Translations under genes and position numbers: made by a program
Origin: a bacterium
GTDB lineage: Bacteria; Myxococcota_A; UBA9160; UBA4427
Assembly (NCBI GenBank): GCA_024742285.1
Contig: JANSYR010000007.1
Span: 1 to 64,000, forward strand
DNA length: 64,000 nucleotides
Reading direction: 5' to 3'
In this document: positions 1 through 64,000 of the stretch, one piece after another
Layout: each line of letters opens with the position of its first letter
Position numbering within the stretch: the stretch's first letter is position 1
Notes under the pieces: generated by a model
Databases searched by the model: none
The model's input: the letters and a program-made list of their open reading frames with translations, nothing else
What the model was told of the DNA's origin: nothing

Positions 1-43
1 GAAGCCGCGTCTTCGGCGTCAGCTTCGCGTTAGGATGGAGTTG

Positions 44-112
44 CACCTGAGATCTCCCTTCGGTGGAGGTGGTTGGTCTGCAACCCCATTTCCTCCGAAG
101 GAATCTCAGGTG
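44..112. repeat. Extended imperfect inverted repeat, possible structured RNA or terminator
   Basis: Outer arms CACCTGAGAT (44-53) and ATCTCAGGTG (103-112) are perfect complements. Inside them CCTTCGG (57-63) pairs with CCGAAGG (95-101), and GGTTG (71-75) pairs with CAACC (81-85). The whole 69-nt stretch can therefore fold into one interrupted stem on either strand. It lies 26 bp downstream of the stop codon of the leftward WYL gene, so a terminator is the simplest role. The CCGAAGG and TCTCAGG words also occur in glycine riboswitch aptamers, but the spacing is wrong for a normal aptamer. Confidence 0.45.
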
Positions 113-137
113 TCAACAAGCCCTTTGGGCCCCAGAA

Positions 138-932
138 CTAGATCCAGGCGTCGCCCGAGGCGACGGCGAAATAGGGCTCGTCCTCGAGCATCTCGTCCAC
201 GATCTCGATCGAGGGTGTGAAGCGGCGCGAGATCACGCGCGGATTCGCGATCCGGTCCATGCGGAACTGGCGCCGGACTTCCTCGGCACCCGCTTCGGGA
301 TCGGCGTCCACCCGGTCGATGTCCACGGCGAGGATGTACCAGAACGGGGCGCGCACGAAGATGCCGTGGGGCTCGACCCGGCGCTGGGTGACGGCACCGA
401 GGCGGTCGGTGTAGCGGAAGCGCATGCAGACGCTCTCGCGAAAGCAGCGTTCGAAGGTGTCGAGCAGGGTCGGTGACATTTCGCCGAAGGACTCGCGCAT
501 CGCCTCGGAGGCCCGAGTCCCGATGACGATCCGACGACAGAGCTGTCGAAGCTGCACCCGCCGCTCCGGCGGGAGCGACGCGAGGACCTTGTTCATCGCG
601 CTCTGGTTGCCGCGACTGAAGGGCAGACCGGAGACGCGCCGGGCGATCTCGACGGAGAGCCAGAGACCGACGGCCTGCTGCGCGTCGAGCTGAAGCGGCG
701 GCAGCGGTGCGAAGCGAGCGAAACGGATCCCACCGCCGCGTCCCCGGTCCCCCTCGATGTCGAGCCCCCGCGCGCGAAGCAGCGCCACGTCGCGCCGCAC
801 CGTCCGCACGCTCACGGCGAGCTCCTCCGCGAGCTCGCCCATCGAAACGCCTTCGCGCGCACGAATCGCGGCGACCAGCGCTTCCAGCCGGTCGCCGCGC
901 TTGAGCTCGTCACCGCGACTCCGCTTCGGCAT
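138..932 (-). CDS. WYL-domain transcriptional regulator (YafY/DeoR-like HTH)
   Basis: This 264-aa protein begins MPKRSRG. Residues about 10-60 form a DeoR-type helix-turn-helix, with a recognition helix around VSVRTVRRDVALL. The rest contains a WYL ligand-sensing domain ending in a C-terminal extension. Proteins of this build normally bind DNA as dimers and respond to a small or nucleic-acid ligand. An upstream extension to 1277 is possible in this frame but runs through the intergenic region and the neighbouring gene, so I start at the ATG at 932. The gene is divergent from the SnoaL-like gene at 1080, and a perfect 9-bp inverted repeat lies 20 bp upstream of the start, which suggests autoregulation and control of the neighbour. 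Confidence 0.85.
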   Translation of the reverse strand: MPKRSRGDELKRGDRLEALVAAIRAREGVSMGELAEELAVSVRTVRRDVALLRARGLDIEGDRGRGGGIRFARFAPLPPLQLDAQQAVGLWLSVEIARRVSGLPFSRGNQSAMNKVLASLPPERRVQLRQLCRRIVIGTRASEAMRESFGEMSPTLLDTFERCFRESVCMRFRYTDRLGAVTQRRVEPHGIFVRAPFWYILAVDIDRVDADPEAGAEEVRRQFRMDRIANPRVISRRFTPSIEIVDEMLEDEPYFAVASGDAWI

Positions 933-951
933 CGCCCGAGGATGCCACACA

Positions 952-974
952 AATAGGTCAATTTCTGACCTATT
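952..974. promoter_or_regulatory. Inverted-repeat operator candidate between WYL regulator and SnoaL gene
   Basis: AATAGGTCA (952-960), a 5-bp spacer and TGACCTATT (966-974) form a perfect 9-bp dyad. This is AT-richer than its surroundings. It lies in the only non-coding gap (933-1079) between the two divergent genes, where both promoters must be. A dyad of this size and spacing fits a dimeric HTH protein, and the adjacent WYL protein is the natural candidate. The binding assignment is inferred. Confidence 0.6.
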
Positions 975-1079
975 CGAGTCTAGAGTGCTCCGTGTTCGAA
1001 GCCCGGCCGAGATCGGACCGGGCGAGACGCCGAGACCCGAAGAAACAACGATCGCAGGAACCCAGGAAAGGATCCCACC

Positions 1080-1454
1080 ATGAACACCGTCGAAATCGGA
1101 AAGCAACTCGTCGCCTTCTGCCAGGACCGCAAGGGACTCGACGCTGTCGACGCCCTCTACGACGACAAGATCGTCTCGATCGAGGCCCAGGGTTCGGAAG
1201 AGCTCCCGGCCCGGATGGAGGGGATCGAGGCCGTCCGGGGCAAGAACGCCTGGTGGTACGACAACCACGAGATCCACGCCGAGAGCGCGACCGGCCCCTA
1301 CTGCGGCCAGCGCGAAGATCAGTTCGCGGTCCGCTTCACGATGGACGTGACCTTCAAGCCGACCGGCGAACGCCAGAGTCTCGACGAGATCGCGCTCTAC
1401 ACCGTCGCCGACGGCAAGATCGTCGAAGAGCAGTTTCTTTACTTCGCCGGCTGA
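1080..1454 (+). CDS. SnoaL-like/NTF2-fold protein
   Basis: This 124-aa protein has the size and fold signature of the NTF2/SnoaL superfamily: an N-terminal helix, a YDDKI strand, a mid-protein W-W-Y segment and a C-terminal VADGKIVEEQF strand. Family members act as cyclases, isomerases or small-ligand binders, and the substrate cannot be read from sequence. The start at 1080 follows AGGAAAGG at about 1063-1070. There is no signal peptide, so it is cytoplasmic. It is divergent from a WYL regulator across the AATAGGTCA dyad and is probably that regulator's target. Downstream come a 10-bp terminator hairpin and a repeat element. Confidence 0.75.
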   Translation: MNTVEIGKQLVAFCQDRKGLDAVDALYDDKIVSIEAQGSEELPARMEGIEAVRGKNAWWYDNHEIHAESATGPYCGQREDQFAVRFTMDVTFKPTGERQSLDEIALYTVADGKIVEEQFLYFAG

Positions 1455-1480
1455 CGCTTTGCGCCGGCTGACGCCGGACG

Positions 1481-1537
1481 GCGCTGCGCGCCTCTCGACG
1501 GGTCCCTTGTGGGGACCCGTCTTGCGCTGAGGGCTCG
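1481..1537 (+). repeat. 3'-end dispersed repeat, copy 1
   Basis: A conserved 20-mer starting GCGCTGCGCGCCTCTCG (1481-1500) is followed, after a variable hairpin-forming middle, by CGTCTTGCGCTGAGGGCTCG (1518-1537). The same blocks recur at 48946-49003, with the first block identical, and in degraded form at 55859-55907. Each copy sits just after the stop codon of a plus-strand gene and in the same orientation as that gene. Confidence 0.6.
1497..1521 (+). terminator. Hairpin terminator of the SnoaL-like gene
   Basis: GACGGGTCCC (1497-1506), loop TTGTG and GGGACCCGTC (1512-1521) form a perfect 10-bp stem 42 bp after the stop. There is no long T tract, as is common in very GC-rich genomes. It forms the variable centre of dispersed repeat copy 1. 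Confidence 0.6.
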
Positions 1538-1616
1538 GGCGCAGGCGCCGCTTCGCGGCGTCGCTGGGGCTGAATCCGTCGCCGTCACTCGTGGGCGCGC
1601 TGGGGCGGTGAACGGA

Positions 1617-1663
1617 GAAGGGCCCGGGGCCCCGCCGTCATGGGCGGGGGTCCCGGGCCCTTC
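1617..1663. terminator. Bidirectional terminator between convergent genes
   Basis: GAAGGGCCCGGG (1617-1628) pairs perfectly with CCCGGGCCCTTC (1652-1663), and the GC-rich interior pairs further. It lies between the rightward SnoaL gene and the leftward OmpA-like gene, 27 bp from the latter's stop, so it can end transcription from both sides. Confidence 0.65.
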
Positions 1664-1689
1664 GTGTGTCGGCCGGCTCGTGGAGCGGA

Positions 1690-2844
1690 TCAGTCGAGGA
1701 TCGTGAGCTCCACGCGGCGGTTCTCGCGCTTGTTGGCCTTCGTGTCGTTCGGGACGATCGGGTTCGACTCACCGAAGCCCTTCACTTCGAGGCGGTCGGC
1801 GTCGATGCCCGCCGAGACGAGGCGCGCCTTGACCGCGCTGGCGCGGCGCTCGGACAGATCCTGGTTGTAGGCCGCCGCCCCGTCGGAGTCGGTGTGGCCA
1901 TCGACGCGGATGCGGACGCCCGGGTTCGCCTTCAAGACCGCGATGTCGGCCGCGAGGGTCTCGTCGAAGTCGATCTCGATCGCCGCGCCGTTGACGGCGA
2001 AGCGGAGGTCGTTCAACTGCCAGCAGCCGCGGTCGTCGACGGGCGCCTCGCGCAGGGTGCCGGGGCACTCGTCGCGCGGGTCGATCACGCCGTCGCGGTC
2101 CGTGTCCGGCGGCGCCGCCGCGACGTTCACGACCGGCGCCGGGGCCGGCTCGTTGCCGAGATACACGGCGCGGGAGAACTGCTGGAGCGCCGCGGAAGAA
2201 CCGAGCGCCGTCGTCGTCGTGAAGCTGCCGCAGCTCGTGACGTCCGCGATCGAGCGAAGGGCCGTGGCCCCGGCCGGATCGTTGCCAGCCTGCACCGTGT
2301 GGAAGCAGACCTCGCCCGCACGGCTCTCGGCGAGCGCCTTCGCCGACGCGATCGCGCGGCCCGCGTCGTCGCGGCCGGCGTAGTCCGTGGCAAGACCGTC
2401 CGAGATGATGACGACCGCGGCGCGGCCGTCGCCGGCGCCGATCGCGTCGGTCACCTCATTGTCGAGGACCGAGTAGAGCGGCGTCGAGCCCTGGAGGAAC
2501 GTCGCGCCCTTGGCGGCCGCGGCGAGGGTCGAGCGATCGAAGCTGCCGCCACCGGCGGTCTCACGCTGGCCGCCGCCGAAGCTCAGCTGGCTGGCCTCGT
2601 AGCTCCCGCCGGGCATCGCGGCGACGAGGGACTCGAGGGTCGCCTTCGAGCCGGGGAAGCCGGTTTCCTTCGAGCCGGAGGCGTCGAGGATCGTGACGGC
2701 CTGGGTGACGGCGACCGTGCCCGAGGGCGGCGTGACCGCGACGGGCTCCTGGTACGGGAGGGGCTTTGCGCAAGCGCCGAGCATCGCGGCGACGGCGAGG
2801 CCACCGGCCACGCCAAAGGACTGGGAGGCGAGAGACTTCTTCAT
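1690..2844 (-). CDS. vWA-domain/OmpA-like outer-membrane lipoprotein
   Basis: This 384-aa protein starts with a lipoprotein signal peptide and lipobox LGAC, with the lipidated Cys at residue 25. A von Willebrand A-like region (roughly 40-230) contains VVIISDGLA. A thrombospondin type 3-like calcium segment, DTDRDGVIDPRDECPGT, comes next. The last ~110 residues are a peptidoglycan-binding OmpA domain with VDGHTDSDG, LSERRA and NRRVEL. It is probably anchored in the outer membrane, bound to peptidoglycan, with the vWA region offering a protein-interaction face in the periplasm. The ATG at 2844 has AGGAGA upstream; longer in-frame starts run into non-coding sequence. It is monocistronic and convergent with the SnoaL gene. 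Confidence 0.85.
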   Translation of the reverse strand: MKKSLASQSFGVAGGLAVAAMLGACAKPLPYQEPVAVTPPSGTVAVTQAVTILDASGSKETGFPGSKATLESLVAAMPGGSYEASQLSFGGGQRETAGGGSFDRSTLAAAAKGATFLQGSTPLYSVLDNEVTDAIGAGDGRAAVVIISDGLATDYAGRDDAGRAIASAKALAESRAGEVCFHTVQAGNDPAGATALRSIADVTSCGSFTTTTALGSSAALQQFSRAVYLGNEPAPAPVVNVAAAPPDTDRDGVIDPRDECPGTLREAPVDDRGCWQLNDLRFAVNGAAIEIDFDETLAADIAVLKANPGVRIRVDGHTDSDGAAAYNQDLSERRASAVKARLVSAGIDADRLEVKGFGESNPIVPNDTKANKRENRRVELTILD

Positions 2845-3392
2845 GTGCGGATTCTCCTGTCGATCGATTCCACTCCCGGCCACGGGTTCGTGGACGGGAG
2901 ACGTTGATCCCCGCGATTCGATTGGAACGAGCAGGGAAGGAAGACACTCGACCTCCACCCGTCGCCCCCGAAGTGCGGCAACACTAGCTATCCGAGTCGC
3001 CGTCGCGCCGTAGTTGTGGCCGCCAGCTCCTCTATTTTGCATCCGACCCGCCGGTCACTCGTTCCGATCCGCGCAACCACGATTCCTGTGATGGACGTGC
3101 TCGCACCGGAAGCGACCGGACCCGGTCTTCGGAGAATTGAATGCGAAGGGGCACCGAACCGCCACACCGAACGCACGTCTCCATCGCGAAAAATCCGTAC
3201 GCCGAGCTGCGAAATCCTGACCGCGCCGGTGGAAGCACACCGGCAACCGACGGGCAGCCCCGGCGCAATGTGGCCGAGACGCCGCCGAGCCCCGCCTCCC
3301 ACCGGTCACCGTCGCCGGGGCCCCGGCACTCACTCGACGGAAGCGCGTTCCGACCAGGGGGGCGCCCGTGCACCCGTGGGAACCCGGAGACC
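2845..3392. other. 548-bp divergent intergenic region
   Basis: This gap separates the leftward OmpA-like lipoprotein from the rightward DUF218-like gene and must hold both promoters. Several overlapping open frames cross it on both strands, but none has a credible ribosome site or protein-like composition. I see no tRNA, no repeat and no strong hairpin. A minor AT-rich stretch around 2985-3050 is the most likely promoter zone for the OmpA-like gene. Confidence 0.5.
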
Positions 3393-4157
3393 ATGAAGCA
3401 CCCCGCACTGATCAAGCGAGTTCGGACCCACTACGAAGGCCGCGCATTTTCGCCCCGGCTGGTCGATGCGCTGTGTGACGAGATCGCGCGGCGAACGAGC
3501 CACGAAGGCGTCGAGATCGCCAAGGGCTGGAAGATCCCCGTCGAGCAGGTGACCCGCGCCTTCGAGCCGATCGAACAGACGCCCCGCCCGGCCATCCTCC
3601 ACCCGGCCCCGGCCGCGATCCTCGGCCTCTCCTTCGGCTACCGCCTCGATTCGCCCTTCGCGCGCCGCCCGGAGGATCGCCAACCGGGGCCGAACAACGC
3701 CGCCCTCGCCGACGCCCTCGTTCGCTGCCACCGGCTCTTCCCCGAGGCCTGGATCGGCGTCCAGCACGAAGTCGGTCTCGCGCTCTCCGAGCGGGACGAC
3801 GCGCCCTCCCCGGCGCTCGTGACGCCGCCGCGGGACTGGAACACGGGCCAGGTGATCCGGCATTTCGTCGACCAGCTGCCTCGCTACGCGTTCGCCGGAA
3901 AGCGCTGCGTGATCGTCGTGAGCCACCTCCACCACTACGGTCGCTGCGAGTTCCTGCTCGCCCGCGAGGGCCTCGAGGCGTTTCCGGCACCGAAGGAAGT
4001 CGCGGCCTACGCGGACTACGACCCGGGTGAGGCCCAGCCTCGCTTCCGGTCGCCGTGGGACTATCTCGTGAACGACTTCCTCGCGCTCTGCAAGGCGTCC
4101 TCCGCCCCGCGGACGCAGGTCTTCGACCCGACCCGGGGGCTCGGCTCGTCCCGCTGA
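3393..4157 (+). CDS. Putative DUF218/YdcF-like protein
   Basis: This 254-aa protein has no signal peptide. The central part reads ILGLSFGYRLD, a later segment has PGPNNAALADALVRCHRLFP, and the C-terminal half contains CVIVVSHLHHYGRCEFLLAREGL. That order resembles the DUF218/YdcF fold: an ILG-type first strand, a helix counting list members, then a VTS-x-x-H-x-x-R element followed by a 'G-L-E/D' strand. The match is by eye and distant. The first ~60 residues are not recognised. The start at 3393 is the first ATG after a GGAG at 3386, although that spacing is short. Alanine dehydrogenase follows 172 bp downstream on the same strand. Confidence 0.5.
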   Translation: MKHPALIKRVRTHYEGRAFSPRLVDALCDEIARRTSHEGVEIAKGWKIPVEQVTRAFEPIEQTPRPAILHPAPAAILGLSFGYRLDSPFARRPEDRQPGPNNAALADALVRCHRLFPEAWIGVQHEVGLALSERDDAPSPALVTPPRDWNTGQVIRHFVDQLPRYAFAGKRCVIVVSHLHHYGRCEFLLAREGLEAFPAPKEVAAYADYDPGEAQPRFRSPWDYLVNDFLALCKASSAPRTQVFDPTRGLGSSR

Positions 4158-4329
4158 CGGATGATCCGAGCGCGCCGACGATCCCGGAGGTCACCCGGGG
4201 AACTGCCGGCGGGTTGCCTCCGTCATTCCGGTGAGCATGCTCGAAGGCGTAGAGCCGGCGCGCCCGCACACCCTCGAGTACAGCCGATGCGGCGACGCGT
4301 CGATGGTCCGGGGGACGGAGGCGTTCGCG

Positions 4330-5451
4330 ATGCGGATCGGGGTTCCCAGGGAGATCAAGAACGAGGAGCGGCGGGTCGGCCTGACGCCGGCGAGCGTTCG
4401 CGAGCTCGCGGGTGACGGTCATGCGATCTTCGTGGAGACCGGCGCGGGTGTCGGCATCGACGCATCGGACGAAGACTACGCGCGCGCGGGCGCCGAGATC
4501 GTTCCGACGCCCGGCGACGTCTTCGAGGCGGCCGAGCTGATCGTGAAGGTGAAGGAGCCGCAGGCGGAAGAGCGAGCGCGGCTCCGGCCGGACCACACGC
4601 TCTTCACCTATCTCCACCTCGCCCCCGATGCGGACCAGACCAAGGATCTCGTCACGAGCGGCGCCACCTGCATCGCGTACGAGACCGTGACCGACGACCG
4701 CGGCGGACTGCCGCTGCTGACCCCCATGTCCCAGGTCGCCGGGCGCATGTCCATCCAGGCCGGCGCGGCGAGCCTGGAAGCGAGTCGAGGCGGGGCGGGG
4801 CTGCTCCTCGGTGGCGTGCCCGGCGTGGCACCGGCGAAGGTGGTCGTCCTCGGCGGCGGCGTGGTCGGTGCGAACGCCCTGCAGATGGCGCTCGGACTCG
4901 GCGCCGACGTCACCGTCCTCGATCGTGACACGCGTGTCCTCGAGGCCCTCGCCGCCCGCTTCGGCGCGGCGCTCCGGACCGTCTACTCGACCGGCGAGGC
5001 GATCGAGCGCCACGTCCTCGACGCCGATCTGGTCGTCGGGGCCGTGCTCGTCCGCGGCGCGGCCGCGCCCCACCTCGTCACCCGTGAACACGTCACGGCC
5101 ATGCGACGGGGATCGGTCCTCGTCGACGTCGCGATCGACCAGGGCGGCTGCTTCGAGACCTCACGACCGACCACCCACGCCGAGCCCACCTTCCTGGTCG
5201 ACGACGTCGTCCACTACTGCGTCGCGAACATGCCGGGCGCCGTCCCGAAGACGTCGACCTACGCCTTGAACCACGCGACGCTGCCCTTCGTCCGGCGGCT
5301 CGCCGACCGCGGCGCTCGGACCGCGCTCAAGACCGATCTCGGTCTGATGAACGGCCTCAACGTGTGCGCGGGCCACGTCACCGAGCCGCAGGTCGCGCAG
5401 GCCCTCGGCTACGACTACGTCGAGCCGATCCTGGCGCTCGAGTCGCGCTAG
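4330..5451 (+). CDS. ald: Alanine dehydrogenase
   Basis: This 373-aa protein matches the usual 371-373 aa of the family. It starts [17 protein letters not shown] and contains the substrate-binding Lys in KVKEPQ, the catalytic His in LHLAPD, the NAD-binding [11 protein letters not shown], and [19 protein letters not shown] near the active-site Asp. It catalyses NAD-dependent conversion of L-alanine to pyruvate and ammonia in the cytoplasm. The ATG at 4330 has GGAGG 8 bp upstream; an upstream in-frame ATG at 4231 would add residues absent from the family. No regulator such as AldR is adjacent, and it appears to be transcribed alone. Confidence 0.95.
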
Positions 5452-5524
5452 CCACGGCGACGGACGCGCGTCGGCCCCGATCGCGACCTACCCTCCTCGA
5501 CCGAACCCGGCCGAGGAGAGCCCT

Positions 5525-6163
5525 GTGACCCCTTCGCGCATCATCCTGCTCCTGAGCGCCCTGCTCTACCTCGCCTTCCTCCTCTGGTACGGCGGCTCCG
5601 GCACGCCGCTCACGCCCGAGGAGACCGAGGCGGTGCTCGCGCGGATCGAGGCCAATCAGTCGGCGCATTCCGCCCATGACGGCGATCTCCTCGAATCGTT
5701 CCGCGTGCTCGCGAGCCAGGACGATGGCGACGAGTTCTACATGCTGAACCTGATGCGGTACCGCCAGAAGGCGCTCTATCCGCCGGGCGCCCCCTACGAC
5801 GACGATGCGCAGGCGGCGGCGGATCGGTACGGCCGCGCCGTCCTTCCGGCCCTGCTCGCACGCGGCTCCCATCCGATCCTGATGGCGCACTACGCCGGTC
5901 CCTTCATCCCTCCGGATGCGTCGAAGGGGACCTGGGACCAGGTCGGCATCGTCCGCTACCGCAGCCGTCGGGACATGCTCGACATGGCGCTCGATCTCTC
6001 CGCTTCAGGGGGCGGCGAGCACAAGTGGGCCTCGATCGAGGAGACGATCGTGATGCCCGTCGCGCCGATCTTCGACTTCGTCTTCGTCCGCGGATTCATG
6101 GCGGTCGTCTTCGGCGTGGTGGGCGGGGGCCTCGCGTTCGGGCTGCGACGGCGCCCGGCCTGA
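5525..6163 (+). CDS. Membrane-anchored protein with dimeric alpha-beta-barrel-like (DUF1330-type) core
   Basis: This 212-aa protein starts at a GTG preceded by GAGGAG. An N-terminal hydrophobic helix (about 5-22) and a C-terminal one (about 186-206) flank a soluble domain. The core contains EFYMLNLMRYR, a pattern typical of DUF1330-like dimeric alpha-beta barrels, and ends with RYRSRRDMLDMALDLS. Most DUF1330 proteins are soluble and about 95 aa, so the two anchors are unusual. The function is unknown. It is convergent with the alpha/beta hydrolase at 6174, with 10 bp between stop codons. Confidence 0.65.
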   Translation: MTPSRIILLLSALLYLAFLLWYGGSGTPLTPEETEAVLARIEANQSAHSAHDGDLLESFRVLASQDDGDEFYMLNLMRYRQKALYPPGAPYDDDAQAAADRYGRAVLPALLARGSHPILMAHYAGPFIPPDASKGTWDQVGIVRYRSRRDMLDMALDLSASGGGEHKWASIEETIVMPVAPIFDFVFVRGFMAVVFGVVGGGLAFGLRRRPA

Positions 6164-6173
6164 GCGCACGGCG

Positions 6174-7004
6174 TCAGTCCGTCGTCAGGAACGCGATGAT
6201 CCGCGGGAACGCGCTCCGGTCCTCGAGCAGGAAGCCGTGCCCGCCCTCGAACCAGGCGAGCTCCGAATCGGGGATGCGCGCGGCGAGGTTCTCCATGTTC
6301 TCCGGTCGCGCGATCCCGTCGTAGCGCCCGCCGCAGAGCAGCGTCCGGGCGCGGATCCCGTCGAGGCGATCCCAGGTGTCGTGAGCGAACCGCGCTTCGA
6401 GCTGGCGCGCGGCGCCCCGTGCCTTCCGCTCGGGGTCCTCGTCGTCGTCGGGAATCTGCGTGCGCTTCTTCATGAACTCGAAGACCTTCGCGAAGCGGGA
6501 CGGATCGCGACCGCCCTCTCCGCTGGACCAGCGCGTATCGCTGATCGCGAGGACCCGGTTCATGTACTCGTCGGGACCGAGCACGGCGAGCTCGTGGAGC
6601 GGATAGGAAGCGCCGCCTTCGCCGCCGCTCGACGTGCAGCAAAGCACGAGCCGATCGATCCGATCCGGGTGCCGAAGCGCGAGCTCCTGGGAGACCATGC
6701 CACCGAACGAGACGCCGAGGACGTGCGCACGGTCCCAACCCAGGTGGTCGAGGAGCGCCGCGGCGTCGTCCGCGTAGTCGGCCATCGTGTAGGGCCCGTC
6801 GGGCTTCGCCGTCTGCCCGAGCCCGCGCTGATCGTGGGCCGCGATCTCGAACGCCTCCGCGAGCGGACCGTCGATCAGTCGAGGTTGCTGGCGCAGGTCG
6901 CCCCCGGTCCCGTTGACGAAGAGCAGCTTCGGCCGGCCTTCACCCGCTCCCGTGTGCTCGTAGTAGAAGTCGAGTCCCCGAAGCGTCGCGCGCAAACCCT
7001 GCAT
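6174..7004 (-). CDS. Alpha/beta hydrolase
   Basis: This 276-aa cytoplasmic hydrolase has the oxyanion-hole region LLFVNGTGGD, the nucleophile elbow GVSFGGM with Ser in the usual G-x-S-x-G position, the acid region LCGGRYDGIARPENM and the catalytic His in FEGGHGFLLED. It resembles 3-oxoadipate enol-lactonase-type hydrolases, but the substrate cannot be assigned. The ATG at 7004 has AGGAGAA upstream. It lies 34 bp after the BKACE gene on the same strand, so the two probably form one transcript and may act in one degradation route. Confidence 0.85.
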   Translation of the reverse strand: MQGLRATLRGLDFYYEHTGAGEGRPKLLFVNGTGGDLRQQPRLIDGPLAEAFEIAAHDQRGLGQTAKPDGPYTMADYADDAAALLDHLGWDRAHVLGVSFGGMVSQELALRHPDRIDRLVLCCTSSGGEGGASYPLHELAVLGPDEYMNRVLAISDTRWSSGEGGRDPSRFAKVFEFMKKRTQIPDDDEDPERKARGAARQLEARFAHDTWDRLDGIRARTLLCGGRYDGIARPENMENLAARIPDSELAWFEGGHGFLLEDRSAFPRIIAFLTTD

Positions 7005-7038
7005 CGTTCTCCTCGCGTTCCGGCCGCAGCCGCTCGCT

Positions 7039-7923
7039 TCAGCGCCCCGCGAGCCGCGCGCGGGTCTCGGCCGGGGTCGCGATCTCGCGGCCGTGGCGCC
7101 GCGCGATCTCGACGACCGCCGCGACGACCTCGGCGTTGGTCGCCGGTTCGTCGCCGAGCTCGAGATAGGGATGGTCTCCGAGACCGATGGCGACGTGGCC
7201 GCCCTGCGCGATCGCCTGCTCGGCGAGCGGCAGCGCGTTCGCGCCGTAGCAGGCCGCTGCCCAGAGACAGTCGACGCTCGGCGGCACGAAGTCGATCAGC
7301 GCCTGGAGCCCCGCCTCTGTCCCCGGATGCCCGGAGATCAGCCCGCCCTCGGTCGTGAAGAGCTCCGCGAAGATCGTGCCGGGCAGGACTCCGGTGGTGC
7401 AGAACGCTTCGAGCAGACGCAGCGACCCGACGTTCCAGATCGCCGCCATCGGAAGTGCGCCCGCCGCCCGTGCGCGAGCGGCCAGCGCCTTCAGCGTCCC
7501 GATCGGGTTGTAGTAGACGAGGTCGTCGCCCCGGACCTCGTCCATGCCCTCGCGCCACATCCCGAGGGAGAGGCTCGCTAGATCCAGGGGAACGAGGTCG
7601 GCCCGGGTCGCGTCGTCCTTCGCCATCGCTTCGATGTGCCCGATCCGTTCGTCGAGGTCCGTGACCGTGTTCGCGCCGAGGGTCGGCATGACGAGCGCAT
7701 CGCAACGCCCGCGGATCGCCCGCGCGGTCTCGGCATAGAGCGCGGTGTCGTTCGAGGGCGCTCCGGTCTCGGGCTCCCGCGCGTGGTAGTGGACGATCGA
7801 GGCTCCGGCGGCGACACAGGCCTCCGCGTCGGAGGCGATCTCCTCCGGCGAGTACGGCACGTTCGGGTTGGGCTCGCGGAACGTGTACTCGTTCAGCCGG
7901 GCATCGATGATCAGCTTGTCCAA
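7039..7923 (-). CDS. BKACE-family beta-keto acid cleavage enzyme (DUF849)
   Basis: This 294-aa protein belongs to the BKACE family, whose founder cleaves 3-keto-5-aminohexanoate with acetyl-CoA in lysine fermentation. Visible signatures are the N-terminal NEYTFREPNPNVPYSPEEIA, the zinc-site IVHYHAR, VMPTLGA, and the C-terminal VAIGLGDHPYLELG. Members use zinc to condense a beta-keto acid with acetyl-CoA, giving acetoacetate and a new CoA ester; the actual substrate varies widely. The likely start is a TTG at 7923 preceded by a G-rich Shine-Dalgarno; no ATG lies nearby. It is cotranscribed with the downstream alpha/beta hydrolase. Confidence 0.85.
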   Translation of the reverse strand: MDKLIIDARLNEYTFREPNPNVPYSPEEIASDAEACVAAGASIVHYHAREPETGAPSNDTALYAETARAIRGRCDALVMPTLGANTVTDLDERIGHIEAMAKDDATRADLVPLDLASLSLGMWREGMDEVRGDDLVYYNPIGTLKALAARARAAGALPMAAIWNVGSLRLLEAFCTTGVLPGTIFAELFTTEGGLISGHPGTEAGLQALIDFVPPSVDCLWAAACYGANALPLAEQAIAQGGHVAIGLGDHPYLELGDEPATNAEVVAAVVEIARRHGREIATPAETRARLAGR

Positions 7924-8108
7924 GGAACCCCCTCCCCCTCGCCCGGGCGCTCCGCCTCGAGACGAGCCCGCGCTGCGGGGGCGAGGATCGCGCGCCCGGG
8001 GGCGTCCCGAAAGCGCCTCAGGGCCGTCCCGACGGGTGAATTCGCCACCGACTTGCCTCTTCCCGATGTGTCGCCGCCCCTCGCGAGTCGGCTAGACTCT
8101 GAGGGCCT

Positions 8109-8120
8109 GAACGATCGTTC
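8109..8120. promoter_or_regulatory. GAACGATCGTTC palindrome in divergent promoter region
   Basis: A perfect 12-bp palindrome sits in the 291-bp gap between the BKACE gene and the amidohydrolase, 95 bp upstream of the latter. Short dyads of this form are typical TetR-family operators. No regulator gene is adjacent, so the binding protein is unknown. Confidence 0.35.
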
Positions 8121-8214
8121 GGAACCCGCCCCGAGCCGCAAGCGCGTGCGCTGTGGACCCAGGCGCGGCGGGCGTCCCCGACGCGATCCCAGCCCACCAC
8201 AGGAGTTCCCGACC

Positions 8215-9432
8215 ATGGCCTTCTCCACGGACAATCCCGTCGCCCAGGACCTCGGCTACCTCCCCTTCGACTGCGACAACCACTACTACGAGGCCCTCGA
8301 CGCCTTCACCCGCCACGTGCCGAAGGAATGGCACGCGCGCTGCGTCCAGTGGGCGGAGATCGAGGGACGCAAGCACCACGTCGTGGGCGGCAAGCTCGCG
8401 CACGCGGTGAAGAACCCGACCTGGGATCCGATCGCCATGCCCGGCGCGATCTCCGACTTCCTGCGCGGCAACCCGGACGGCACGTCCATGATGAAGGCGC
8501 TCCGCGAGCGCGAGCCGCTGCCGGACTACTACATGAACCCCGACGCCCGCCTCGACAAGATGGACGAGCAGGGCATCGAGGCGATGTGGCTCTTCCCGAC
8601 GCTCGGCGTCCTCTACGAGGAGCTGATCAAGGAAGACACGGAGGCGGTCAAGGTCCTCTTTCACGGCTTCAACCGCTGGCTCCACGAGGACTGGGGCGTC
8701 GCCTACCAGAACCGGATCTTCGGTGCCCCCTACATCACGCTGACCGACGTCGACTTCGCCGTCAGCGAGCTCGAATGGGCGCTCAAGGAAGGCGCGCGCG
8801 TCGTCTGCATGCGCCCGGCCGCCGTGCACACCCGCGAGGGCACGTTCTCGCCGAGCCACCCGCGCCACGATCCCTTCTGGGCGCGCGTCTCCGAATCCGG
8901 CATCACCGTCGTGATCCACGCCGCGGACTCCGGCTACACGACCCACGGCTACGTGCAGGACGGGTTCACCGCAGACGCCGTGGGCGCCGCGATCTCACCC
9001 AACATCAAGCACTTCAACATCGAGCGCGCGGCATACGACTTCCTGATCACCTGCGCCTTCGAGAAGCTCTTCGAGCGCCATCCCGGCGTCCGGATCGCTT
9101 CGATCGAGAACGGCGCCGAGTTCCTCCCGGATCTCTACCGGAAGCTCAACCAGTCGGCGAACCGTCTCTCGATCGCCAACTACTATGGGGAGCACCCGGC
9201 GGAGAGCTTCCGCCAGCACGTCTGGATCAACCCCTTCTGGGAGGATGACGTGAACGAGGTCGCCCACCACATGGGCGCGAATCGCGTGATCTTCGGCTCC
9301 GACTGGCCGCACATCGAGGGCATGCCGACGCCCCTCGACTACGTCAAGGAGCTCGAGCAGTTCGACGACACCCAGACGCTCCAGATCCTCCGCGACAACA
9401 CGCGGGAGCTCAACGAACTCCGCCCCGCGTAG
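8215..9432 (+). CDS. Amidohydrolase family protein (ACMSD-like, Amidohydro_2)
   Basis: This 405-aa protein has TIM-barrel metal ligands at the expected points: FDCDNHYYE near the N terminus (DxNH instead of the usual DxH), VVIHAADSG in mid-barrel, and GSDWPHIEGMPTP near the end. The family includes decarboxylases and hydrolases of aromatic-ring degradation. Many close-looking proteins in catabolic clusters of marine bacteria are unassigned. The start at 8215 follows AGGAG at 8201, and longer upstream starts are non-coding. It is followed by an 11-bp hairpin and then a CoA-transferase, which fits a role in a CoA-dependent degradation pathway. Confidence 0.85.
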   Translation: MAFSTDNPVAQDLGYLPFDCDNHYYEALDAFTRHVPKEWHARCVQWAEIEGRKHHVVGGKLAHAVKNPTWDPIAMPGAISDFLRGNPDGTSMMKALREREPLPDYYMNPDARLDKMDEQGIEAMWLFPTLGVLYEELIKEDTEAVKVLFHGFNRWLHEDWGVAYQNRIFGAPYITLTDVDFAVSELEWALKEGARVVCMRPAAVHTREGTFSPSHPRHDPFWARVSESGITVVIHAADSGYTTHGYVQDGFTADAVGAAISPNIKHFNIERAAYDFLITCAFEKLFERHPGVRIASIENGAEFLPDLYRKLNQSANRLSIANYYGEHPAESFRQHVWINPFWEDDVNEVAHHMGANRVIFGSDWPHIEGMPTPLDYVKELEQFDDTQTLQILRDNTRELNELRPA

Positions 9433-9452
9433 GGCCTCGTCCCCGATCGAAG

Positions 9453-9494
9453 AACGCCCGCGCCGCCCGGTTGACCCGGAGCAGCGCGGGCGTT
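9453..9494 (+). terminator. Terminator after amidohydrolase
   Basis: AACGCCCGCGC (9453-9463) pairs perfectly with GCGCGGGCGTT (9484-9494), with a small CCGG hairpin in the loop and T residues after the second arm. It lies 20 bp after the stop. Confidence 0.7.
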
Positions 9495-9558
9495 TCCATT
9501 TGTGGACCCCGTCCGCCGCCGGGCGGCCCCGACCGACCTCGACCCGAAGGAACCTCCC

Positions 9559-12042
9559 ATGCCCTGTCGCGCCCTCGAAGGAATCCGTGTCCTCGACCTG
9601 ACCACGCCCCTCGGCGAAGCCACCGGCCGCATCCTCGCGGACCTCGGCGCCGAGGTGATCAAGGTCGAGCCGCCGGGGGGCTGCGAAGCGCGCTTCGCCC
9701 CGCCCTTCGCGACGCCGCCGAGCGCCAACGCCCCGCGCCCGGAGCGCGGGAGCGGAGATCCGGAGCAGTCGCTCTTCTGGCGAGCCTGGGGGCTCGGCAA
9801 ACGGAGCGTCGTCCTCGACCTCGACGACGCGGCCGACCGGAAGAAATTCCTCGCCCTCGCGCAGACGGCGGACATGCTGCTCGAGTCCTCGACGCCGGGA
9901 GACATGGCCGCGAAGGGGCTCGGCTACACCGACCTCGAAGCGCTGAATCCCGGGCTCATCTACGTCTCGGTCTCGCCCTTCGGTCAGGACGGCCCCTATG
10001 CGACGCAGCCGGCGACGGATCTCACGCTCTCGGCGGCGGGCGGTCTGCTGAACTCGACCGGCGACGGCGATCGCGTCCCGCTGCCGATCGGCTTCCCCGA
10101 GACGGCGCACCTCGGCGCGACCCAGGCCGCGGCGGACGCGCTGATGGCGCTCTACTCGCGCAACCGCTCCGGCGAGGGACAGCATCTCGATTCGTCGGTG
10201 CAGACGGCGGTGCTCTGGAGCCTGATGAACCAGACGAGCTTCAGCGCCGTCGACCAGGAGATGCCGAACTTCGGTGAGGACCGCGCCGGGCGGACCGGGA
10301 CGATGGCCGTCTTCGAAGGGCTCGACCTGCCCGTCATGGAGCCGTGCAAGGACGGCTTCGTCGTGATCGTCCTCGTCCTCGGGGCCCAGGGCGCCTTCGG
10401 CTTCGACGCCTGCATGAAGTGGATCGGCGAACAGGGCGGCCTCGACGACGACCTCCTGGAAGTCCAGTGGATGACCTGGATCCAGGACCTCCAGGAGGGG
10501 AAGCTCGAGCTCGCGACGGCGCTTCGCGGCGTCGAGCAGTTCAAGGCCTTCCTCAAGACGATGACGAAGGCGGAGATCCAGGAGCAGGCGGTCAAGGGCA
10601 AGTGGCTGATCGCGCCGGTGAACACGGCGCCGGATCTCCTCGCGGATCCACAGCTCCTCGACCGCGACTTCTGGATCGAGCTCGACGGCGACAAGGTCCC
10701 CGGCCCTTTCGCGCGTCTCGGCCAGACCCCGATCGAGTACGACCGTCCCGCGCCCACCCTCGGTCAGGACCAGGCCCTCGTCGACGACGTCGGCCGGAAG
10801 CCCCTCGGACCGACCGTCGCGAATCCGGCGCCGCGCACGCAGGCCTTCGAAGGGCTCAAGGTCGCGGACTTCTCGTGGATCGCGGCCGGACCGCTGATCG
10901 GAAAGGACCTCGCCAACCTCGGCGCGACGGTCCTTCGCGTCGAGACGGAGTCCCGCGTCGACACCCTGCGGTTCATCCCGCCGTGGCTCGGCGACCCGGG
11001 CACGACGACCGGCCACATGGCCGCGAACTTCAACCAGAGCAAGAAGGGCATCGCGATCGACTTCACGAAGCCCGAAGGCCTCGCCGTCGCCCACCGGATG
11101 GTCGAGTGGGCCGACGTGGTCGTCGAGAACTTCACGCCGGGTACCGCCGAGCGGATCGGCCTCGGCTACGACCAGCTCCGCGAGATCAAGCCCGACATCG
11201 TGATGCTCTACAGCTGCATGCGCGGCCAGACGGGCCCCGAGCGCAAGCACACGGGCTTCGGGATCCACGGGGCCGCCCTCGGCGGTTTCACCGGGATCAC
11301 CGGCTGGCCCGACCGGAAGCCGGTCTCGCCCTGGGGCGCGTACACCGACTTCATCTCGCCCCGCTATGCCCTCTCGGCCCTCGTCGCCGCCCTGCACCAT
11401 CGCGACCGGACCGGCGAGGGCCAGCTGATCGACGTGTCGCAGATCGAGGCCTCCATCCACCACCTGGCGCCGACGATCCTCGACTCGCAGCGGACCGGCC
11501 GCGTCGTCGCCCAGCCCGGTCTGGACTCCGAGTGGGGCTGCCCGCACGGCGTCTACCGGACGAGCGAGACCGAGCGGTTCGTGGCGATCGAGACGCGGAC
11601 GGCGGCCCAATGGCGCGCGCTCTGCGGCCTGATCCCGGAGCTCGCCGACCTCGGCGGGGACGAGCTCGACGGGATCGACGCCCGGCTGGCCCGCCGCGAC
11701 GAGATCGACGGGATCCTCGAACGCTGGGCCGCCTCCGAGAAATGCTTCGAGGTCGCGGACCGGCTGCGCGAGGCGGGCGTGCCGGCCTACGTGCCGCTCC
11801 GGGCCCGGGACTACCGGCACGATCCGCAGCTCGCTGCGCGCGACTTCTGGATCGATCTCGACCACGCGGGCTTCGGCCGCCAGAGCTTCGACGGCCCGGT
11901 GACGAAGTTTTCGAAGACGCCGTCGGCGCCCACCCACGCGGGCCCGCTGATCGGCGAGCACACGTTCGAGGTGATGAAGGAGATCCTCGGCTACGACGAC
12001 GAAGAGATCTCCGCGATCGCGGCGGCGGGCGCCCTCAGCTGA
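9559..12042 (+). CDS. Tandem-fused CaiB/BaiF (class III) CoA-transferase
   Basis: This 827-aa protein is twice the usual ~400 aa. The first copy (about 1-395) starts GIRVLDLTTPLGEATGRILADLGAEVIKVE. The second (about 418-827) starts LKVADFSWIAAGPLIGKDLANLGATVLRVE. Each has the conserved RTGEG/RSGEGQ region. Class III enzymes move CoA between acids through an aspartyl-CoA intermediate. By eye, the second copy keeps the likely catalytic Asp (D597 in YTDF), whereas the first has Ala at the aligned position (A183, in PETAH), so only the C-terminal half may be catalytic. The ATG at 9559 has AAGGA upstream. The VOC gene follows after 22 bp. Confidence 0.9.
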   Translation: MPCRALEGIRVLDLTTPLGEATGRILADLGAEVIKVEPPGGCEARFAPPFATPPSANAPRPERGSGDPEQSLFWRAWGLGKRSVVLDLDDAADRKKFLALAQTADMLLESSTPGDMAAKGLGYTDLEALNPGLIYVSVSPFGQDGPYATQPATDLTLSAAGGLLNSTGDGDRVPLPIGFPETAHLGATQAAADALMALYSRNRSGEGQHLDSSVQTAVLWSLMNQTSFSAVDQEMPNFGEDRAGRTGTMAVFEGLDLPVMEPCKDGFVVIVLVLGAQGAFGFDACMKWIGEQGGLDDDLLEVQWMTWIQDLQEGKLELATALRGVEQFKAFLKTMTKAEIQEQAVKGKWLIAPVNTAPDLLADPQLLDRDFWIELDGDKVPGPFARLGQTPIEYDRPAPTLGQDQALVDDVGRKPLGPTVANPAPRTQAFEGLKVADFSWIAAGPLIGKDLANLGATVLRVETESRVDTLRFIPPWLGDPGTTTGHMAANFNQSKKGIAIDFTKPEGLAVAHRMVEWADVVVENFTPGTAERIGLGYDQLREIKPDIVMLYSCMRGQTGPERKHTGFGIHGAALGGFTGITGWPDRKPVSPWGAYTDFISPRYALSALVAALHHRDRTGEGQLIDVSQIEASIHHLAPTILDSQRTGRVVAQPGLDSEWGCPHGVYRTSETERFVAIETRTAAQWRALCGLIPELADLGGDELDGIDARLARRDEIDGILERWAASEKCFEVADRLREAGVPAYVPLRARDYRHDPQLAARDFWIDLDHAGFGRQSFDGPVTKFSKTPSAPTHAGPLIGEHTFEVMKEILGYDDEEISAIAAAGALS

Positions 12043-12064
12043 GACGGGCCTGGAGGCGCTCCGG

Positions 12065-12460
12065 ATGTCGAATCCGTCGGTCTATCCCTTGATCTGGTCG
12101 AACGACGTCGCAGCGATCCTCGACTGGGCGGCGACGGCCCTCGGCCTCGAAGAGATCTGGCGCGACCCGTCGGACGGCGCCCCCGTCGAGCACGGCGAGC
12201 TCGAATGGCACGGGGGGCGCATCAGCGTCAACGTCCGGCCACCGCCCTGGGCCGAAGCGGGCCCGAGCGGAATCGCGCTCCATTTGACGACGCGGGCGCA
12301 GGTGGACCAGGTCCACGCGCGGGCCGTCGACGCTGGCGCGCAGATCATTCAGGGTCCGGAAGAGAGCTTCGTCGCCTACGGCTTCACGGCTCTCGACCCG
12401 GATGGAAACCAGTGGTGGATCCATTCGGAGACCGGAAACCTCGACGCGCTTCGGAACTAG
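12065..12460 (+). CDS. VOC (glyoxalase/bleomycin resistance-like) protein
   Basis: This 131-aa single-domain vicinal oxygen chelate protein begins with PLIWSNDVAAILDWAATALGLEE. The second beta-alpha-beta module has HARAVDAGAQIIQGPEES, and the typical end is FTALDPDGNQWWIHS. VOC proteins bind a divalent metal and include dioxygenases, epimerases and resistance proteins; which applies here is open. The start at 12065 is 22 bp after the CoA-transferase stop, and the serine-hydrolase lipoprotein follows 33 bp later, so the three are probably one operon. Confidence 0.8.
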   Translation: MSNPSVYPLIWSNDVAAILDWAATALGLEEIWRDPSDGAPVEHGELEWHGGRISVNVRPPPWAEAGPSGIALHLTTRAQVDQVHARAVDAGAQIIQGPEESFVAYGFTALDPDGNQWWIHSETGNLDALRN

Positions 12461-12493
12461 ACGACCCGTCGCCCCGTCAGGAGGCCAGATCTC

Positions 12494-13750
12494 ATGCGCG
12501 CATGCATCGCAGGCAGCTTTCTCGCGCTCTTCCTCGTCGGCTGCGGCAGCGACACCCCGCTGCCGGACCTGCCCCCCGCCCGGGCCGACCTCCCGGAGGC
12601 GGAGCCGCTCTCCTGGTTCGAAGACGCGGCGATCGAGGCGGCGATCCGCGGGCGCGTCGCGATGGGCGCGCGCTCGGGCTTCGTGGTCCTGGTCGCGCGC
12701 GACGGACGGGTCGTCCACGCGACGACGACGGGCGACCAGGACGTCGAGGCGGGGATCCCGATGTCCCTCGACACGCGCTTCCAGATCGCGTCGATGACGA
12801 AGCCGGTGATCGGGACGGCGGCGATGATCCTCGTGGACGAGGGGCGTCTCGGACTCGACGAGCCCGTCTCGAGCTACCTGCCCTCCTTCACGGATCTCCG
12901 GGTCGCGATCACCGACGAAGCCGGCACCGTGACGGGGACGAAGCCGATGGCTTCGCCGCTCCTCGTCCGACACGTGCTCGCCTTCGCGTCGGGTATGGGG
13001 CCCGGCTTCGCCCCGGGCCCGCTGCGCGACCGCTGGCTCGCCGAGGGGACCTATGCCGGGTCGGGGCCGCTCTCGACGCGGATCGAGCGGATCCCGCCGC
13101 TCCCCTTCTTCGAGGAGCCGGGGACGCGCTGGCGCTACGGCGCAGCGTACGACGTGCTTGCGCGCCTGATCGAGGTGGCGAGCGGCGAGCCCGTCGACCG
13201 CTTCCTCGAGCGCCGGATCTTCGCGCCCCTCGGCATGACCCGGACGACCTACCTGAAGGACGTGCCGGCCGACGCGCCGCTGGCGGTCATGTACCAGCTC
13301 GGCGAGGACGGCCTCGTCCGGGCGGTCCAGGAGAACCGCCCGGACGATTGGACGCCCGGTGGAACCGGGCTCGTATCGACCGCCGCCGACTACATGCGCT
13401 TCGCGCTGATGCTCTGGAACGAGGGCGAGTACGACGGCGTGCGGATCCTGGAGACGGCGACCGCCCGGCGCATGCGCGAGCCGGAGATCGGCGGCGTGCT
13501 CGCCGGCGAGATGGGGATCGAAGGGCTCTCCTTCGGCCTCGGCGTCTCGGTCATGACGGACGCCGAGGCCTCGCTCCTGCCCGGGCACGACGGCGACTTC
13601 TGGTGGAGCGGCGCCTACGGCACCCACCTCTGGATCAGTCCGGCCACCGGCACGGTCCTCGTCGTCATGCAGCAACAGCAGCGCGACCCCACCGGCGGCG
13701 ACGATCCGATCGTGCCCTTCCTCCTCCAGGCGATCGTCGTCGGCGGCTGA
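12494..13750 (+). CDS. Serine hydrolase lipoprotein (beta-lactamase class C/esterase family)
   Basis: This 418-aa protein has a lipoprotein signal with lipobox LVGC (Cys17). The catalytic SxxK motif is SMTK (S100 to K103), followed by a Y-x-x-x-Y-D segment in WRYGAAYDVLARLIEVASG, the usual second motif of esterase-like members. WSGAYGTHLWI marks the third. This is a periplasmic, membrane-anchored esterase or beta-lactamase-fold hydrolase; the Y-x-x-x-x-D form favours an esterase over a true AmpC. It probably shares a transcript with the VOC and CoA-transferase genes. The stop at 13750 is 17 bp from the convergent VWA gene. Confidence 0.85.
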   Translation: MRACIAGSFLALFLVGCGSDTPLPDLPPARADLPEAEPLSWFEDAAIEAAIRGRVAMGARSGFVVLVARDGRVVHATTTGDQDVEAGIPMSLDTRFQIASMTKPVIGTAAMILVDEGRLGLDEPVSSYLPSFTDLRVAITDEAGTVTGTKPMASPLLVRHVLAFASGMGPGFAPGPLRDRWLAEGTYAGSGPLSTRIERIPPLPFFEEPGTRWRYGAAYDVLARLIEVASGEPVDRFLERRIFAPLGMTRTTYLKDVPADAPLAVMYQLGEDGLVRAVQENRPDDWTPGGTGLVSTAADYMRFALMLWNEGEYDGVRILETATARRMREPEIGGVLAGEMGIEGLSFGLGVSVMTDAEASLLPGHDGDFWWSGAYGTHLWISPATGTVLVVMQQQQRDPTGGDDPIVPFLLQAIVVGG

Positions 13751-13767
13751 CGCGACCCGCCGCAGGC

Positions 13768-15123
13768 TCACCGCGACGCCGCGCCGAGGGCCTCGAGCGC
13801 CGCGTCCGCGTCCTCGACCCGCGTGATCCGACCGCGTCGCGCGACGGCCATGCAGCGATCGCGGAGGTGGGGGCAGCTGTTGTCTCCCACGTCCGTCACG
13901 CCGCCATCCGACACCCAGTAGCGCGGCTCCGGCTGGCGCGAGAGCCACTGGAGCGCCGGGAGATCGACGATGTTGCCGGAACCGACCGGGGCGAGGTCGG
14001 TCTCCTCGACCCGCCAACCGCGCTCGGCCACGATCCGCAGCTCGCCTTCCTCGCCCGAGCCCGAGTAGGTCGCGACCGTCGCTGCGCCCCCGGCCGCGTG
14101 CACGATCGCCTCGACCTGGTCGACGTCGAGCGACATGCTCCCGCTCACGTCGACCAGGAGGGTCCCGCCGGCGGCCCGCCCGCGGCGTGCGAAGATCGCC
14201 CGGTCGATCAACAGCCGGTCCGGCCGACGGATCTGCGCGCCCTCCGTGGCCGACCGGAGCGCGCCGAAGCGGGGCGGACCGAGCTTCCGCAGGCGCACGC
14301 GCAGCGGCGGCCGCGCGATCGTCATGACACCGGGCTCGACGCCGCCGTCTTCCGCGTCTTCGCCGAGCCCGAGGCGTCGCCCGATCATCCGCCGCGCCCG
14401 CTCCCCGAGCCCGAGGGCCCCGCCGACCTCGACGCCCTCGGCGACGTAGCAGCAGGTCATGCCCTTGACCTTCAGGTCGTCTTCGAGGAGCCCGTAGCGC
14501 CGAAGCGCCGCGGCGAGCTCCTCGGCCACGGCCTCCGCGGTCTCGAAGGGCGCAACCGGCCCGCCAGCGGCCGCGCAGTCCGCGTGGAGGCGCGCCTCGA
14601 CGCGCTCGAGCCACTCGAGCGCGAGCGCTCGCGCGCGAGGCGTGAGCGCCTCGATCTCGCCGCGCGTCACCGGCTCGGCGCTCGTCCCGATCGAAGCGAT
14701 CGCCCGGAGCAGGACCGCCGCCACCCGCCCGTTCTTGCCGTCGCGGGCGCTCAGGTGGGCGATGTGCGCGAGGGACGCTCGATCGGGCTCGACCCGGAGG
14801 CCGACCCGCGCGAGCCCCTGGTTGATGCGCGCGTCCTCGACCGCCTGGAGCAGGATGAGCGGATAGTCGACCTCCGGGAAGCGGTCCGGCGACCAGGCGA
14901 CGTGGGCGAGCTCGTGCATCGAGACCGGCTCGCCCCCCTCTTCGAGGGGGACGAAGAGCATGCGATCGACCTTGATCGTCGCCCCGTTGCTCGGGAGCCA
15001 GTCATGGCGACGGCTGTCGAGCACCTTCCAGCGACCGGCGGGGCGACCGGGTTCGACGAGCTCGGGATAGGGAGCGTGGGCGGAGTCGGGGGTTTCGAAG
15101 GAACGGCGTTCGGGAACACGCAT
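13768..15123 (-). CDS. Putative metallopeptidase-like domain plus VWA domain protein
   Basis: This 451-aa protein contains MHELAH, an HExxH zinc motif near residue 69, and in its C-terminal third the MIDAS motif DVSGSMS, with later GSGN and DGGVTD segments. This order resembles DUF2201/VWA-like proteins that partner with MoxR ATPases. The ATG at 15123 follows a perfect AGGAGG 7 bp upstream. The MoxR-type ATPase is directly upstream, with 129 bp between, including a strong hairpin. By family analogy the pair is a chaperone-like AAA+/VWA machine that inserts metals or remodels protein complexes; its client is unknown. Confidence 0.75.
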   Translation of the reverse strand: MRVPERRSFETPDSAHAPYPELVEPGRPAGRWKVLDSRRHDWLPSNGATIKVDRMLFVPLEEGGEPVSMHELAHVAWSPDRFPEVDYPLILLQAVEDARINQGLARVGLRVEPDRASLAHIAHLSARDGKNGRVAAVLLRAIASIGTSAEPVTRGEIEALTPRARALALEWLERVEARLHADCAAAGGPVAPFETAEAVAEELAAALRRYGLLEDDLKVKGMTCCYVAEGVEVGGALGLGERARRMIGRRLGLGEDAEDGGVEPGVMTIARPPLRVRLRKLGPPRFGALRSATEGAQIRRPDRLLIDRAIFARRGRAAGGTLLVDVSGSMSLDVDQVEAIVHAAGGAATVATYSGSGEEGELRIVAERGWRVEETDLAPVGSGNIVDLPALQWLSRQPEPRYWVSDGGVTDVGDNSCPHLRDRCMAVARRGRITRVEDADAALEALGAASR

Positions 15124-15198
15124 GGAAAGACCTCCTGGAACCGGGCGCCGCAGGGACGACCCGGCCCGGACCGGGCGCGGAAGGGGGAGAAGGCATCG

Positions 15199-15227
15199 GC
15201 GCAGGGGGCGCGCCCGGCCCCCTGCGC
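15199..15227 (-). terminator. Hairpin between MoxR and VWA genes
   Basis: GCGCAGGGGG (15199-15208) pairs with CCCCCTGCGC (15218-15227) around a 9-nt loop, 25 bp after the MoxR stop on the minus strand. No T run follows, so it could attenuate or stabilise the transcript rather than end it, lowering VWA expression relative to the ATPase. Confidence 0.5.
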
Positions 15228-15252
15228 GACGCTCGGCGGCGGCGCCGGTCGA

Positions 15253-16023
15253 CTACGCGGCCGCCAGACGCAGCGCCTTGTAGACCTGCTCACCGCGCTC
15301 GCGACCGAACACGACCTGACAGGCCTGCTCGGCGCCGAGCTCCGACTCGAAGTCCTGGACCGCCAGCCAGCCACGGATGCTGATCGCGCGTTCGGGCTCG
15401 AGGTCGTAGGTCCGGAGCGCGGCTTCCCGCAGCTCGGGCCGGAGGCGCGCGAGCGCGTCGGGGTGGGGCCCCTCGACCTTGAGCACGCTGCGGAAGCGAT
15501 CCTGGAGGGCCTCCGGGAGCTGATCGAGCGAGCAGTTGTCGGTCCCGACGACCTGGAAGCCCGGCGCGGGGACGACCGACTCCCCGCTCGGGAGCGTGAG
15601 CCGGGCCGTCTCGGGCGACTCGAGGACCGGGTGCAGGAACGCGAGCACGTCCGACGAGGCGTAGGAGACTTCGTTCAGGACGACGCGGCCGCCCTCGCGC
15701 ATGGCCGTGACCACCGGGCCGTCGCGCCACTCGAATCCCGACCCCTTCGGCATCCACCCTCCGCGGATTTCCGCGCTGGGCGTTTCAGGGGTCAAGGTGA
15801 TCGCCGCGACGGAGCGACCGGCCAGCCCCTCGCGGGTCGCCACGAACGACTTGCCGACGCCGGGCGGCCCCCAGAGATAGAGCGTCCGCGCGTGCGCGCT
15901 CGCGAGGACGCGATCGACGAGGGACCAGGGCGTGGTTTCGGGGGACAGGTCGAGCTTCTGCTGCTTCGCTCGGGACGTTTCGTGGCTCTTGTCTCGGGAC
16001 TTCTCTCGCATCTTCCTGGGCAT
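15253..16023 (-). CDS. MoxR-type AAA+ ATPase
   Basis: This 256-aa protein has Walker A GPPGVGKS, a Walker B-like segment RVVLNEVSYAS (Asn in place of the usual Asp before Glu), sensor-1 VVGTDN and an arginine-finger segment LQDRFRS. It is an AAA+ unfoldase or remodelling ATPase of the MoxR group, acting in the cytoplasm with the VWA protein encoded next. The start is uncertain: ATG 16023 has GGAG six bases upstream and is chosen here; ATG 16035 and TTG 16074 are in frame. The N-terminal ~25 residues are Lys/Arg-rich and precede the ATPase core. A short C-terminal region follows the core. Confidence 0.8.
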   Translation of the reverse strand: MPRKMREKSRDKSHETSRAKQQKLDLSPETTPWSLVDRVLASAHARTLYLWGPPGVGKSFVATREGLAGRSVAAITLTPETPSAEIRGGWMPKGSGFEWRDGPVVTAMREGGRVVLNEVSYASSDVLAFLHPVLESPETARLTLPSGESVVPAPGFQVVGTDNCSLDQLPEALQDRFRSVLKVEGPHPDALARLRPELREAALRTYDLEPERAISIRGWLAVQDFESELGAEQACQVVFGRERGEQVYKALRLAAA

Positions 16024-16171
16024 CCGGATCTCCATGACTCCGCCGGGTGCGTTCGCCCGGACGGAGCGGTTCAAGTGGGAATCCGAATCGTGCGGGAATC
16101 CTCGTGAACTCCGATCGCGGCCCAGGATTTTCGGCGCGCCCCCCGCGACGATCGCGATCGACGCCCCGCCC

Positions 16172-16966
16172 CTACTGCGGAAGCTCGCCCGCCGTCTGGA
16201 AGAGCGGCGTCGCCCGCCAGTCGAGGGTCCACTCGAAGGTCGTCGGGTGCGCCGGCAGCGGCGCCGGATCGAGCTCGACGGCGGTGAGCCCGCGATGGTG
16301 GAGGAGATGCGGGTAGCGGTGACGAACCAGATGGCACCAGGCGAGGGTCGCGGTCGCGTTCATGCCCCAGGCGCAGACGAGGCCCGGACCGTTCGGCCAG
16401 AGCTCGTCGAGTCGCAGCAGCGCCGCGAGGGTCCGCTGACCGAACGGGCTCCGGATCCGCGCGCCGTCCGCCCCGGGCTCCTTGAGGTGCTGGTAGCGGC
16501 AACCCTGCTGGAAGAACGTGATCTCGGCGCGGTTCCGCATCTCGTCGGGCAGGAAGGCGGCCGCAGCGTCGGACCACACGAGGTGGGCGCGGGAGAGCTT
16601 GCGGACGTAGCGCCCCCAGAAGTGGAAGATCCGGCGCTCCAGATCGGTGTTCCCCGGCTCCACGCACTTGTTGTCGCCGCTCATCCCGTCGGAGAGCGGA
16701 GGCCGGGTGGTGCAGACGATCACATCGTGGTCGCGGACGAAGGGGAGCGGGACGTGCCGCAGGTCGGCTTCCGGCAGCAGCTGGTAGCTCGTGCGCGGGG
16801 TCGCCGGGAAGTTCAGAATCGACGTGCCGAAACCGAAATTCTCCTGCTCGGCCAGGGCACAGGCGATCTCGTAGTTGGCATCACGGTCGCGGGTGGCGTG
16901 GAAGTGAACGCCGCGCGTGGAGTCGCGGCGGGGCATTGCGTAGAACAGCGGGTGGACGAGACGCAT
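16172..16966 (-). CDS. Hypothetical protein, Trp/His-rich
   Basis: This 264-aa protein has no signal peptide or membrane segment and belongs to no family I recognise. It is rich in Trp, His and Tyr, with pieces such as HFWGRYVRKLSRAHLVWSD, TFFQQGCRYQHL and CAWGMNATATLAWCHLVRHR. The start at 16966 gives MRLVHPLFYAMPRRD; an upstream extension to 17164 is in frame but looks non-coding, and no strong Shine-Dalgarno precedes either start. It lies upstream of the MoxR gene on the same strand, 148 bp away. Confidence 0.5.
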   Translation of the reverse strand: MRLVHPLFYAMPRRDSTRGVHFHATRDRDANYEIACALAEQENFGFGTSILNFPATPRTSYQLLPEADLRHVPLPFVRDHDVIVCTTRPPLSDGMSGDNKCVEPGNTDLERRIFHFWGRYVRKLSRAHLVWSDAAAAFLPDEMRNRAEITFFQQGCRYQHLKEPGADGARIRSPFGQRTLAALLRLDELWPNGPGLVCAWGMNATATLAWCHLVRHRYPHLLHHRGLTAVELDPAPLPAHPTTFEWTLDWRATPLFQTAGELPQ

Positions 16967-17204
16967 CGGGACGGCGGGACCTCTCCTCGGAAAGGGACGA
17001 CTTCGCGCGAACGCGTCGTCGTCGGATGGAGCCGAGGAGAAAAAGCACAGCTTTCGAGATGCACAAGTCCCGGCGCGCGAGACCGCATTGCAGCGGACTC
17101 TCGCGGCACGAATCCGCCGCGCACGAACCGAGGTGTGCAACGCGACTTCCCGAAGGACACGCACCCGAGCGGCGCACGTCGACGCGACGCGCGCGCGCCG
17201 ACCG

Positions 17205-17618
17205 TCAATCCCGAGCGGGCATGGCGCCGAGTTGCGTCATCAGCCCCATCGTGTCGGAGTAGCGGAAGGTCTCCTTCACCTTGCCGTCGACCACGCGCAG
17301 GAGCGTGCAGTTCTCGACGTGGAAACGGTTCCCACTCGCCGGCATCCCGAAGAGGTCGCCGTCGTTCGTCCCGGTCAGGGTGTAGCGGAGTGTCACGAGT
17401 CCGTCGGTCTCGCCGATCTCGAGGATCTCCAGGTGGACGTCGCTCGCCGCCTTCCACCAGGACTCGAGGGCCGCGACCTCGACGTCGGCCCCGCGGTTCT
17501 GCTCCTTGCCGTGGACGTAGGACAGGTAGTCGTCGTGCAGGATCGCGCGGTAGCCCGCCGCGTCCCGGGCGTTGTCACACTCGACCACCCGCTTCACCAC
17601 CTCGATCGGACTCGTCAT
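17205..17618 (-). CDS. SnoaL-like polyketide cyclase-family protein
   Basis: This 137-aa NTF2-fold protein begins PIEVVKRVVECDNARDAAGYRAILHDDYLSYVHG, the classic opening helix and strand of SnoaL-like proteins, and includes TDGLVTLRYTLTGTNDGDLFG and RVVDGKVKETFRYSDTMGLM. Family members are cyclases, isomerases or hydratases acting on small ring substrates. GGAG lies upstream of the ATG at 17618. It follows the enoyl-CoA hydratase gene by 17 bp on the same strand and is almost certainly cotranscribed, so it probably acts in the same acyl-CoA route. Confidence 0.8.
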   Translation of the reverse strand: MTSPIEVVKRVVECDNARDAAGYRAILHDDYLSYVHGKEQNRGADVEVAALESWWKAASDVHLEILEIGETDGLVTLRYTLTGTNDGDLFGMPASGNRFHVENCTLLRVVDGKVKETFRYSDTMGLMTQLGAMPARD

Positions 17619-17635
17619 CGCTCGTCTCCCTCCGC

Positions 17636-18445
17636 TCAGCGCCCGGTCCAGACCGGATCGCGCTTCTCCATGAACGCCCGCGGCCCCTCCCGGGCGTCTT
17701 CCGACGACGTCACCCGCGCCGAGACCTGGTTCTCGATGGCGAAGGCCTCCTCGAGGGGGAGCCCGCTCGTCCGGAGCGCGGCCTCCTTCACCGCTGCGAC
17801 GGCGAGGGGCGCGTTCCGCTTCAGTCGATCCGCGAACTCGAGGGCCCTGGGCATGAGCGCCTCGGGCTCGACCACGTCGTTCACGAAGCCCATCGCCAGA
17901 GCGTCCTCCGCGGAGACCGGGTCCCCGGTCATCAGGATCTCCATCGCCTTCGCCCAGGGCACCTGGCGCGGCAGACGCACCATCGACCCGGCCCCGGGGA
18001 CCAGCCCCCGCTGCGGCTCGGAGAGGCCGAACGAGGCGTTCGTGGAGGCAATCCGGATGTCGGTCGCCTGCAGGAGCTCCGATCCACCGGCCAGGGCGAA
18101 ACCGTTGATCGCGGCGACGATCGGCTTGTAGAGCTCGAAGGGCCGCAGGAGGGCCGTCGACATGTACTCCGCGACGTTGCCCATCAGACGTTCGCCCCAC
18201 TCGTCCTCGGGCTGCTTGGCGCCGGTGAAGAGCGGCAGCAGGCTCCCGAGGTCGCCACCGGCGCAGAAGGCCTTGTCGCCGGCGCCCGTCAGGATGGCGA
18301 CGCGCAGGTCGTCGTCGTCGCGGTAGTCGATCCAGGCTTCCGCGAGCCGGATGATCGACTCGGGGCTGAACGCGTTGCGACGCTCGGGGCGGTTGAGCGT
18401 GATCGTCGCGATCCCGTCGTTCTTCTCGTAGATCACATCGGGCAT
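17636..18445 (-). CDS. Enoyl-CoA hydratase/isomerase family protein
   Basis: This 269-aa crotonase begins IYEKNDGIATITLNRPERRNAFS and carries the oxyanion-hole segments CAGGDLGS and GFALAGGSEL. FGLSEPQRGLVPGAGS places Glu at the second catalytic position. The helix ending in FMEKRDPVW is typical. It probably hydrates or isomerises a 2-enoyl-CoA in beta-oxidation-like metabolism. AGGAG precedes the ATG at 18445. The gene leads a two-gene operon with the SnoaL-like gene and is divergent from the VIT transporter. Confidence 0.9.
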   Translation of the reverse strand: MPDVIYEKNDGIATITLNRPERRNAFSPESIIRLAEAWIDYRDDDDLRVAILTGAGDKAFCAGGDLGSLLPLFTGAKQPEDEWGERLMGNVAEYMSTALLRPFELYKPIVAAINGFALAGGSELLQATDIRIASTNASFGLSEPQRGLVPGAGSMVRLPRQVPWAKAMEILMTGDPVSAEDALAMGFVNDVVEPEALMPRALEFADRLKRNAPLAVAAVKEAALRTSGLPLEEAFAIENQVSARVTSSEDAREGPRAFMEKRDPVWTGR

Positions 18446-18548
18446 CGAAAGCGGGGCTCCTCGCGAAGTTCGGTCCGACCCATGAGACCCGATCGAGCGC
18501 GGCGGCGCTAGGGGCGGGCTATCCTGGCCGTCGCGCGACGGGGGGCGC

Positions 18549-19238
18549 ATGCACACCGACGAAATCCATCGAAGCCGTCACCTCGGCTGGCTCCGGGCCG
18601 CCGTGCTCGGCGCGAACGACGGCATCGTCTCGACCGCGAGCCTCGTGCTCGGGGTCGCCGCCGCCGAAGCGAGCCGCGGCGGGGTCCTCACGGCGGGGGT
18701 CGCGGGGCTGGTGGCCGGCGCGATGTCGATGGCCGCCGGCGAGTACGTCTCGGTCCACTCCCAGAAGGACGCCGAGGAGGCCGACCTCCGCCGGGAGCGC
18801 CAGGAACTCGAAGACGATCCCGAGTTCGAGCTCGAGGAGCTGACCCAGATCTACGTCGCGCGTGGAGTCGACCTGGCGACCGCGGAGCGGGTCGCCGAAC
18901 AGCTGATGGCCCACGACGCGCTCGATGCCCACGCCCGGGAGGAGCTCGGGATCCTCGAGCACGCCACGGCGCGCCCGGTCCAGGCTGCGCTCGCTTCGGG
19001 AACGACCTTCGCCGTGGGCGCCGCGGTCCCGCTGCTCGCCCTCGCCGTGCTGCCGATCGAGCGTGCGGTACCCGGGGTCGGCGGCCTCTCCCTCGTCGCC
19101 CTCGCCGGGCTCGGCGCCCTCGGCGCGAACGCCGGCGGCGCGCCCATGGCCCGGGGCGCCGCGCGGGTCACGCTCTGGGGCGCCGCGGCGATGTTTCTGA
19201 CCACCGTCGTCGGCCAACTCTTCGGCGCCGCGCTCTAG
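18549..19238 (+). CDS. VIT1/CCC1 family iron/manganese transporter
   Basis: This 229-aa membrane protein begins HLGWLRAAVLGANDGIVSTASLVLGV, the hallmark first helix of the VIT1/CCC1 family, followed by AGAMSMAAGEYVSVHSQKDAEEADL with the conserved Met/Glu/Tyr region. An acidic cytosolic loop (about 75-145) links helices 2 and 3. The last ~80 residues form three more helices. Homologues export Fe2+ or Mn2+ from the cytosol. The gene is alone and convergent with the Mrp operon. Confidence 0.9.
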   Translation: MHTDEIHRSRHLGWLRAAVLGANDGIVSTASLVLGVAAAEASRGGVLTAGVAGLVAGAMSMAAGEYVSVHSQKDAEEADLRRERQELEDDPEFELEELTQIYVARGVDLATAERVAEQLMAHDALDAHAREELGILEHATARPVQAALASGTTFAVGAAVPLLALAVLPIERAVPGVGGLSLVALAGLGALGANAGGAPMARGAARVTLWGAAAMFLTTVVGQLFGAAL

Positions 19239-19251
19239 ACCGCACCCCCAC

Positions 19252-19338
19252 CGAGCACCCGAAAGCGGCGGACTCCCCGCCGAGCGCCCGCAGGCGGCGG
19301 TTGAGACGGCGAACTCCCCGCCGAGCGCCCGCAGGCGG
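19252..19338. repeat. Short tandem repeat between VIT gene and Mrp operon
   Basis: A 26-bp unit, ACTCCCCGCCGAGCGCCCG followed by CAGGCGG, occurs at 19272-19297 and, identically, at 19313-19338, giving a 41-bp period. A third degraded copy lies at about 19252-19272. Each unit holds a CCGCC...GGCGG pair able to form a small hairpin. The repeats lie just downstream of both convergent genes. Confidence 0.75.
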
Positions 19339-19342
19339 AGGA

Positions 19343-21052
19343 CTAGTACGACAGGAACAGGTACGCGAGCAGCAGCGCCGCCGCCCACATCGCGGTCGCG
19401 CCGGTCGGCCAGGGCTCACCGAAGCGGGACCAGGGCGAGAGGGACGCGGAGGCCAGGTCGAGCACGCGGAGCCGGACGGCGTCCGCGATCAGCAGGAAGG
19501 TCTCCTGGGCGTCCTTCCAGACGCTGACGAGGCCACGCCAGACGGCCGGGAACGCACGCCGCCAGACCCAATCGACGTCGAGGACGGTCGAGCGGAGCTC
19601 CGGCGGGTACCAGCCCATCTTCCAGAGGAAGACGAAGCCCAGGGCCGCGAAGATCAGCAGCTGGAGCACGGTGAAGACGTGGGTCCACGTGTAGGGCGCG
19701 TAGTCGACCGGGTACGGCAGGATCGCGTAGAGCGGGGCCGGGTAGACGCCGACGCCGATGCAGAGGAACGCGGCGATGGCCATCGCGGCGAGCATGTTCT
19801 TCGGCGCTTCCTCGACGCGCTTGCCGGAGTCGTGGGCGAAGAAGGAGAAGAACGGGATCTTGATGCCCGAGTGGTCGAGGACGCCGGCGCTCGCGAAGAG
19901 GAGGACCAACGAGGCGAGGAGCAGGTGCTCGGCATTCGCCGCCGAGAGCACCATCGACTTCGACACGAAGCCCGAGGTGAGCGGGAAGCCGGAGATCGAG
20001 ATGGAGCCGATGATGCAGAACGCCGCGGTCCAGGGCATCGACTTGTAGAGCCCACCGAGCTCCGACGCCTTGATCGTCCCGACCCGGAAGAGGACGGCGC
20101 CCATCGCCATGAAGAGCAGCGCCTTGTAGATCACGTGGGCGAAGACGTGGGCGACGGTGCCGTTCAGGGCGAGCTCGGTGCCGATCCCGATGCCGACGAC
20201 CATGAAGCCGAGCTGGTTGTTCAGGCTGTACGAAAGGACGCGACGCAGATCGTTCTCGATCACGGCGAAGAAGATCGGGAACGCCGTCATGGCGGCGCCG
20301 ATCGGGATCAGGATCTCGGTCCCGGCGTAGCCGCGCGCCAGGGCGTAGATCGCGAGCTTCGTCGTGAAGCCGGAGAGGAAGACCGTGCCGGTCACCGTCG
20401 CTTCGGGATAGGCGTCCTTCATCCAGCCGTGGAGCAGCGGGAAGCAGGCCTTGATCCCGAAGGCGAGGAAGACCAGCAGGCCGCCGCGAGAGCCGAGGCC
20501 GATGTGCTCGAAGGTGAGCGAGCCGGACTCCGCGTAGAGATCGATCGCGCCGGCCAGGAGCAGCAGGCCGGACAGGACCTGGATCACGAGGTACCGCTGC
20601 CCCGCGCGCAGGGCGCGCTCGTTGCGGCTCGCCCAGATCAGGAAGACCGACGAGACGGCGGTCAGCTCCCACCAGACGAAGAGCGTGAGCAGGTCACCTG
20701 CGAAGACGGCAGCGATCGCCGCGCCGGCGTAGATCAGCGAGGCGCCGGCCTGGAGCGGATCGCGCTGGTGGGCCGCGTAGAGGACGCCGATGAACGCGGC
20801 GATGTGGAAGACGATTCCGAAGACCCGGGAGAGCGGATCGATCCGCGTGATCTCGAGGGTGTAGTCGAAGACCTGGAGCGTCTGCGAGAACTCCGCAGGC
20901 ATCTGGAAGAGCTGCCAGAGCCCGATCACAGGCAGGACCAGCATCGCCGGCTGGGACAGGCGCTGGGGCAGGAGGGCGACGGGGATCGCCGCGAGGACGA
21001 GCAGGAGGCCGGGCGGCGAGCCCTGCAGGATGGCACCGAGGAGATCAGTCAT
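19343..21052 (-). CDS. Mrp-type antiporter subunit D-like protein, third paralogue
   Basis: This 569-aa polytopic membrane protein is related to MrpD/NuoM. It keeps the Glu of the proton channel in LFVWWELTAVSS and the Lys plus H-x-W segment in IKACFPLLHGWMKDAYPEAT. Later helices read TKLAIYALARGY and VIENDLRRVLSYSLNNQLGFM. An extended C terminus (about 480-569) has extra amphipathic and membrane helices. It is the last gene of the operon and overlaps the small 108-aa gene by 8 bp. It presumably forms one of several cation/proton channels in a large membrane complex. Confidence 0.85.
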   Translation of the reverse strand: MTDLLGAILQGSPPGLLLVLAAIPVALLPQRLSQPAMLVLPVIGLWQLFQMPAEFSQTLQVFDYTLEITRIDPLSRVFGIVFHIAAFIGVLYAAHQRDPLQAGASLIYAGAAIAAVFAGDLLTLFVWWELTAVSSVFLIWASRNERALRAGQRYLVIQVLSGLLLLAGAIDLYAESGSLTFEHIGLGSRGGLLVFLAFGIKACFPLLHGWMKDAYPEATVTGTVFLSGFTTKLAIYALARGYAGTEILIPIGAAMTAFPIFFAVIENDLRRVLSYSLNNQLGFMVVGIGIGTELALNGTVAHVFAHVIYKALLFMAMGAVLFRVGTIKASELGGLYKSMPWTAAFCIIGSISISGFPLTSGFVSKSMVLSAANAEHLLLASLVLLFASAGVLDHSGIKIPFFSFFAHDSGKRVEEAPKNMLAAMAIAAFLCIGVGVYPAPLYAILPYPVDYAPYTWTHVFTVLQLLIFAALGFVFLWKMGWYPPELRSTVLDVDWVWRRAFPAVWRGLVSVWKDAQETFLLIADAVRLRVLDLASASLSPWSRFGEPWPTGATAMWAAALLLAYLFLSY

Positions 21053-21371
21053 GAGACGTCTCCTCGCGCACAGCTGCGGCCTCGACCGTGGCGTCCTCGT
21101 AGTAGTCCTCGTCGCGCATCACCAGCTTGCGCAGGAGCTTCGCCGAGTTCACGAGCCCGACGTACGCCGCGAACCCGAAGACCGCGTCGAACGCGAACCA
21201 CTCCTGGAAGCCGAAGTGGCCGTGCTTGTGATAGAAGAGATCCGCCAGGACGACCCCGATCGCGGCCGCGATCAGGATCTTGATCAGCAGGTTCACGTTC
21301 TCCGGCTGATCGAGCCAGTACGAGCGTTCGCCCTCGGGAGCGGAGCCGTGCGCGTGATTCTCGTCGGACAT
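21045..21371 (-). CDS. Small two-helix membrane protein in Mrp operon
   Basis: This 108-aa protein has two membrane helices (VNLLIKILIAAAIGVVLADLFY, slightly past the usual length, and FDAVFGFAAYVGLVNSAKLL), a His-rich N terminus and a connecting HKHGHFGFQEW segment. The C-terminal tail is acidic. It lies between the second and third antiporter-like genes, 10 bp after one and overlapping the other by 8 bp, so it is tightly coupled to the complex. It matches no standard Mrp subunit known to me. I suggest an accessory assembly or docking subunit, by position only. Confidence 0.7.
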   Translation of the reverse strand: MSDENHAHGSAPEGERSYWLDQPENVNLLIKILIAAAIGVVLADLFYHKHGHFGFQEWFAFDAVFGFAAYVGLVNSAKLLRKLVMRDEDYYEDATVEAAAVREETSHD

Positions 21372-21381
21372 CTCCCCTCCC

Positions 21382-22860
21382 CTATTCCAGCCCGAACGCC
21401 GGGGCGAGCAGGTCGTAGACCGCATCGGTGTAGAAGAACGCGACGAAGCAGAGGAGCGCCGTCGTGCAGATCGGGAGCAGCATGAGCAGCGGCGCGTCGG
21501 CGACGCCGCCCTCCTCACCTTCGGGCAGCGGCCGGAAGAAGGCGCGCACGACGATGGGCATCAGATAGCCGATCGAGAGCAGCGAGCTCACCATGAAGAC
21601 CATGCCGAGCCAGAACTGGTCGGCCTCGAAGGCGCCGGTCACGAGGAACCACTTGCTCCAGGCGCCGCCGAAGGGCGGCAGCCCGATGATCGAAAAGCTG
21701 GCCACGCAGAAGGCGCCGAAGGTGAAGGGCATCTTGCGGCCGAGGCCGTCGAGCTGACTGACCTTGTCCTTGTGGGCCACGACGTAGACGGCGCCGGCGA
21801 CGAAGAAGAGCGTGATCTTGCCGATGGCGTGCATCAGGATGTGGAGACCCGCGCCCATGGCCGCCGTTCCCGTCGCGAGCATGGCCCCGAGCACGATGTA
21901 GGAGAGCTGGCTGATCGTGGAGTAGGCGAGTCGCGGCTTGAACCCGTCGAGGGAGAGCGCCCGGACCGACGCGGCGAGGATCGTGATCGCCGCGATCCAG
22001 GCGACGAGATCCGAAAGCCCGCCGGTCGACAGCATGTCGAATCCGAACACGTAGACCGCGATCTTGAGCACGGAGAAGACACCGGCCTTCACGACGGCGA
22101 CGGCGTGGAGGAGCGCCGAGACGGGCGTGGGTGCGACCATCGCGGCCGGCAGCCAGCGATGGAAGGGCATGAGCGCCGCCTTCCCGATCCCGTAGGAGAA
22201 GAGCAGCAGAAGGAGCGTGGCCTGCGTGCCTTCGATCCTGCCTTCGAGGATGCCACCGGGGCGGAAGCCGAGATCGTCCGCGAGGGTCGACGTCCAGAGG
22301 ATCGCGAGGAGCAGGAAGAGGACCGAGGTCGAGACCAGGATCCCCAGGTAGAGCCGCCCCGCCTTGACCGCCGCCTCCGTCCCGGCGTGGGTCACGAGCG
22401 GGAAGGTCGAGAAGGTCAGGATCTCGTAGAAGAGGAAGAGCGTGACGAGGTCGCCGGCGAAGGCGATGCCCAGGGCGGCGGAGATCGCGAGGGCGAAGCA
22501 GGTGAAGAACCGCGTCTGGTTCTTCTCGTGGTGGCCTCGCATGTACCCGAAGCCGTAGAGCGAGGTCAGGATCCACAGCCCCGACGCCACGAGGCCGAAG
22601 AGCAGCCCCAGCGGCTCGACCTCGAAGCCGAGGCCCAGGCCCGGCATCCAGTCCGGCAGGCCGATGCTCGGGCGCGCCCCGTCCAGCACGGGTTCGACGA
22701 GCCGGAGCACCTGGGAGAAGGTCGCGATCCCGATCAGGACCGTCCACGCGTCCCGGGCGTTGTCCGAGACGAAGCGCCCGAGGATCTGCACACCCGCCGC
22801 GCCGAGGAGCGGCAGACAGAGGGCAGCGACGATCGCCATGTTCGCAGTCTCGGCGTTCAC
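21382..22860 (-). CDS. Mrp-type antiporter subunit (MrpD/NuoL-like), second paralogue
   Basis: This protein of about 492 aa has LFLFYEILTFSTFPLVTHAG with the channel Glu, and KAALMPFHRWLPAAMVAPTP followed by VSALLHAVAVVKAGVF, which is closer to NuoL/MrpA N-domains than to MrpD. About 14 membrane helices are evident. The start is taken as GTG 22860, directly after the upstream stop and behind a G-rich site; ATG 22839 is an alternative. It may supply the antiporter channel normally provided by the N-terminal part of MrpA, which is missing from this operon. Confidence 0.85.
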   Translation of the reverse strand: MNAETANMAIVAALCLPLLGAAGVQILGRFVSDNARDAWTVLIGIATFSQVLRLVEPVLDGARPSIGLPDWMPGLGLGFEVEPLGLLFGLVASGLWILTSLYGFGYMRGHHEKNQTRFFTCFALAISAALGIAFAGDLVTLFLFYEILTFSTFPLVTHAGTEAAVKAGRLYLGILVSTSVLFLLLAILWTSTLADDLGFRPGGILEGRIEGTQATLLLLLFSYGIGKAALMPFHRWLPAAMVAPTPVSALLHAVAVVKAGVFSVLKIAVYVFGFDMLSTGGLSDLVAWIAAITILAASVRALSLDGFKPRLAYSTISQLSYIVLGAMLATGTAAMGAGLHILMHAIGKITLFFVAGAVYVVAHKDKVSQLDGLGRKMPFTFGAFCVASFSIIGLPPFGGAWSKWFLVTGAFEADQFWLGMVFMVSSLLSIGYLMPIVVRAFFRPLPEGEEGGVADAPLLMLLPICTTALLCFVAFFYTDAVYDLLAPAFGLE

Positions 22861-22861
22861 G

Positions 22862-24394
22862 CTAGACGCCCCCACCGAGCCCGAGGAAGAGCTGTCTGGC
22901 CGCGGCTTCGGCGACGTCGACCGAGAAGTCCGAGAAGAGCCCGAACCAGATCGTCATGCCCGCCAGGATCCAGGTCGGGATCAGCAGGCGGAGCGGCGCC
23001 TCGCGTCGCTCGACCTCGCCATCGGGCTCCGCGAAGTAGGCGACCTCGACGAGCCGCCAGATGTAGACGACCGCGAGCACCGAGCTGGCCATGATCAGGA
23101 AGGCCAGGAAGAGCTGGTCCTGCTCGAGCGCCGCCGAGACCAGCGCCCACTTGCTCACGAAGCCCGCCGTCCCCGGCACGCCGACCAATGCGAGCCCCGA
23201 TGCGACGAGCGCCGCCATCGTGAGGGGCATCCGCTGCCCCAGACCACGCATCATCGCGATCTTCGTCGCGCCCATCCGCCAGGTCACACAGGCGGCGACG
23301 AGAAAGAGCGCGCCCTTCATGAGCGCGTGGTTGAACAGGTGGATGAGGCCGGCCGCGACGCCCGCTTCCGTGGCGAGGGAGAGGCCGAGGGTCATGTACC
23401 CGATCTGCGCGATCGACGAGTAGGCCAGCAGCCGCTTGAAGTCGGTCTGGTAGATCGCGGCGATCGACCCGACGAACATCGCGAGGACCGAAAGCGGCAT
23501 GAGCAACGTGTCGATCCCGATCCGATCGAAGACCAGGGCAGCACCGAAGAGGCCCAACGAGAACCGGATCAAGAGGTAGTAGGCGACCTTGGTCGCCGTC
23601 GCCGCCAGGAACGCGGAGACGATCGGCGGCGCCTCGCTGTAGGCGTTGGGCAGCCACTGATGGAGCGGGAAGACGGCGAGCTTCGTGCTGATCCCGACGA
23701 CGACGAAGGCGACGGCGACCAGGACCGTCCGGGTCTCGCTCACCGCCTGGAGGCGCACGGCCATGTCGACCATGTTGAGCGTCCCCGTCATCTGGTACAT
23801 CAGCCCGATGCCGATCAGGAGGAAGGTCGCGCCGATCGTCCCCATCACGAGGTACGAGAAGGCCGCCATCAGCGCGCGGCGCTCCCGGCCGAGGGCGATC
23901 AGGATGTAGGAGGAGAGCGACGAGATCTCCATGAAGACGAAGACGTTGAAGACGTCGCCGGTGATCGTCACGCCGAGCAGGCCGGTCAGGCAGAGCAACG
24001 CGGCCGAGTAGAAGAGGTACTCGCGACCGACCGGGATCGCGCGGCGCGCCTGGCCGGGGCCCGCCGCGAAGACGACCGCCGCGACGAGGGAGACCACGAC
24101 CAGCACGAACGCGTTCGTGATGTCGATCCGGTACTCGATCCCGAAGGGCCGGGGCCAGCCACCGAACTCGTAGACGAGAATCTGTCCGTCCATCGTCTGC
24201 TCGAGGAGGCCGAAGGAGATCCCCAGGCAGGCGAAGCTGATCGCGACCGTGAAGGCCGAGGCCAGGGCCTCCTTCCGCAGCAGGAAGCAGAGCGGCGCCC
24301 CCATCAGGGGCAAGAGCACCTGGAGCGCCGGGAGATGATCCGCGAACGAGAGCGCCTCGGTCGCGACGTGGTGGGTAGCGGCGCCGTCGGTCAC
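22862..24394 (-). CDS. mrpD: Mrp-type Na+/H+ antiporter subunit D
   Basis: This 510-aa protein is the most canonical MrpD of the three. It contains VFVFMEISSLSSYILIA with the conserved Glu, TKLAVFPLHQWLPNAYSEAPP with the conserved Lys and His, TKVAYYLLIRF, and DFKRLLAYSSIAQIGYM. It forms an ion channel of the membrane antiporter that couples proton uptake to Na+ or K+ export. The gene overlaps mrpC by 4 bp (ATGA), showing translational coupling. The start at 24394 is set by that overlap. Confidence 0.92.
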   Translation of the reverse strand: MTDGAATHHVATEALSFADHLPALQVLLPLMGAPLCFLLRKEALASAFTVAISFACLGISFGLLEQTMDGQILVYEFGGWPRPFGIEYRIDITNAFVLVVVSLVAAVVFAAGPGQARRAIPVGREYLFYSAALLCLTGLLGVTITGDVFNVFVFMEISSLSSYILIALGRERRALMAAFSYLVMGTIGATFLLIGIGLMYQMTGTLNMVDMAVRLQAVSETRTVLVAVAFVVVGISTKLAVFPLHQWLPNAYSEAPPIVSAFLAATATKVAYYLLIRFSLGLFGAALVFDRIGIDTLLMPLSVLAMFVGSIAAIYQTDFKRLLAYSSIAQIGYMTLGLSLATEAGVAAGLIHLFNHALMKGALFLVAACVTWRMGATKIAMMRGLGQRMPLTMAALVASGLALVGVPGTAGFVSKWALVSAALEQDQLFLAFLIMASSVLAVVYIWRLVEVAYFAEPDGEVERREAPLRLLIPTWILAGMTIWFGLFSDFSVDVAEAAARQLFLGLGGGV

Positions 24395-24837
24395 GCGACG
24401 CCTCCCTCTGAGGCGGCCTTGCCCGCTTCTTCCCGGGCTTCCGTCGCGAGGTCCTTCGCGTCCTCGGCGCGGTCGAGGGCCACGATCTCGTCCTCCTCGA
24501 CGGTCTCGTAGGCCTCCTTGATCCGCACGACGAGAGCGAGACCCAGGGCGGTGCTCGCCACGCCGACGACGATCGCCGTCAGCATGAGCACGTGCGGCAC
24601 CGGGTTGGAGTAGACGATCTCGGAACGTCCATCGATCAGGATCGGCGCGGTTCCGCCGGCCACCTTCCCCATCGAAACGTAGAGCAGGATCACGCTCGCC
24701 TGGAAGATGTTGATTCCCATGATCTTCTTGACGAGGTTGCCGCGGGAGATCGCGATGTAGAGACCGATCATCATCAACGTGATGCAGCCGAGGTAGTTCC
24801 AGTGGGTCAGGAAGTGGTTCCAGAGATCGACGATCAC
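24391..24837 (-). CDS. mrpC: Mrp-type antiporter subunit C (NuoK-like)
   Basis: This 148-aa protein resembles MrpC/NuoK. It has three membrane helices, with LGCITLMMIGLYIAISRGNLVKKIMGINIFQASVILLY condensed into the usual NuoK pattern, and VPHVLMLTAIVVGVASTALGLAL. An acidic tail of about 35 residues rich in Glu and Ala follows, longer than usual. It overlaps both neighbours by 4 bp. It is a membrane-embedded part of the cation antiporter. Confidence 0.9.
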   Translation of the reverse strand: MIVDLWNHFLTHWNYLGCITLMMIGLYIAISRGNLVKKIMGINIFQASVILLYVSMGKVAGGTAPILIDGRSEIVYSNPVPHVLMLTAIVVGVASTALGLALVVRIKEAYETVEEDEIVALDRAEDAKDLATEAREEAGKAASEGGVA

Positions 24838-25307
24838 TGTCGCGACCTCCCGGCGAACGCGTAGAAGATCGCGACCATCACGAAGGTCACCGTGATCCCC
24901 ACGCCGAGCTCGACGAGCAGGATCCCCAGGTGCTGGCCGTGGGCCATGTCGTGGGTGTCGAGCATCCCGTAGTGGAGGAACTCGCCGCCCATCAGCATGG
25001 ACACGACGCCGACGCCCGCATAGAGGAGTGCGCCGAGGGCGATCCCGACCTCGACCACGATCGGCGGCACCTTCTCGCGCAGCGAATCGAGACCGAAGAT
25101 CAACGCGTGGAGGATCAGCCCCGCGGCGAAGATCACGCCCGCCTGGAAGCCGCCCCCCGGCCCGTAGTCACCGTGGAACTGGACGTAGAGGGCGAAGAGC
25201 AGGATGAAGGGAACGAGCGCCTTGCCGACGATCCGCAGGATGATCGTCTCGCGCACGCGCATCTTGATCGGCGTGCGCTCGCCCAAGTCGTCGAGGCGAT
25301 CGCTCAT
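24834..25307 (-). CDS. mrpB: Mrp-type antiporter subunit B
   Basis: This 157-aa protein has four membrane helices. It includes the MrpB signature PFILLFALYVQFHGDYGPGGGFQAG in pieces: a first helix, then HGDYGPGGGFQAGV, then helices starting LILHALIFGL and VGVVSMLMGG. Such subunits bind the MrpA C-terminal domain. It overlaps its neighbours by 4 bp on each side, placing it firmly in the same operon. Confidence 0.92.
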   Translation of the reverse strand: MSDRLDDLGERTPIKMRVRETIILRIVGKALVPFILLFALYVQFHGDYGPGGGFQAGVIFAAGLILHALIFGLDSLREKVPPIVVEVGIALGALLYAGVGVVSMLMGGEFLHYGMLDTHDMAHGQHLGILLVELGVGITVTFVMVAIFYAFAGRSRQ

Positions 25308-25888
25308 GCGCCCTCCCCGTCGCCGTCTCGACGATCCGGGTCTCCGCTCCGCGTCACGAATCCGCCGAGGAGGAGGATCGCGCCCACGGCCGCCGTGAGG
25401 ACCACGGTCGTCTCTCCGTACGTGTCGTAGCCGCGATAGCTGGCCAGGACCGACGTCACGACGTTCGGAATCCCGATCTCGGCACTCGAATCGACCAGGT
25501 AGTGCGGCGCGACGTGCCGATGGATCGGTGCATTCGGATCGCCGTAGGCCGGCATGTCGAGGGTGCCGTAGGCGAGCAGGAGCCCGGTGGCGGTCACGAC
25601 GGCGAGTCCGATCACGCGGTGGTGGAGCGGGCGCGTCTCATTCGAGGTCGTGAGCCCGAGGGCGCCCAGGAAGAGGACGGTCGAGATCCCGGCGCCGACC
25701 GCCGCCTCGGTGAAGGCGACGTCGACCGCGTCCATCATGGTCTGCATGCCCGCCGCGAGGAGCGAGAAGATGCCGAAGAGCATCGCCGCCGCGAAGAGGC
25801 TGCGCAGCCGCGCGATCACGACCGCGAGGACGATCATCAGGAGGAAGAGGCTCGCCTCGATGGCCGCGCCCATGGCCTGCTCGCCCAT
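25304..25888 (-). CDS. MrpA C-terminal-like subunit (DUF4040, MbhD/MbhE-like)
   Basis: This 194-aa protein corresponds to the C-terminal part of MrpA. The DUF4040 segment contains VVIARLRSLFAAAMLFGIFSLL and DVAFTEAAVGAGISTVLFL. The second half, ending ASYRGYDTYGETTVVLTAAVG, is the MbhE-like piece. In classical Mrp operons this is fused to a large NuoL-like N domain; in archaeal Mbh it is free-standing, as here. The arrangement places the operon in the Mbh-like or split-MrpA class. It overlaps mrpB by 4 bp and mrpG by 1 bp. Confidence 0.88.
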   Translation of the reverse strand: MGEQAMGAAIEASLFLLMIVLAVVIARLRSLFAAAMLFGIFSLLAAGMQTMMDAVDVAFTEAAVGAGISTVLFLGALGLTTSNETRPLHHRVIGLAVVTATGLLLAYGTLDMPAYGDPNAPIHRHVAPHYLVDSSAEIGIPNVVTSVLASYRGYDTYGETTVVLTAAVGAILLLGGFVTRSGDPDRRDGDGEGA

Positions 25889-26262
25889 CAGGTGCCCTCC
25901 CCGCGCCGCGCGGCCTCGAGCGCCTCGTTCCGGATCGCTTCCGCGGCCCCGGTCGCTTCCTGGACGTCCGGCGCCTCGAGTCCCTTCGAGTAGGCCGCCT
26001 TCACGAGGGCGTGGGCGGCGGTCGGGCTCGTCAGGAAGAGAAAGAGGAAGATGATCACGAGCTTGACCGTGACGAGGTCGATCCCGTTGTGGATCGCGAG
26101 CCCCAGCAGGATCAGCGTCGCGCCCATCGTGTCCGTGAGGCTCGCCGCATGGGTCCGCGTGTAGAAGTCGGGCATCCGCAGCAGGCCGATGCCCCCGATC
26201 ACGGAGAAGAGGCCCCCGCCCACGAGGCAGGCCCAGACGAGGATGTCGCGCAGACCGTCCAT
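25888..26262 (-). CDS. mrpG: Mrp-type antiporter subunit G
   Basis: This 124-aa protein has three membrane helices and the characteristic sequence IGLLRMPDFYTRTHAASLTDTMG (cut at GLLRMPDFYTR for the key part). It ends with LVIIFLFLFLTSPTAAHALVKAAY, also typical. The C-terminal ~30 residues are an added charged tail. The start at 26262 overlaps the mrpF stop (TAATG), which decides it over longer in-frame starts. It is a structural subunit of the antiporter. Confidence 0.92.
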   Translation of the reverse strand: MDGLRDILVWACLVGGGLFSVIGGIGLLRMPDFYTRTHAASLTDTMGATLILLGLAIHNGIDLVTVKLVIIFLFLFLTSPTAAHALVKAAYSKGLEAPDVQEATGAAEAIRNEALEAARRGEGT

Positions 26263-26540
26263 TACTTGAGCTGCTCGTCGCTCGCGAGATTCGCGAACTT
26301 GCTGAAGCGGAGGAGCGCGATCATCCCGGTGAAGTTCATGAGCGCGTAGAGGATCGCGAGATCGAGCCACTCGGGGCGACCGGTGAGGAAGCCCCCGACG
26401 GCGATCAGGAGCACGGTCTTCGTGCCGACCATGTTCGCGGCGAGCACGCGATCGAAGACCGTCGGGCCGAGGAACGCCCGGATCACCGCGAGGAGCATCG
26501 TCGCCAGCACGGCGACCATGGCGACGACGAATACGTTCAC
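26262..26540 (-). CDS. mrpF: Mrp-type antiporter subunit F
   Basis: This 92-aa protein with three short membrane helices fits the small MrpF family, with LLAVIRAFLGPTVFDRVLAAN and LAILYALMNFTGMIALLRF. It starts at GTG 26540, which overlaps the mrpE stop by 4 bp (GTGA). Longer upstream starts would run through mrpE. It is a structural part of the membrane antiporter complex. Confidence 0.92.
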   Translation of the reverse strand: MNVFVVAMVAVLATMLLAVIRAFLGPTVFDRVLAANMVGTKTVLLIAVGGFLTGRPEWLDLAILYALMNFTGMIALLRFSKFANLASDEQLK

Positions 26541-27043
26541 GCGTCGCTCCCGGCCGCCGTCTCGCGCGCGGTCGCGCCTTCGAGAGCCGCGACGCGGCGG
26601 TCCATCTCGCCGCTCAGGAGCCCCTCCGCGGAGTCGCTCGTCAGCGCGTGGACGAGGAGCTTTCCGTCGCGCACGTCGAGGGTCACCGTCCCCGGCGTCA
26701 GAGTGATCGAGTTCGCGTAGATCACCTGCGCGACGTCGGATGCCTGGCTGGCCTCGACCTGCAGGATGCGCGGACGGATCGGCAGCGAGGGCGACAGGAT
26801 CACGCGCGCCACCGACAGGTTCGACAGCACGATCTCCTTGGCGAGCCACGGCAGGTAGAACACGTGACCCGGGCCGAGTTGGGTCGGCACCGCTTCGTCG
26901 TCGACGATCCCGAGATGCATCACGATCGCGACGACCGCCGCGCACGACAGTGCGCCGTAGATCATCAGGGTGGCGGTGTAGTGTCCCGAGAGCAGGAGCC
27001 AGGTGCCGTAGAGGGCGGCGAAGAGCACGATCGCTCGCTTCAT
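26537..27043 (-). CDS. mrpE: Mrp-type antiporter subunit E
   Basis: This 168-aa protein is the first gene of the operon. It has two N-terminal membrane helices and then the soluble MrpE part with NSITLTPGTVTLDVRDGKLLVHAL, of which the key piece is SITLTPGTVTLDV. The C-terminal tail is charged. The gene order E-F-G-A'-B-C-D that follows matches the archaeal Mbh antiporter module rather than the ABCDEFG order of Bacillus. The promoter must lie in the 361-bp gap upstream. Confidence 0.92.
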   Translation of the reverse strand: MKRAIVLFAALYGTWLLLSGHYTATLMIYGALSCAAVVAIVMHLGIVDDEAVPTQLGPGHVFYLPWLAKEIVLSNLSVARVILSPSLPIRPRILQVEASQASDVAQVIYANSITLTPGTVTLDVRDGKLLVHALTSDSAEGLLSGEMDRRVAALEGATARETAAGSDA

Positions 27044-27404
27044 CGGATCCTCTCTCCCGGCGGCGCACCCGTCGCCGCTCCCATCCCCGATCCCCAGCGT
27101 CGGATTTGGGACGCGTCGACGATATCACTCGATCGCGCGCTTGAAACTCCCATTCGGCTGCGCGACACGAGACCTGAACTCGCCAAGCACTTGATCTCGC
27201 TCTCGTTTTCACTCGCCGAGCGGAATTCATGCGAACGCCCGAGAGCTTCCGGATTCGACCCCGTCCGCCTTCCGGCGTTCGCACCAGGGTGCACGCCGCG
27301 ATGTCCCGAGGTCGGCGCCGGGGTCGCGTTCGCGCGGGGCTTTCCCTTCGGACGGCGGAGCACGCCCGACCCGGGCCCTCGTGCGCGCGCGTCGCTGCCC
27401 GCGC
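27044..27404. other. 361-bp intergenic region upstream of the Mrp operon
   Basis: This gap lies between mrpE and the stop codon of the LLM gene, all leftward. It holds the Mrp promoter, probably near the AT-richer stretch around 27118-27150. No credible gene, strong repeat or RNA motif is visible. Frames that cross it are antisense or through-running artefacts. Confidence 0.5.
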
Positions 27405-28328
27405 CTAGCTCTGCGACGCGAAGACCTCGCCGAAGCGCGCCACGTGGTCGAGGTACTCGGCGCGATCGCCGGGCGGGAAGCCGAGGGTGACCCAGGTGAC
27501 GCCGGCGTCCTCGAGCGCCCCGAACTGCTCGCGGATCGCGTCGTCGTCGGGCAGCTTGCGCGTGTTCATGTGCAGCCCGAAGGGGACGAAGTTGACGTCG
27601 ATCGGCTCGGTTCGACCCTGCTTCGCCGCGTACTCGTTCATCTTCCCGATCGCCTGGGCGAGATCGTCGACGTTCTCGATGGCGCTCGTCCGGGTCCGCT
27701 GGGTGCCCGCCGCGGGCAGCGGCATCGGGCTCCACCCCTGCGCGAAGTCGACCACGCGTCGCCGGGCGCGCGGGCTGTTCCCGCCGATCCAGATCGGCGG
27801 ATGCGGCTGCTGGACCGGCGGCGGCTGCATCGTATTGCCCGTGGCCTCGAAGCCCGCGCCCTTCATCGCCACCGAGTCCCCCGTCCAGGCCGCCTTCATG
27901 GCGACGATCGCGTCGTCGGTCACGTCGTTGCGGTTCGCGAAGTCGGCGCCGAGGGCCGCGAACTCGCCTTCGAGGTAGCCCGCGCCGACGCCCATGATCA
28001 CCCGGCCGCCCGAGGCGGCATCCAGGCTCGCGATCGCCTTCGCGGTCAAGAAAGGGTTGCGATACGAGAGAACGAGCAGATTCGTGTGGAGCCGCAGGGT
28101 CGAGGTCGCCCCCGCCGCGATCGCGAGCGAAACGAAGGGGTCGAGAGCGTGGTGCCCGCCCGAGCCGAGCCATTCGTCGCTCGGAAAGGGATGTTCCGTG
28201 ACGAAGGCCGCATCGAAGCCCGCGCGCTCGATCGCCTGCGCGATCTCCGCGATGGCATCGGCCGTCCCGAACTGGTCGACGGCGTCGACACGGTCGGTGG
28301 GGAGCTGGATCGAGAACTTGAGGGCCAT
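27405..28328 (-). CDS. LLM-class flavin-dependent oxidoreductase (F420-type)
   Basis: This 307-aa luciferase-like TIM-barrel protein resembles the TIGR03619 group. It shows AFVTEHPFPSDEW, TSTLRLHTNLLVLSYRNPFL, ASGGRVIMGVGAGYLEGEF and PPIWIGGNSPRARRRVV. Enzymes of this group use F420 or FMN to oxidise or reduce small substrates. The start at 28328 gives a normal N terminus, KFSIQLPTD. It is the last of four leftward catabolic genes, 105 bp after the TIGR03084 gene. The substrate is unknown. Confidence 0.85.
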   Translation of the reverse strand: MALKFSIQLPTDRVDAVDQFGTADAIAEIAQAIERAGFDAAFVTEHPFPSDEWLGSGGHHALDPFVSLAIAAGATSTLRLHTNLLVLSYRNPFLTAKAIASLDAASGGRVIMGVGAGYLEGEFAALGADFANRNDVTDDAIVAMKAAWTGDSVAMKGAGFEATGNTMQPPPVQQPHPPIWIGGNSPRARRRVVDFAQGWSPMPLPAAGTQRTRTSAIENVDDLAQAIGKMNEYAAKQGRTEPIDVNFVPFGLHMNTRKLPDDDAIREQFGALEDAGVTWVTLGFPPGDRAEYLDHVARFGEVFASQS

Positions 28329-28433
28329 GTCTGAGTCTCCGGGGGCCGTCCCGCCGGGCTGGCCAGGAGGCGAGCCCCCAGGATTGCAGACTCGCGGCCC
28401 GCGCGCGCAAGAATTCGGCTTCGCCCGCGATCG

Positions 28434-29240
28434 CTAGCCGGAGACCCGGTGGCCCGGCGGCGGCGGATCGACGGGCGGACCGGCGAAGCACTGCGCGATC
28501 TCCATCCACGCGTTCGCCACGTCGCCCTGCACGTCGAGGGCGGTGTCCTTCACGTTCCGGACCTGGGTCACGGTGAGACAGAAGTCGAGGGCGGTTCCTT
28601 CGATCGTCTCCCCGGGGCTCGCCTCGGCGGGGTCTCCATACTCCCAGAGCGCACCGGAAGGCGCGGTCAGCCGCAGGAGCGGCGGCGAACCCGGCGGATC
28701 CAGCTTCCGATTGACGAACGTCCAACCGAAGGTGCGGTAGCCGATCGCGACGATGTTCCGGATCCGATCCGTGTGGGTCCGTTCGGCGCCGACGAGGTCG
28801 TAGATCGCCTGGGCGTGGGCCCAGGTCTCCATGAAGCGCGCGGTCGTGAACATCGAGGCGCCCATGTCGGGGCCGAACCAGGGGAGCCTCGCCTTCGGGT
28901 CGAGCTCCCCGAGCTCGTCGGCGAGGGCGAAAGCGGTCTCCCGCCACTTCGCGAGCAGCGCGTCGGCGGAGAGATGCCCGAGGGCTTCGCGCTGGAGCTC
29001 CTTCATCGACTTGCCCGAGCCCATCATGCCGTTCAGCTCCTTGCGCTTCGGAGCGAAGCCCTCCTCGCCGTGTGTGCAATGGAGCGACACGTCGTCGAAG
29101 AAGTGGAGATGAGCCACGACGTCCCAGGGTGTCCAGTCCATGAAGCGCGTCTCGCGCTCCCAGTCGGCGGCCTCGATCGTCGAATAGAAGGCATGGAGGT
29201 CCGCGACCTCGTCCCGAAAGTCCTGCGCGATGGGCAACAT
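28434..29240 (-). CDS. TIGR03084-family protein (DinB/maleylpyruvate isomerase-like)
   Basis: This 268-aa protein has an N-terminal DinB-like four-helix bundle with FMDWTPWDVVAHLHFFDD and a further HAQAIYDLVG segment, followed by a C-terminal half with EYGDPAEASPGETIEG and a final VKDTALDVQGDVA region. TIGR03084 proteins are related to mycothiol-dependent maleylpyruvate isomerases and often neighbour LLM flavoenzymes. The His of the bundle could bind a metal. The ATG at 29240 is chosen because a longer in-frame extension overlaps the LLM gene upstream. The LLM stop is 14 bp away, so the two are cotranscribed. Confidence 0.8.
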   Translation of the reverse strand: MLPIAQDFRDEVADLHAFYSTIEAADWERETRFMDWTPWDVVAHLHFFDDVSLHCTHGEEGFAPKRKELNGMMGSGKSMKELQREALGHLSADALLAKWRETAFALADELGELDPKARLPWFGPDMGASMFTTARFMETWAHAQAIYDLVGAERTHTDRIRNIVAIGYRTFGWTFVNRKLDPPGSPPLLRLTAPSGALWEYGDPAEASPGETIEGTALDFCLTVTQVRNVKDTALDVQGDVANAWMEIAQCFAGPPVDPPPPGHRVSG

Positions 29241-29254
29241 GGTCTGCGTCCCCG

Positions 29255-30268
29255 TTAGGCCGAGCGCAGCTCTTCGAGGTATCCGGCGCGCTCCTCTTCG
29301 GCCACGAAGTCGAAGCTGCAGAGCACGCGATCCACGAGTCCGCCCCAGCGGGCCTTGATTGCCCCGGCCACCTGGGACGGCTCCGCGACGACGGCGAAGG
29401 CCTCGAGGATCTCGTCGGTGATCTCCTCGCCCATCGCGTCCCATTCGCCCCGCTTGGACAGGCGATTGAGATCGCCCTGGAGATCCCCCCACCCATGGGC
29501 ATCGAGGACGGGCTTGTAGGCCGGCGTCGATCCGTAGAAGGCGATCTGCTTGGCGGTCGCGGTTCGCGCCTCCTGCCACTTCTGCTCGTCCTGGCCGGTC
29601 ACCACGAAGGACGGCAGGCAGAGCTCGAGATCCGAGCGGGCGCGACCGCTCTTCGCGAGCCCCGCTTCGAGCGACGGAAGCGTCACCTCCCGAACGTACT
29701 TCTCGGTCGTGAACGCGTGGACGAGCATGCCGTCCGCGACCTCGCCGCAGACCCGGGTCATGAGCGGACCGACTGCGGCGACCACGACCTTCGGCGGTCC
29801 GTAGGCGTTGTTGGTCGGCGTGAACATCGGCGTCATCAGCGTGTGCCTGTAGAACTCGCCGCGGAAGTCGAGCTTCTCCCCCTCGTACCAGCAGTCCCAG
29901 ATCGCGCGCATCGCGAGCACGAGCTCGCGCATCCGCGCCGCCGGCTTCGACCATTCCATCGAGAAGCGCTTCGTGATGTGCGGCTTGATCTGGGACCCGA
30001 GTCCCAGGATGAAGCGCCCCTTGGAGAACGCCTGCAGGTCGTTGCCGATGTTCGCCAGGGTCATCGGGTTGCGCGCGAATGCGACCGCGATCGAGGTCAT
30101 CAGCTGAATGCGCTCGGTGTGCTCCGCGGCCAGGGCGAGCGGCAGAAAGGGGTCGTTCGCGATCTCCGCGGTCACCATCCCGTCGTAGCCCTGCTCTTCG
30201 AGTCGCCGGGCCGCGGCGGGCACGTTCGCGAGGTCCGCGATCCCCATCAGTCCCGAATCGATCTTCAT
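29255..30268 (-). CDS. LLM-class F420-dependent oxidoreductase (TIGR03617-like)
   Basis: This 337-aa protein is a luciferase-like monooxygenase homologue. Signatures are IQLMTSIAVAFARNPMTLA, FILGLGSQIKPHITKRFSM and KVVVAAVGPLMTRVCGEVADG, the last typical of the TIGR03617 group. It likely binds F420 and acts on an acyl-CoA or small organic compound. It is 3 bp downstream of the enoyl-CoA hydratase gene and 14 bp upstream of the TIGR03084 gene, so hydratase, LLM and TIGR03084 form a tight operon. Confidence 0.85.
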   Translation of the reverse strand: MKIDSGLMGIADLANVPAAARRLEEQGYDGMVTAEIANDPFLPLALAAEHTERIQLMTSIAVAFARNPMTLANIGNDLQAFSKGRFILGLGSQIKPHITKRFSMEWSKPAARMRELVLAMRAIWDCWYEGEKLDFRGEFYRHTLMTPMFTPTNNAYGPPKVVVAAVGPLMTRVCGEVADGMLVHAFTTEKYVREVTLPSLEAGLAKSGRARSDLELCLPSFVVTGQDEQKWQEARTATAKQIAFYGSTPAYKPVLDAHGWGDLQGDLNRLSKRGEWDAMGEEITDEILEAFAVVAEPSQVAGAIKARWGGLVDRVLCSFDFVAEEERAGYLEELRSA

Positions 30269-30271
30269 CGT

Positions 30272-31072
30272 CTACTCCTGTTCGTCCTGGATCCAGTCCG
30301 GATCCCGCTTCTCGAGGAAGGCCTGCATGCCCTCCCGCGCTTCTTCGCTCGCGAAACACTCGGCGGAGAGATCGGCGGCCCACGCCATCGCCTCTTCCGG
30401 TCGTTTGAGCGGCGCCTCGTAGACCAGCCGCTTCGCAATCCCGAGCGCCTTGGGCCCACCCTTCCGGAAGTCCGCCAGGACCTCCTCGACCGCCCCGTCG
30501 AGCTCGCCTCCCGAAACCGCCCGGGAGATCAGTCCGTACTCCGCGGCCTTCGCCCCGGAGAACCGGTTGCCGCGCAGGAAGGCCTCCATCGCCTCGCCGC
30601 GCCGCATCTTGGGCAGACACACCACCGAGATGATCGCGGGCGTGACCCCGAGCCGGACCTCCGAGAAGCCGAACTTCACGTCTTCCCGCGCGATCGCGAC
30701 GTCGCAGGCCGCCGCCAGTCCGTTGCCCCCGCCGAGGGCATGCCCATCGATCCGACCGACGATCGGCGTCGGCGATGCGAGCATGTCTTCGAGCAGGGCC
30801 GGGAACTGATCGATTCTCGTCGACCCGCCCGCTTCGTTGCGCGCGGACTGCTCCTTCAGGTTGGCCCCGGCGCACCAGGTCGTGCCCTCGTTGGTCAGCA
30901 CGAAGGCGCGGATCCGGTCGTCGGCGTTCGCGCGCGCCAGGGCGTCGCGCACGCGACCGACCAGGTCCGACCCGAGCGCGTTCCGGTTCGGTTGGTCCGC
31001 GAGGGTCACGGTCATGACCTCGCGTTCGATTTCGACCCGAACGATGTCTTCGGAACCCGCTTCGCTCGGCAC
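30272..31072 (-). CDS. Enoyl-CoA hydratase, AtuE/LiuC-like (glutaconyl-CoA hydratase type)
   Basis: This 266-aa crotonase has CAGANLKEQSARN, HALGGGNGLAAACDVAIARED and KFGFSEVRLGVTPAIISVV. The FGFSEVRLG form is characteristic of methylglutaconyl-CoA hydratase (LiuC) and isohexenylglutaconyl-CoA hydratase (AtuE). It starts at GTG 31072, which has GGAGGG upstream; a longer open frame through the intergenic region lacks such a site. The divergent AtuA gene supports a role in acyclic terpene or leucine degradation. Glu in SEVRLG is the catalytic residue. Confidence 0.85.
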   Translation of the reverse strand: MPSEAGSEDIVRVEIEREVMTVTLADQPNRNALGSDLVGRVRDALARANADDRIRAFVLTNEGTTWCAGANLKEQSARNEAGGSTRIDQFPALLEDMLASPTPIVGRIDGHALGGGNGLAAACDVAIAREDVKFGFSEVRLGVTPAIISVVCLPKMRRGEAMEAFLRGNRFSGAKAAEYGLISRAVSGGELDGAVEEVLADFRKGGPKALGIAKRLVYEAPLKRPEEAMAWAADLSAECFASEEAREGMQAFLEKRDPDWIQDEQE

Positions 31073-31225
31073 TTCGCTCCCTCCGTCCCCCGCGTGCGCG
31101 GCACTCCCTCGGTCGAGCAGGAGGGAACGGGCGAAGGGGGAATCGGTCGATCCGGTAGTATCAGAGCCGCCCCACGCCCGCCAACTCGCACACGAGAAGC
31201 GGAGTCTCACGAGGAATCCCCATCC

Positions 31226-32986
31226 ATGGCCGACCCCATCCGCATCGCGAACTGCTCCGGTTATTTCGGGGACCGCCCGAGCGGTGCGCGCGAGATGGTC
31301 GAGGGCGGACCGATCGACGTCCTGACCGGCGACTGGCTCGCCGAGCTCACGATGCTGATCCTGTCGAAGATCCAGGCGAAGCGTCCCGGCGAGGGCTACG
31401 CGCGGACGTTCGTGCAGTCGATGGAAGAGGTGATGGGCACCTGCCTGGACCGCGGGATCCGCGTCGTCTCGAACGCCGGCGGCCTCGACCCGGAGGGCTG
31501 CGCCGAAGCCGTCCACGAGATCGCCACACGCCTCGGTCTCTCTCCGAAGATCGCTTTCGTCCGCGGGGACGACCTGATGCCGCAAATCGACGAGCTGATT
31601 TCCGCCGACCAGCTCCATCACTTCGAGACCGGCGAGCCCATCGAGGATCCCGCTCGCTTCATGACCGCGAACGCCTATCTGGGCTGCTGGGGAATCGTCG
31701 ACGCCCTCTCCCGCGACGCCGACATCGTGATCACCGGTCGCGCGACCGACGCCGCGATCGTCTGTGGTCCCGCGGCGTGGCATCACGGCTGGAGGCGAAC
31801 CGACTTCGACGCGCTCGCCGGCGCCGTGGTCGCCGGCCACCTGATCGAGTGCAGTAGCCAGGTCACCGGCGGCAACTACTCCTTCTTCCAGGAGGTGCCG
31901 AACATCCAGCACCTCGGCTTCCCTTTCGCCGAGATCGCGGAGGACGGGAGCGCCGTCATCGGCAAGCACGACGACGGAACCGGCGGCCTCGTCTCGATCG
32001 GGACCGTCACCTCCCAGGCCCTCTACGAGATCAGCGGCAGCCACTACTACGGCCCCGACGTCACGAGCCGCTTCGACACGATCCGGCTCGAGGAGATCGG
32101 CGAGAACCGGGTGCGCGTCTCCGGCGTGAAGGGCGAAGCGCCGCCGGACACGCTCAAGGTCTGCATGAACCGCAACGGCGGCTACCGCAACGACATGCGC
32201 GTCGCCCTCCCCGGTCTCGACACGGAGGCCAAGGCCGAGGTGGTCGAGTCCGCGTTCTGGCGCGCCTGCCCCTTCGAGCCCTCCGACTACGAGCAGGTCA
32301 CCACGCGGCTGCTCCGAACGGACAAGGAGGATCCCGCGTCGAACGAAGAAGCCGTCGCCGTCTGGCACATCGCGGTCAAGGACCCCGACGAGCGGAAGGT
32401 CGGCCGTGCGTTCTCGAACGCCGTCGCCGAGCTCGCGCTCTCGTCGACGCCCGGCTGGTTCACCCTCGGCGGCGGCCCCGGGCCGGCGCGCGCGTTCGGC
32501 GTCTACGAGCCGGCGAACGTGCCGGCGAATGCGGTCCCCCAGGAAGTCACGATCCTGGGCGGCGAGACGCGGCGGATCGACTCGGTGATTCCCCACGTCG
32601 AGACGAACGTCGCGCCGCTCCCCGGACCCGACCAGCCCGCGCCCGGCGGGCCGACCCGTACTCTTCCGATCGGCCGGCTGGTGGGCGCACGATCCGGCGA
32701 CAAGGGCGGCAACGCGAATCTAGGCGTCTTCGTCCGCGACGACGCGGCCTGGGCGTGGCTCGACGCCTTGCTCACGACCGACCGACTGCGCGAGCTCCTG
32801 CCGGAGACGGCGGATTTCGAGATCGATCGCCACCGCTTCCCGAACCTGCGCGCCCTGAACTTCGTCGTACACGGCCTCCTCGAGGAGGGCGTGGCGGCCG
32901 CGACGCGTCAGGACGGCCAGGCGAAGAGCCTCGGCGAGTGGCTGCGCGCCCGGGTCGTGGAGATCCCGGAGGCGCTGCTCGACTAG
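31226..32986 (+). CDS. Acyclic terpene utilisation AtuA family protein
   Basis: This 586-aa protein has the AtuA N-terminal domain (about 1-450), beginning IRIANCSGYFGDRPSGAREM, with RGIRVVSNAGGLDPEG and VITGRATDAA. The C-terminal AtuA-like ferredoxin-fold domain (about 480-586) has RLVGARSGDKGGNANLGVF. AtuA is required for citronellol and geraniol growth in Pseudomonas, but its exact reaction is not settled. The ATG at 31226 has GAGGA upstream. The 153-bp divergent gap with the AtuE-like hydratase suggests shared control. Confidence 0.9.
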   Translation: MADPIRIANCSGYFGDRPSGAREMVEGGPIDVLTGDWLAELTMLILSKIQAKRPGEGYARTFVQSMEEVMGTCLDRGIRVVSNAGGLDPEGCAEAVHEIATRLGLSPKIAFVRGDDLMPQIDELISADQLHHFETGEPIEDPARFMTANAYLGCWGIVDALSRDADIVITGRATDAAIVCGPAAWHHGWRRTDFDALAGAVVAGHLIECSSQVTGGNYSFFQEVPNIQHLGFPFAEIAEDGSAVIGKHDDGTGGLVSIGTVTSQALYEISGSHYYGPDVTSRFDTIRLEEIGENRVRVSGVKGEAPPDTLKVCMNRNGGYRNDMRVALPGLDTEAKAEVVESAFWRACPFEPSDYEQVTTRLLRTDKEDPASNEEAVAVWHIAVKDPDERKVGRAFSNAVAELALSSTPGWFTLGGGPGPARAFGVYEPANVPANAVPQEVTILGGETRRIDSVIPHVETNVAPLPGPDQPAPGGPTRTLPIGRLVGARSGDKGGNANLGVFVRDDAAWAWLDALLTTDRLRELLPETADFEIDRHRFPNLRALNFVVHGLLEEGVAAATRQDGQAKSLGEWLRARVVEIPEALLD

Positions 32987-33109
32987 CGGACGCGCCAGGG
33001 GGAAGCGGACGTCGCGGTCCGCCAGGCAACCGACCCTTCGCAGCGCCGAAACGCGTTCGGACGACCACGGAGCGCGCGATGACCCGCGTCAGCGGAACGG
33101 GCAGCGTCC

Positions 33110-33694
33110 CTAGCGCCGCTTCGGGGCACGGGGTCGCGCCGAGCCGCCGCGGGTCAGCTCGAGGGCTTTCTCGGCGACGGCCCGCGTGGCTTCCTCGATC
33201 GTGGCGAAGCCCGTCTGATCGAGCTCCCGCTTGGCCCGCTGGAAGTCCGGGGGGCGGAAGCCGGTATTCACGCGCGGTCGCAGGGAGAAGACATGGCCGA
33301 GCGTCACGGTCGCCGCCGAGACCGACCCGCCGGCGGGCGGCGGCGCGGTCTCTTCCTTGGGAGGCTCGGGCGTCACCTGCTTCGTGGCGGACCTCTGCGT
33401 CTCGCGAGAGGATGCCTCCGCCTTCGCGGCCGGCCGCCTGGTCGCCGCCTTCTTCTTGCCAGCGCCGGCCTTCTTCTTCGGCGACGCCTTCTGCTTTTTC
33501 GGCGACGTCTTCTGCTTGGCGGCCGCCTTCTTCGCAGCGCCCTTCTTCTTGGCCGCCGCCTTCTTCTTCGCAGCGCCCTTCTTGGCGGCCGCCTTCTTCT
33601 TCGCAGCGCCCTTCTTCTTCGCAGCCTTTCGGCCGGTCGCCGCCTTCTTCCCGACGCCGGACTTCGCCGGCTTTGCCTTCTTTCGAGCTGCCAT
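33110..33694 (-). CDS. Lys/Ala-rich histone H1-like protein with C-terminal domain
   Basis: This 194-aa protein has an N-terminal ~90 residues of low-complexity KKKAA/KKGAA repeats, resembling histone H1 tails and bacterial AlgP or Hc1 proteins. A folded-looking C-terminal ~60 residues contains VTLGHVFSLRPRVNTG and TIEEATRAVAEKALEL. A Pro/Glu linker joins them. It probably coats or bridges DNA through the basic tail. The DNA of the repeat is itself near-repetitive, so length may vary between strains. The start at 33694 is the first ATG before the repeat. Confidence 0.8.
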   Translation of the reverse strand: MAARKKAKPAKSGVGKKAATGRKAAKKKGAAKKKAAAKKGAAKKKAAAKKKGAAKKAAAKQKTSPKKQKASPKKKAGAGKKKAATRRPAAKAEASSRETQRSATKQVTPEPPKEETAPPPAGGSVSAATVTLGHVFSLRPRVNTGFRPPDFQRAKRELDQTGFATIEEATRAVAEKALELTRGGSARPRAPKRR

Positions 33695-33859
33695 GATCAG
33701 AGGGTATCGACACGACGTGACCACGGAACGTGTCCGGGGACACACACTCGCCCCCGGACTCGCTCCTGCAGGCGCCTGACGAGGCCGGGAACGAGCCGAG
33801 GCGAGGGAGAGACCGGACGAGAGCGGGGCTGTGGACCGACGCCCACGGCACGCCGCGCG

Positions 33860-33898
33860 GAGCACGGCCGAGCGCGTTCGAGGCGCGCGGCCGTGCTC
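33860..33898 (-). terminator. Terminator of the CHASE2-barrel-FecR operon
   Basis: GAGCACGGCCG (33860-33870) pairs perfectly with CGGCCGTGCTC (33888-33898), with partial CGCG pairing in the loop. It lies 24 bp past the FecR stop on the minus strand and before the Lys-rich gene. Confidence 0.7.
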
Positions 33899-33921
33899 TT
33901 CGCCCGGATCGTCTCCGACGG

Positions 33922-35217
33922 CTAGTTGCCGTCCAGCTGGTTCACGATGGCACTGGCCGCGCCGCCGTCGTAGCCGCGGTCGATCAGGGCCTGCTCCATC
34001 GCATCCCGGAATTCGCCGGGCGTCCAGGGCGTCGTTCCCCCTGTCGCATCGAAGAAGTCGCCCCAGACCGTGTCGCGGGCCTGGAGGACGTCGAGCAGGA
34101 CCTGCCCCTGCAGCGCCTGGACGGCCTCGGGCGTCATCGCCGTGTCACCGTTCACGAGCGGCAGCCCCCCTAGCAGTGGATCGCCGGTGGACGGGTCGGT
34201 GGCCCTCATCATCGCTTCCATGATCGCCTCGTTCTGCAGGCGCTGCTGGACGGCGTCCCGCTGCTTGTCGCGCATCGCGTCCTGCATCGTGTCGCCGGGC
34301 AACATCTCGCGCATCATCTTCCGCTTGCGCTCGTCGCCTCGATCACCCGCTTCGGGGAGCATCGGCGCCGCCGGCACGGGCTTCATCGAGCCGTCACCCG
34401 CTGCTCCCGCGTCGAGTCCCTTCGCGCGCGCACCGTTCGCCCGTTCCTGCTGGAGACGGCGCAGCCGCTCCGCGACCTCGGGCTTGCGCTCGGCCGCGCG
34501 TCGGATCACGTCCTCGTTCGTCGCCCGATGCATCAGTCCGCGGGCGCGGTCGACGTCGGACCTGGCGGCGGGCGCCGCGGGTCGCTCGTCCACCTCGCGA
34601 CGGAAGTCCTGCCAGCTGACCCACGGGTCGCCGCCGGGCGCGACGTCGAGCTCGATCATGCGACCGATCCCGCCGGTCGCCAGGAAGCCTTCGCGTACGA
34701 GGGTCTCGATCGCCGCGTCCGCACCGACCTCGCGCACGCCGACGACCCCGTGGTAGACCGCGACCTGACCGATCCCATCCGAGGCGTCCACGCCGAAGCG
34801 GGTGCCCTTTACGCTGACCACGACGGTGGGCGTGTGGACCTCGAAGCGGCGTCCGCCGCGACGCAGGACGTCGAAGAGCGAATTGCCGCGCTCGAGGTCC
34901 ACGCGGTCGGCCGCGCTCGTCGGCGGCGGCAGCCGCAGCATGGAGTTCTCGTGCACGCGAAGCGTACCGGCATCCATCACGATCTCGACCCGGCCGTCCG
35001 CTCCCGTTCGGATGCGTTCGTTCGGCGCGAGCGTGTCGCCTTCCGAGAGGGCGCGCCACATGGGCGGCTCCCCCGAGCCGATCTCGACCGCGCCCGAGAC
35101 CTGGCGCGCAACCGCGTCGGCCATCGCCGTGCCGCCCGAAAGGACAAGGGCGAGCAGGACCAGGACGATCGTCCCGGTTCGGCTCGCGTGCTTCGTCACG
35201 TTGCTTCGTTTCTGCAT
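33922..35217 (-). CDS. Exported FecR-domain protein
   Basis: This 431-aa protein has an N-terminal signal or anchor helix (about 15-33, ending GGTAMADAV). A FecR beta-domain (about 38-165) carries GDTLAPNERIRTGADGRVEI (key piece ERIRTG) and VVSVKGTRFGV. The rest is a long charged helical region rich in Arg, Met and Ala that may interact with partners. Exported FecR proteins without an anti-sigma part are common next to CHASE2 signalling proteins, where they may present a periplasmic ligand-binding face. It is the last gene of its operon, 54 bp after the barrel gene. Confidence 0.85.
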   Translation of the reverse strand: MQKRSNVTKHASRTGTIVLVLLALVLSGGTAMADAVARQVSGAVEIGSGEPPMWRALSEGDTLAPNERIRTGADGRVEIVMDAGTLRVHENSMLRLPPPTSAADRVDLERGNSLFDVLRRGGRRFEVHTPTVVVSVKGTRFGVDASDGIGQVAVYHGVVGVREVGADAAIETLVREGFLATGGIGRMIELDVAPGGDPWVSWQDFRREVDERPAAPAARSDVDRARGLMHRATNEDVIRRAAERKPEVAERLRRLQQERANGARAKGLDAGAAGDGSMKPVPAAPMLPEAGDRGDERKRKMMREMLPGDTMQDAMRDKQRDAVQQRLQNEAIMEAMMRATDPSTGDPLLGGLPLVNGDTAMTPEAVQALQGQVLLDVLQARDTVWGDFFDATGGTTPWTPGEFRDAMEQALIDRGYDGGAASAIVNQLDGN

Positions 35218-35271
35218 CGGTCTTCCTCCGATGATGAGAGCCCCCCGGCCCTCGAGATGAATGGAATCTGT

Positions 35272-36780
35272 CTAGTCCGTCGACACGCGGATGACCGCGC
35301 CGGCGAGTTGCTTGTCGTAGTCGAAGACGTCGACGTTCGAGACGCGGCGCGTGCCGCGCCAGTAGAGCTCGAGGGCGACGTGCGGAACGATCTCGCGCCT
35401 CACCGCGATCCGACCGCTCACGATGTCGTCGCGTCGCTTGCGGTCTCCGCCGGTGCCGAGGAAGTACGTGAAGTTGTCGTTGTGATACCGGTCGTGCGTG
35501 TAGGCCGCCTCGAGCCGCAGCTGGAGTTCGCACGGCAGGCGGAACGTGCCGAACGCGCGCGCGCGCCAGCTGTCGAAATCGAAGTCCCCGTCGAAACCGT
35601 CCGGCGTGCCGAAGGTCTTCGCCTGGGTCAGGCTGCGGGACCAGGAGCCCGAGAAGGAGAGCCAGGACTGCTCGATCCTGAGCGGCAGGAAGTACTCGAC
35701 GCCCAGGCTGTAGGTCATCGCGTCGCGTTCCCACGGCGTGAAGGGGGCGTCATCGTGGTACTCGGCCACGTCGACATGAGCGAAGGTCCGAAGGGCCCCC
35801 CAGGCCGGTCCGAACGATCGGATCAGGCTCGGTCGGATCGAGCCGATCGTCGCCTCGTTGTCGAGATCCTGGAGCGTGCTCGCCGCGATGGCGTCGAGTC
35901 GCACCAGATACTTCTCGTCGAGGCTCCAGGCGCCGCTCGCGAAGAAGGTATTCCCGACCACGTCGAAGTCGGTCAGGTCGTGGTGGCGCGTCTGGTCGAA
36001 GCGATAGCCGAGCGTGAGCGCACCCCGCTCCGAGGCCCACGGTCGCCCGGAGGCGCCCACGCCCCAGACGCCGCGGAAGTCGTCGCTGCCGCTTGCGCCC
36101 GTCTGGCTCTCGGTGCTCTCGAGGGTGACGTTGTCGTCGTACTCGACGCCGGCGTAGCCATCGAGCCGGAAGCGATCTTCGAGCGAGAGCGCTTCGCGCT
36201 CGCGCAGCAGCAGGCGCGCACGCACCGCAGTGTCCCCCGTCGGGTCCTGCTCGAGGATCTCGCGCAGGAGCGCCACCGCCTCGTCTTCCCGACCGAGGTC
36301 GAAGAGTCCGAGCGCCTGCCCGAGCAACGCCTCGGAGAGCAGCGCCGGCTCGAGCTCCGCCGCGGCCCGGAACGCCCGATTCGCTTCGGGCACGAGTTGC
36401 TGGGCCCGATAGGCGACGGCGCGATAGAAGTGGGCGAGCGCGCTGTGCGGCCGCTCGTCGATCTCCTCGTCGAGGAGCGCGAGCGCCTGACCGTTGGCCC
36501 CGATGTCGAGGAGGCTGCGCGCGATCTCGACGCGTGCGCCGGGGCGACGGTCCGGCCAGCGATCGAGGTAGTCCCGGGTCGCGGCGACCGCGGCGGTCGA
36601 GTCGCCGGCGTTCGCGAGCTTGCGCGCGAGCGCCCAGTGCAGGTCCGGATCGGATGGATGGGCCTCGATCGCCCGACGCAGGCGGTCGACGACGGACGTC
36701 GACGGAGTCTCGGCGTGGGCGAATCCGATCGGCCCCCCGAATGCGAGCAGGACGATGAGAAGGAGGACGCGACGACTCAT
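35272..36780 (-). CDS. TPR plus outer-membrane beta-barrel protein
   Basis: This 502-aa protein has a signal peptide (cleavage after FAHA, about residue 23). TPR-like helix pairs (about 28-190) include DLHWALARKLANAGDS and SALAHFYRAVAYRAQQLV. A C-terminal barrel region (about 205-502) has alternating strands such as YAGVEYDDNVTLE and RGALTLGYRFDQT, and the last strand ends AGAVIRVSTD. The build resembles surface lipoprotein assembly modifiers and TPR-barrel export proteins. It overlaps the CHASE2 gene stop by 3 bp (ATGA), so it is translated with that sensor. Confidence 0.8.
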   Translation of the reverse strand: MSRRVLLLIVLLAFGGPIGFAHAETPSTSVVDRLRRAIEAHPSDPDLHWALARKLANAGDSTAAVAATRDYLDRWPDRRPGARVEIARSLLDIGANGQALALLDEEIDERPHSALAHFYRAVAYRAQQLVPEANRAFRAAAELEPALLSEALLGQALGLFDLGREDEAVALLREILEQDPTGDTAVRARLLLREREALSLEDRFRLDGYAGVEYDDNVTLESTESQTGASGSDDFRGVWGVGASGRPWASERGALTLGYRFDQTRHHDLTDFDVVGNTFFASGAWSLDEKYLVRLDAIAASTLQDLDNEATIGSIRPSLIRSFGPAWGALRTFAHVDVAEYHDDAPFTPWERDAMTYSLGVEYFLPLRIEQSWLSFSGSWSRSLTQAKTFGTPDGFDGDFDFDSWRARAFGTFRLPCELQLRLEAAYTHDRYHNDNFTYFLGTGGDRKRRDDIVSGRIAVRREIVPHVALELYWRGTRRVSNVDVFDYDKQLAGAVIRVSTD

Positions 36781-39008
36781 TGGTGCGGCACCCCGTGGCC
36801 ACTCGTCCGGGCGATCAGCTCGAGCATCTCGTCGCCCTGCTCGTGCAGGACCTCGAAGAAGAGATCGACCAGCTCCGGATCGAACTGCCGGCCGCGGCCC
36901 TTCACGAGGAGATCTCGGACCTCCGTCTGGCTGAAGGCCGGCTTGTAGGGGCGGGCCGTGGAGAGCGCGTCCCAGACGTCGACGATCGTGACGATGCGCG
37001 CCGCGAGCGGGATCTCTTCCCCTTCGAGGCCGTCGGGGTAGCCGCCGCCGTCCCATCGCTCGTGGTGGTGCATCACGCAGTGGAGCGTGGTCTCCTCGAG
37101 ACCGACGACCGGCGCGACGATGCCGGCCCCGATCTCGGGATGGCGCTCCATCTCGCGGCGCTCCTCGCCGTCGAGTCGTCCGGGTTTGTTGAGCACCGCA
37201 TCGCGGATGCCGATCTTGCCGACGTCGTGGAGCAGCGCGCCGAGCTCCATGGCTCGGATCTCGTCCTCCGGCATTCCGAGGCGCGCGCCCATCAGCGACG
37301 AGAACGCGGCGAGCCGGCGGCAATGCTGGTCCGTGTAGCCGTCGCGCGCCTCGACGGCGCTCGCGACCGCGGCGATCGACGACTCGAAGGTCTCGCGCAG
37401 GCGCTCGATGAGCCGCAGGTTCTGGGCGGTGAGTGCGAGCTGGGCGCTCACCGTCGCGATCGTGCGCGAATGGATCGCGTCGACGGCCTGGCCCGCGCGG
37501 CCGAACACGACGAGCACGCCGACGGACTCCGGACCCGCAACGAGCGGCGCGTAGACCACGCGGGCGCTCGGGAGGGTCGGCTCGGGCGTCTCGATCGTGC
37601 GCTGCTCCTCGAGCGCACACGCCGCTTCCGCCTCGTCGAAGCGGAGCACCTCGTCGCTCCCGCCGTGGGGGCGCCACTCGAGATGCTCCCTCGTGAGCGA
37701 ACCGTCCGGAAGGGCGCGGATCAGCACGATGCCGCGGGCGCCCACGACGTCGCCGAGCAGCTCGAGGGCGAGCTCGAGGCCGGTCTGCGGCCCGTCGTCA
37801 GTGGAGCCCTTGCGGGTCGCTTCGCCGATCCGCTCGAGGGCCACGAGCGACGACTCGTGCGCCTGGGCCCGCAGATGGAAGTGGCGCTGGAGACGCTCGA
37901 TGCCGAGCGCATAGCGCGCGGCCAGGAAGGCGAGGGGAACGATCACGGGCATCGCCCAGCCCGCGAACCAGAGCGCCGCCCAGCCCGAGAGCGCGACCGC
38001 GCCGGCGAGACCGAGGAAGAGCGCCAGGCGCGTGACCGTACGCTCGCCCGAGCGCCCTCGGGTCAGCACGGCGAGCACGCAGAGCAGCGCGGCGGCGAGG
38101 AGACGCGGAGCGGACCGCTGGATCGCTTCGTCCATCGCCTCGGCGGCGGCCGTGCGGTAGGCGATCGCCTGGATCATCACGCCGGGCAGCGCCGGCGAGG
38201 GCGGCGTGGGCCACAGGTCCTGGAACTCGGCCGCCGTGGCGCCGATGAACACTGCGCGTCCCTCGACCTCCTTCGGGTCGAAGCTTCCCTCGATCAGATC
38301 GATGTACGAGATCGTCTGGATCTCGGGCCAGTGGCGTCGATAGTCGACGCGGGTCGCGTCGTGGGCGTCGAGCGCATGCTCGATTCGTGCGCGCAGCGTC
38401 TCGGGTGCCGCGACGGCGAGCGCAGCGCGCGCGAGCGACGGAATCCGCTCGCCGGAGATCGCGCTCGCGCGCGGTGCGTGGCGGACGACGCCGTCGGGGT
38501 CGATCGGAACGAGCACGCTGCCGAGCGACGCCGCGGCACGCTCGAGCGACGGGATCGGACGGTTGACGATCTCGAGCTCGGCGCCGCTCTCGAGCCGCTG
38601 GATCTGCGAGAAGGTCGCGAGCACGCCGCGCCCGCTCGCCCGCAGGCTCTCCGCCAGACGCGCGTCGTCCTCGGGCGTGGAGGCGGACGAGAAGTCGATG
38701 TCGAAGGCGATGGCCCGCGCGCCCGCCGCGGTGAGCGCGTCAACCGCGCGCGCGTGGGTGCTCCGCCGCCAGGGCCACGGCTCGCTGGCGCGCAGACTGC
38801 GCGGGTCGATGGTGACGACCGCGACGTCCGGCAGTGCGAGCGTCGGCTTCGGCCCCGCCGTCGGCGCGAGCCGCACGAATGCGTCATGGACGCGTCGATC
38901 GACGGACTGGCCGACGTCGAGCGACAGCGCGCCGACCGCGATCGTCAGGACGCACGCCACCGGGATGACACTGAGCCATCGCGGGTCTTTCCATGCACTC
39001 GCCTTCAT
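36777..39008 (-). CDS. CHASE2-GAF-like-HD-GYP signalling protein
   Basis: This 743-aa protein has one N-terminal membrane helix (about 11-30), then a periplasmic CHASE2 sensor (about 35-290) with VVTIDPRSLRASEPWPW and VFIGATAAEFQDLWPTP. Three more membrane helices (about 300-390), a GAF-like region (about 410-530) and a C-terminal HD-GYP domain (about 540-735) follow. The catalytic motifs HDVGKIGI, HHERWDGGGYPDGL and DVWDALSTARPYK are complete, so it should degrade cyclic di-GMP. The ATG at 39008 is favoured over a 5' extension by AAGG upstream. It heads the operon with the barrel and FecR genes. Confidence 0.92.
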   Translation of the reverse strand: MKASAWKDPRWLSVIPVACVLTIAVGALSLDVGQSVDRRVHDAFVRLAPTAGPKPTLALPDVAVVTIDPRSLRASEPWPWRRSTHARAVDALTAAGARAIAFDIDFSSASTPEDDARLAESLRASGRGVLATFSQIQRLESGAELEIVNRPIPSLERAAASLGSVLVPIDPDGVVRHAPRASAISGERIPSLARAALAVAAPETLRARIEHALDAHDATRVDYRRHWPEIQTISYIDLIEGSFDPKEVEGRAVFIGATAAEFQDLWPTPPSPALPGVMIQAIAYRTAAAEAMDEAIQRSAPRLLAAALLCVLAVLTRGRSGERTVTRLALFLGLAGAVALSGWAALWFAGWAMPVIVPLAFLAARYALGIERLQRHFHLRAQAHESSLVALERIGEATRKGSTDDGPQTGLELALELLGDVVGARGIVLIRALPDGSLTREHLEWRPHGGSDEVLRFDEAEAACALEEQRTIETPEPTLPSARVVYAPLVAGPESVGVLVVFGRAGQAVDAIHSRTIATVSAQLALTAQNLRLIERLRETFESSIAAVASAVEARDGYTDQHCRRLAAFSSLMGARLGMPEDEIRAMELGALLHDVGKIGIRDAVLNKPGRLDGEERREMERHPEIGAGIVAPVVGLEETTLHCVMHHHERWDGGGYPDGLEGEEIPLAARIVTIVDVWDALSTARPYKPAFSQTEVRDLLVKGRGRQFDPELVDLFFEVLHEQGDEMLELIARTSGHGVPHQ

Positions 39009-39299
39009 GCGAAACCTTGAATCGGCTTGCAAATTCAGGCACTTGAGTCGATCTGCGGAGGTGAACGCAGCGCGGATGCACCTCCGCCGAATGCGACGCG
39101 CGGCACGGCAGGGTCGACGCATGCCGCGCGCAGATCGGCGGCAGCTGCGATCGTTCGACGGGCCCCGCCTCCAGCTCGACGGTCCCCCTCGGACCCGGCG
39201 TACGATGGGGATTTCGGGTCGGGGGCGCGTCGGAGGCCTCACTCGACGAGCGACCCCGGCGTCGGTCGTGCCGCAAGCGCTAGTCTCGTTGGAGCGATC

Positions 39300-41342
39300 A
39301 TGCCCACGCGCCTAAGACACCTTCTCGACGCAGCGCCCATCGCGCTCGACGTCGCCGCCGACTCAGTCGACGAGGCGGTCGAGGCGCTCGTCGACGTACT
39401 GATCGAATCCGGTGCGCTGTCGGCCGAGCGCCGAGAGCGGGTCCTGCGCGAGATCCTCGATCGCGAGCAGGAGCAGTCGACGGCACTCGGCCAGGGCGTC
39501 GCCGTGCCCCATGGCTTCCTCGACGAGCTCGACGCTCCGCTCGTCGCGCTGGCGCGCCTGCGCGATCCGCTCGACGCCGCCGCGCCGGACGGCGAGCCCG
39601 TCGAGCTCGTCTACCTCATCACCGGCGGGCGGGCGGACGCGGGGCTCCACCTCGAGCTCCTGATGTCGATCGCCCGCCTGCAGTCCGATCCCCAGTTCCG
39701 TCGGGACGTCGATGCGGCGACGATGCCCGGTCAGATCCTCGACGCCGTCGATGCGTTCCTGGCGCGAAGCGAAGCGCCGGTCGTCGCGCCGGGTCGTCCG
39801 GACGGCCTCGACGTCCGGGGGTTCGCACGGGGTGTGCTGGAAGACATCCGGCGTCGCCTCCCGCTCTACGCGAGCGACTTCGCGGACGGTCTCCATCCGA
39901 AGTCCGTCGCCGCGATCCTCTTTCTCTTCTTCGCGTGCGTCGCGCCCGCCGTCGCGTTCGGCGGATTGATGGCCGCGTTGACGGGTGGCGAGATCGGCGC
40001 GATGGAGATGATCGTCGCGACGGCCATCGGCGGAACGCTCTACGCCCTCTTCTCGGGCCAGCCACTCACGATCCTCGGCGGAACGGGGCCGATGCTCGTC
40101 TTCACCGGCATGCTCTACGAGTTGTGCGGACTGCTCGAGCTGCCCTTCCTGCCCGCCTACGCCTGGGTCGGGCTCTGGACGGCCGCGTTCACCATCCTCT
40201 GCGCGGTGACCGGGGCGAGCTCGCTGATCCGATACTGCACGCGATTCACGGACGAAGTCTTCGCGCTCCTCATCAGCCTGATCTTCATCAACGAGGCCGT
40301 GGCGAACCTCGCCGACACCTTCTCCGATCCGAGGATCGATGACTACCGCGCCCTGCTCTCCCTCGTGCTGGCGGTCGCGACCTTCTGGATCGCCATCACG
40401 CTCCGCAACTCACGGCGCAGTCGCTACCTGCGTTGGTGGATGCGGCAGTTCATGGCCGACTTCGGTTCCGTCATCGCGATCGCGACGGCCACCGGCGTCG
40501 CGATCTGGCTCGGGGTCCAGGGACTCCCGACGCTCGCCGTCCCGGATCACTTCGCGACGACCTCCGGTCGTCCCTGGCTCGTCGACCTCTGGGGCCTGCC
40601 GGCATGGGCGATCTTCGGTGCGTCGATCCCTGCGCTCCTCTGCACCGTGCTCGTCTTCCTCGACCACAACATCACGAATCGGCTCGTCAACCAGACCGAC
40701 CACAGCCTTCAGAAGAGCCCCGCGTACCACCTCGACCTCCTCGTCGTCGGCGTGCTCACGGCGGGGCTGTCGCTCTTCGCCCTGCCCTGGCTCGTCGCGG
40801 CGACGATTCGTTCGCTGAACCACGTTCGCGCCCTCGCGAGCGTCGAAGAGATCGTGCGCCGCGACGGCAGCACCGAAGAGCGCATCGTCGCCGTCCGCGA
40901 ACAACGTGTGACGGCGCTTGCGATCCATCTGCTGATCGGTTTCTCGGTCTTCGCCCTTCCGTGGCTCCAGACCCGCGGCATCGAGATCCCGATGGCCGTG
41001 CTCTACGGGCTCTTCTTCTTCATGGGCGTCACGTCGCTCGCGGGCAACCAGTTCTTCGAGCGCCTTCGGCTCTGGGTCATGGATCCGAGCCACTACCCGC
41101 GCACGCACTACGTGCGCCAGGTCCCTCTCCGCCAGATCCATCTCTTCACCGCGATCCAGCTCGCGGGTCTGGTCGTCCTGTGGGCGGTCAAGGTGAGCCC
41201 GCTCGCGCTGATCTTCCCGCTCTTCATCGTGATGCTCGTCCCTCTGCGCATCGTCCTCGATCGATTCTTCGAGGAGCGGCACCTCGAGTCCCTCGACAGC
41301 GACGTCGAGGAGGAGGAACCGAGCGGCGAGGCAGCGGGCTGA
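39300..41342 (+). CDS. PTS EIIA-like domain fused to SLC4-type bicarbonate transporter
   Basis: This 680-aa protein begins with a ~150-aa EIIA type-2 domain that keeps the phospho-accepting His71 in GVAVPHG and LHLELLMSIARLQSDP. After a linker, an SLC4/HCO3 cotransporter core of 12-14 helices follows (about 190-660), with GGTLYALFSGQPLTILGGTGPML (key part FSGQPLTILGGTGP) and FLDHNITNRLVN. SLC4 proteins move HCO3- or related anions. The eukaryotic band 3 cytoplasmic domain is known to share the EIIA-mannitol fold, so this fusion mirrors that layout. ATG 39300 follows GGAG closely. It is divergent from the CHASE2 gene. Confidence 0.9.
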   Translation: MPTRLRHLLDAAPIALDVAADSVDEAVEALVDVLIESGALSAERRERVLREILDREQEQSTALGQGVAVPHGFLDELDAPLVALARLRDPLDAAAPDGEPVELVYLITGGRADAGLHLELLMSIARLQSDPQFRRDVDAATMPGQILDAVDAFLARSEAPVVAPGRPDGLDVRGFARGVLEDIRRRLPLYASDFADGLHPKSVAAILFLFFACVAPAVAFGGLMAALTGGEIGAMEMIVATAIGGTLYALFSGQPLTILGGTGPMLVFTGMLYELCGLLELPFLPAYAWVGLWTAAFTILCAVTGASSLIRYCTRFTDEVFALLISLIFINEAVANLADTFSDPRIDDYRALLSLVLAVATFWIAITLRNSRRSRYLRWWMRQFMADFGSVIAIATATGVAIWLGVQGLPTLAVPDHFATTSGRPWLVDLWGLPAWAIFGASIPALLCTVLVFLDHNITNRLVNQTDHSLQKSPAYHLDLLVVGVLTAGLSLFALPWLVAATIRSLNHVRALASVEEIVRRDGSTEERIVAVREQRVTALAIHLLIGFSVFALPWLQTRGIEIPMAVLYGLFFFMGVTSLAGNQFFERLRLWVMDPSHYPRTHYVRQVPLRQIHLFTAIQLAGLVVLWAVKVSPLALIFPLFIVMLVPLRIVLDRFFEERHLESLDSDVEEEEPSGEAAG

Positions 41343-41347
41343 CGCCC

Positions 41348-41364
41348 CGGGGCGCGGAGCCCCG
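41348..41364. terminator. Bidirectional hairpin between transporter and UGPase genes
   Basis: CGGGGC (41348-41353), loop GCGGA and GCCCCG (41359-41364) form a short GC-only stem in the 25-bp gap between two convergent stop codons. Confidence 0.5.
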
Positions 41365-41367
41365 AGC

Positions 41368-42762
41368 CTACCCGTCGAGCTGCGTACCGTGGGCGACCTC
41401 GACGGTCGCCCCCGACTCCGATTCGAGCCGGACGTCGCCTCGAACGACGACGTCGCGACCGAAGCGGTGGTCCCCTTCGACCGAGAAGTGCCGGGCCTTC
41501 GCCAGCGAGGGCGCGCCGTGCGGGAAGCGCGCGTCGAGATCGCCGACGTTCTTGTAGAAGCGAGCGTCGAGCTCGATCACGCGGCGCCGCGTCGCTTCGG
41601 GATCGACCGCGACGAGGCGGGCATCCTCTCGCAGCTCGTAGGCATCCGATCGGACCGCCAGCAGATCCGCCGTCGTCTTGACCGGCGCGAAGCGTTCGCG
41701 CGAGACGCAGATCGCCTCCGCCCCGTCGAAGCACTCGATCGCCGCGCCCATCGCGGTTTCGAGCTGCAGACACGGCGGCGTGTCCGGATCGCTCGCGACG
41801 ATCGTCTTGGCGTTCGTCATGACCGGGAGCGGCAGGCCGTCGGGGGACGCTTCGAGCGCGCCGGCGATCGCGTCGAGATCGAGCCAGAGATTGTTCGTGT
41901 TGAAGTAGCGGTGGCGCGCGATGTCCTGGAAGGAAGCCTTGTCTTCGGGAGCGCACTGCGCCGACTCGCGCAGGACGAGCCGGCCGCCGCGGCGTGCGAG
42001 GTGGCCGCCCTTGCGGTCGGCGGCCGTCCGCTCGGCGACCTCCATCGCGAAGGGGAGCCCTTCGCGAGCGAACCAGCCCAGGATCGACAGATCGAGCACG
42101 CCGCCCAGGTTGTCCGCGTTGGAGACGAAGGCGTAGCGGATGCCCTCCTCGCGAAGGCGAGCGAGGACACCCGAGGAGGAGATCGCCGCGTAGAGATCCC
42201 CGTGGCCGGGCGGGCACCAGGCGAGCTCCGGGTCGTCGGGCCAGTCGACGGGGGCAAAGCTCTCGGGGTCGATTCGAGGCACCCGGTGCTGCAGGAAGTC
42301 GAGGGGAAGCTCGCCGGCGAGCCCGTCGTAGCGGGCGAGCCGAGCGAGGGAGGGCTCGCGCGTTCGGAAGCTGTTCATCAGGAGGAGCGGAAGTCGCGCG
42401 CCCTCGCGCGCCCGCAGATGCAGGATCTGTCGGGCGATCAGGTCGAGGAAGGTCGCGTCTTCGCGGACCGGAAGCAGGCTCTTCGGTCCCGCGAGGCCCA
42501 TGCCCGTCCCGAGGCCGCCGTTCAGCTTGATGACGACGGCGCGATCGAGCGCCTCGCGCCCCGCGTCCTCGCAGTCGCGGAGATCGTCCGCCCGAGGCAG
42601 CTGATCGACCGGATCGAGGGTGGCCTCCGGGAGGGTCGTCGTGCCGCCGTCGCGCACGAAGTGCAACGCACGCAGGAAGCCTCGAATCGCGATCTCGGGC
42701 ATCGCCTCCGCCTGCATGCGCTCGCGGTGGATGCGATCGAGGGAATCGTCCGGGGCCGTCAC
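41368..42762 (-). CDS. UTP-glucose-1-phosphate uridylyltransferase, UDPGP (eukaryote-like) family
   Basis: This 464-aa protein has the nucleotide-binding KLNGGLGTGMGLAGPKS of the UDPGP family. Other marks are LLMNSFRTREPS, WCPPGHGDLYAAI, FVSNADNLGG and FNTNNLWLDL. This is the eukaryote-like UGPase, unrelated to bacterial GalU. It makes UDP-glucose from UTP and glucose-1-phosphate for cell-surface sugars or glycogen-like stores. It is alone on its strand and divergent from the sulfotransferase, with a 198-bp shared promoter region. Confidence 0.9.
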   Translation of the reverse strand: MTAPDDSLDRIHRERMQAEAMPEIAIRGFLRALHFVRDGGTTTLPEATLDPVDQLPRADDLRDCEDAGREALDRAVVIKLNGGLGTGMGLAGPKSLLPVREDATFLDLIARQILHLRAREGARLPLLLMNSFRTREPSLARLARYDGLAGELPLDFLQHRVPRIDPESFAPVDWPDDPELAWCPPGHGDLYAAISSSGVLARLREEGIRYAFVSNADNLGGVLDLSILGWFAREGLPFAMEVAERTAADRKGGHLARRGGRLVLRESAQCAPEDKASFQDIARHRYFNTNNLWLDLDAIAGALEASPDGLPLPVMTNAKTIVASDPDTPPCLQLETAMGAAIECFDGAEAICVSRERFAPVKTTADLLAVRSDAYELREDARLVAVDPEATRRRVIELDARFYKNVGDLDARFPHGAPSLAKARHFSVEGDHRFGRDVVVRGDVRLESESGATVEVAHGTQLDG

Positions 42763-42960
42763 GTGGTTGTCCTCCTGATCGGGGATCGGGTCCCCGCCGC
42801 CTCCGTGTGAGTGACCGGTTCGTCGATCCGGTGCCCTGGGATCGGATCCCGATCGCCCTTTTGCGGCTCGGATGCGCGTCCGGCGCCGAAGAGGCTAGCC
42901 TCGTTCTGCCCCTGCCGGAGTGCGCCCCTCGCGGCGCACCCGCGTCGCATCGAGGACACC

Positions 42961-44223
42961 GTGGCTGGCGAGAAGATCCGCATCGAAGACCTGGCGAACC
43001 CGGTTCTCACGCCGCCCCAGAAGGCTGCCCTCGACTATGCGGAGACGCAGACGATCGACCTGTCGATTCCCGCGGTCGTGAACGCGGCGGAAGAGGCGAC
43101 GGGCCTCTCCTGCTGGGGTCCCGACGACTGGAAGGAGCGGCTCGGCGTCTGGTTCGACGAGATGAACGCCGACGACAACCGGACGGCGCTCGGCCGAATG
43201 ATCCTCTTCGGCGACTGCGTGCGGTACGCGACGACGAGACTCCGGATCAACGACCTGCTCGATCGCCACCCCGAGATCCACGACGTGAAGATCGAGCGGC
43301 CGATCATCGTGGTCGGTCTGCCCCGCTCCGGGACGACCCACCTCGTCAACCTGATCGCTGCGGACCAGCGGCTGCGCTCGATGCCGCTGTGGGAAGGCCA
43401 GGAGCCGGTCCCGGATTCGAACGAGAAGCCCGGCGAGGATGGGATCGACCCACGCTGGCACCGCTGCAATGCGATCTGGGAGCGCATGCAGGCGACGTCG
43501 CCGCTGATCTCGGCGATGCACCCGATGGAGCCCGACCACATCCACGAAGAGCTCGAGTTCATGCTGCCGGACTTCACGAGCTACAACCTCGAGTGGATCG
43601 CGCGGGCCCCGAAGTGGCGCGACTACTACCTGGCCCACGACCAGACGCCCCACTATCAGGGCGCGCTCCTCACCGGGCTCAAGATCCTCCAGTGGATGAA
43701 GCCGCGGGAGCGCTGGATCCTGAAGTGTCCCCAGCATCTCGAGCAGATCGGCCCGCTGATGGCGACCTTCCCGGACGCCACGATCGTCGTGACCCACCGG
43801 GACCCGATCTCGGTGATCCAGTCGGCCGCGACGATGAACGCGTACGCCTCCCGGCAGAACTACCATCACACCGATCCCCAGTGGTACCTCGACTACTGGC
43901 ACGACCGGATCGTTCGCCTCCTCCGCGCCTCCGTCCGCGACCGCGACCAGCTCCCCTCGGATCGGACCTACGACGTTCTCTTTCACGACTTCATGGCCGA
44001 CGACGTCGGGACGGTCGAGAAGATCTACGAGGTCGCCGGGCTCGAGATGACCGCCGACGCGCGGGGACAGATCCAGGCGTACATGGATGCCCACCCCCGC
44101 GGCAAGGACGGGCAGGTCGTGTACGACGTGCGCAAGGACTTCGGCGCGGACCCCGCCGAGCTGCGGAAGGCCTTCGACTTCTACTTCGAGGCGTTTCCCG
44201 GCGTGAAGGTCCAGGTCAAGTAG
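42961..44223 (+). CDS. Sulfotransferase family protein
   Basis: This 420-aa protein has the 5'-phosphosulfate loop VVGLPRSGTTHL and, later, IVVTHRDPISVIQSAATM, the 3'-phosphate-binding segment. The N-terminal ~110 residues are family-specific. It should move a sulfuryl group from PAPS to an alcohol or amine, possibly a lipid or terpenoid, but no substrate is visible. It starts at GTG 42961 behind GAGGA; an upstream in-frame extension (42811) has a poor composition and no ribosome site. It is divergent from UGPase and convergent with a SnoaL-like gene. Confidence 0.85.
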   Translation: MAGEKIRIEDLANPVLTPPQKAALDYAETQTIDLSIPAVVNAAEEATGLSCWGPDDWKERLGVWFDEMNADDNRTALGRMILFGDCVRYATTRLRINDLLDRHPEIHDVKIERPIIVVGLPRSGTTHLVNLIAADQRLRSMPLWEGQEPVPDSNEKPGEDGIDPRWHRCNAIWERMQATSPLISAMHPMEPDHIHEELEFMLPDFTSYNLEWIARAPKWRDYYLAHDQTPHYQGALLTGLKILQWMKPRERWILKCPQHLEQIGPLMATFPDATIVVTHRDPISVIQSAATMNAYASRQNYHHTDPQWYLDYWHDRIVRLLRASVRDRDQLPSDRTYDVLFHDFMADDVGTVEKIYEVAGLEMTADARGQIQAYMDAHPRGKDGQVVYDVRKDFGADPAELRKAFDFYFEAFPGVKVQVK

Positions 44224-44303
44224 GCACGCCGCCGGGCGCTCTGCCGCGGGAGGCGCTCAGGCGCGTCGCGACTCTTCACTCGCCAGGCGCGTCGCCTCAC
44301 CCG

Positions 44304-44828
44304 TTAGGCGCGGCGCCATTTCGCGATGTAGCCGAAGCTCGGATCCTTCTCGTCGCGACGGCTCTCTTCGGGGACCTCGGCCCGCGTGAGCGGGTTCGAG
44401 CTCGACATGTCGAGCACGTGGACCCGGTGTGCGATCGCCCAGCGCCCGTCCCGCTTCTCCCAGCGGTCGAGGTAGCGCCCCCGTCCCACCAGCTCGAGCT
44501 GCTCGCCCTTCCCGTCGGGCAGCGTCCAGAGCACGACGGTCACGTAGGACTCGCTCGTCGCGCTCGCGCCGTCGGCGCCGACCTCGACCAACACGTTCGT
44601 GATCTGATGGGAGTGGCGCTCCATGGACGCGTGCGCCTCCCAGACCCACTCGATGAATCCATGGCCCGTCCCCTCGAATATGCCGAGATAGTCGGCGGTC
44701 CCGTCCGCGTGCCAGACGTCCTCGGCCATCTCGCGATCCATGCGATCGAGGCCGCGGCAATAGCGCGAGAGCGCGTCCCGGATCGCTTGTTTGGCGATCA
44801 GCGTTTCGAGGGTTTCGGAATCGGACAT
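44304..44828 (-). CDS. SnoaL-like (NTF2-fold) protein
   Basis: This 174-aa protein has an NTF2-like helix-strand pattern: LIAKQAIRDALSRYCRGLDRMDREMAEDVWH (key part RYCRGLDRMD), then TADYLGIFEG, HQITNVLVEV and RYLDRWEKRDGRWAIAHRVHVLD. The D-R-M-D and H-Q-I-T-N positions match the SnoaL_4 subgroup often found in steroid or aromatic catabolism, where members act as dehydratases or isomerases. ATG 44828 is chosen over GTG 44831 for its spacing to AGGAGG. It stands alone and is convergent with the sulfotransferase. Confidence 0.8.
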   Translation of the reverse strand: MSDSETLETLIAKQAIRDALSRYCRGLDRMDREMAEDVWHADGTADYLGIFEGTGHGFIEWVWEAHASMERHSHQITNVLVEVGADGASATSESYVTVVLWTLPDGKGEQLELVGRGRYLDRWEKRDGRWAIAHRVHVLDMSSSNPLTRAEVPEESRRDEKDPSFGYIAKWRRA

Positions 44829-44922
44829 CACGGGCCTCCTGCGTTCACGGCCAATCTAGTCCAGCCGCGCTGCTGGGCTAGCCTCGATCGTGCGCCCCGT
44901 TCCGGGGCATCGGAGGGATCCC

Positions 44923-47001
44923 ATGCGTCCCAAGCGTCCGTCCCGACAGGCCCTGCTCCTCTTCCTCGCTCTGCAGGTGGTCACGCTCGCGGCGTGCCCG
45001 TCCGACCCGCCGACCGACGAAGCGGCCACGGCGGCGGAGGAGACCGCCGCGGAGCGAGGCCTCGCCCCTTCCGGTCGACCCTACAGCGAGGACCGCGCCC
45101 CCTGCACGGATCGCGACCCGCTTCGACAGGCGCTCTGGGGCGAGCTCCACGTCCATTCGACGCTCTCGATGGATGCCTGGCTGTGGGACGTGCGGAGTAC
45201 CCCCGATGACGTATTCCGCTTTGCCAAGGGCGAGGAGATCCTGCTCGCCCCTCTCGATGAAGACGGTGTCCCGACGCGACCCGCGAAGCTCGAACGACCG
45301 ATCGACTTCGCCTCGCTCACGGACCACGCGAGCTTCCAGGGCGAGGTCGCGCTCTGCACGCGCGCCGGCTCCCCTCAGTACGACACCCACGCGTGTCGCT
45401 TCTTCCGCGGCGAGGTCCCGATCGAGCCGAATCCGGCGGGCGACTTCGCGACGCGCATGGCGGGCATCTCGGCGGCGCTCCAGACCGACGGATCGGCCCC
45501 CGCGCGCCGCGGCGACCTCTGCGGCGAGGAGGGCGCCGACTGCATCGACGTCATGCAGTCGGTCTGGGAAGAGCAGCAGGCCGCAGCCGAGCGGCACTAC
45601 GACCGTTCCGAGAATTGCCGCTTCACGTCCCTTCATGGCTACGAGTACACGGCGACGCCGGACCTCGCGAAGATCCACCACAACGTGATCTTCCGGAACG
45701 CCGTGGTCCCCGAGAAGCCGATCGCCTGGATCGACGAGCCGGACGTCTACGGCCTCTGGGAGAAGCTCCGGGACCAGTGTTCCGACGCGGGGACGGGCTG
45801 CGACGTCGTGACCCTGCCCCACAACTCGAACCTCTCCAACGGCAACATGTTCGCCACCGGCGGGCGGGATCTCCCCCTCGAAGCCCAGCGCGACCGCGCC
45901 CGCCTCCGCGCGGACATCGAACGCCTCGTCGAGATCAACCAGATCAAGGGCGACAGCGAGTGCCGGAACGGGTTCGCGGGCGTCCTCGGCGGACGCGACG
46001 AGTTCTGCGAGTTCGAAGAGTGGCGCGGCCCCGAGGTCCCCGAGTGCGGTCCGGACGAAGTCAGCGCCGGCGCCCTCGTCGGACAGGGCTGCGTCTCGCG
46101 TCGCGACTACGTCCGCTACGCGCTCGTCGAAGGCTTCCGCGAGCAGGCGCGAATCGGCGTGAACCCCTTCAAGATCGGGATCGTCGCCGCGACCGACGCC
46201 CACAACGGCAACCCCGGCGACGTCGAGGAGTACTCCTACCAGGGCTGGGCCGGGATCTCGGACGGATCCCGGGAAGCCCGGATCGCCAAGAGCGGGAGCC
46301 CGATGCAGGCGACCAACTCCCTGCTCGCGAATCCCGGCGGACTCGCCGGCGTCTGGGCGGAAGAGAACTCCCGGGACGCGATCTTCGACGCCATGAAGCG
46401 ACGCGAGACCTTCGGGACGAGCGGCCCCCGGATCACCGCGCGCTTCTTCGGCGGCTGGCAGTACCCGGCGGATCTGTGCGGTGATCGCGACCTCGTCTCG
46501 AAGGGCTACTCGGGGGGCGTGCCGATGGGCGGCGATCTTCCCGCGGCACCGAGCGCCGATGCGGCGCCCGTCTTCGTCGTCTCCGCGATGCGCGACGTCG
46601 GGATCCCCGAGCACCCCGGCGGCCTGCTCCAACGCGCGCAGGTCGTGAAGGGCTGGATGGACGCGGACGGCACCTTCCATCAGAAGGTGATCGACGTCGC
46701 CGGCGGTGAGAACGACGCGACCGTCGACGAGGCGACCTGCCAGCCCCGCGGCGATGGACACAACAGCCTCTGCTCGGTCTGGACCGACCCGGACTTCGAC
46801 GCGGAACAGAATGCGGTCTACTACGTGCGCGTGCTGGAGAATCCGAGCTGTCGCTGGTCCGCGCGGCAGTGTCTCGAAGAAGCCACCGACCCGACCTCGA
46901 GTGGCCGCAGCACCGGCTGCGACGACCCGTCGACGCCGAAGACGATCCAGGAACGACTCTGGACTTCGCCGATCTGGTACGACGCGACGGCGGAGGGCTG
47001 A
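44923..47001 (+). CDS. DUF3604 lipoprotein
   Basis: This 692-aa protein has a lipoprotein signal with lipobox LAAC (Cys25). The DUF3604 domain covers most of the rest: the PHP-like metal motif GELHVHSTLSMDAW, SLTDHASF, FTSLHGYEYTATP, TLPHNSNLSNGN and ATDAHNGNPGDVEEY. These His/Asp sets resemble PHP-type phosphoesterases, so a metal-dependent hydrolase is likely, but no activity is established for the family to my knowledge. ATG 44923 has GGAGG upstream. It is probably located in the periplasm and attached to a membrane. The following MFS gene is convergent. Confidence 0.88.
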   Translation: MRPKRPSRQALLLFLALQVVTLAACPSDPPTDEAATAAEETAAERGLAPSGRPYSEDRAPCTDRDPLRQALWGELHVHSTLSMDAWLWDVRSTPDDVFRFAKGEEILLAPLDEDGVPTRPAKLERPIDFASLTDHASFQGEVALCTRAGSPQYDTHACRFFRGEVPIEPNPAGDFATRMAGISAALQTDGSAPARRGDLCGEEGADCIDVMQSVWEEQQAAAERHYDRSENCRFTSLHGYEYTATPDLAKIHHNVIFRNAVVPEKPIAWIDEPDVYGLWEKLRDQCSDAGTGCDVVTLPHNSNLSNGNMFATGGRDLPLEAQRDRARLRADIERLVEINQIKGDSECRNGFAGVLGGRDEFCEFEEWRGPEVPECGPDEVSAGALVGQGCVSRRDYVRYALVEGFREQARIGVNPFKIGIVAATDAHNGNPGDVEEYSYQGWAGISDGSREARIAKSGSPMQATNSLLANPGGLAGVWAEENSRDAIFDAMKRRETFGTSGPRITARFFGGWQYPADLCGDRDLVSKGYSGGVPMGGDLPAAPSADAAPVFVVSAMRDVGIPEHPGGLLQRAQVVKGWMDADGTFHQKVIDVAGGENDATVDEATCQPRGDGHNSLCSVWTDPDFDAEQNAVYYVRVLENPSCRWSARQCLEEATDPTSSGRSTGCDDPSTPKTIQERLWTSPIWYDATAEG

Positions 47002-47031
47002 GCCTGGAAGCCGCGAGCGCCGGGGAGAGCG

Positions 47032-48312
47032 CTAACGCGCCTCTTCCGGCGGCGGTACGTTCAGGAAGGCGAGGAGCGCCCCGCCCACGAGGACGAGGAC
47101 CATCTGCACCGTGCAGACGAGCGGGTACGAGCCCGTCGCCGCGAGCAGCCCCTGGGAGCCGAAGCTCGCGAGCACGATCAGGCTGACGCCCACGATCCCG
47201 CCGAGGCCGCTCGCCGTCCCGAAGTCGATCCGCCCGAAGAGTCGGCCGATCAACACGCCGTGGAGCGGCGCCATCCCGCCGATGCCGAGGCCGTAGATCG
47301 CTCCGATCACCATCAGCGTGTCGTAGTCCGGCTCCTGGCGGAGCATCCACCACACGATCGCGTTCACCACGACCATGAGCGCGATCCCGGGCTTGAGCGG
47401 CGTCACGTCCGCCAGGCCTCCGATCACGAGTTTGCCCGCGAGCGAGAACGGAATCATCCAGAGAAAGAAGTCCGCCGCCTCGTCGCGCGTCAGGCCCAGC
47501 GCTTCACCGAAGGGCACGAGGAGCGCGATGATCACGACGGGGGAGGTCAGGACGAGGCCGAATCCGATCGCCTGGATCCAGAGAGCCGGGATCTTCGCGA
47601 GCTCGGCGGCGCTCCGCGCGCGCGGCCCCGCTTCTTCGGCGCCCTCCGACTCCTCCGGCACCACCTCCCCGTCGGGCCGCAGTCCCATCTCTTCAGGACG
47701 CGAGACGATGAACCCGCCGAAGAGCGGAAGCGAGATCGCGGCGGTGAACGCACCGAAGGTCGCGAGCGCGGTCCGCCAGCCGTAGTCGGCGACGATCTCC
47801 TCGAAGAGATTCGGGCCGACGCCGCTCGCGAGCGTCGCTCCAGCGACGGCGATTCCCAGCACGAGGCCGCGACGTCGCACGAACCAGTTCGCGACGAGCG
47901 CCATCACCGGCAGCGTCCCGTAGAGCGCGTACCCGGGCGCGCAGAGAAGGACGAAGGCCAGGGCGACCTGCCAGAAGCTCGAGGCGTACGCGATCGCCAC
48001 GAGGCCGACGCCGGAGAGCAGGCCCCCCGTCACCATCACGCGGCGAACGTGCCCCGCGTCGATCGCGCGACCGATGAAGGGACCGAGGATCCCCATCACG
48101 AGGATCGCCATGCCCGGGGCGATGCCGACCAGGGTCGGCGCCACGCCGAACTCCGTGGAGATCGGCGTGACGAGGTTGCCGATGATCGAAAGCCCGGCGG
48201 CGGTGAAGACGAACTGGGCGGCGAACGCGATCATGGCGATCACCCAGCCGTAGAACAGTCTCGAGGGAAGGATCGCGGCGAGCCCCCGGACCTGTTGTGC
48301 TTCGCTCGACAT
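47032..48312 (-). CDS. MFS transporter (monocarboxylate/oxalate-type)
   Basis: This 426-aa protein has 12 predicted membrane helices. It includes FYGWVIAMIAFAAQF at the N terminus, the typical opening of the monocarboxylate/OxlT group, and FVRRRGLVLGIAVAGATLA before helix 5. A charged central loop (about 200-225) divides the halves. It most likely moves an organic acid, but the substrate is unknown. The start at 48312 gives a standard N terminus; upstream frames extend through the selenoprotein's promoter region. It is convergent with DUF3604. Confidence 0.85.
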   Translation of the reverse strand: MSSEAQQVRGLAAILPSRLFYGWVIAMIAFAAQFVFTAAGLSIIGNLVTPISTEFGVAPTLVGIAPGMAILVMGILGPFIGRAIDAGHVRRVMVTGGLLSGVGLVAIAYASSFWQVALAFVLLCAPGYALYGTLPVMALVANWFVRRRGLVLGIAVAGATLASGVGPNLFEEIVADYGWRTALATFGAFTAAISLPLFGGFIVSRPEEMGLRPDGEVVPEESEGAEEAGPRARSAAELAKIPALWIQAIGFGLVLTSPVVIIALLVPFGEALGLTRDEAADFFLWMIPFSLAGKLVIGGLADVTPLKPGIALMVVVNAIVWWMLRQEPDYDTLMVIGAIYGLGIGGMAPLHGVLIGRLFGRIDFGTASGLGGIVGVSLIVLASFGSQGLLAATGSYPLVCTVQMVLVLVGGALLAFLNVPPPEEAR

Positions 48313-48425
48313 CGCCCCTCCGCGCCCGCCGGGGCGTCGAGCGAGTCTAGGCCAACGGTCGCGCGGGTGGGCTACGCTTTTCGCCGCGATCGATCCCACC
48401 CGAGAAGGGATCCGGAGGACGCCCG

Positions 48426-48938
48426 ATGAGTGCAGAAGAGATCCAGAAGCCGAGCCCGGCGGCGAACGCCTGGGAAGGCGGCGCGCTGAACATGACGGAA
48501 GAGCTGCCCGATCTCTTCGAGCGCTTCTTCGCCTTCTTCCGGCCCGCGCACACCGAGGGCATCGCTCCCGCGAGAGTGAAGGAGCTCGCACGGCTCAAGA
48601 TCGCCGCCATGAACGAGTGCGACACCTGACTCTTCGCACGGTATGCGCAGGCTGCGCATCAGGGACTCGACGAAGAGACCATCGCCCAGATCCATCTCCC
48701 GGAAGCGGAGCGAAGACTCAAGCCACGTGACGCCCTCGCCGTCCGCTTCGCCGAGAAGCTCGCCACCGACTTCCGAAGCGTCGACGAAGCCTTCATCCGC
48801 GAGCTCCGCGAACACTTCAGCAACGCCGAGATCGCCGAGCTCGGCCTGATGATCGGCCAGTACATGGCCCTCGGCCGCATGCTCGTCATCAGCGGCGGCC
48901 ACCACGCCGCCTGCGAGATCTACACGCCGCCCGGCTGA
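48426..48938 (+). CDS. Selenocysteine-containing CMD/AhpD-like protein (in-frame TGA)
   Basis: Read through the TGA at 48627-48629, this is a 170-aa carboxymuconolactone decarboxylase-like protein. The TGA is codon 68 in NECDTU, so it replaces the second Cys of a CxxC redox pair (C65, U68). The frame then continues without break to TGA 48936, giving LFARYAQAAHQGLDEETI and a normal helical end with GQYMALGRMLVISGGHHAA. A bSECIS-like hairpin follows the TGA. CMD/AhpD proteins are thiol reductases or peroxidases, and selenium versions are known in other bacteria. GGAGGA precedes the ATG. A plain nonsense mutation is less likely because conservation-like composition continues. Confidence 0.85.
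48627..48677 (+). promoter_or_regulatory. bSECIS-like hairpin of the CMD selenoprotein
   Basis: Right after the TGA, CTCTTCG (48630-48636) pairs with CGAAGAG (48671-48677), and ATGCGC (48643-48648) pairs with GCGCAT (48654-48659). The apical loop AGGCT starts 19 nt after the TGA and has G at its second position. Its form recalls the E. coli fdhF loop, AGGTCT. This fits the bacterial SECIS consensus for SelB recruitment. Confidence 0.75.
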
Positions 48939-48945
48939 TCCATCG

Positions 48946-49003
48946 GCGCTGCGCGCCTCTCGACGCACCGCATCGCGGCGGCGCGTCTCGCGCTGAAGGC
49001 TCG
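48946..49003 (+). repeat. 3'-end dispersed repeat, copy 2
   Basis: The 20-mer at 48946-48965 is identical to 1481-1500, and 48984-49003 matches 1518-1537 at 18 of 20 positions. It begins 7 bp after the selenoprotein stop codon. An inverted copy of its core lies at 49037-49049. Confidence 0.75.
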
Positions 49004-49049
49004 AAGCGCGCGCAGCGGGGCCCAGGCCCACTTCCGGAGCCTTCAGCGC
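48990..49049. terminator. Bidirectional terminator between CMD selenoprotein and DUF3127 genes
   Basis: GCGCTGAAGGCTC (48990-49002) pairs perfectly with GAGCCTTCAGCGC (49037-49049), a 13-bp stem between convergent stop codons. It is built from one direct and one inverted copy of the dispersed-repeat core. Confidence 0.7.
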
Positions 49050-49100
49050 AAGAAAGGACTCATGAAGGGGTCTTTCGAGAGCCGCAGAGCGGCGCCAAGG

Positions 49101-49481
49101 TCAAAAGGGAATGTCGTCGTCGTCCGTCGGCGGCGGCGGGTCGTCGGCGAACATGCCGGCATCGCCAGCATCGTCGGCACCGACGGGTGCAGCGTCACCG
49201 ACGCGATCGATGGACCAGGTCTCGAGACTGGTGAAGTAGCGGACGTCGCCCTTGGGGCTGGTCCACTCGCGGCCCCGGAGGCTGAACTCGACCTTCACCT
49301 CTTCGCCGTTCGAGAAGCCGTCGAGCATCTCGCAGCGATCACCGGTGAACTGGAACATGACGTACTGGGGATAACGCGACTCGCCCTCCAGCTCGAGCAC
49401 GAACTCGCGCTTCCGGAAGCGCTGCGTGACCTGCTCGGCATCGAACGCCGCGTGGATCTTGCCCTGGACCTGCATGTTCAT
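49101..49481 (-). CDS. DUF3127 protein with SSB-like acidic C-terminal tip
   Basis: This 126-aa protein has an OB-like DUF3127 core (about 1-95) with FRKREFVLELEGESRYPQYVMF (key part KREFVLELE) and EEVKVEFSLRGREW. A flexible acidic tail then ends in PPTDDDDIPF. That ending is the classic tip of single-stranded DNA-binding protein, which recruits repair and replication enzymes. The N terminus, MNMQVQGKI, starts at 49481 behind AGGCGG. It probably binds single strands or acts near replication forks, but this is inferred. It is convergent with the selenoprotein. Confidence 0.85.
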   Translation of the reverse strand: MNMQVQGKIHAAFDAEQVTQRFRKREFVLELEGESRYPQYVMFQFTGDRCEMLDGFSNGEEVKVEFSLRGREWTSPKGDVRYFTSLETWSIDRVGDAAPVGADDAGDAGMFADDPPPPTDDDDIPF

Positions 49482-49563
49482 CGGATCGACCGCCTTTCGT
49501 GGACGCGCACGTTAGCGCGTCGCGAAGGCAGGCGGGACCGAGGCGGGGCCCGTCGGAGCGGTG

Positions 49564-50430
49564 CTATCCGCGCTGCTTGCGGCCGTAGGAAGCGAGGCCC
49601 ATCAGGCCGAGGGCTGCGAGCAGTCCGGGGCCAGGCTCCGGGACCAGACTCGTCGTCGGATCCTCGAGCGCCGAGTTGCTGCCGAACTGGACGAGGAAGT
49701 CGCGGCTCGAGCCGACGCCGATCGTGCGGGTCCACTGGAAGGCGCCGGTGAAGTCCGCACCACCCCCGGCGGCAAAGGGCAGGCCCGTGTCGTCGAGGTC
49801 GTCGACGTTGCCGTCGGTGAGGTCGCGCAGCAGCGAGCGCCAGGTCGTGACCTGGTAGTGGTCCGCGCCGTAGCCGATCAAGGGCGCGGTCGCGGTCGCA
49901 TCCGCGAGGCTCATCTCGATGGCGCTCGGGTTGGCAACCAGGATCGCCTGGTCGTCCCCGAACGAGCCGCCGAGGTCGAGGTCGGTGTAGTGGAAGATGT
50001 CGATCGTGAGATCGGAGAGACCGGTGTTCATGATCTCGAGGTTCTGGAAGACGACGCCCTGACCGGCGCCCGTCTCCCGCACCTCGAACTGGAGCTGGGC
50101 GTCGAAGAGCCCGGTCCCGCTCGGGTCGAACCAGTCGAGCTGGCCCACGCGTCCCGAGAAGAGGGAATAGTCCTCGAGGTCGGGCGTCCCGAACGCGAAC
50201 TCCCGTCCGTCGCCCTGCAGCCGGAAGAACCACCAGGATTCGAAGAGCTGGTCGCCGGCTGCCGCACCGGTGAAGTCGGTGTTCACCGTGTTGCCGTTCG
50301 ACGTGTTGAAGTTCTGCGTGTAGCCGAACGTGACGCCCCCGTCCGTCACCGTGCCGATCGCGAGCGCGGGCAACGGGCAGGCGACCAACAGGGCCAGGGC
50401 GAGTGCTTTCAAGCCGGGGATCGTGTTCAT
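49564..50430 (-). CDS. PEP-CTERM sorting-domain protein
   Basis: This 288-aa protein has a signal peptide ending near PALA (about residue 24), a beta-rich extracellular body and a C-terminal sorting tag: VPEPGPGLLAALGLMG followed by basic RKQR. PEP-CTERM tags are cut by exosortase (EpsH/XrtA) in Gram-negative bacteria, usually alongside exopolysaccharide systems. The exosortase is not in this window. ATG 50430 has GGAG 6 bases upstream; a longer frame to 50574 adds a basic, non-secretory start. The body is not otherwise recognised. Confidence 0.85.
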   Translation of the reverse strand: MNTIPGLKALALALLVACPLPALAIGTVTDGGVTFGYTQNFNTSNGNTVNTDFTGAAAGDQLFESWWFFRLQGDGREFAFGTPDLEDYSLFSGRVGQLDWFDPSGTGLFDAQLQFEVRETGAGQGVVFQNLEIMNTGLSDLTIDIFHYTDLDLGGSFGDDQAILVANPSAIEMSLADATATAPLIGYGADHYQVTTWRSLLRDLTDGNVDDLDDTGLPFAAGGGADFTGAFQWTRTIGVGSSRDFLVQFGSNSALEDPTTSLVPEPGPGLLAALGLMGLASYGRKQRG

Positions 50431-50630
50431 GGGGGGCTCCGGACGTCCGGGCGCAGGACGTGATGAACCGTCCTCGGCGCCTGGAGCCTTTGCCTGAAGC
50501 GCGACCCCGGGTCTTCCCCCTACGTTGCGCGGAAGTTGCGTACGCGCGGACACGCCACGCCGCTCGGCGTTCACCGCGTTGCGCGGGTCCTGCCGACCGG
50601 GGCGGTCCGATCTTCCGCCTCTTACCTTCC

Positions 50631-50670
50631 GACTCTGACCTTGACCTTACGCCTCTGACCTTGACCTTCC
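50631..50670. repeat. 20-bp tandem duplication
   Basis: GACTCTGACCTTGACCTTAC (50631-50650) is followed directly by GCCTCTGACCTTGACCTTCC (50651-50670), three mismatches, with partial copies on each side (CGCCTCTTACCTTCC at about 50616-50630 and CGCCTCCG after). It lies in the 296-bp gap between the PEP-CTERM gene and the hydrolase. The rest of that gap holds the PEP-CTERM promoter and the hairpin at 50691, and no gene. Confidence 0.65.
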
Positions 50671-50690
50671 GCCTCCGTTCTTCCGTGGAA

Positions 50691-50706
50691 GACGGACCTG
50701 TCCGTC
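50691..50706 (-). terminator. Short hairpin after lipoprotein hydrolase gene
   Basis: GACGGA (50691-50696), loop CCTG and TCCGTC (50701-50706) form a 6-bp stem 20 bp past the hydrolase stop on the minus strand. Confidence 0.45.
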
Positions 50707-50726
50707 GGAGACGTACGCTGACGCGA

Positions 50727-51686
50727 TCAGCCGGCCCGGCAGCGCCCCTCCAGCCAGTCGACCAGCCGTGTGGCCAGCTCGATCCGGAGCCCTGAGAAGG
50801 CGTGATCACCGAGGGGCATCACGTGCGCCGTGACGTCTTCCGCCCCGGCCGCCTCCAGTGCTTCGACGAGGGGCGTGTGATGGACCGTGACGGTCGTCAC
50901 CTGATCACGCCCTCCCGCGAGCAGCAGGATCGACTTGCCGGCGAGTCGCGTGGCATGCCCCGTCGTCTCGAAGCGCTCGGCATTCGCCGCGACTTCGGCG
51001 ACGAGCTCGGTCCCGCTCGGCCCGACGATCGGTCCCGACCAGGAATCGAGACTCGCTGCCATCTGCTCGGCGCCGCCCGACGCGTCGGACGCGGCGCGCG
51101 CGAAGCCACCCAGGTTGGCTCCGGCGAGCGACGCCACGCAGTCGACGCGATCGTTCTCCGCGCCGGCGACGAGGGCCGCGAAGCCCCCCATGCTGTGCCC
51201 GACCAGCGCGATCCGGTTCGGATCGAGCCGATGCGTCGAAGCGAAGTCCGGCTGGGCGATCGCTTCCACCACCGCGTGGACGTCCTCGATCACGTTCACG
51301 AAGGAGAACTCGCCGCCGCTGCCCCAGGCGCCGCGGTAGTGGAAGAACACGACGGTCCAGCCGGCGCGCCGCGCCGCCTGGGCCAGATCGAGGTTGCGTT
51401 CGAAGCCCGGGAAGCCGTGGAGCAGGACGAGGGCGGGATGCGGCCCGGGACCCTGGGCCTCGTAGACGACCGCGTTCAGCGCAGCGCCTTCGACCTCGAA
51501 AGCGGTCTCGACCATTCTCGGCGGCGCGTCGAGGTCGAAGATCAGCGGATCCTGCGTCGCCGGTGACCACGGAACCCGCGCGATCGCCACGACCGTGGGC
51601 GATTCCGGCGCCGGGGTGACGCACGCGACGGACGCGAGGAGAAGCAGGGAGGCGGGAACGATGGAACGCGAGGTGGGGCTCTTCAT
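50727..51686 (-). CDS. Alpha/beta hydrolase lipoprotein
   Basis: This 319-aa protein has a lipoprotein signal with Cys22 in ASVAC. The fold shows ALVLLHGFPGFERN (oxyanion region), the nucleophile in ALVGHSMGGFAAL, and late Asp/His segments LLLAGGRDQVT and LGDHAFSG. It resembles dienelactone hydrolase or peptidase-like esterases located in the periplasm. The start at 51686 is clear. It lies 27 bp after the WS/DGAT gene on the same strand, so the pair may be one transcript, linking lipid synthesis and ester turnover. Confidence 0.88.
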   Translation of the reverse strand: MKSPTSRSIVPASLLLLASVACVTPAPESPTVVAIARVPWSPATQDPLIFDLDAPPRMVETAFEVEGAALNAVVYEAQGPGPHPALVLLHGFPGFERNLDLAQAARRAGWTVVFFHYRGAWGSGGEFSFVNVIEDVHAVVEAIAQPDFASTHRLDPNRIALVGHSMGGFAALVAGAENDRVDCVASLAGANLGGFARAASDASGGAEQMAASLDSWSGPIVGPSGTELVAEVAANAERFETTGHATRLAGKSILLLAGGRDQVTTVTVHHTPLVEALEAAGAEDVTAHVMPLGDHAFSGLRIELATRLVDWLEGRCRAG

Positions 51687-51713
51687 GGTCCCAGGATAGG
51701 GACTTCGCCTGCG

Positions 51714-53135
51714 CTACTCGACCGAGGCCTCGCGCAGCTCGCGGAACGACTCCTCGAGGCACTGGGCGTAGAAGCTCGGGTCCGGCATCTGCTCGCGACA
51801 GGCGGTCACCGAAACGGTGATCATGCCGTTGTAGGAGAGGACGGCATGGAAGAGGCCGATGCCTTCCATCGGGAGGCCGAGTCCGAACGAGCCGACCATC
51901 TTGGCGCCGGTGAAGTAGAGCGGAATCTGCGGCCCCGGCACGTTGGTCACGACGCAGTGCGCGACCGGCGTGAGCCGACTCATGAGACCCGTTCGCGCCA
52001 CGAGACGACCGGCGATCCCCGCGAGCGCGCCCGGCATCGTCTGGGTCACGTCGGTCATCGTCCGCGCACCCACGGCCTCGGTCATCTGCTTCGAACTCTG
52101 CGTCGAACGGAAGACCTTCTCGAGACGACGCACCGGCTCGACCTCGTCGGTGTGGATCGCGACGAACATGCCGGACACCTGGTTGCCCGCCGTGCCCGCC
52201 TGGTCGGCGGTCCGCGTCGAGATCGGCGCGAAGGCCGACAGGGTCTCGAGGGGCAGCTCCATGTGGTGCTCGAGATACTTCCGGAGCGCACCGCCCACCG
52301 TCGCCAGGATGACGTCGTTGACGGTGCAGCCCTCGACGCGCTTGCGGATCTGCTTCACGTCGGAGAGGTCGAAGCTCGCCGCCTCGAACACGCGATGGGG
52401 CGAGACCTTCCCGTTGAATCGCGTGCGCGGGACCTCCGCCGGCGCATCCTCGTCGTCTTCGCGCGCCGCGGCCGCTTCGAAGTAGCCGCGGATCGCCGGG
52501 GGCGCCGCCTCGCTGAGGATCTGCGCGAAGCGGAAGGGCTGGCGAATGTTGTTGACCGTCGCGCGGATCCCGAGCTCGAGCACCGAAGGCTCGGACTCGG
52601 CGACCCAGGGCATGGTCGGCGGCTCGGGCTTCCCATCGACCTCGAGGTCGTGGATCGCGGCGGTCATCTCGACGCCCGAGACACCGTCGATCGCGGCGTG
52701 GTGGATCTTCGTGAGCACGGCGAAACAGCCGGGCGGCAGGCCCTCGACCTCGTCGAGGCCTTCGATCACGTACATCTCCCAGAGCGGCTTGCCGAGGTCG
52801 AGGGGGCGCGCGTGCAGACGGGCCACCTGGATGCAGAGCTGACGCCAGTCGCCGGGCTTGGGAAGCGCGATGTGCCGGACGTGGAACTCGAGATCGAAGT
52901 CCGGGTCCTCGATCCAGTACGGGTGATCGAAGCCGAGAGGCGCGCGCACGATCTTCTGCCGGAAGCAGCGGGCGAGATGGAGACGCGACTCGAGATTCGC
53001 GAGGATGCTCTTGAACGTGACGAGCCCACCCGGCGCCGTCGCCTGGTCGTAGATGGCCAGGCCGCCGATGTGGGTCGGCGCGTTGCGCGTCTCCATGTTG
53101 ATGAAGGTCGCGTCGAGTGCGCTGAGCTGTTCCAT
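51714..53135 (-). CDS. Wax ester synthase/diacylglycerol acyltransferase (WS/DGAT)
   Basis: This 473-aa enzyme has the catalytic HHxxxDG motif as KIHHAAIDGVSG. It begins QLSALDATFINMETRNAPTHIGGLAIYD (key part SALDATFINMET), and the C-terminal half has the family's VVTNVPGPQIPLY. WS/DGAT joins fatty acyl-CoA to fatty alcohol or diacylglycerol, giving storage wax or triglyceride at the inner membrane. The start at 53135 matches the family start; the open frame extends further but is non-coding. It fits the acyl-CoA-rich metabolism of the window. Confidence 0.93.
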   Translation of the reverse strand: MEQLSALDATFINMETRNAPTHIGGLAIYDQATAPGGLVTFKSILANLESRLHLARCFRQKIVRAPLGFDHPYWIEDPDFDLEFHVRHIALPKPGDWRQLCIQVARLHARPLDLGKPLWEMYVIEGLDEVEGLPPGCFAVLTKIHHAAIDGVSGVEMTAAIHDLEVDGKPEPPTMPWVAESEPSVLELGIRATVNNIRQPFRFAQILSEAAPPAIRGYFEAAAAREDDEDAPAEVPRTRFNGKVSPHRVFEAASFDLSDVKQIRKRVEGCTVNDVILATVGGALRKYLEHHMELPLETLSAFAPISTRTADQAGTAGNQVSGMFVAIHTDEVEPVRRLEKVFRSTQSSKQMTEAVGARTMTDVTQTMPGALAGIAGRLVARTGLMSRLTPVAHCVVTNVPGPQIPLYFTGAKMVGSFGLGLPMEGIGLFHAVLSYNGMITVSVTACREQMPDPSFYAQCLEESFRELREASVE

Positions 53136-53285
53136 GGTCGGGGGGCCTCGGGTGCGGGACGTACCAGAGGAAGATCCCACAATTGGCCTTCGCGGGTCAA
53201 CCAATCCGGGGGCGGGCCCCGGACGCCCCTACAGCGCAGCGTGTCATTCCCCGTCCGCGTCGGCGCGCCGCGTCATCGCCTAGCA

Positions 53286-53312
53286 GCTGAGCGTCCGCAG
53301 CGCCTGCTCAGC
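53286..53312 (-). terminator. Hairpin overlapping the end of the Sua5-type gene
   Basis: GCTGAGC (53286-53292) pairs with GCTCAGC (53306-53312) over a 13-nt loop and overlaps the stop codon of the Sua5-type gene. It probably ends the peroxiredoxin-Sua5 transcript before the WS/DGAT gene. Confidence 0.45.
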
Positions 53313-53922
53313 CCGGAAGCGGGCCCTTGCCCTCCCGCGTGACCTCGAGCTCACCGCCCGCCGCCCGCAGCATCGTCGACGGCTCGGGCCACATGGGTCC
53401 GCCGTCGATCAGCACGTCCACGCGCCCTCGGAAGATCCGCTCGAGCTCGTCCGGATCCTCGAGGGCCGGCTCGTCGTCGCCGGAGGTGAGCGAGCCCGTC
53501 ACGATCGGCTCTCCCAGGTCGTCGACCAACATCCGACACAGCGCCGAGTCGGGCATGCGCAGTCCGATCTCGCCGAAGCGGTTGCGCATGTCGCGGGGCA
53601 CGTCGGTGCTCGCCTCGAGCACGATCGTGTAGGCGCCCGGGAGGATGCGGCGGACGGTGCGGAACACACCCGTCTCCATGATCGCGTAGTGGCCGAAGTC
53701 CGAGAGCTCGTTCACGAGCATCGAGAGCGGCTTCTTCGACCGTTCGTCGTGCCCCTTGAGAGTCCGGATCGTGCCGATCGCCTTGCGGCTCGAGAGCGCA
53801 CAGCCGAACGCGTATCCCGTATCGGAGGGATACAGCACGACGCGGTCGCGACCGAGCGCATCGATCGCGGGTTTCAGCTTGCGCGGGGCCGGGCGCTCGG
53901 GATCGACACGGAGGCGTTCCAT
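53308..53922 (-). CDS. L-threonylcarbamoyladenylate synthase family (YrdC/YciO/Sua5)
   Basis: This 204-aa single-domain YrdC-fold protein has RVVLYPSDTGYAFGC, IRTLKGHDERSKKPLSMLV (key part KKPLSMLV), and TGSLTSGDDEPALEDP. Family members make threonylcarbamoyl-AMP for the t6A tRNA modification (TsaC/Sua5), whereas the YciO subgroup has a different role. The ILPGAYTIVLEAS segment matches both. The K-G-H-D-E-R-S-K-K-P form resembles YciO more than TsaC. It lies 12 bp after the selenoprotein peroxiredoxin gene and is cotranscribed with it. Confidence 0.85.
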   Translation of the reverse strand: MERLRVDPERPAPRKLKPAIDALGRDRVVLYPSDTGYAFGCALSSRKAIGTIRTLKGHDERSKKPLSMLVNELSDFGHYAIMETGVFRTVRRILPGAYTIVLEASTDVPRDMRNRFGEIGLRMPDSALCRMLVDDLGEPIVTGSLTSGDDEPALEDPDELERIFRGRVDVLIDGGPMWPEPSTMLRAAGGELEVTREGKGPLPG

Positions 53923-53934
53923 TCCCGCCTCGGC

Positions 53935-54495
53935 TCAGGGCGCGACCGAGGAGGACAGCTTCGGGAAGCCGAGGGCTTCGAGCGTCTCGACGATGTCCTG
54001 CCCGGCGGTCGCCGGATTCACGTTCTTGTCGATCTTGCGGAGGACGCCGTCGCCGTCGATGTAGAAGGTCCAGCGCCTGGCATAGAGCCCGCCGAACCCG
54101 ATCACACCGAAGCGCTGCGCGGTCTCGCCGTCGGGATCCGACAGCACCAGCGTCTTCGTCTTCATCGCCTCCGCGAACTCCGCGTTCTTCTCTGCCGTGT
54201 CGAGAGAGACATAGAGCACCTCGACGTCGAACTCTGCGAGTCGTTCGGCACTGTCACGCAGCGCCGCGAGTTCGGTCGTTCAACCCGGGGTGAACGCCTT
54301 GGGGAACCAGGCCACCACGACGCCCTTCTTGCGTGCGGTCTCGCCGACGTAGTCGGTGGAGGCGAAGGATCGACCTTCGCCCTCGAAGCGGAATTCCGGC
54401 GCCGGCTCCCCGACCTTCGGTGCGCCGAAGGCGGATTGGGTCGCCAGGACGAGGAGGAGGGCCAACGACCCGCCGAGGAGTGTTCGAAAACGCAT
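53935..54495 (-). CDS. Exported selenocysteine peroxiredoxin (in-frame TGA)
   Basis: Read through TGA 54282-54280, this is a 186-aa AhpC/TSA-type peroxiredoxin. The TGA is codon 72 in PKAFTPGU, exactly the peroxidatic position of PxxxTxxC, and is followed by [21 protein letters not shown]. The Arg segment [12 protein letters not shown] is in place. A signal peptide ([18 protein letters not shown], cut near AFG-A) implies export to the periplasm. There is no Cys anywhere in the mature protein, so it would be a one-Sec enzyme needing an outside reductant. A bSECIS-like hairpin follows the TGA. Selenium peroxiredoxins are known, and this one is unusual for export. Confidence 0.85.
54229..54282 (-). 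promoter_or_regulatory. bSECIS-like hairpin of the peroxiredoxin selenoprotein
   Basis: On the minus strand after the TGA, GAACTC (54273-54268) pairs with GAGTTC (54234-54229). Inside, CGGCGCT (54266-54260) pairs with AGTGCCG (54252-54246) with one G-T wobble. The loop GCGTGAC begins 20 nt after the TGA with G first, matching the bacterial SECIS consensus and the 19-nt spacing of the CMD gene's element. Confidence 0.75.
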
Positions 54496-54679
54496 GGTCA
54501 GTACCTTCGCCTCTCCCGCGCGGGGCGGCAACACCGCGGTCGTGCTAACGAAATGGCGCCCCTCGCGTCCGGGTCCCCGTGGGCTCGAAGCCCCCGCCCG
54601 CGCGATCGCGCGCGTCGCCGGCGCTCTGCTCGATCTCTCCGGCGCCCTCTCTCCCCTCTCCACACAGGAGTCCCTCCCC

Positions 54680-55855
54680 ATGGCCAAGCCTGCCTTCGAC
54701 TGGACCGACCCGCTGCTGCTCGAGGACGAGCTGACCGACGAGGAGCGCCTGATCCGCGACACCGCCCGCGAGTACGCGCAGGACAAGCTCATGCCTCGCG
54801 TGCTGACGGCGAATCGCGAGGAGCGCTTCGACCGGGAGATCATGAACGAGATGGGGGCGCTGGGCCTGCTCGGCTCGACGCTGCCCGCGAAGTACGGCGG
54901 CTCCGAGGTCTCGCACGTGGCGTACGGTCTCATCGCCCGCGAGGTCGAACGCGTCGACTCCGGCTACCGCTCGGCCATGAGCGTGCAGTCGTCCCTCGTG
55001 ATGCACCCGATCTTCACCTACGGAACCGAGGAGCAGAAGACGAAGTGGCTGCCCGGGCTCGCGACCGGCGAGCTCGTCGGCTGCTTCGGTCTGACGGAGC
55101 CCGACCACGGCTCCGACCCGGGCAGCATGCGCACGCGCGCCGACAAGACCGACGGCGGCTATCTGCTGACGGGCAGCAAGACCTGGATCACGAACAGCCC
55201 GATCGCCCACGTCGGCGTCGTCTGGGCCAAGCTCGACGGCGAAATCCGTGGCTTCCTCGTCGAAGACGGCATGGAGGGTCTCACCTTTCCCAAGATCGAG
55301 GGGAAGATGTCGCTCCGCCCGTCGGTCACCGGCGAGATCGTGATGGACAACGTCTTCGTGCCGGAAGAGAACCTCTTCCCCGAGATCAAGGGCCTGGGCG
55401 GACCCTTCGGTTGCCTCAACAAGGCGCGTTACGGCATCGCGTGGGGCTCGATGGGGGCCGCCGAGTTCTGCTGGCACGCCGCCCGGAAATACACCCTCGA
55501 CCGCGAGCAGTTCGGCCGCCCCCTCGCGGCCAACCAGCTCATCCAGCTGAAGCTGGCGGACATGCAAACGGAGATCACGCTCGGTCTGCACGGCTGCCTG
55601 CGAGCCGGACGCCTCCTGGACGAGGGGCGCCTCGCCCCGGAGAACATCTCGCTTCTCAAGCGAAACAACTGTGGGAAGGCACTGAAAATCGCCCGCAAGG
55701 CGCGCGACATGCACGGCGGAAACGGCATCTCGGACGAGTTCCACGTCATCCGTCACCTCGTGAACCTCGAGACGGTGAATACCTACGAGGGTACCCACGA
55801 CATCCACGCGCTGATCCTCGGGCGCGCGCAGACCGGGATCCCGGCGTTTTCGTAG
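54680..55855 (+). CDS. gcdH: Glutaryl-CoA dehydrogenase
   Basis: This 391-aa acyl-CoA dehydrogenase closely follows the glutaryl-CoA dehydrogenase pattern: [56 protein letters not shown] and the catalytic Glu in [17 protein letters not shown]. It oxidises and decarboxylates glutaryl-CoA to crotonyl-CoA, using FAD and passing electrons to ETF, in lysine, tryptophan or aromatic degradation. ATG 54680 follows AGGAG. It is divergent from the peroxiredoxin gene and followed by dispersed repeat copy 3. Confidence 0.95.
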
Positions 55856-55858
55856 GTC

Positions 55859-55907
55859 GCGCTGCGCGCGCCCGCTCGGCGCGGGGCGCGTCTTGCGGTG
55901 AAGGCTC
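55859..55907 (+). repeat. 3'-end dispersed repeat, copy 3 (degraded)
   Basis: GCGCTGCGCGCGCCCGCTCGG (55859 onward, shortened here to its key part) resembles the first block of copies 1 and 2, and CGTCTTGCGGTGAAGGCTC (55889-55907) the second. It starts 3 bp after the gcdH stop codon, in the gene's orientation. Confidence 0.55.
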
Positions 55908-55933
55908 CAGGGATGTTTCGCGGCGATGCTTGT

Positions 55934-56012
55934 GCCCGGCTTCGGGCTGCGTTGTACTTGGTCCCGATCCGGAACGGATCCGTGTCGCTGGGGGGCGACG
56001 CTTCCCCGACAC
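55934..56012 (+). other. Series of short hairpins upstream of DUF3015 gene
   Basis: Three small stems follow one another: GCCCG/CGGGC (55934-55947, loop GCTT), GATCCG/CGGATC (55966-55980, loop GAA) and GTGTCG/CGACAC (55982-56012). They lie between gcdH and the DUF3015 start. They may form a structured leader or end gcdH transcription. Confidence 0.4.
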
Positions 56013-56049
56013 GTTCATCTGGCCGCCGTTGTTTGCGGCCCGGACGGAC

Positions 56050-56067
56050 GACGTGGTGCACCACGTC
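56050..56067. promoter_or_regulatory. 18-bp perfect palindrome before DUF3015 gene
   Basis: GACGTGGTGCACCACGTC is self-complementary over all 18 bases and ends 22 bp before the ATG. It could be an operator close to the start or an mRNA hairpin controlling translation. Confidence 0.5.
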
Positions 56068-56089
56068 TCCGATCCAAGAGGGGAAGACC

Positions 56090-56590
56090 ATGACCAAGTT
56101 CACGAAAGCGATCCTGCTCGCCGCGGCGCTGATCTTTGCGCCGCTGTCCGCCGCCCAGGCCGATAACGACATCGGCTGCGGCCTCGGAACCGAAATCTTC
56201 AAGGGACAGACGGGTCCGGTCCAGAAGATCGTCGCGTCGACGACCAACGGCATGTTCGGGTTCCAGTCGATCTCGATCACCTTCGGTCTCCTGAACTGCG
56301 GCTCCTGGAACGACACGATCACGGCGAACGCCCAGACCCGTCACTTCGCGGCGGCGAACATCGACGCGCTCGCTCGCGACGCGGCGATGGGTCGAGGCGA
56401 GAGCCTCGACACGCTCGCGGCGCTCCTCGAGGTCGAGGACACGGTCGCGTTCGGCGAGTTCGCGCAGACGAACTACGACGCGCTCTTCCCGACCGCAACG
56501 GTCACCTCCGAAGAGCTGCTCGTCTCGCTCGATCGCCTGATGGCAGCCGACGAGCGCTTTGCGGCGGCCGCGCCCTCGGCGCAGCTCTAG
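56090..56590 (+). CDS. DUF3015 family exported protein
   Basis: This 166-aa protein has a signal peptide (MTKFTKAILLAAALIF, cut after AQA, about residue 23) and the DUF3015 body with CGLGTEIFKGQTGPVQKI and TNGMFGFQSISITFG. The C-terminal half is helical, with ARDAAMGRGESLDTLAAL. It is a small periplasmic protein of unknown function. AGGGGAAG precedes the ATG. The DUF4105 gene follows after a strong hairpin; these two families are found side by side in other Proteobacteria, so they likely share a job in the cell envelope. Confidence 0.88.
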   Translation: MTKFTKAILLAAALIFAPLSAAQADNDIGCGLGTEIFKGQTGPVQKIVASTTNGMFGFQSISITFGLLNCGSWNDTITANAQTRHFAAANIDALARDAAMGRGESLDTLAALLEVEDTVAFGEFAQTNYDALFPTATVTSEELLVSLDRLMAADERFAAAAPSAQL

Positions 56591-56596
56591 CCTGCT

Positions 56597-56633
56597 CGGG
56601 CCCGGGGATCCTCCATGGGGCTCCCCGGGCCCG
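56597..56633 (+). terminator. 12-bp hairpin between DUF3015 and DUF4105 genes
   Basis: CGGGCCCGGGGA (56597-56608) pairs with TCCCCGGGCCCG (56622-56633). The loop contains an ATG (56615) that is in frame with the next gene, so folding would hide it. It may partly end or slow transcription between the two genes. Confidence 0.6.
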
Positions 56634-56635
56634 TG

Positions 56636-58555
56636 ATGCGCCGCCTCCATCCCGCGGCGCTCCTTCTCGCGCTCGCCGTGGCGTTCGGAGCCATCTCTCC
56701 TGCGAGCGTCCTCGCTTCGACCGGCGACCGCATCGCAGCATCGGCCCGCGACCCGCACTGGCTCGCGCTGCTCCACCAGGCGCGCCACCGTCCGAGCCGC
56801 GCGGCCCGTAAGAGCCTGACCGAGAGCGGCTTCTACCTCCATCCGGAGGGCGCGCGCGACCCCGCGAGCGAGCTCGCGGCGACCCTCGCTGCGATGACGT
56901 CGTCGGACGCGAAGGCCGCACAGACGGCCCGCTGCCGCCTGCCCGCGCGCCATGCGTTCCTCGCCGAGCAGGGTCTCGTCGACGCCGAACGCGGAGCCTG
57001 CCCCCGGTTCGACGAGTGGCGCACCGCGATCGGGACGGTCCGCGCGACGATCGTCTTTCCCGAGGCCTTCCTCGGGAATCCGTCTTCGATGTTCGGCCAC
57101 ACCCTGCTGCGCTTCGACCCCGTCGACGCGGAGGGCGGAGCGCGGACGCCGCTGCTCGGCTGGACCCTCGACTACATGGCCCACCCGGGCGAAGACCGAG
57201 GCCCGCTCTTTCTCGTCCGCGGACTCGTGGGTGGGTATCTCGGCCGCTTCGGAATCGCGCCCTACTACGCGAAGACGCGCTTCTACGGGGACTGGCAGGA
57301 CCGGGACATTTGGGAGTACCCGCTCGCCCTCGAGACGGAGGAGGTCGACCGCATCCTCCTCCACGTCTGGGAGCTCGAGACGGTCGCCCTCCCCTACGTC
57401 TTCTTCACGCGCAACTGCTCCGAGTACCTGCTCGACGTACTCGAGATCGCGTGGCCGGGCCTCGACCGGGCGGGAGGCTTTCCACCGGCGGTCACGCCGA
57501 TCGATACGCTGCGCGCCATGGAGGCCCGCGCCCCCGGCTCCGTCGGGACCCCGTATCTCCGAGCTTCCCCGGCGACGAAGCTGCAGGCCGCCCTCGCGAA
57601 CCTCGCGCCCGAAGACGGCGCCCTCGTCGAAGCGCTGGCGACCGGATCGGTCCCGCCCGACGATCCTCGCGTCACTGCTCGGCCGGAATCCCTCCGTGGA
57701 CGCATCCTCGCCATCGCCTACGACCTCGCCTACCACCGAACGACCGCGCGAAACCAACCGTCGATGGCGGAACGCGAACGCCTGGCCGATCTGCTTCGAG
57801 CCCGTAGCCGACTCGGGGCGAGGCCCAACGAGCAGGAGCGGATCGAGACCCGGGACCGCGTCGACCCGCTCGGGGGCCACGGAACCGCGCGAACCGAGAT
57901 CGCCGCAGGCGTCGACGAGGGGGAAGCCTTCGTCGAGTGGCGTCTCCAACCTGCCTATCACGAGGCCATCGACGCCCCGGACGGCTTCGCGGAAGGCGGC
58001 GAGATCCGCTTCCTCGATACGCGCCTCCGCTACTACCCCGAACACGAGCGGGTCCGCCTCCAGGAGTTCACCGTCGTCGACGTCTCGACCGCGAGCCCGT
58101 GGCGCGCGCCCTTCCGGCCCCTCGCCTGGCACGCCGGCCTCGGACTGCAGACGCGACGCCTCTCCGACGACGACGGCAGCGGACTCGAACCCGAGAGCCT
58201 CTTCCGATTCCAGGGCGGCGTCGGCGCGGCCGCCGCCCCGCTCGAGCGACTCCACCTCTACGCCTTCGGCGAGGTCGTCGTCGAGGCCGGCCGCGGCCTC
58301 GAGGGCAACGGTGCCGCCGGACCGGTCGCCCGTCTCGGCGGGTCGTGGACCTCGCGCGGAGGCGGGACGACCCTCCGCGCCGAAGCGATCGCAGGGGGAC
58401 TCTTCGGCAGGGATGCGAGCGAGTGGCTCCGCATCGAGGTCGAGCAGCGCGTCACGCTCACCGACGAGTGGTCGGTCACCTGGGGCGGCCACTTCGACCG
58501 CGCCTACGGCGTCGGCGCCTACGAAGGGCGAGCGTCCTTCATCCGCTACTTCTGA
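56636..58555 (+). CDS. DUF4105 (Lnb-like) envelope protein
   Basis: This 639-aa protein has a signal peptide (MRRLHPAALLLALAVAFG, cut near VLA-S). The DUF4105 domain (about 110-300) contains FPEAFLGNPSSMFGHTLLR and FFTRNCSEYLLDVLE, with His and Cys in positions reminiscent of papain-like NlpC or Lnb folds. The last ~230 residues look like paired beta-strands of an outer-membrane barrel, ending in Phe (FIRYF). A Lnb-type protein is known to move an acyl chain on lipoproteins, but assignment here is only by domain. ATG 56636 is taken after the hairpin; ATG 56615 is the alternative. Confidence 0.82.
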   Translation: MRRLHPAALLLALAVAFGAISPASVLASTGDRIAASARDPHWLALLHQARHRPSRAARKSLTESGFYLHPEGARDPASELAATLAAMTSSDAKAAQTARCRLPARHAFLAEQGLVDAERGACPRFDEWRTAIGTVRATIVFPEAFLGNPSSMFGHTLLRFDPVDAEGGARTPLLGWTLDYMAHPGEDRGPLFLVRGLVGGYLGRFGIAPYYAKTRFYGDWQDRDIWEYPLALETEEVDRILLHVWELETVALPYVFFTRNCSEYLLDVLEIAWPGLDRAGGFPPAVTPIDTLRAMEARAPGSVGTPYLRASPATKLQAALANLAPEDGALVEALATGSVPPDDPRVTARPESLRGRILAIAYDLAYHRTTARNQPSMAERERLADLLRARSRLGARPNEQERIETRDRVDPLGGHGTARTEIAAGVDEGEAFVEWRLQPAYHEAIDAPDGFAEGGEIRFLDTRLRYYPEHERVRLQEFTVVDVSTASPWRAPFRPLAWHAGLGLQTRRLSDDDGSGLEPESLFRFQGGVGAAAAPLERLHLYAFGEVVVEAGRGLEGNGAAGPVARLGGSWTSRGGGTTLRAEAIAGGLFGRDASEWLRIEVEQRVTLTDEWSVTWGGHFDRAYGVGAYEGRASFIRYF

Positions 58556-58646
58556 GCGCGCAGCTCACGAAGCACCAGGCCTCTGCCCGTTCGCGCAGCC
58601 CGCGAAGCGAAACGCCCCGTGCCCGCGCTACGTGCCGGCCCTGTCC

Positions 58647-58665
58647 GCGCGGCCAGAGGCCGCGC
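58647..58665. terminator. Bidirectional hairpin between DUF4105 and menB-like genes
   Basis: GCGCGGCC (58647-58654), loop AGA and GGCCGCGC (58658-58665) lie 3 bp from the stop of the leftward menB-like gene and 91 bp from the end of the rightward gene. Confidence 0.6.
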
Positions 58666-58668
58666 AAG

Positions 58669-59580
58669 CTAGAAGTGCCACGGGAACTTCGAGAAGTCCC
58701 GATCCCGCTTCTCGAGGAAGGCGTCCCGCCCCTCTTCCGCCTCATCGGTCATGTAGGCGAGACGCGTCGCCTCACCGGCGAAGACCTGCTGCCCGACCAG
58801 GCCGTCGTCGACGAGATTCATCGCGAACTTCGCCATCCGCTGGGCCGTCGGGCTCTTCGTGTTGATCTCGGCCGCCCACTCGAGGGCCACGTTCTCGAGC
58901 TCCGCGTGGGGCACGACGGCGTTGACCATGCCCATGTGGTGCGCCTGTTCCGCGGAGTAGCTCTTGCCGAGGAAGAAGATCTCCCGCGCGAACTTCTGAC
59001 CGATCTGCTTGGCCAGGTAGGCCGAGCCGTAGCCACCGTCGAAGCTCGCCACGTCCGTATCCGTCTGCTTGAAGACCGCGTGCTCCTCGGAGGCGAGGGT
59101 CAGGTCGCAGGTCACGTGGAGACTGTGTCCGCCGCCGACCGCGAAACCCGGAACGACCGCGATCACGACCTTCGGCATGAAGCGAATCAGGCGCTGCACC
59201 TCGAGGATGTGCAGCCGGCCCGCGCGACCCGCGTCGATCGTGTCGGCGGTCTCGCCTTCGGCGTACTTGTAGCCGTCCCGGCCGCGGATCCGCTGGTCGC
59301 CGCCGCTGCAGAACGCCCAGCCACCGTCCTTCGGCGAAGGGCCGTTGCCCGTCAGCAGGATCACGCCGACGTCGGTCGTCATCCGCGCGTGATCGAGGGC
59401 GCGGTAGAGCTCGTCGACCGTCTTCGGACGGAAGGCGTTGCGGATTTCGGGACGGTGGAAGGCGATCCGGACCGTGCCCTGACCTTTCGCCCGGTGGTAG
59501 GTGATGTCCTCGAAGTCGAAGCCGGGGACCTCGTCCCAGCGCGCGGGATCGAAGATCTCCGAGATCGTTTCGTTCGACAT
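58669..59580 (-). CDS. menB: 1,4-dihydroxy-2-naphthoyl-CoA synthase (MenB)
   Basis: This 303-aa crotonase has the MenB marks GWAFCSGGDQRIRGRDGYKY and QTDTDVASFDGGYGSAYLAKQ. The Asp in QTD replaces the Gly of bicarbonate-dependent MenB, as in the mycobacterial (type II) enzyme. It closes the second ring of menaquinone. The long ~30-residue N-terminal extension is usual for type II. It starts at ATG 59580. No other men gene is nearby, so either the pathway is scattered or the enzyme acts in another ring-forming or ring-opening step such as that of BadI. Confidence 0.88.
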   Translation of the reverse strand: MSNETISEIFDPARWDEVPGFDFEDITYHRAKGQGTVRIAFHRPEIRNAFRPKTVDELYRALDHARMTTDVGVILLTGNGPSPKDGGWAFCSGGDQRIRGRDGYKYAEGETADTIDAGRAGRLHILEVQRLIRFMPKVVIAVVPGFAVGGGHSLHVTCDLTLASEEHAVFKQTDTDVASFDGGYGSAYLAKQIGQKFAREIFFLGKSYSAEQAHHMGMVNAVVPHAELENVALEWAAEINTKSPTAQRMAKFAMNLVDDGLVGQQVFAGEATRLAYMTDEAEEGRDAFLEKRDRDFSKFPWHF

Positions 59581-59726
59581 GGGCCTTCTCCTCGTCCGCC
59601 ATCGGCTCGGCGGGCGGCGGAGCATAGCGGCGTGGAGCCGGACCGGCGGGCGGAGGGGATCGCGGCCGAGAGGCCGGCCGGGCGTTGCTATCGTGGCCGC
59701 CGGATCCGGGAGGCAGACGGCAGACC

Positions 59727-60407
59727 ATGGCGCCCACGATGAAAGACGAGCTGGACATCGAATCGATCGGCGAGGACGTGCCGCTCCTGGAAGGGCTGCG
59801 CACGGCCCGGGCGATCCGGCGCCTGCGCCCGGATCCGATTCCTCGCGGGCTGATCCGCAAGGTCTGCGAGGCGGGGACTTTCGCACCCTCCGGCGGCAAC
59901 CGGCAGCCCTGGATCTTCGTCCCCGTCGACGACCGCGAGAAGATCCAGTGGGTCGCGGATCAGTACCGTCCGGTCTTCCAGAGCTACATCGCCCCGGCGA
60001 TCGAGCGCGCGGAGCAGGAGAACTTCCCCGATCGCCTGAAGCGCAACATGAGGGCGGCGCTGCATCTCGCCGAACATCTCCACGAAGCCCCGGTCCTGCT
60101 CTTCGTCGCGGGCTTCATGCGCCGCGGCGAGCCCCAGCTCCAGGCGCTCTTCCCCTGCGCGCAGAACGTGTTGCTGGCCTGTCGCGCCGTCGGACTCGGC
60201 GCCTCGTTCACGACCCTCCACCGCGCCTTCGGCGAGGAATGCGATCGCGTGCTCGGCCTGCCGGAGAGCATTCCGAGCGCGGTGATGATTCCGATCGGCT
60301 GGCCCGCCGGGAAACACGGAAGACCGCCGCGCAAGTCCGTCGACGAGAAGCTCTTCTGGAACGAGTTCGATGCGTCGACCCTCGAGAAGGAACGCCCGAT
60401 TGAGTAG
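59727..60407 (+). CDS. Nitroreductase family protein
   Basis: This 226-aa FMN-binding protein has RTARAIRRLRPDPIPRGLIRKV (key part RAIRRLRPDPIP), GTFAPSGGNRQPW and ALFPCAQNVLLACRAVGLG. The first part matches the FMN-binding loop of nitroreductases and similar dehalogenases or dehydrogenases. It reduces a small substrate with NAD(P)H. The start at 59727 is taken from a weak GGAGG at 59709; ATG 59739 is an alternative. It overlaps the sulfatase start by 8 bp, so the two are translated together. Confidence 0.88.
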   Translation: MAPTMKDELDIESIGEDVPLLEGLRTARAIRRLRPDPIPRGLIRKVCEAGTFAPSGGNRQPWIFVPVDDREKIQWVADQYRPVFQSYIAPAIERAEQENFPDRLKRNMRAALHLAEHLHEAPVLLFVAGFMRRGEPQLQALFPCAQNVLLACRAVGLGASFTTLHRAFGEECDRVLGLPESIPSAVMIPIGWPAGKHGRPPRKSVDEKLFWNEFDASTLEKERPIE

Positions 60408-62076
60408 GGCCGCGCGGATCGCGGGCTTCACCCTTCCTCTTCTCCTCGTGGTCGCCGGCGTGGCCGTCGCGAACGAGCCCGAGCGCCCCAACATCCTGCT
60501 GCTGATGGCGGAGGACCTGTCGCCCCGGATCGGCGCCTTCGGCGACGCGGTCGCGCGCACTCCGAACCTCGACCGGCTCGCCGCCGAGGGCACGCGGTTC
60601 ACGAACGTCTTTACGACGGCCGGGGTCTGCGCGCCGAGTCGGGCCGCGCTGATCCTCGGCCGACATCAGATCTCGACGGGCACCCAGCACATGCGCAGCT
60701 CCGGCGGGGGCTACCTCGCCGTGCCGCCGCCCGACGCCAAGGCCTTCCCGGAGCGGATGCGCGCCGCCGGCTACTTCACCTACCAGCTCCACAAGCTCGA
60801 CTACCAGTTCAGCGGGACCTTCTCCGGAAGCGGACCGGACTCGATCTGGGACGCCGAGGACGACGAAGCGCAGTGGACCCCCCGACGGGAAGGCCAGCCC
60901 TTCTTCGGCATGGTCAACTACATGGTCACCCACGAGAGCGGCGTGATGGCACCGCTCGGCACCTGGCCCCACAGCTTCACGCACCTGGTCATGCAGGGCA
61001 TGCAGTGGTTCACGCGCCGCGGCTTCACCGACGCGGTGGTCCCCACCGATCCCGCCCGCGTCGTGCTCCCGCCCTACTACCCCGACCTGCCGGAAGTCCG
61101 CGCGGACCTGGCGCGCCACTACGACAACGTGCAGATCATGGACGCACAGGTCGGCGCGCTGCTGGACCGGCTCGAGCGCGAGGGGCTCGCCGACGACACG
61201 ATCGTCGTCTGGACGACGGACCACGGCGACGGCCTGCCCCGGGCGAAGCGTGATCTCTACGATTCCGGGCTCCGGGTCCCGATGATCATCCGCTGGCCGG
61301 AGCGGTTCCGCCCGGACGACCGGCCCGCCGGGCAAGTCGACGCGCAGCTCGTCAGCTTCGTCGACCTCACGGTCGCGCTCCTCGCGATGGCCGGCATCGA
61401 GCCCCCGCCCGGGCTGCACGGGCGCGACTTCCTCGACCCGGAGATCCCCGAACGGGAGTACGTCTACGCCGCGCGCGACCGGATCGACGAGCAGTCCGAC
61501 CGCCAGCGCGCCGCCCGCAGCCGACGATTCAAGTACATCTGGAGCGGACACCCCGATCTGCCGGAGGGTTTCCCGCTCGACTACCGCGAGAACCAGGACA
61601 TCGTGCGCGCGATGCGCCGCGCCTTCGAGGAAGGGCGGCTCGACGCGAAGCAGCGGCGCTGGTTCGAGGCCCCCGGAGAGGAACGGCTCTTCGATCTGGC
61701 GCGTGATCCGCACGAGGTCGAGGACGTCTCGGACGATCCCGCCTACGCCCGAGACCTCGCGCGCATGCGCGAGGCGCTCGCTGCGTTCCGGGCGCGCGTA
61801 CCGGATCTCTCGGAGGATCCCGAGGCGGAGCTCGCCGAGCGGTTCTGGCCCGGTGGCGAACAACCGACGACCGGGGTGCCGGAGATCCGACTCGTGGACG
61901 ATCGGGTGCAGGTGTCCTGCGCGACGCCGGGGGCATCGATCGAGGTCGCCTGGGACGACGGTCCGTGGCAGCTGTACAGCGCGCCCCTCGAGCCGCGGCC
62001 CGGCGTGCCGCTCTCTGCGCGTGCCGTGCGCTACGGCTACGCGGGAAGCGAAGAAGTCGAACGCGTGCTCCCCTGA
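60400..62076 (+). CDS. Exported sulfatase with C-terminal chitobiase-like domain
   Basis: This 558-aa protein begins at TTG 60400, 8 bases after AAGGA and overlapping the nitroreductase stop. It has a signal peptide (SRAARIAGFTLPLLLVVAG, cut near VANE). The sulfatase core contains GVCAPSRAAL, where Cys77 in C-A-P-S-R should become formylglycine, and TTDHGDGLPRAKRDLYDSG. The last ~65 residues resemble a chitobiase C-terminal-like domain (TPGASIEV, SARAVRYGYAGSEEV). It should cleave sulfate esters in the periplasm, and it needs a formylglycine-generating enzyme, not present in this window. Confidence 0.9.
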   Translation: MSRAARIAGFTLPLLLVVAGVAVANEPERPNILLLMAEDLSPRIGAFGDAVARTPNLDRLAAEGTRFTNVFTTAGVCAPSRAALILGRHQISTGTQHMRSSGGGYLAVPPPDAKAFPERMRAAGYFTYQLHKLDYQFSGTFSGSGPDSIWDAEDDEAQWTPRREGQPFFGMVNYMVTHESGVMAPLGTWPHSFTHLVMQGMQWFTRRGFTDAVVPTDPARVVLPPYYPDLPEVRADLARHYDNVQIMDAQVGALLDRLEREGLADDTIVVWTTDHGDGLPRAKRDLYDSGLRVPMIIRWPERFRPDDRPAGQVDAQLVSFVDLTVALLAMAGIEPPPGLHGRDFLDPEIPEREYVYAARDRIDEQSDRQRAARSRRFKYIWSGHPDLPEGFPLDYRENQDIVRAMRRAFEEGRLDAKQRRWFEAPGEERLFDLARDPHEVEDVSDDPAYARDLARMREALAAFRARVPDLSEDPEAELAERFWPGGEQPTTGVPEIRLVDDRVQVSCATPGASIEVAWDDGPWQLYSAPLEPRPGVPLSARAVRYGYAGSEEVERVLP

Positions 62077-62275
62077 ACACACGGGCGCGCGTGACCGGAA
62101 CGCCGAGAACCCCGAGTTCTTCCGCGTAGTTGGCCGCCCTCCCGTCGGTCCCTTACCGTCTTCGCGCGCTGCGGCTCGTGCCGCGGCGAACCGACCCTGC
62201 GCCGCACCCGGCCGACCGGCCCAGCCGCGCCCTTCCCCACCGGACCGCCCCGCGGTCCCATCCAGGAGTCCTCCC

Positions 62276-63454
62276 ATGCGTGAAGTCGTGATCGTCCAGG
62301 CTGCCCGTACCCCCCTCGGCAAGCGGAAGGGCCAGATGGCCGCTGCGCACTCGATCGACATGCTCGGTGCCGTCCAACAGGCCGTGATCGATCGCGCCGG
62401 GATCGACGCCAAGGAAGTCGGCCAGGTCGTCGGTGGCTGCGTCGGTCAGGTCGGCATGCAGACGATGAACGTCGCGCGCAATGCCTGGCTCGCGAAGGGC
62501 CTGCCGATCGAGACGCCCGCGACGACCGTCGATACCCAGTGCGGCTCCTCCCAGCAGGCGACGAACCTCGCCTACGCCCTCGTCGCGTCGGGCGTCGTGG
62601 ACGTCGCGATGGGCTGCGGGGTCGAGGCGATGACGCAGATCCCGATGGGCTCGACGATCCCGAAGGAGCCCTCGGTCGGCGCGCCGGTCAACAAGAACTA
62701 CTGGGCGCACCACGAGTTCACGAGCCAGTTCGAGGGCGCGGAGCGGATCGCCAAGAAGTACGGCATCACGCGCGAAGACACCGACGCCTTCGGCAAGCGC
62801 TCCCAGGACCTCGCCAAGGCGGCCTGGGAGGCCGGCGCCTTCGATTCGCAGATCGTGCCCTTCGAGGCCCCGATCGGCTTCGACGAGAACGGCAAGCCTA
62901 CCGAGGAAACCGAGCTCGTGACCCGCGACGGCGGTCTCCGCGACACGACCCTCGAGGGCCTCGCCCAGCTCAAGACCAACACGCCCGACGGCGTGCACAC
63001 CGCGGGCTCGTCGTCGCAGATCACCGACGGCGCCGGCGCGGTCCTGCTCATGACCCGGGAACGCGCCCAGGAGCTCGGCGCGACGCCCATGGCGACGATC
63101 GTCGACACCTGCCTGGTCGGCTGTGATCCGGTGCTCATGCTCGAAGGTCCGATCCCGGCGACCCAGAAGCTCCTCGCCGACACGGGTCTCTCGATGAGCG
63201 ACATCGGCGTATGCGAGATCAACGAGGCCTTCGCGTCCGTCGTCCTCGCCTGGGCCAAGGAGCTCCAGCCCGACATGGACACGGTGAACCCGAACGGCGG
63301 CGCGATCGCCCTCGGCCACCCGCTCGGCGGCACCGGCTCGATCCTCCTGACCAAGGCCGTGCACGAGCTCGAGCGCTCCGGCAAGGAGCATGCCCTCGTC
63401 TCGATGTGCTGCGGCGGCGGCATCGGCACCGGCACGATCATCCGCCGGGGCTGA
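62276..63454 (+). CDS. Thiolase family protein (acetyl-CoA acyltransferase)
   Basis: This 392-aa thiolase has the nucleophilic Cys89 in DTQCGSSQQA, the His segment NPNGGAIALGHPLGGTG and the second Cys in MCCGGGIGTG. It begins REVVIVQAARTPLGKRKGQM. The overall pattern fits steroid or fatty-acid beta-ketothiolases, which cut 3-oxoacyl-CoA with free CoA. ATG 62276 follows AGGAG. A perfect 14-bp terminator lies 37 bp downstream, so it is transcribed alone or as the last gene. Confidence 0.92.
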   Translation: MREVVIVQAARTPLGKRKGQMAAAHSIDMLGAVQQAVIDRAGIDAKEVGQVVGGCVGQVGMQTMNVARNAWLAKGLPIETPATTVDTQCGSSQQATNLAYALVASGVVDVAMGCGVEAMTQIPMGSTIPKEPSVGAPVNKNYWAHHEFTSQFEGAERIAKKYGITREDTDAFGKRSQDLAKAAWEAGAFDSQIVPFEAPIGFDENGKPTEETELVTRDGGLRDTTLEGLAQLKTNTPDGVHTAGSSSQITDGAGAVLLMTRERAQELGATPMATIVDTCLVGCDPVLMLEGPIPATQKLLADTGLSMSDIGVCEINEAFASVVLAWAKELQPDMDTVNPNGGAIALGHPLGGTGSILLTKAVHELERSGKEHALVSMCCGGGIGTGTIIRRG

Positions 63455-63491
63455 TCCACACGCGGCGCCCCGGCGCCGTCTCGTCCCAGGG

Positions 63492-63526
63492 AACGGGGGA
63501 ACGGTCGTGTACCGTTCCCCCGTTTT
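63492..63526 (+). terminator. Strong intrinsic terminator after thiolase
   Basis: AACGGGGGAACGGT (63492-63505), loop CGTGT and ACCGTTCCCCCGTT (63511-63524) form a perfect 14-bp stem followed by T-rich TTCTCTTC. It is the clearest intrinsic terminator in the window. Confidence 0.9.
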
Positions 63527-63564
63527 CTCTTCGCGCTCGTGTCGTCGGAGGCGCAGGAGGGCTC

Positions 63565-64000
63565 GTGGAGATTCTCGACGTCGACCTGATCGGCTTCGAA
63601 CGCGGCGACGGCGCGCGGCGACGGGCCGTCGTCGACGGCGTTCGCCGAAGCCTCGAGACCGGCTTCGTCTACCTGCGCCACGACCTCGACGAAGAGGAGC
63701 TCACGGCGGCCTACGCGAAGCTCGCGACCTTCTTCGCGCTGCCCGACGAAGCCAAGGCGAGCAGCACCGCCCCGGGCTCCCGCGGCCAACGCGGCTACAC
63801 CGGACGCCTCGTCGAGATCGCCCACGGCCGGCGGACCGCCGATTGGAAGGAGCACCTCAACTGGGGCGAGACCGCGCCTCCCGACTCGAGCCTCGGCGCA
63901 CGCTTCCCCGATCAGTATCTCGAGCCGATCTTCCCGGAAGCCGACGTGCCCGGGATCAGCGCGCTCCTCATGTCCTTCCATCGCCGCGTCGCCGAGCTCC
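63565..64000 (+). CDS. Isopenicillin N synthase-like 2OG-Fe(II) oxygenase, truncated by window end
   Basis: The first 145 residues of this protein are visible. It begins at GTG 63565 with AGGAGG 5 bases upstream. The DIOX_N domain is clear: EILDVDLIGF, then ETGFVYLRHDL and LATFFALPDEAKAS, then GQRGYTGRLVE and DWKEHLNWGE. Such enzymes use iron and usually 2-oxoglutarate to hydroxylate or desaturate a substrate. The iron-binding HxD...H lies beyond the end of the window, so activity cannot be judged. Confidence 0.85.
   Translation, partial: MEILDVDLIGFERGDGARRRAVVDGVRRSLETGFVYLRHDLDEEELTAAYAKLATFFALPDEAKASSTAPGSRGQRGYTGRLVEIAHGRRTADWKEHLNWGETAPPDSSLGARFPDQYLEPIFPEADVPGISALLMSFHRRVAEL

Follow-up and report, generated by a model that had tools for sequence, protein, structure and literature searches.

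A described example of selenocysteine (Sec)-containing peroxiredoxins (Prx) is PrxU of Eubacterium acidaminophilum, which belongs to the TxxU type within COG1225. In passages retrieved from two metagenomic surveys, TxxU peroxiredoxins rank second in abundance among the known selenoprotein families of the Sargasso Sea with 43 genes (PMC1088965) and amount to 253 sequences in the GOS data (PMC2398784), and sections of two reviews count Sec-containing Prx (TxxU) among the established selenoprotein families of bacteria (PMC9312934, PMC13188914). Neither export nor the absence of other or resolving cysteines is mentioned in those passages on known Sec peroxiredoxins (PrxU, marine metagenome set) that were found by term search. 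A literature term search for exported or periplasmic Sec peroxiredoxins, in a collection with few subscription papers, returned nothing relevant. A peroxide pathway of the bacterial envelope, ScsB-TlpA-PprX, was reported for Caulobacter crescentus; according to the passages available, an envelope peroxiredoxin receives its electrons there from the cytoplasm through a membrane protein of DsbD type and a TlpA-like one (PMC5403849).

The gene analyzed here lies in a window of 64,000 nucleotides, the whole stretch of DNA under study, and shares with the known Sec Prx a PxxxTxxU motif whose peroxidatic residue is Sec. Selenium peroxidases of such kind are known, and some sequences of the branch to which the window gene belongs may well sit in the Sargasso Sea and GOS sets; the exported, Cys-free branch as such appears to be undescribed. 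An earlier note on this DNA had assigned Sec peroxiredoxins to anaerobes and regarded them as normally cytoplasmic, neither of which is supported. The organism looks aerobic from its gene content, because two heme-copper oxidases in the window genome indicate aerobic respiration, TxxU peroxiredoxins abound in ocean metagenomes, and exported Sec forms were found in Myxococcota, Gammaproteobacteria, Acidobacteriota and Planctomycetota.

The gene, its TGA codon and the SECIS hairpin

The Sec-containing Prx gene occupies positions 53935..54495, as the earlier coordinates had it, lies on the minus strand (ATG at 54495-54493, stop codon TGA at 53937-53935) and was translated with TGA as U. Codon 72 (54280..54282, minus strand) is an in-frame TGA at the peroxidatic position, surrounded by the motif F-P-K-A-F-T-P-G-(TGA)-T-T-E-L, and it is followed by 114 more codons that end in a normal Prx C-terminus, so that both the placement of TGA in P-x-x-x-T-x-x-(TGA) and the intact C terminus claimed before are borne out by the translation. 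The product of 186 aa ([35 protein letters not shown]...[28 protein letters not shown]) does not contain any Cys. Standard annotation overlooks the gene because translation table 11 truncates it at the TGA.

The product carries the AhpC/TSA domain (PF00578, 5.6e-26), and its AlphaFold2 model (mean pLDDT 88.7, pTM 0.82) matches Prx structures, with Bcp1 of Sulfolobus solfataricus (3drn) as best PDB match by sequence (1.4e-18) as well as by Foldseek on the model (8.2e-14). The best NCBIfam model is PRK09437 (BCP), and the PrxU model NF040737 reaches only 45.8 of 270 bits. PrxQ/BCP is closest by sequence, fold and NCBIfam model, from which the window protein differs in having Sec in place of the Cys, in lacking a Cys at both +4 and +5, and in a predicted export signal and a PRK09437 score (71.9 of 140 bits) under the curated cut-off of this subfamily equivalog; 'PrxQ/BCP-like' is therefore the safe name. 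Its segment PKAFTPGU conforms to the pattern PxxxT/SxxC with Sec aligned to the Cys of homologues, and the conserved Arg R141 is invariant in the homologue alignment.

Homologues at E <= 1e-30 were present in 40 of 148 relatives, of which 34 carry an in-frame TGA at the corresponding position; of the remaining six, all five that were read had Cys. In the copies read, the column holds TGA or Cys, and not the random residues which the earlier note had named as speaking against Sec in close homologues. Nor are selB and selC missing: the window genome (6.55 Mb, 95% complete) encodes selA (522.9 bits), selB (283.9 bits) and selD (259.4 bits), all above their cut-offs, and a tRNA-Sec (67.8 bits) whose anticodon is TCA according to ARAGORN. 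selA was detected in 33 of the 34 TGA-carrying genomes versus three of the six with non-TGA copies only (Fisher p = 0.008, kinship uncorrected), and the sole TGA-carrying genome without it is 85% complete. Past the TGA, purifying selection acts on the reading frame, with dN/dS near 0.11: there are 27 synonymous to 9 nonsynonymous changes against the sister genome L024 (dN/dS 0.106) and 37 to 14 against the sister genome L025 (dN/dS 0.109).

Downstream of the TGA a SECIS hairpin with a 7-bp stem and the loop CGTGA was recognized by pairing and compensatory changes at 54247..54265 (minus strand). Counted from the TGA, nucleotides 18-24 pair with nucleotides 30-36 around a 5-nt loop, CGTGA or CGGGA, in an alignment of 32 sequences from close relatives. 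Overall 93.8% of the cells were paired and 16 cells were changed on both sides, values of which neither was reached in any of 500 shuffles, and slid hairpin structures scored below the actual pairing. With 20 sequences from other phyla added (52 sequences, four phyla), compensatory changes were found at three pairs, and the loop-closing pair had turned from G-C to C-G in four sequences. The 32 Sec forms always use AGY for Ser and never CGC for Arg; Cys forms keeping the Arg use CGC, and their hairpin is broken. A search of the window against Rfam at gathering threshold gave no match, which is a weak test for a bacterial SECIS.

Because a TGA in the redox column with Cys homologues, its recurrence in 34 genomes, a covarying downstream hairpin, purifying selection and the Sec machinery (selA, selB, selC, selD) coincide as in bacterial selenoproteins, the TGA, judged by sequence, is selenocysteine and the gene a genuine selenoprotein gene with UGA recoding. 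This agrees with the first description of Sec as the peroxidatic residue and with the expectation that its column would be Cys elsewhere, as it is in the homologues read without TGA.

Predicted export and the residue at +4

Residues 1-24 (54424..54495, minus strand) constitute a predicted Sec-type signal peptide with cleavage after AFG. Its sequence is [26 protein letters not shown], with A-x-G in positions -3/-1 and with n-, h- and c-regions discernible by eye and under a simple hydropathy rule. By the same rule a signal peptide precedes the Prx in 73 of 88 family rows; the hydrophobic N-terminus is kept among relatives while its sequence varies, and this region shows the highest nonsynonymous share in the comparison with L024. 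By this rule the signal peptide of the earlier note is supported and conserved, and the product would be exported to the periplasm. A planctomycete Sec form (L120) has a lipobox-like N-terminus (LASACAKDD), and some family members may be lipoproteins.

Codon 76 (54268..54270, minus strand), at +4 from Sec, encodes Leu, where the wider exported family has Cys. The family was sampled by a scan with one genome per species, which yielded 560 relatives, of which the best 80 were read. The 89 non-redundant rows comprised 27 with Sec and Cys at +4, 27 with Cys and Cys at +4, 32 with Sec without Cys at +4 and three with Cys without it (Leu). All 54 rows of the other branches have the +4 Cys, and all 35 rows of the window type have Leu, Ala, Ile or Met instead; for the 32 Sec members of the window branch these are Leu in 28, Ala in two, Ile in one and Met in one. 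No other Cys occurs in the mature chain of 31 of these 32 non-redundant members, and the claim of a mature chain without Cys stands for the product (0 Cys) and for nearly all Sec members of its branch. Without a resolving Cys the product falls among the 1-Cys (1-Sec) peroxiredoxins. The +4 Cys of the wider family, located one helix turn past the active site, is plausibly the resolving residue by position; a typical BCP places that Cys at +5, e.g., L004 of the same genome (CTKEAC).

The window branch consists essentially of Myxococcota (older records name them 'Deltaproteobacteria'), with many marine representatives, and the wider exported family, characterized by U/C-T-x-x-C, of Gammaproteobacteria, Acidobacteriota and Planctomycetota. 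With the CTxxC/UTxxC peroxiredoxins exported in the latter three groups, and with an exported Cys paralogue in the window genome itself (L002, CTLEC), it shares full-length homology (40-55% identity), the signal peptide and AWFPKAFT-x-G-[U/C], but those retain the +4 Cys where the window branch has Leu. In the maximum-likelihood tree the window sequence groups with six Sec forms of Myxococcota (100/99). Sec and Cys have been exchanged several times on this tree, with seven changes, at least four of which are required by branches with good support. Forms without the +4 Cys cost two changes, yet a single clade was not rejected (AU p = 0.106); there may have been one event or more, in either direction. 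A contig titled Klebsiella pneumoniae (L106) with a Sec form of the exported family is probably a mislabelled metagenome bin.

Further Sec genes were encountered in the window genome and its relatives. In the Gammaproteobacteria L094 and L124, the gene of the exported Sec Prx comes directly after selA-selB; in L117 and L127 these sel genes also lie shortly upstream, with selB no more than about 1.2 kb away. Profile searches confirmed selA/selB for L124 and L127. The window genome encodes a cytoplasmic BCP-type Sec Prx (L003, G000:C11:31541-31834) with the motif UTIESC, i.e., Sec and a Cys at +5, and together with the exported form it would therefore have Sec peroxidases in both compartments. 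A second Sec Prx of this genome (L006, G000:C12:28172-28549; STPGUTRQG) has neither a signal peptide nor a Cys at +4/+5. L005 (G000:C1:59128-60057) combines a Prx-like domain with WUPPC (UxxC) and, in frame behind it, a DsbD N-terminal domain (PF11412), and is possibly a Sec thiol-disulfide relay; many relatives have DsbD_N matches within open frames of about 333-339 aa that appear to be fusions of this type.

Electron supply and alternative functions

Taken as a whole, the locus probably encodes a PrxQ/BCP-like 1-Sec selenoperoxidase of the periplasm that uses an external thiol reductant, with an exported thioredoxin-like protein held reduced by DsbD as its likeliest donor. The selenol of Sec72 would attack the hydroperoxide and become a selenenic acid, Sec would then be joined to an external thiol as a selenenyl sulfide, from which a further thiol would free the selenol, as in a 1-Cys-Prx or GPx-like cycle. 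Since the chain has no Cys, Sec would have to be resolved by an outside thiol, and a bond inside one subunit or from one subunit to another would be possible only as a diselenide. The periplasmic one-Sec peroxidase in need of an outside donor that the earlier note had envisaged is thus supported in its single Sec and, if the protein is a peroxidase, in its outside reductant; the periplasmic site, the peroxidase activity and the identity of the donor are predictions, and the activity could be lost or changed.

On contig C9 a DsbD homologue of 805 aa (TM domain C9:58153-58791) is encoded beside an exported TlpA/ResA-like CxxC protein, and this putative operon is the best candidate for the donor. 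The search for a periplasmic thiol donor in the genome, proposed beforehand, yielded this pair as a candidate, albeit not near the Prx gene. As in ScsB-TlpA-PprX, DsbD and TlpA-like genes are at hand, here side by side, but in the window genome they are unlinked to the Prx gene, PprX is not described as a selenoprotein in the passages available (PMC5403849), and the two systems are likened by description only. DsbD occurs in 23 of the 34 relatives with the Sec form versus 16 of 50 without the gene, a loose association. The co-occurrence of DsbD_N with the Sec form (Fisher p = 0.002 for long proteins) is confounded by kinship, and many matches represent the separate UxxC-DsbD_N fusion; 11 of the 34 genomes with the Sec form have no recognised full-length DsbD_N match.

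Only 12 nt downstream of the Prx gene follows a Sua5/YciO/YrdC-family gene (53308..53922, minus strand; PF01300, 4.4e-36), which is probably co-transcribed and has no evident functional link; upstream and divergent lies an acyl-CoA dehydrogenase gene. Seven genomes of the genus share this arrangement; outside the genus it is not conserved, and it therefore carries little information on function. A dedicated donor beside the gene was rejected, as only genus-level synteny with Sua5/YciO, acyl-CoA dehydrogenase and other genes was found, and the plasmid-borne relatives searched for a donor context were ordinary peroxiredoxins only.

Instead of the DsbD/TlpA pathway, small thiols or sulfide from the periplasm or the medium might reduce the peroxidase. 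Small thiols are commonly used by GPx-like 1-Sec enzymes, and the association with DsbD is neither complete across the relatives nor free of kinship effects. We nevertheless regard this route as rather unlikely, as there was no sign here of a periplasmic small-thiol pool in the lineage and a DsbD-TlpA pair is encoded. A missing resolving Cys and the lack of a dedicated reductase nearby would also fit an exported selenoprotein whose main role is not that of a peroxidase and which serves as a redox sensor or thiol transferase on the Prx fold, for instance by passing oxidation to partners as a selenenyl sulfide; this is improbable, since the peroxide-binding motif P-x-x-x-T-x-x-U is complete and, like the conserved R141, kept as in peroxidases. 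Still less probable is an uncleaved N-terminal anchor tethering the enzyme to the membrane and facing the periplasm, for although cleavage motifs are poor in some relatives, the window gene and most relatives have A-x-G or A-x-A just ahead of the Prx fold. That the TGA is a true stop, stems from a sequencing error or marks a decaying gene, as a table 11 stop codon in a draft assembly might suggest, is ruled out for practical purposes by the identical TGA column in 34 separate genomes, purifying selection past it, the covarying hairpin and the complete Sec machinery.

The PrxQ/BCP-like selenoperoxidase would thus have a selenol as its sole redox group, in an enzyme that an aerobic bacterium apparently sends into its oxidising periplasm. 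We give an even chance to the broader proposition that the window branch is a conserved branch of exported peroxidases without the resolving-type Cys of the family, whose only redox residue, Sec, is recharged wholly by a periplasmic reducing pathway; the envelope of aerobic marine Myxococcota would then house a GPx-like selenium cycle. With CTxxC, UTxxC, UTxxL and CTxxL, a natural series exists within one exported family, which makes it testable what benefit Sec brings to a peroxidase, why the resolving Cys can be absent and how selenoenzymes are supplied with electrons in the envelope.
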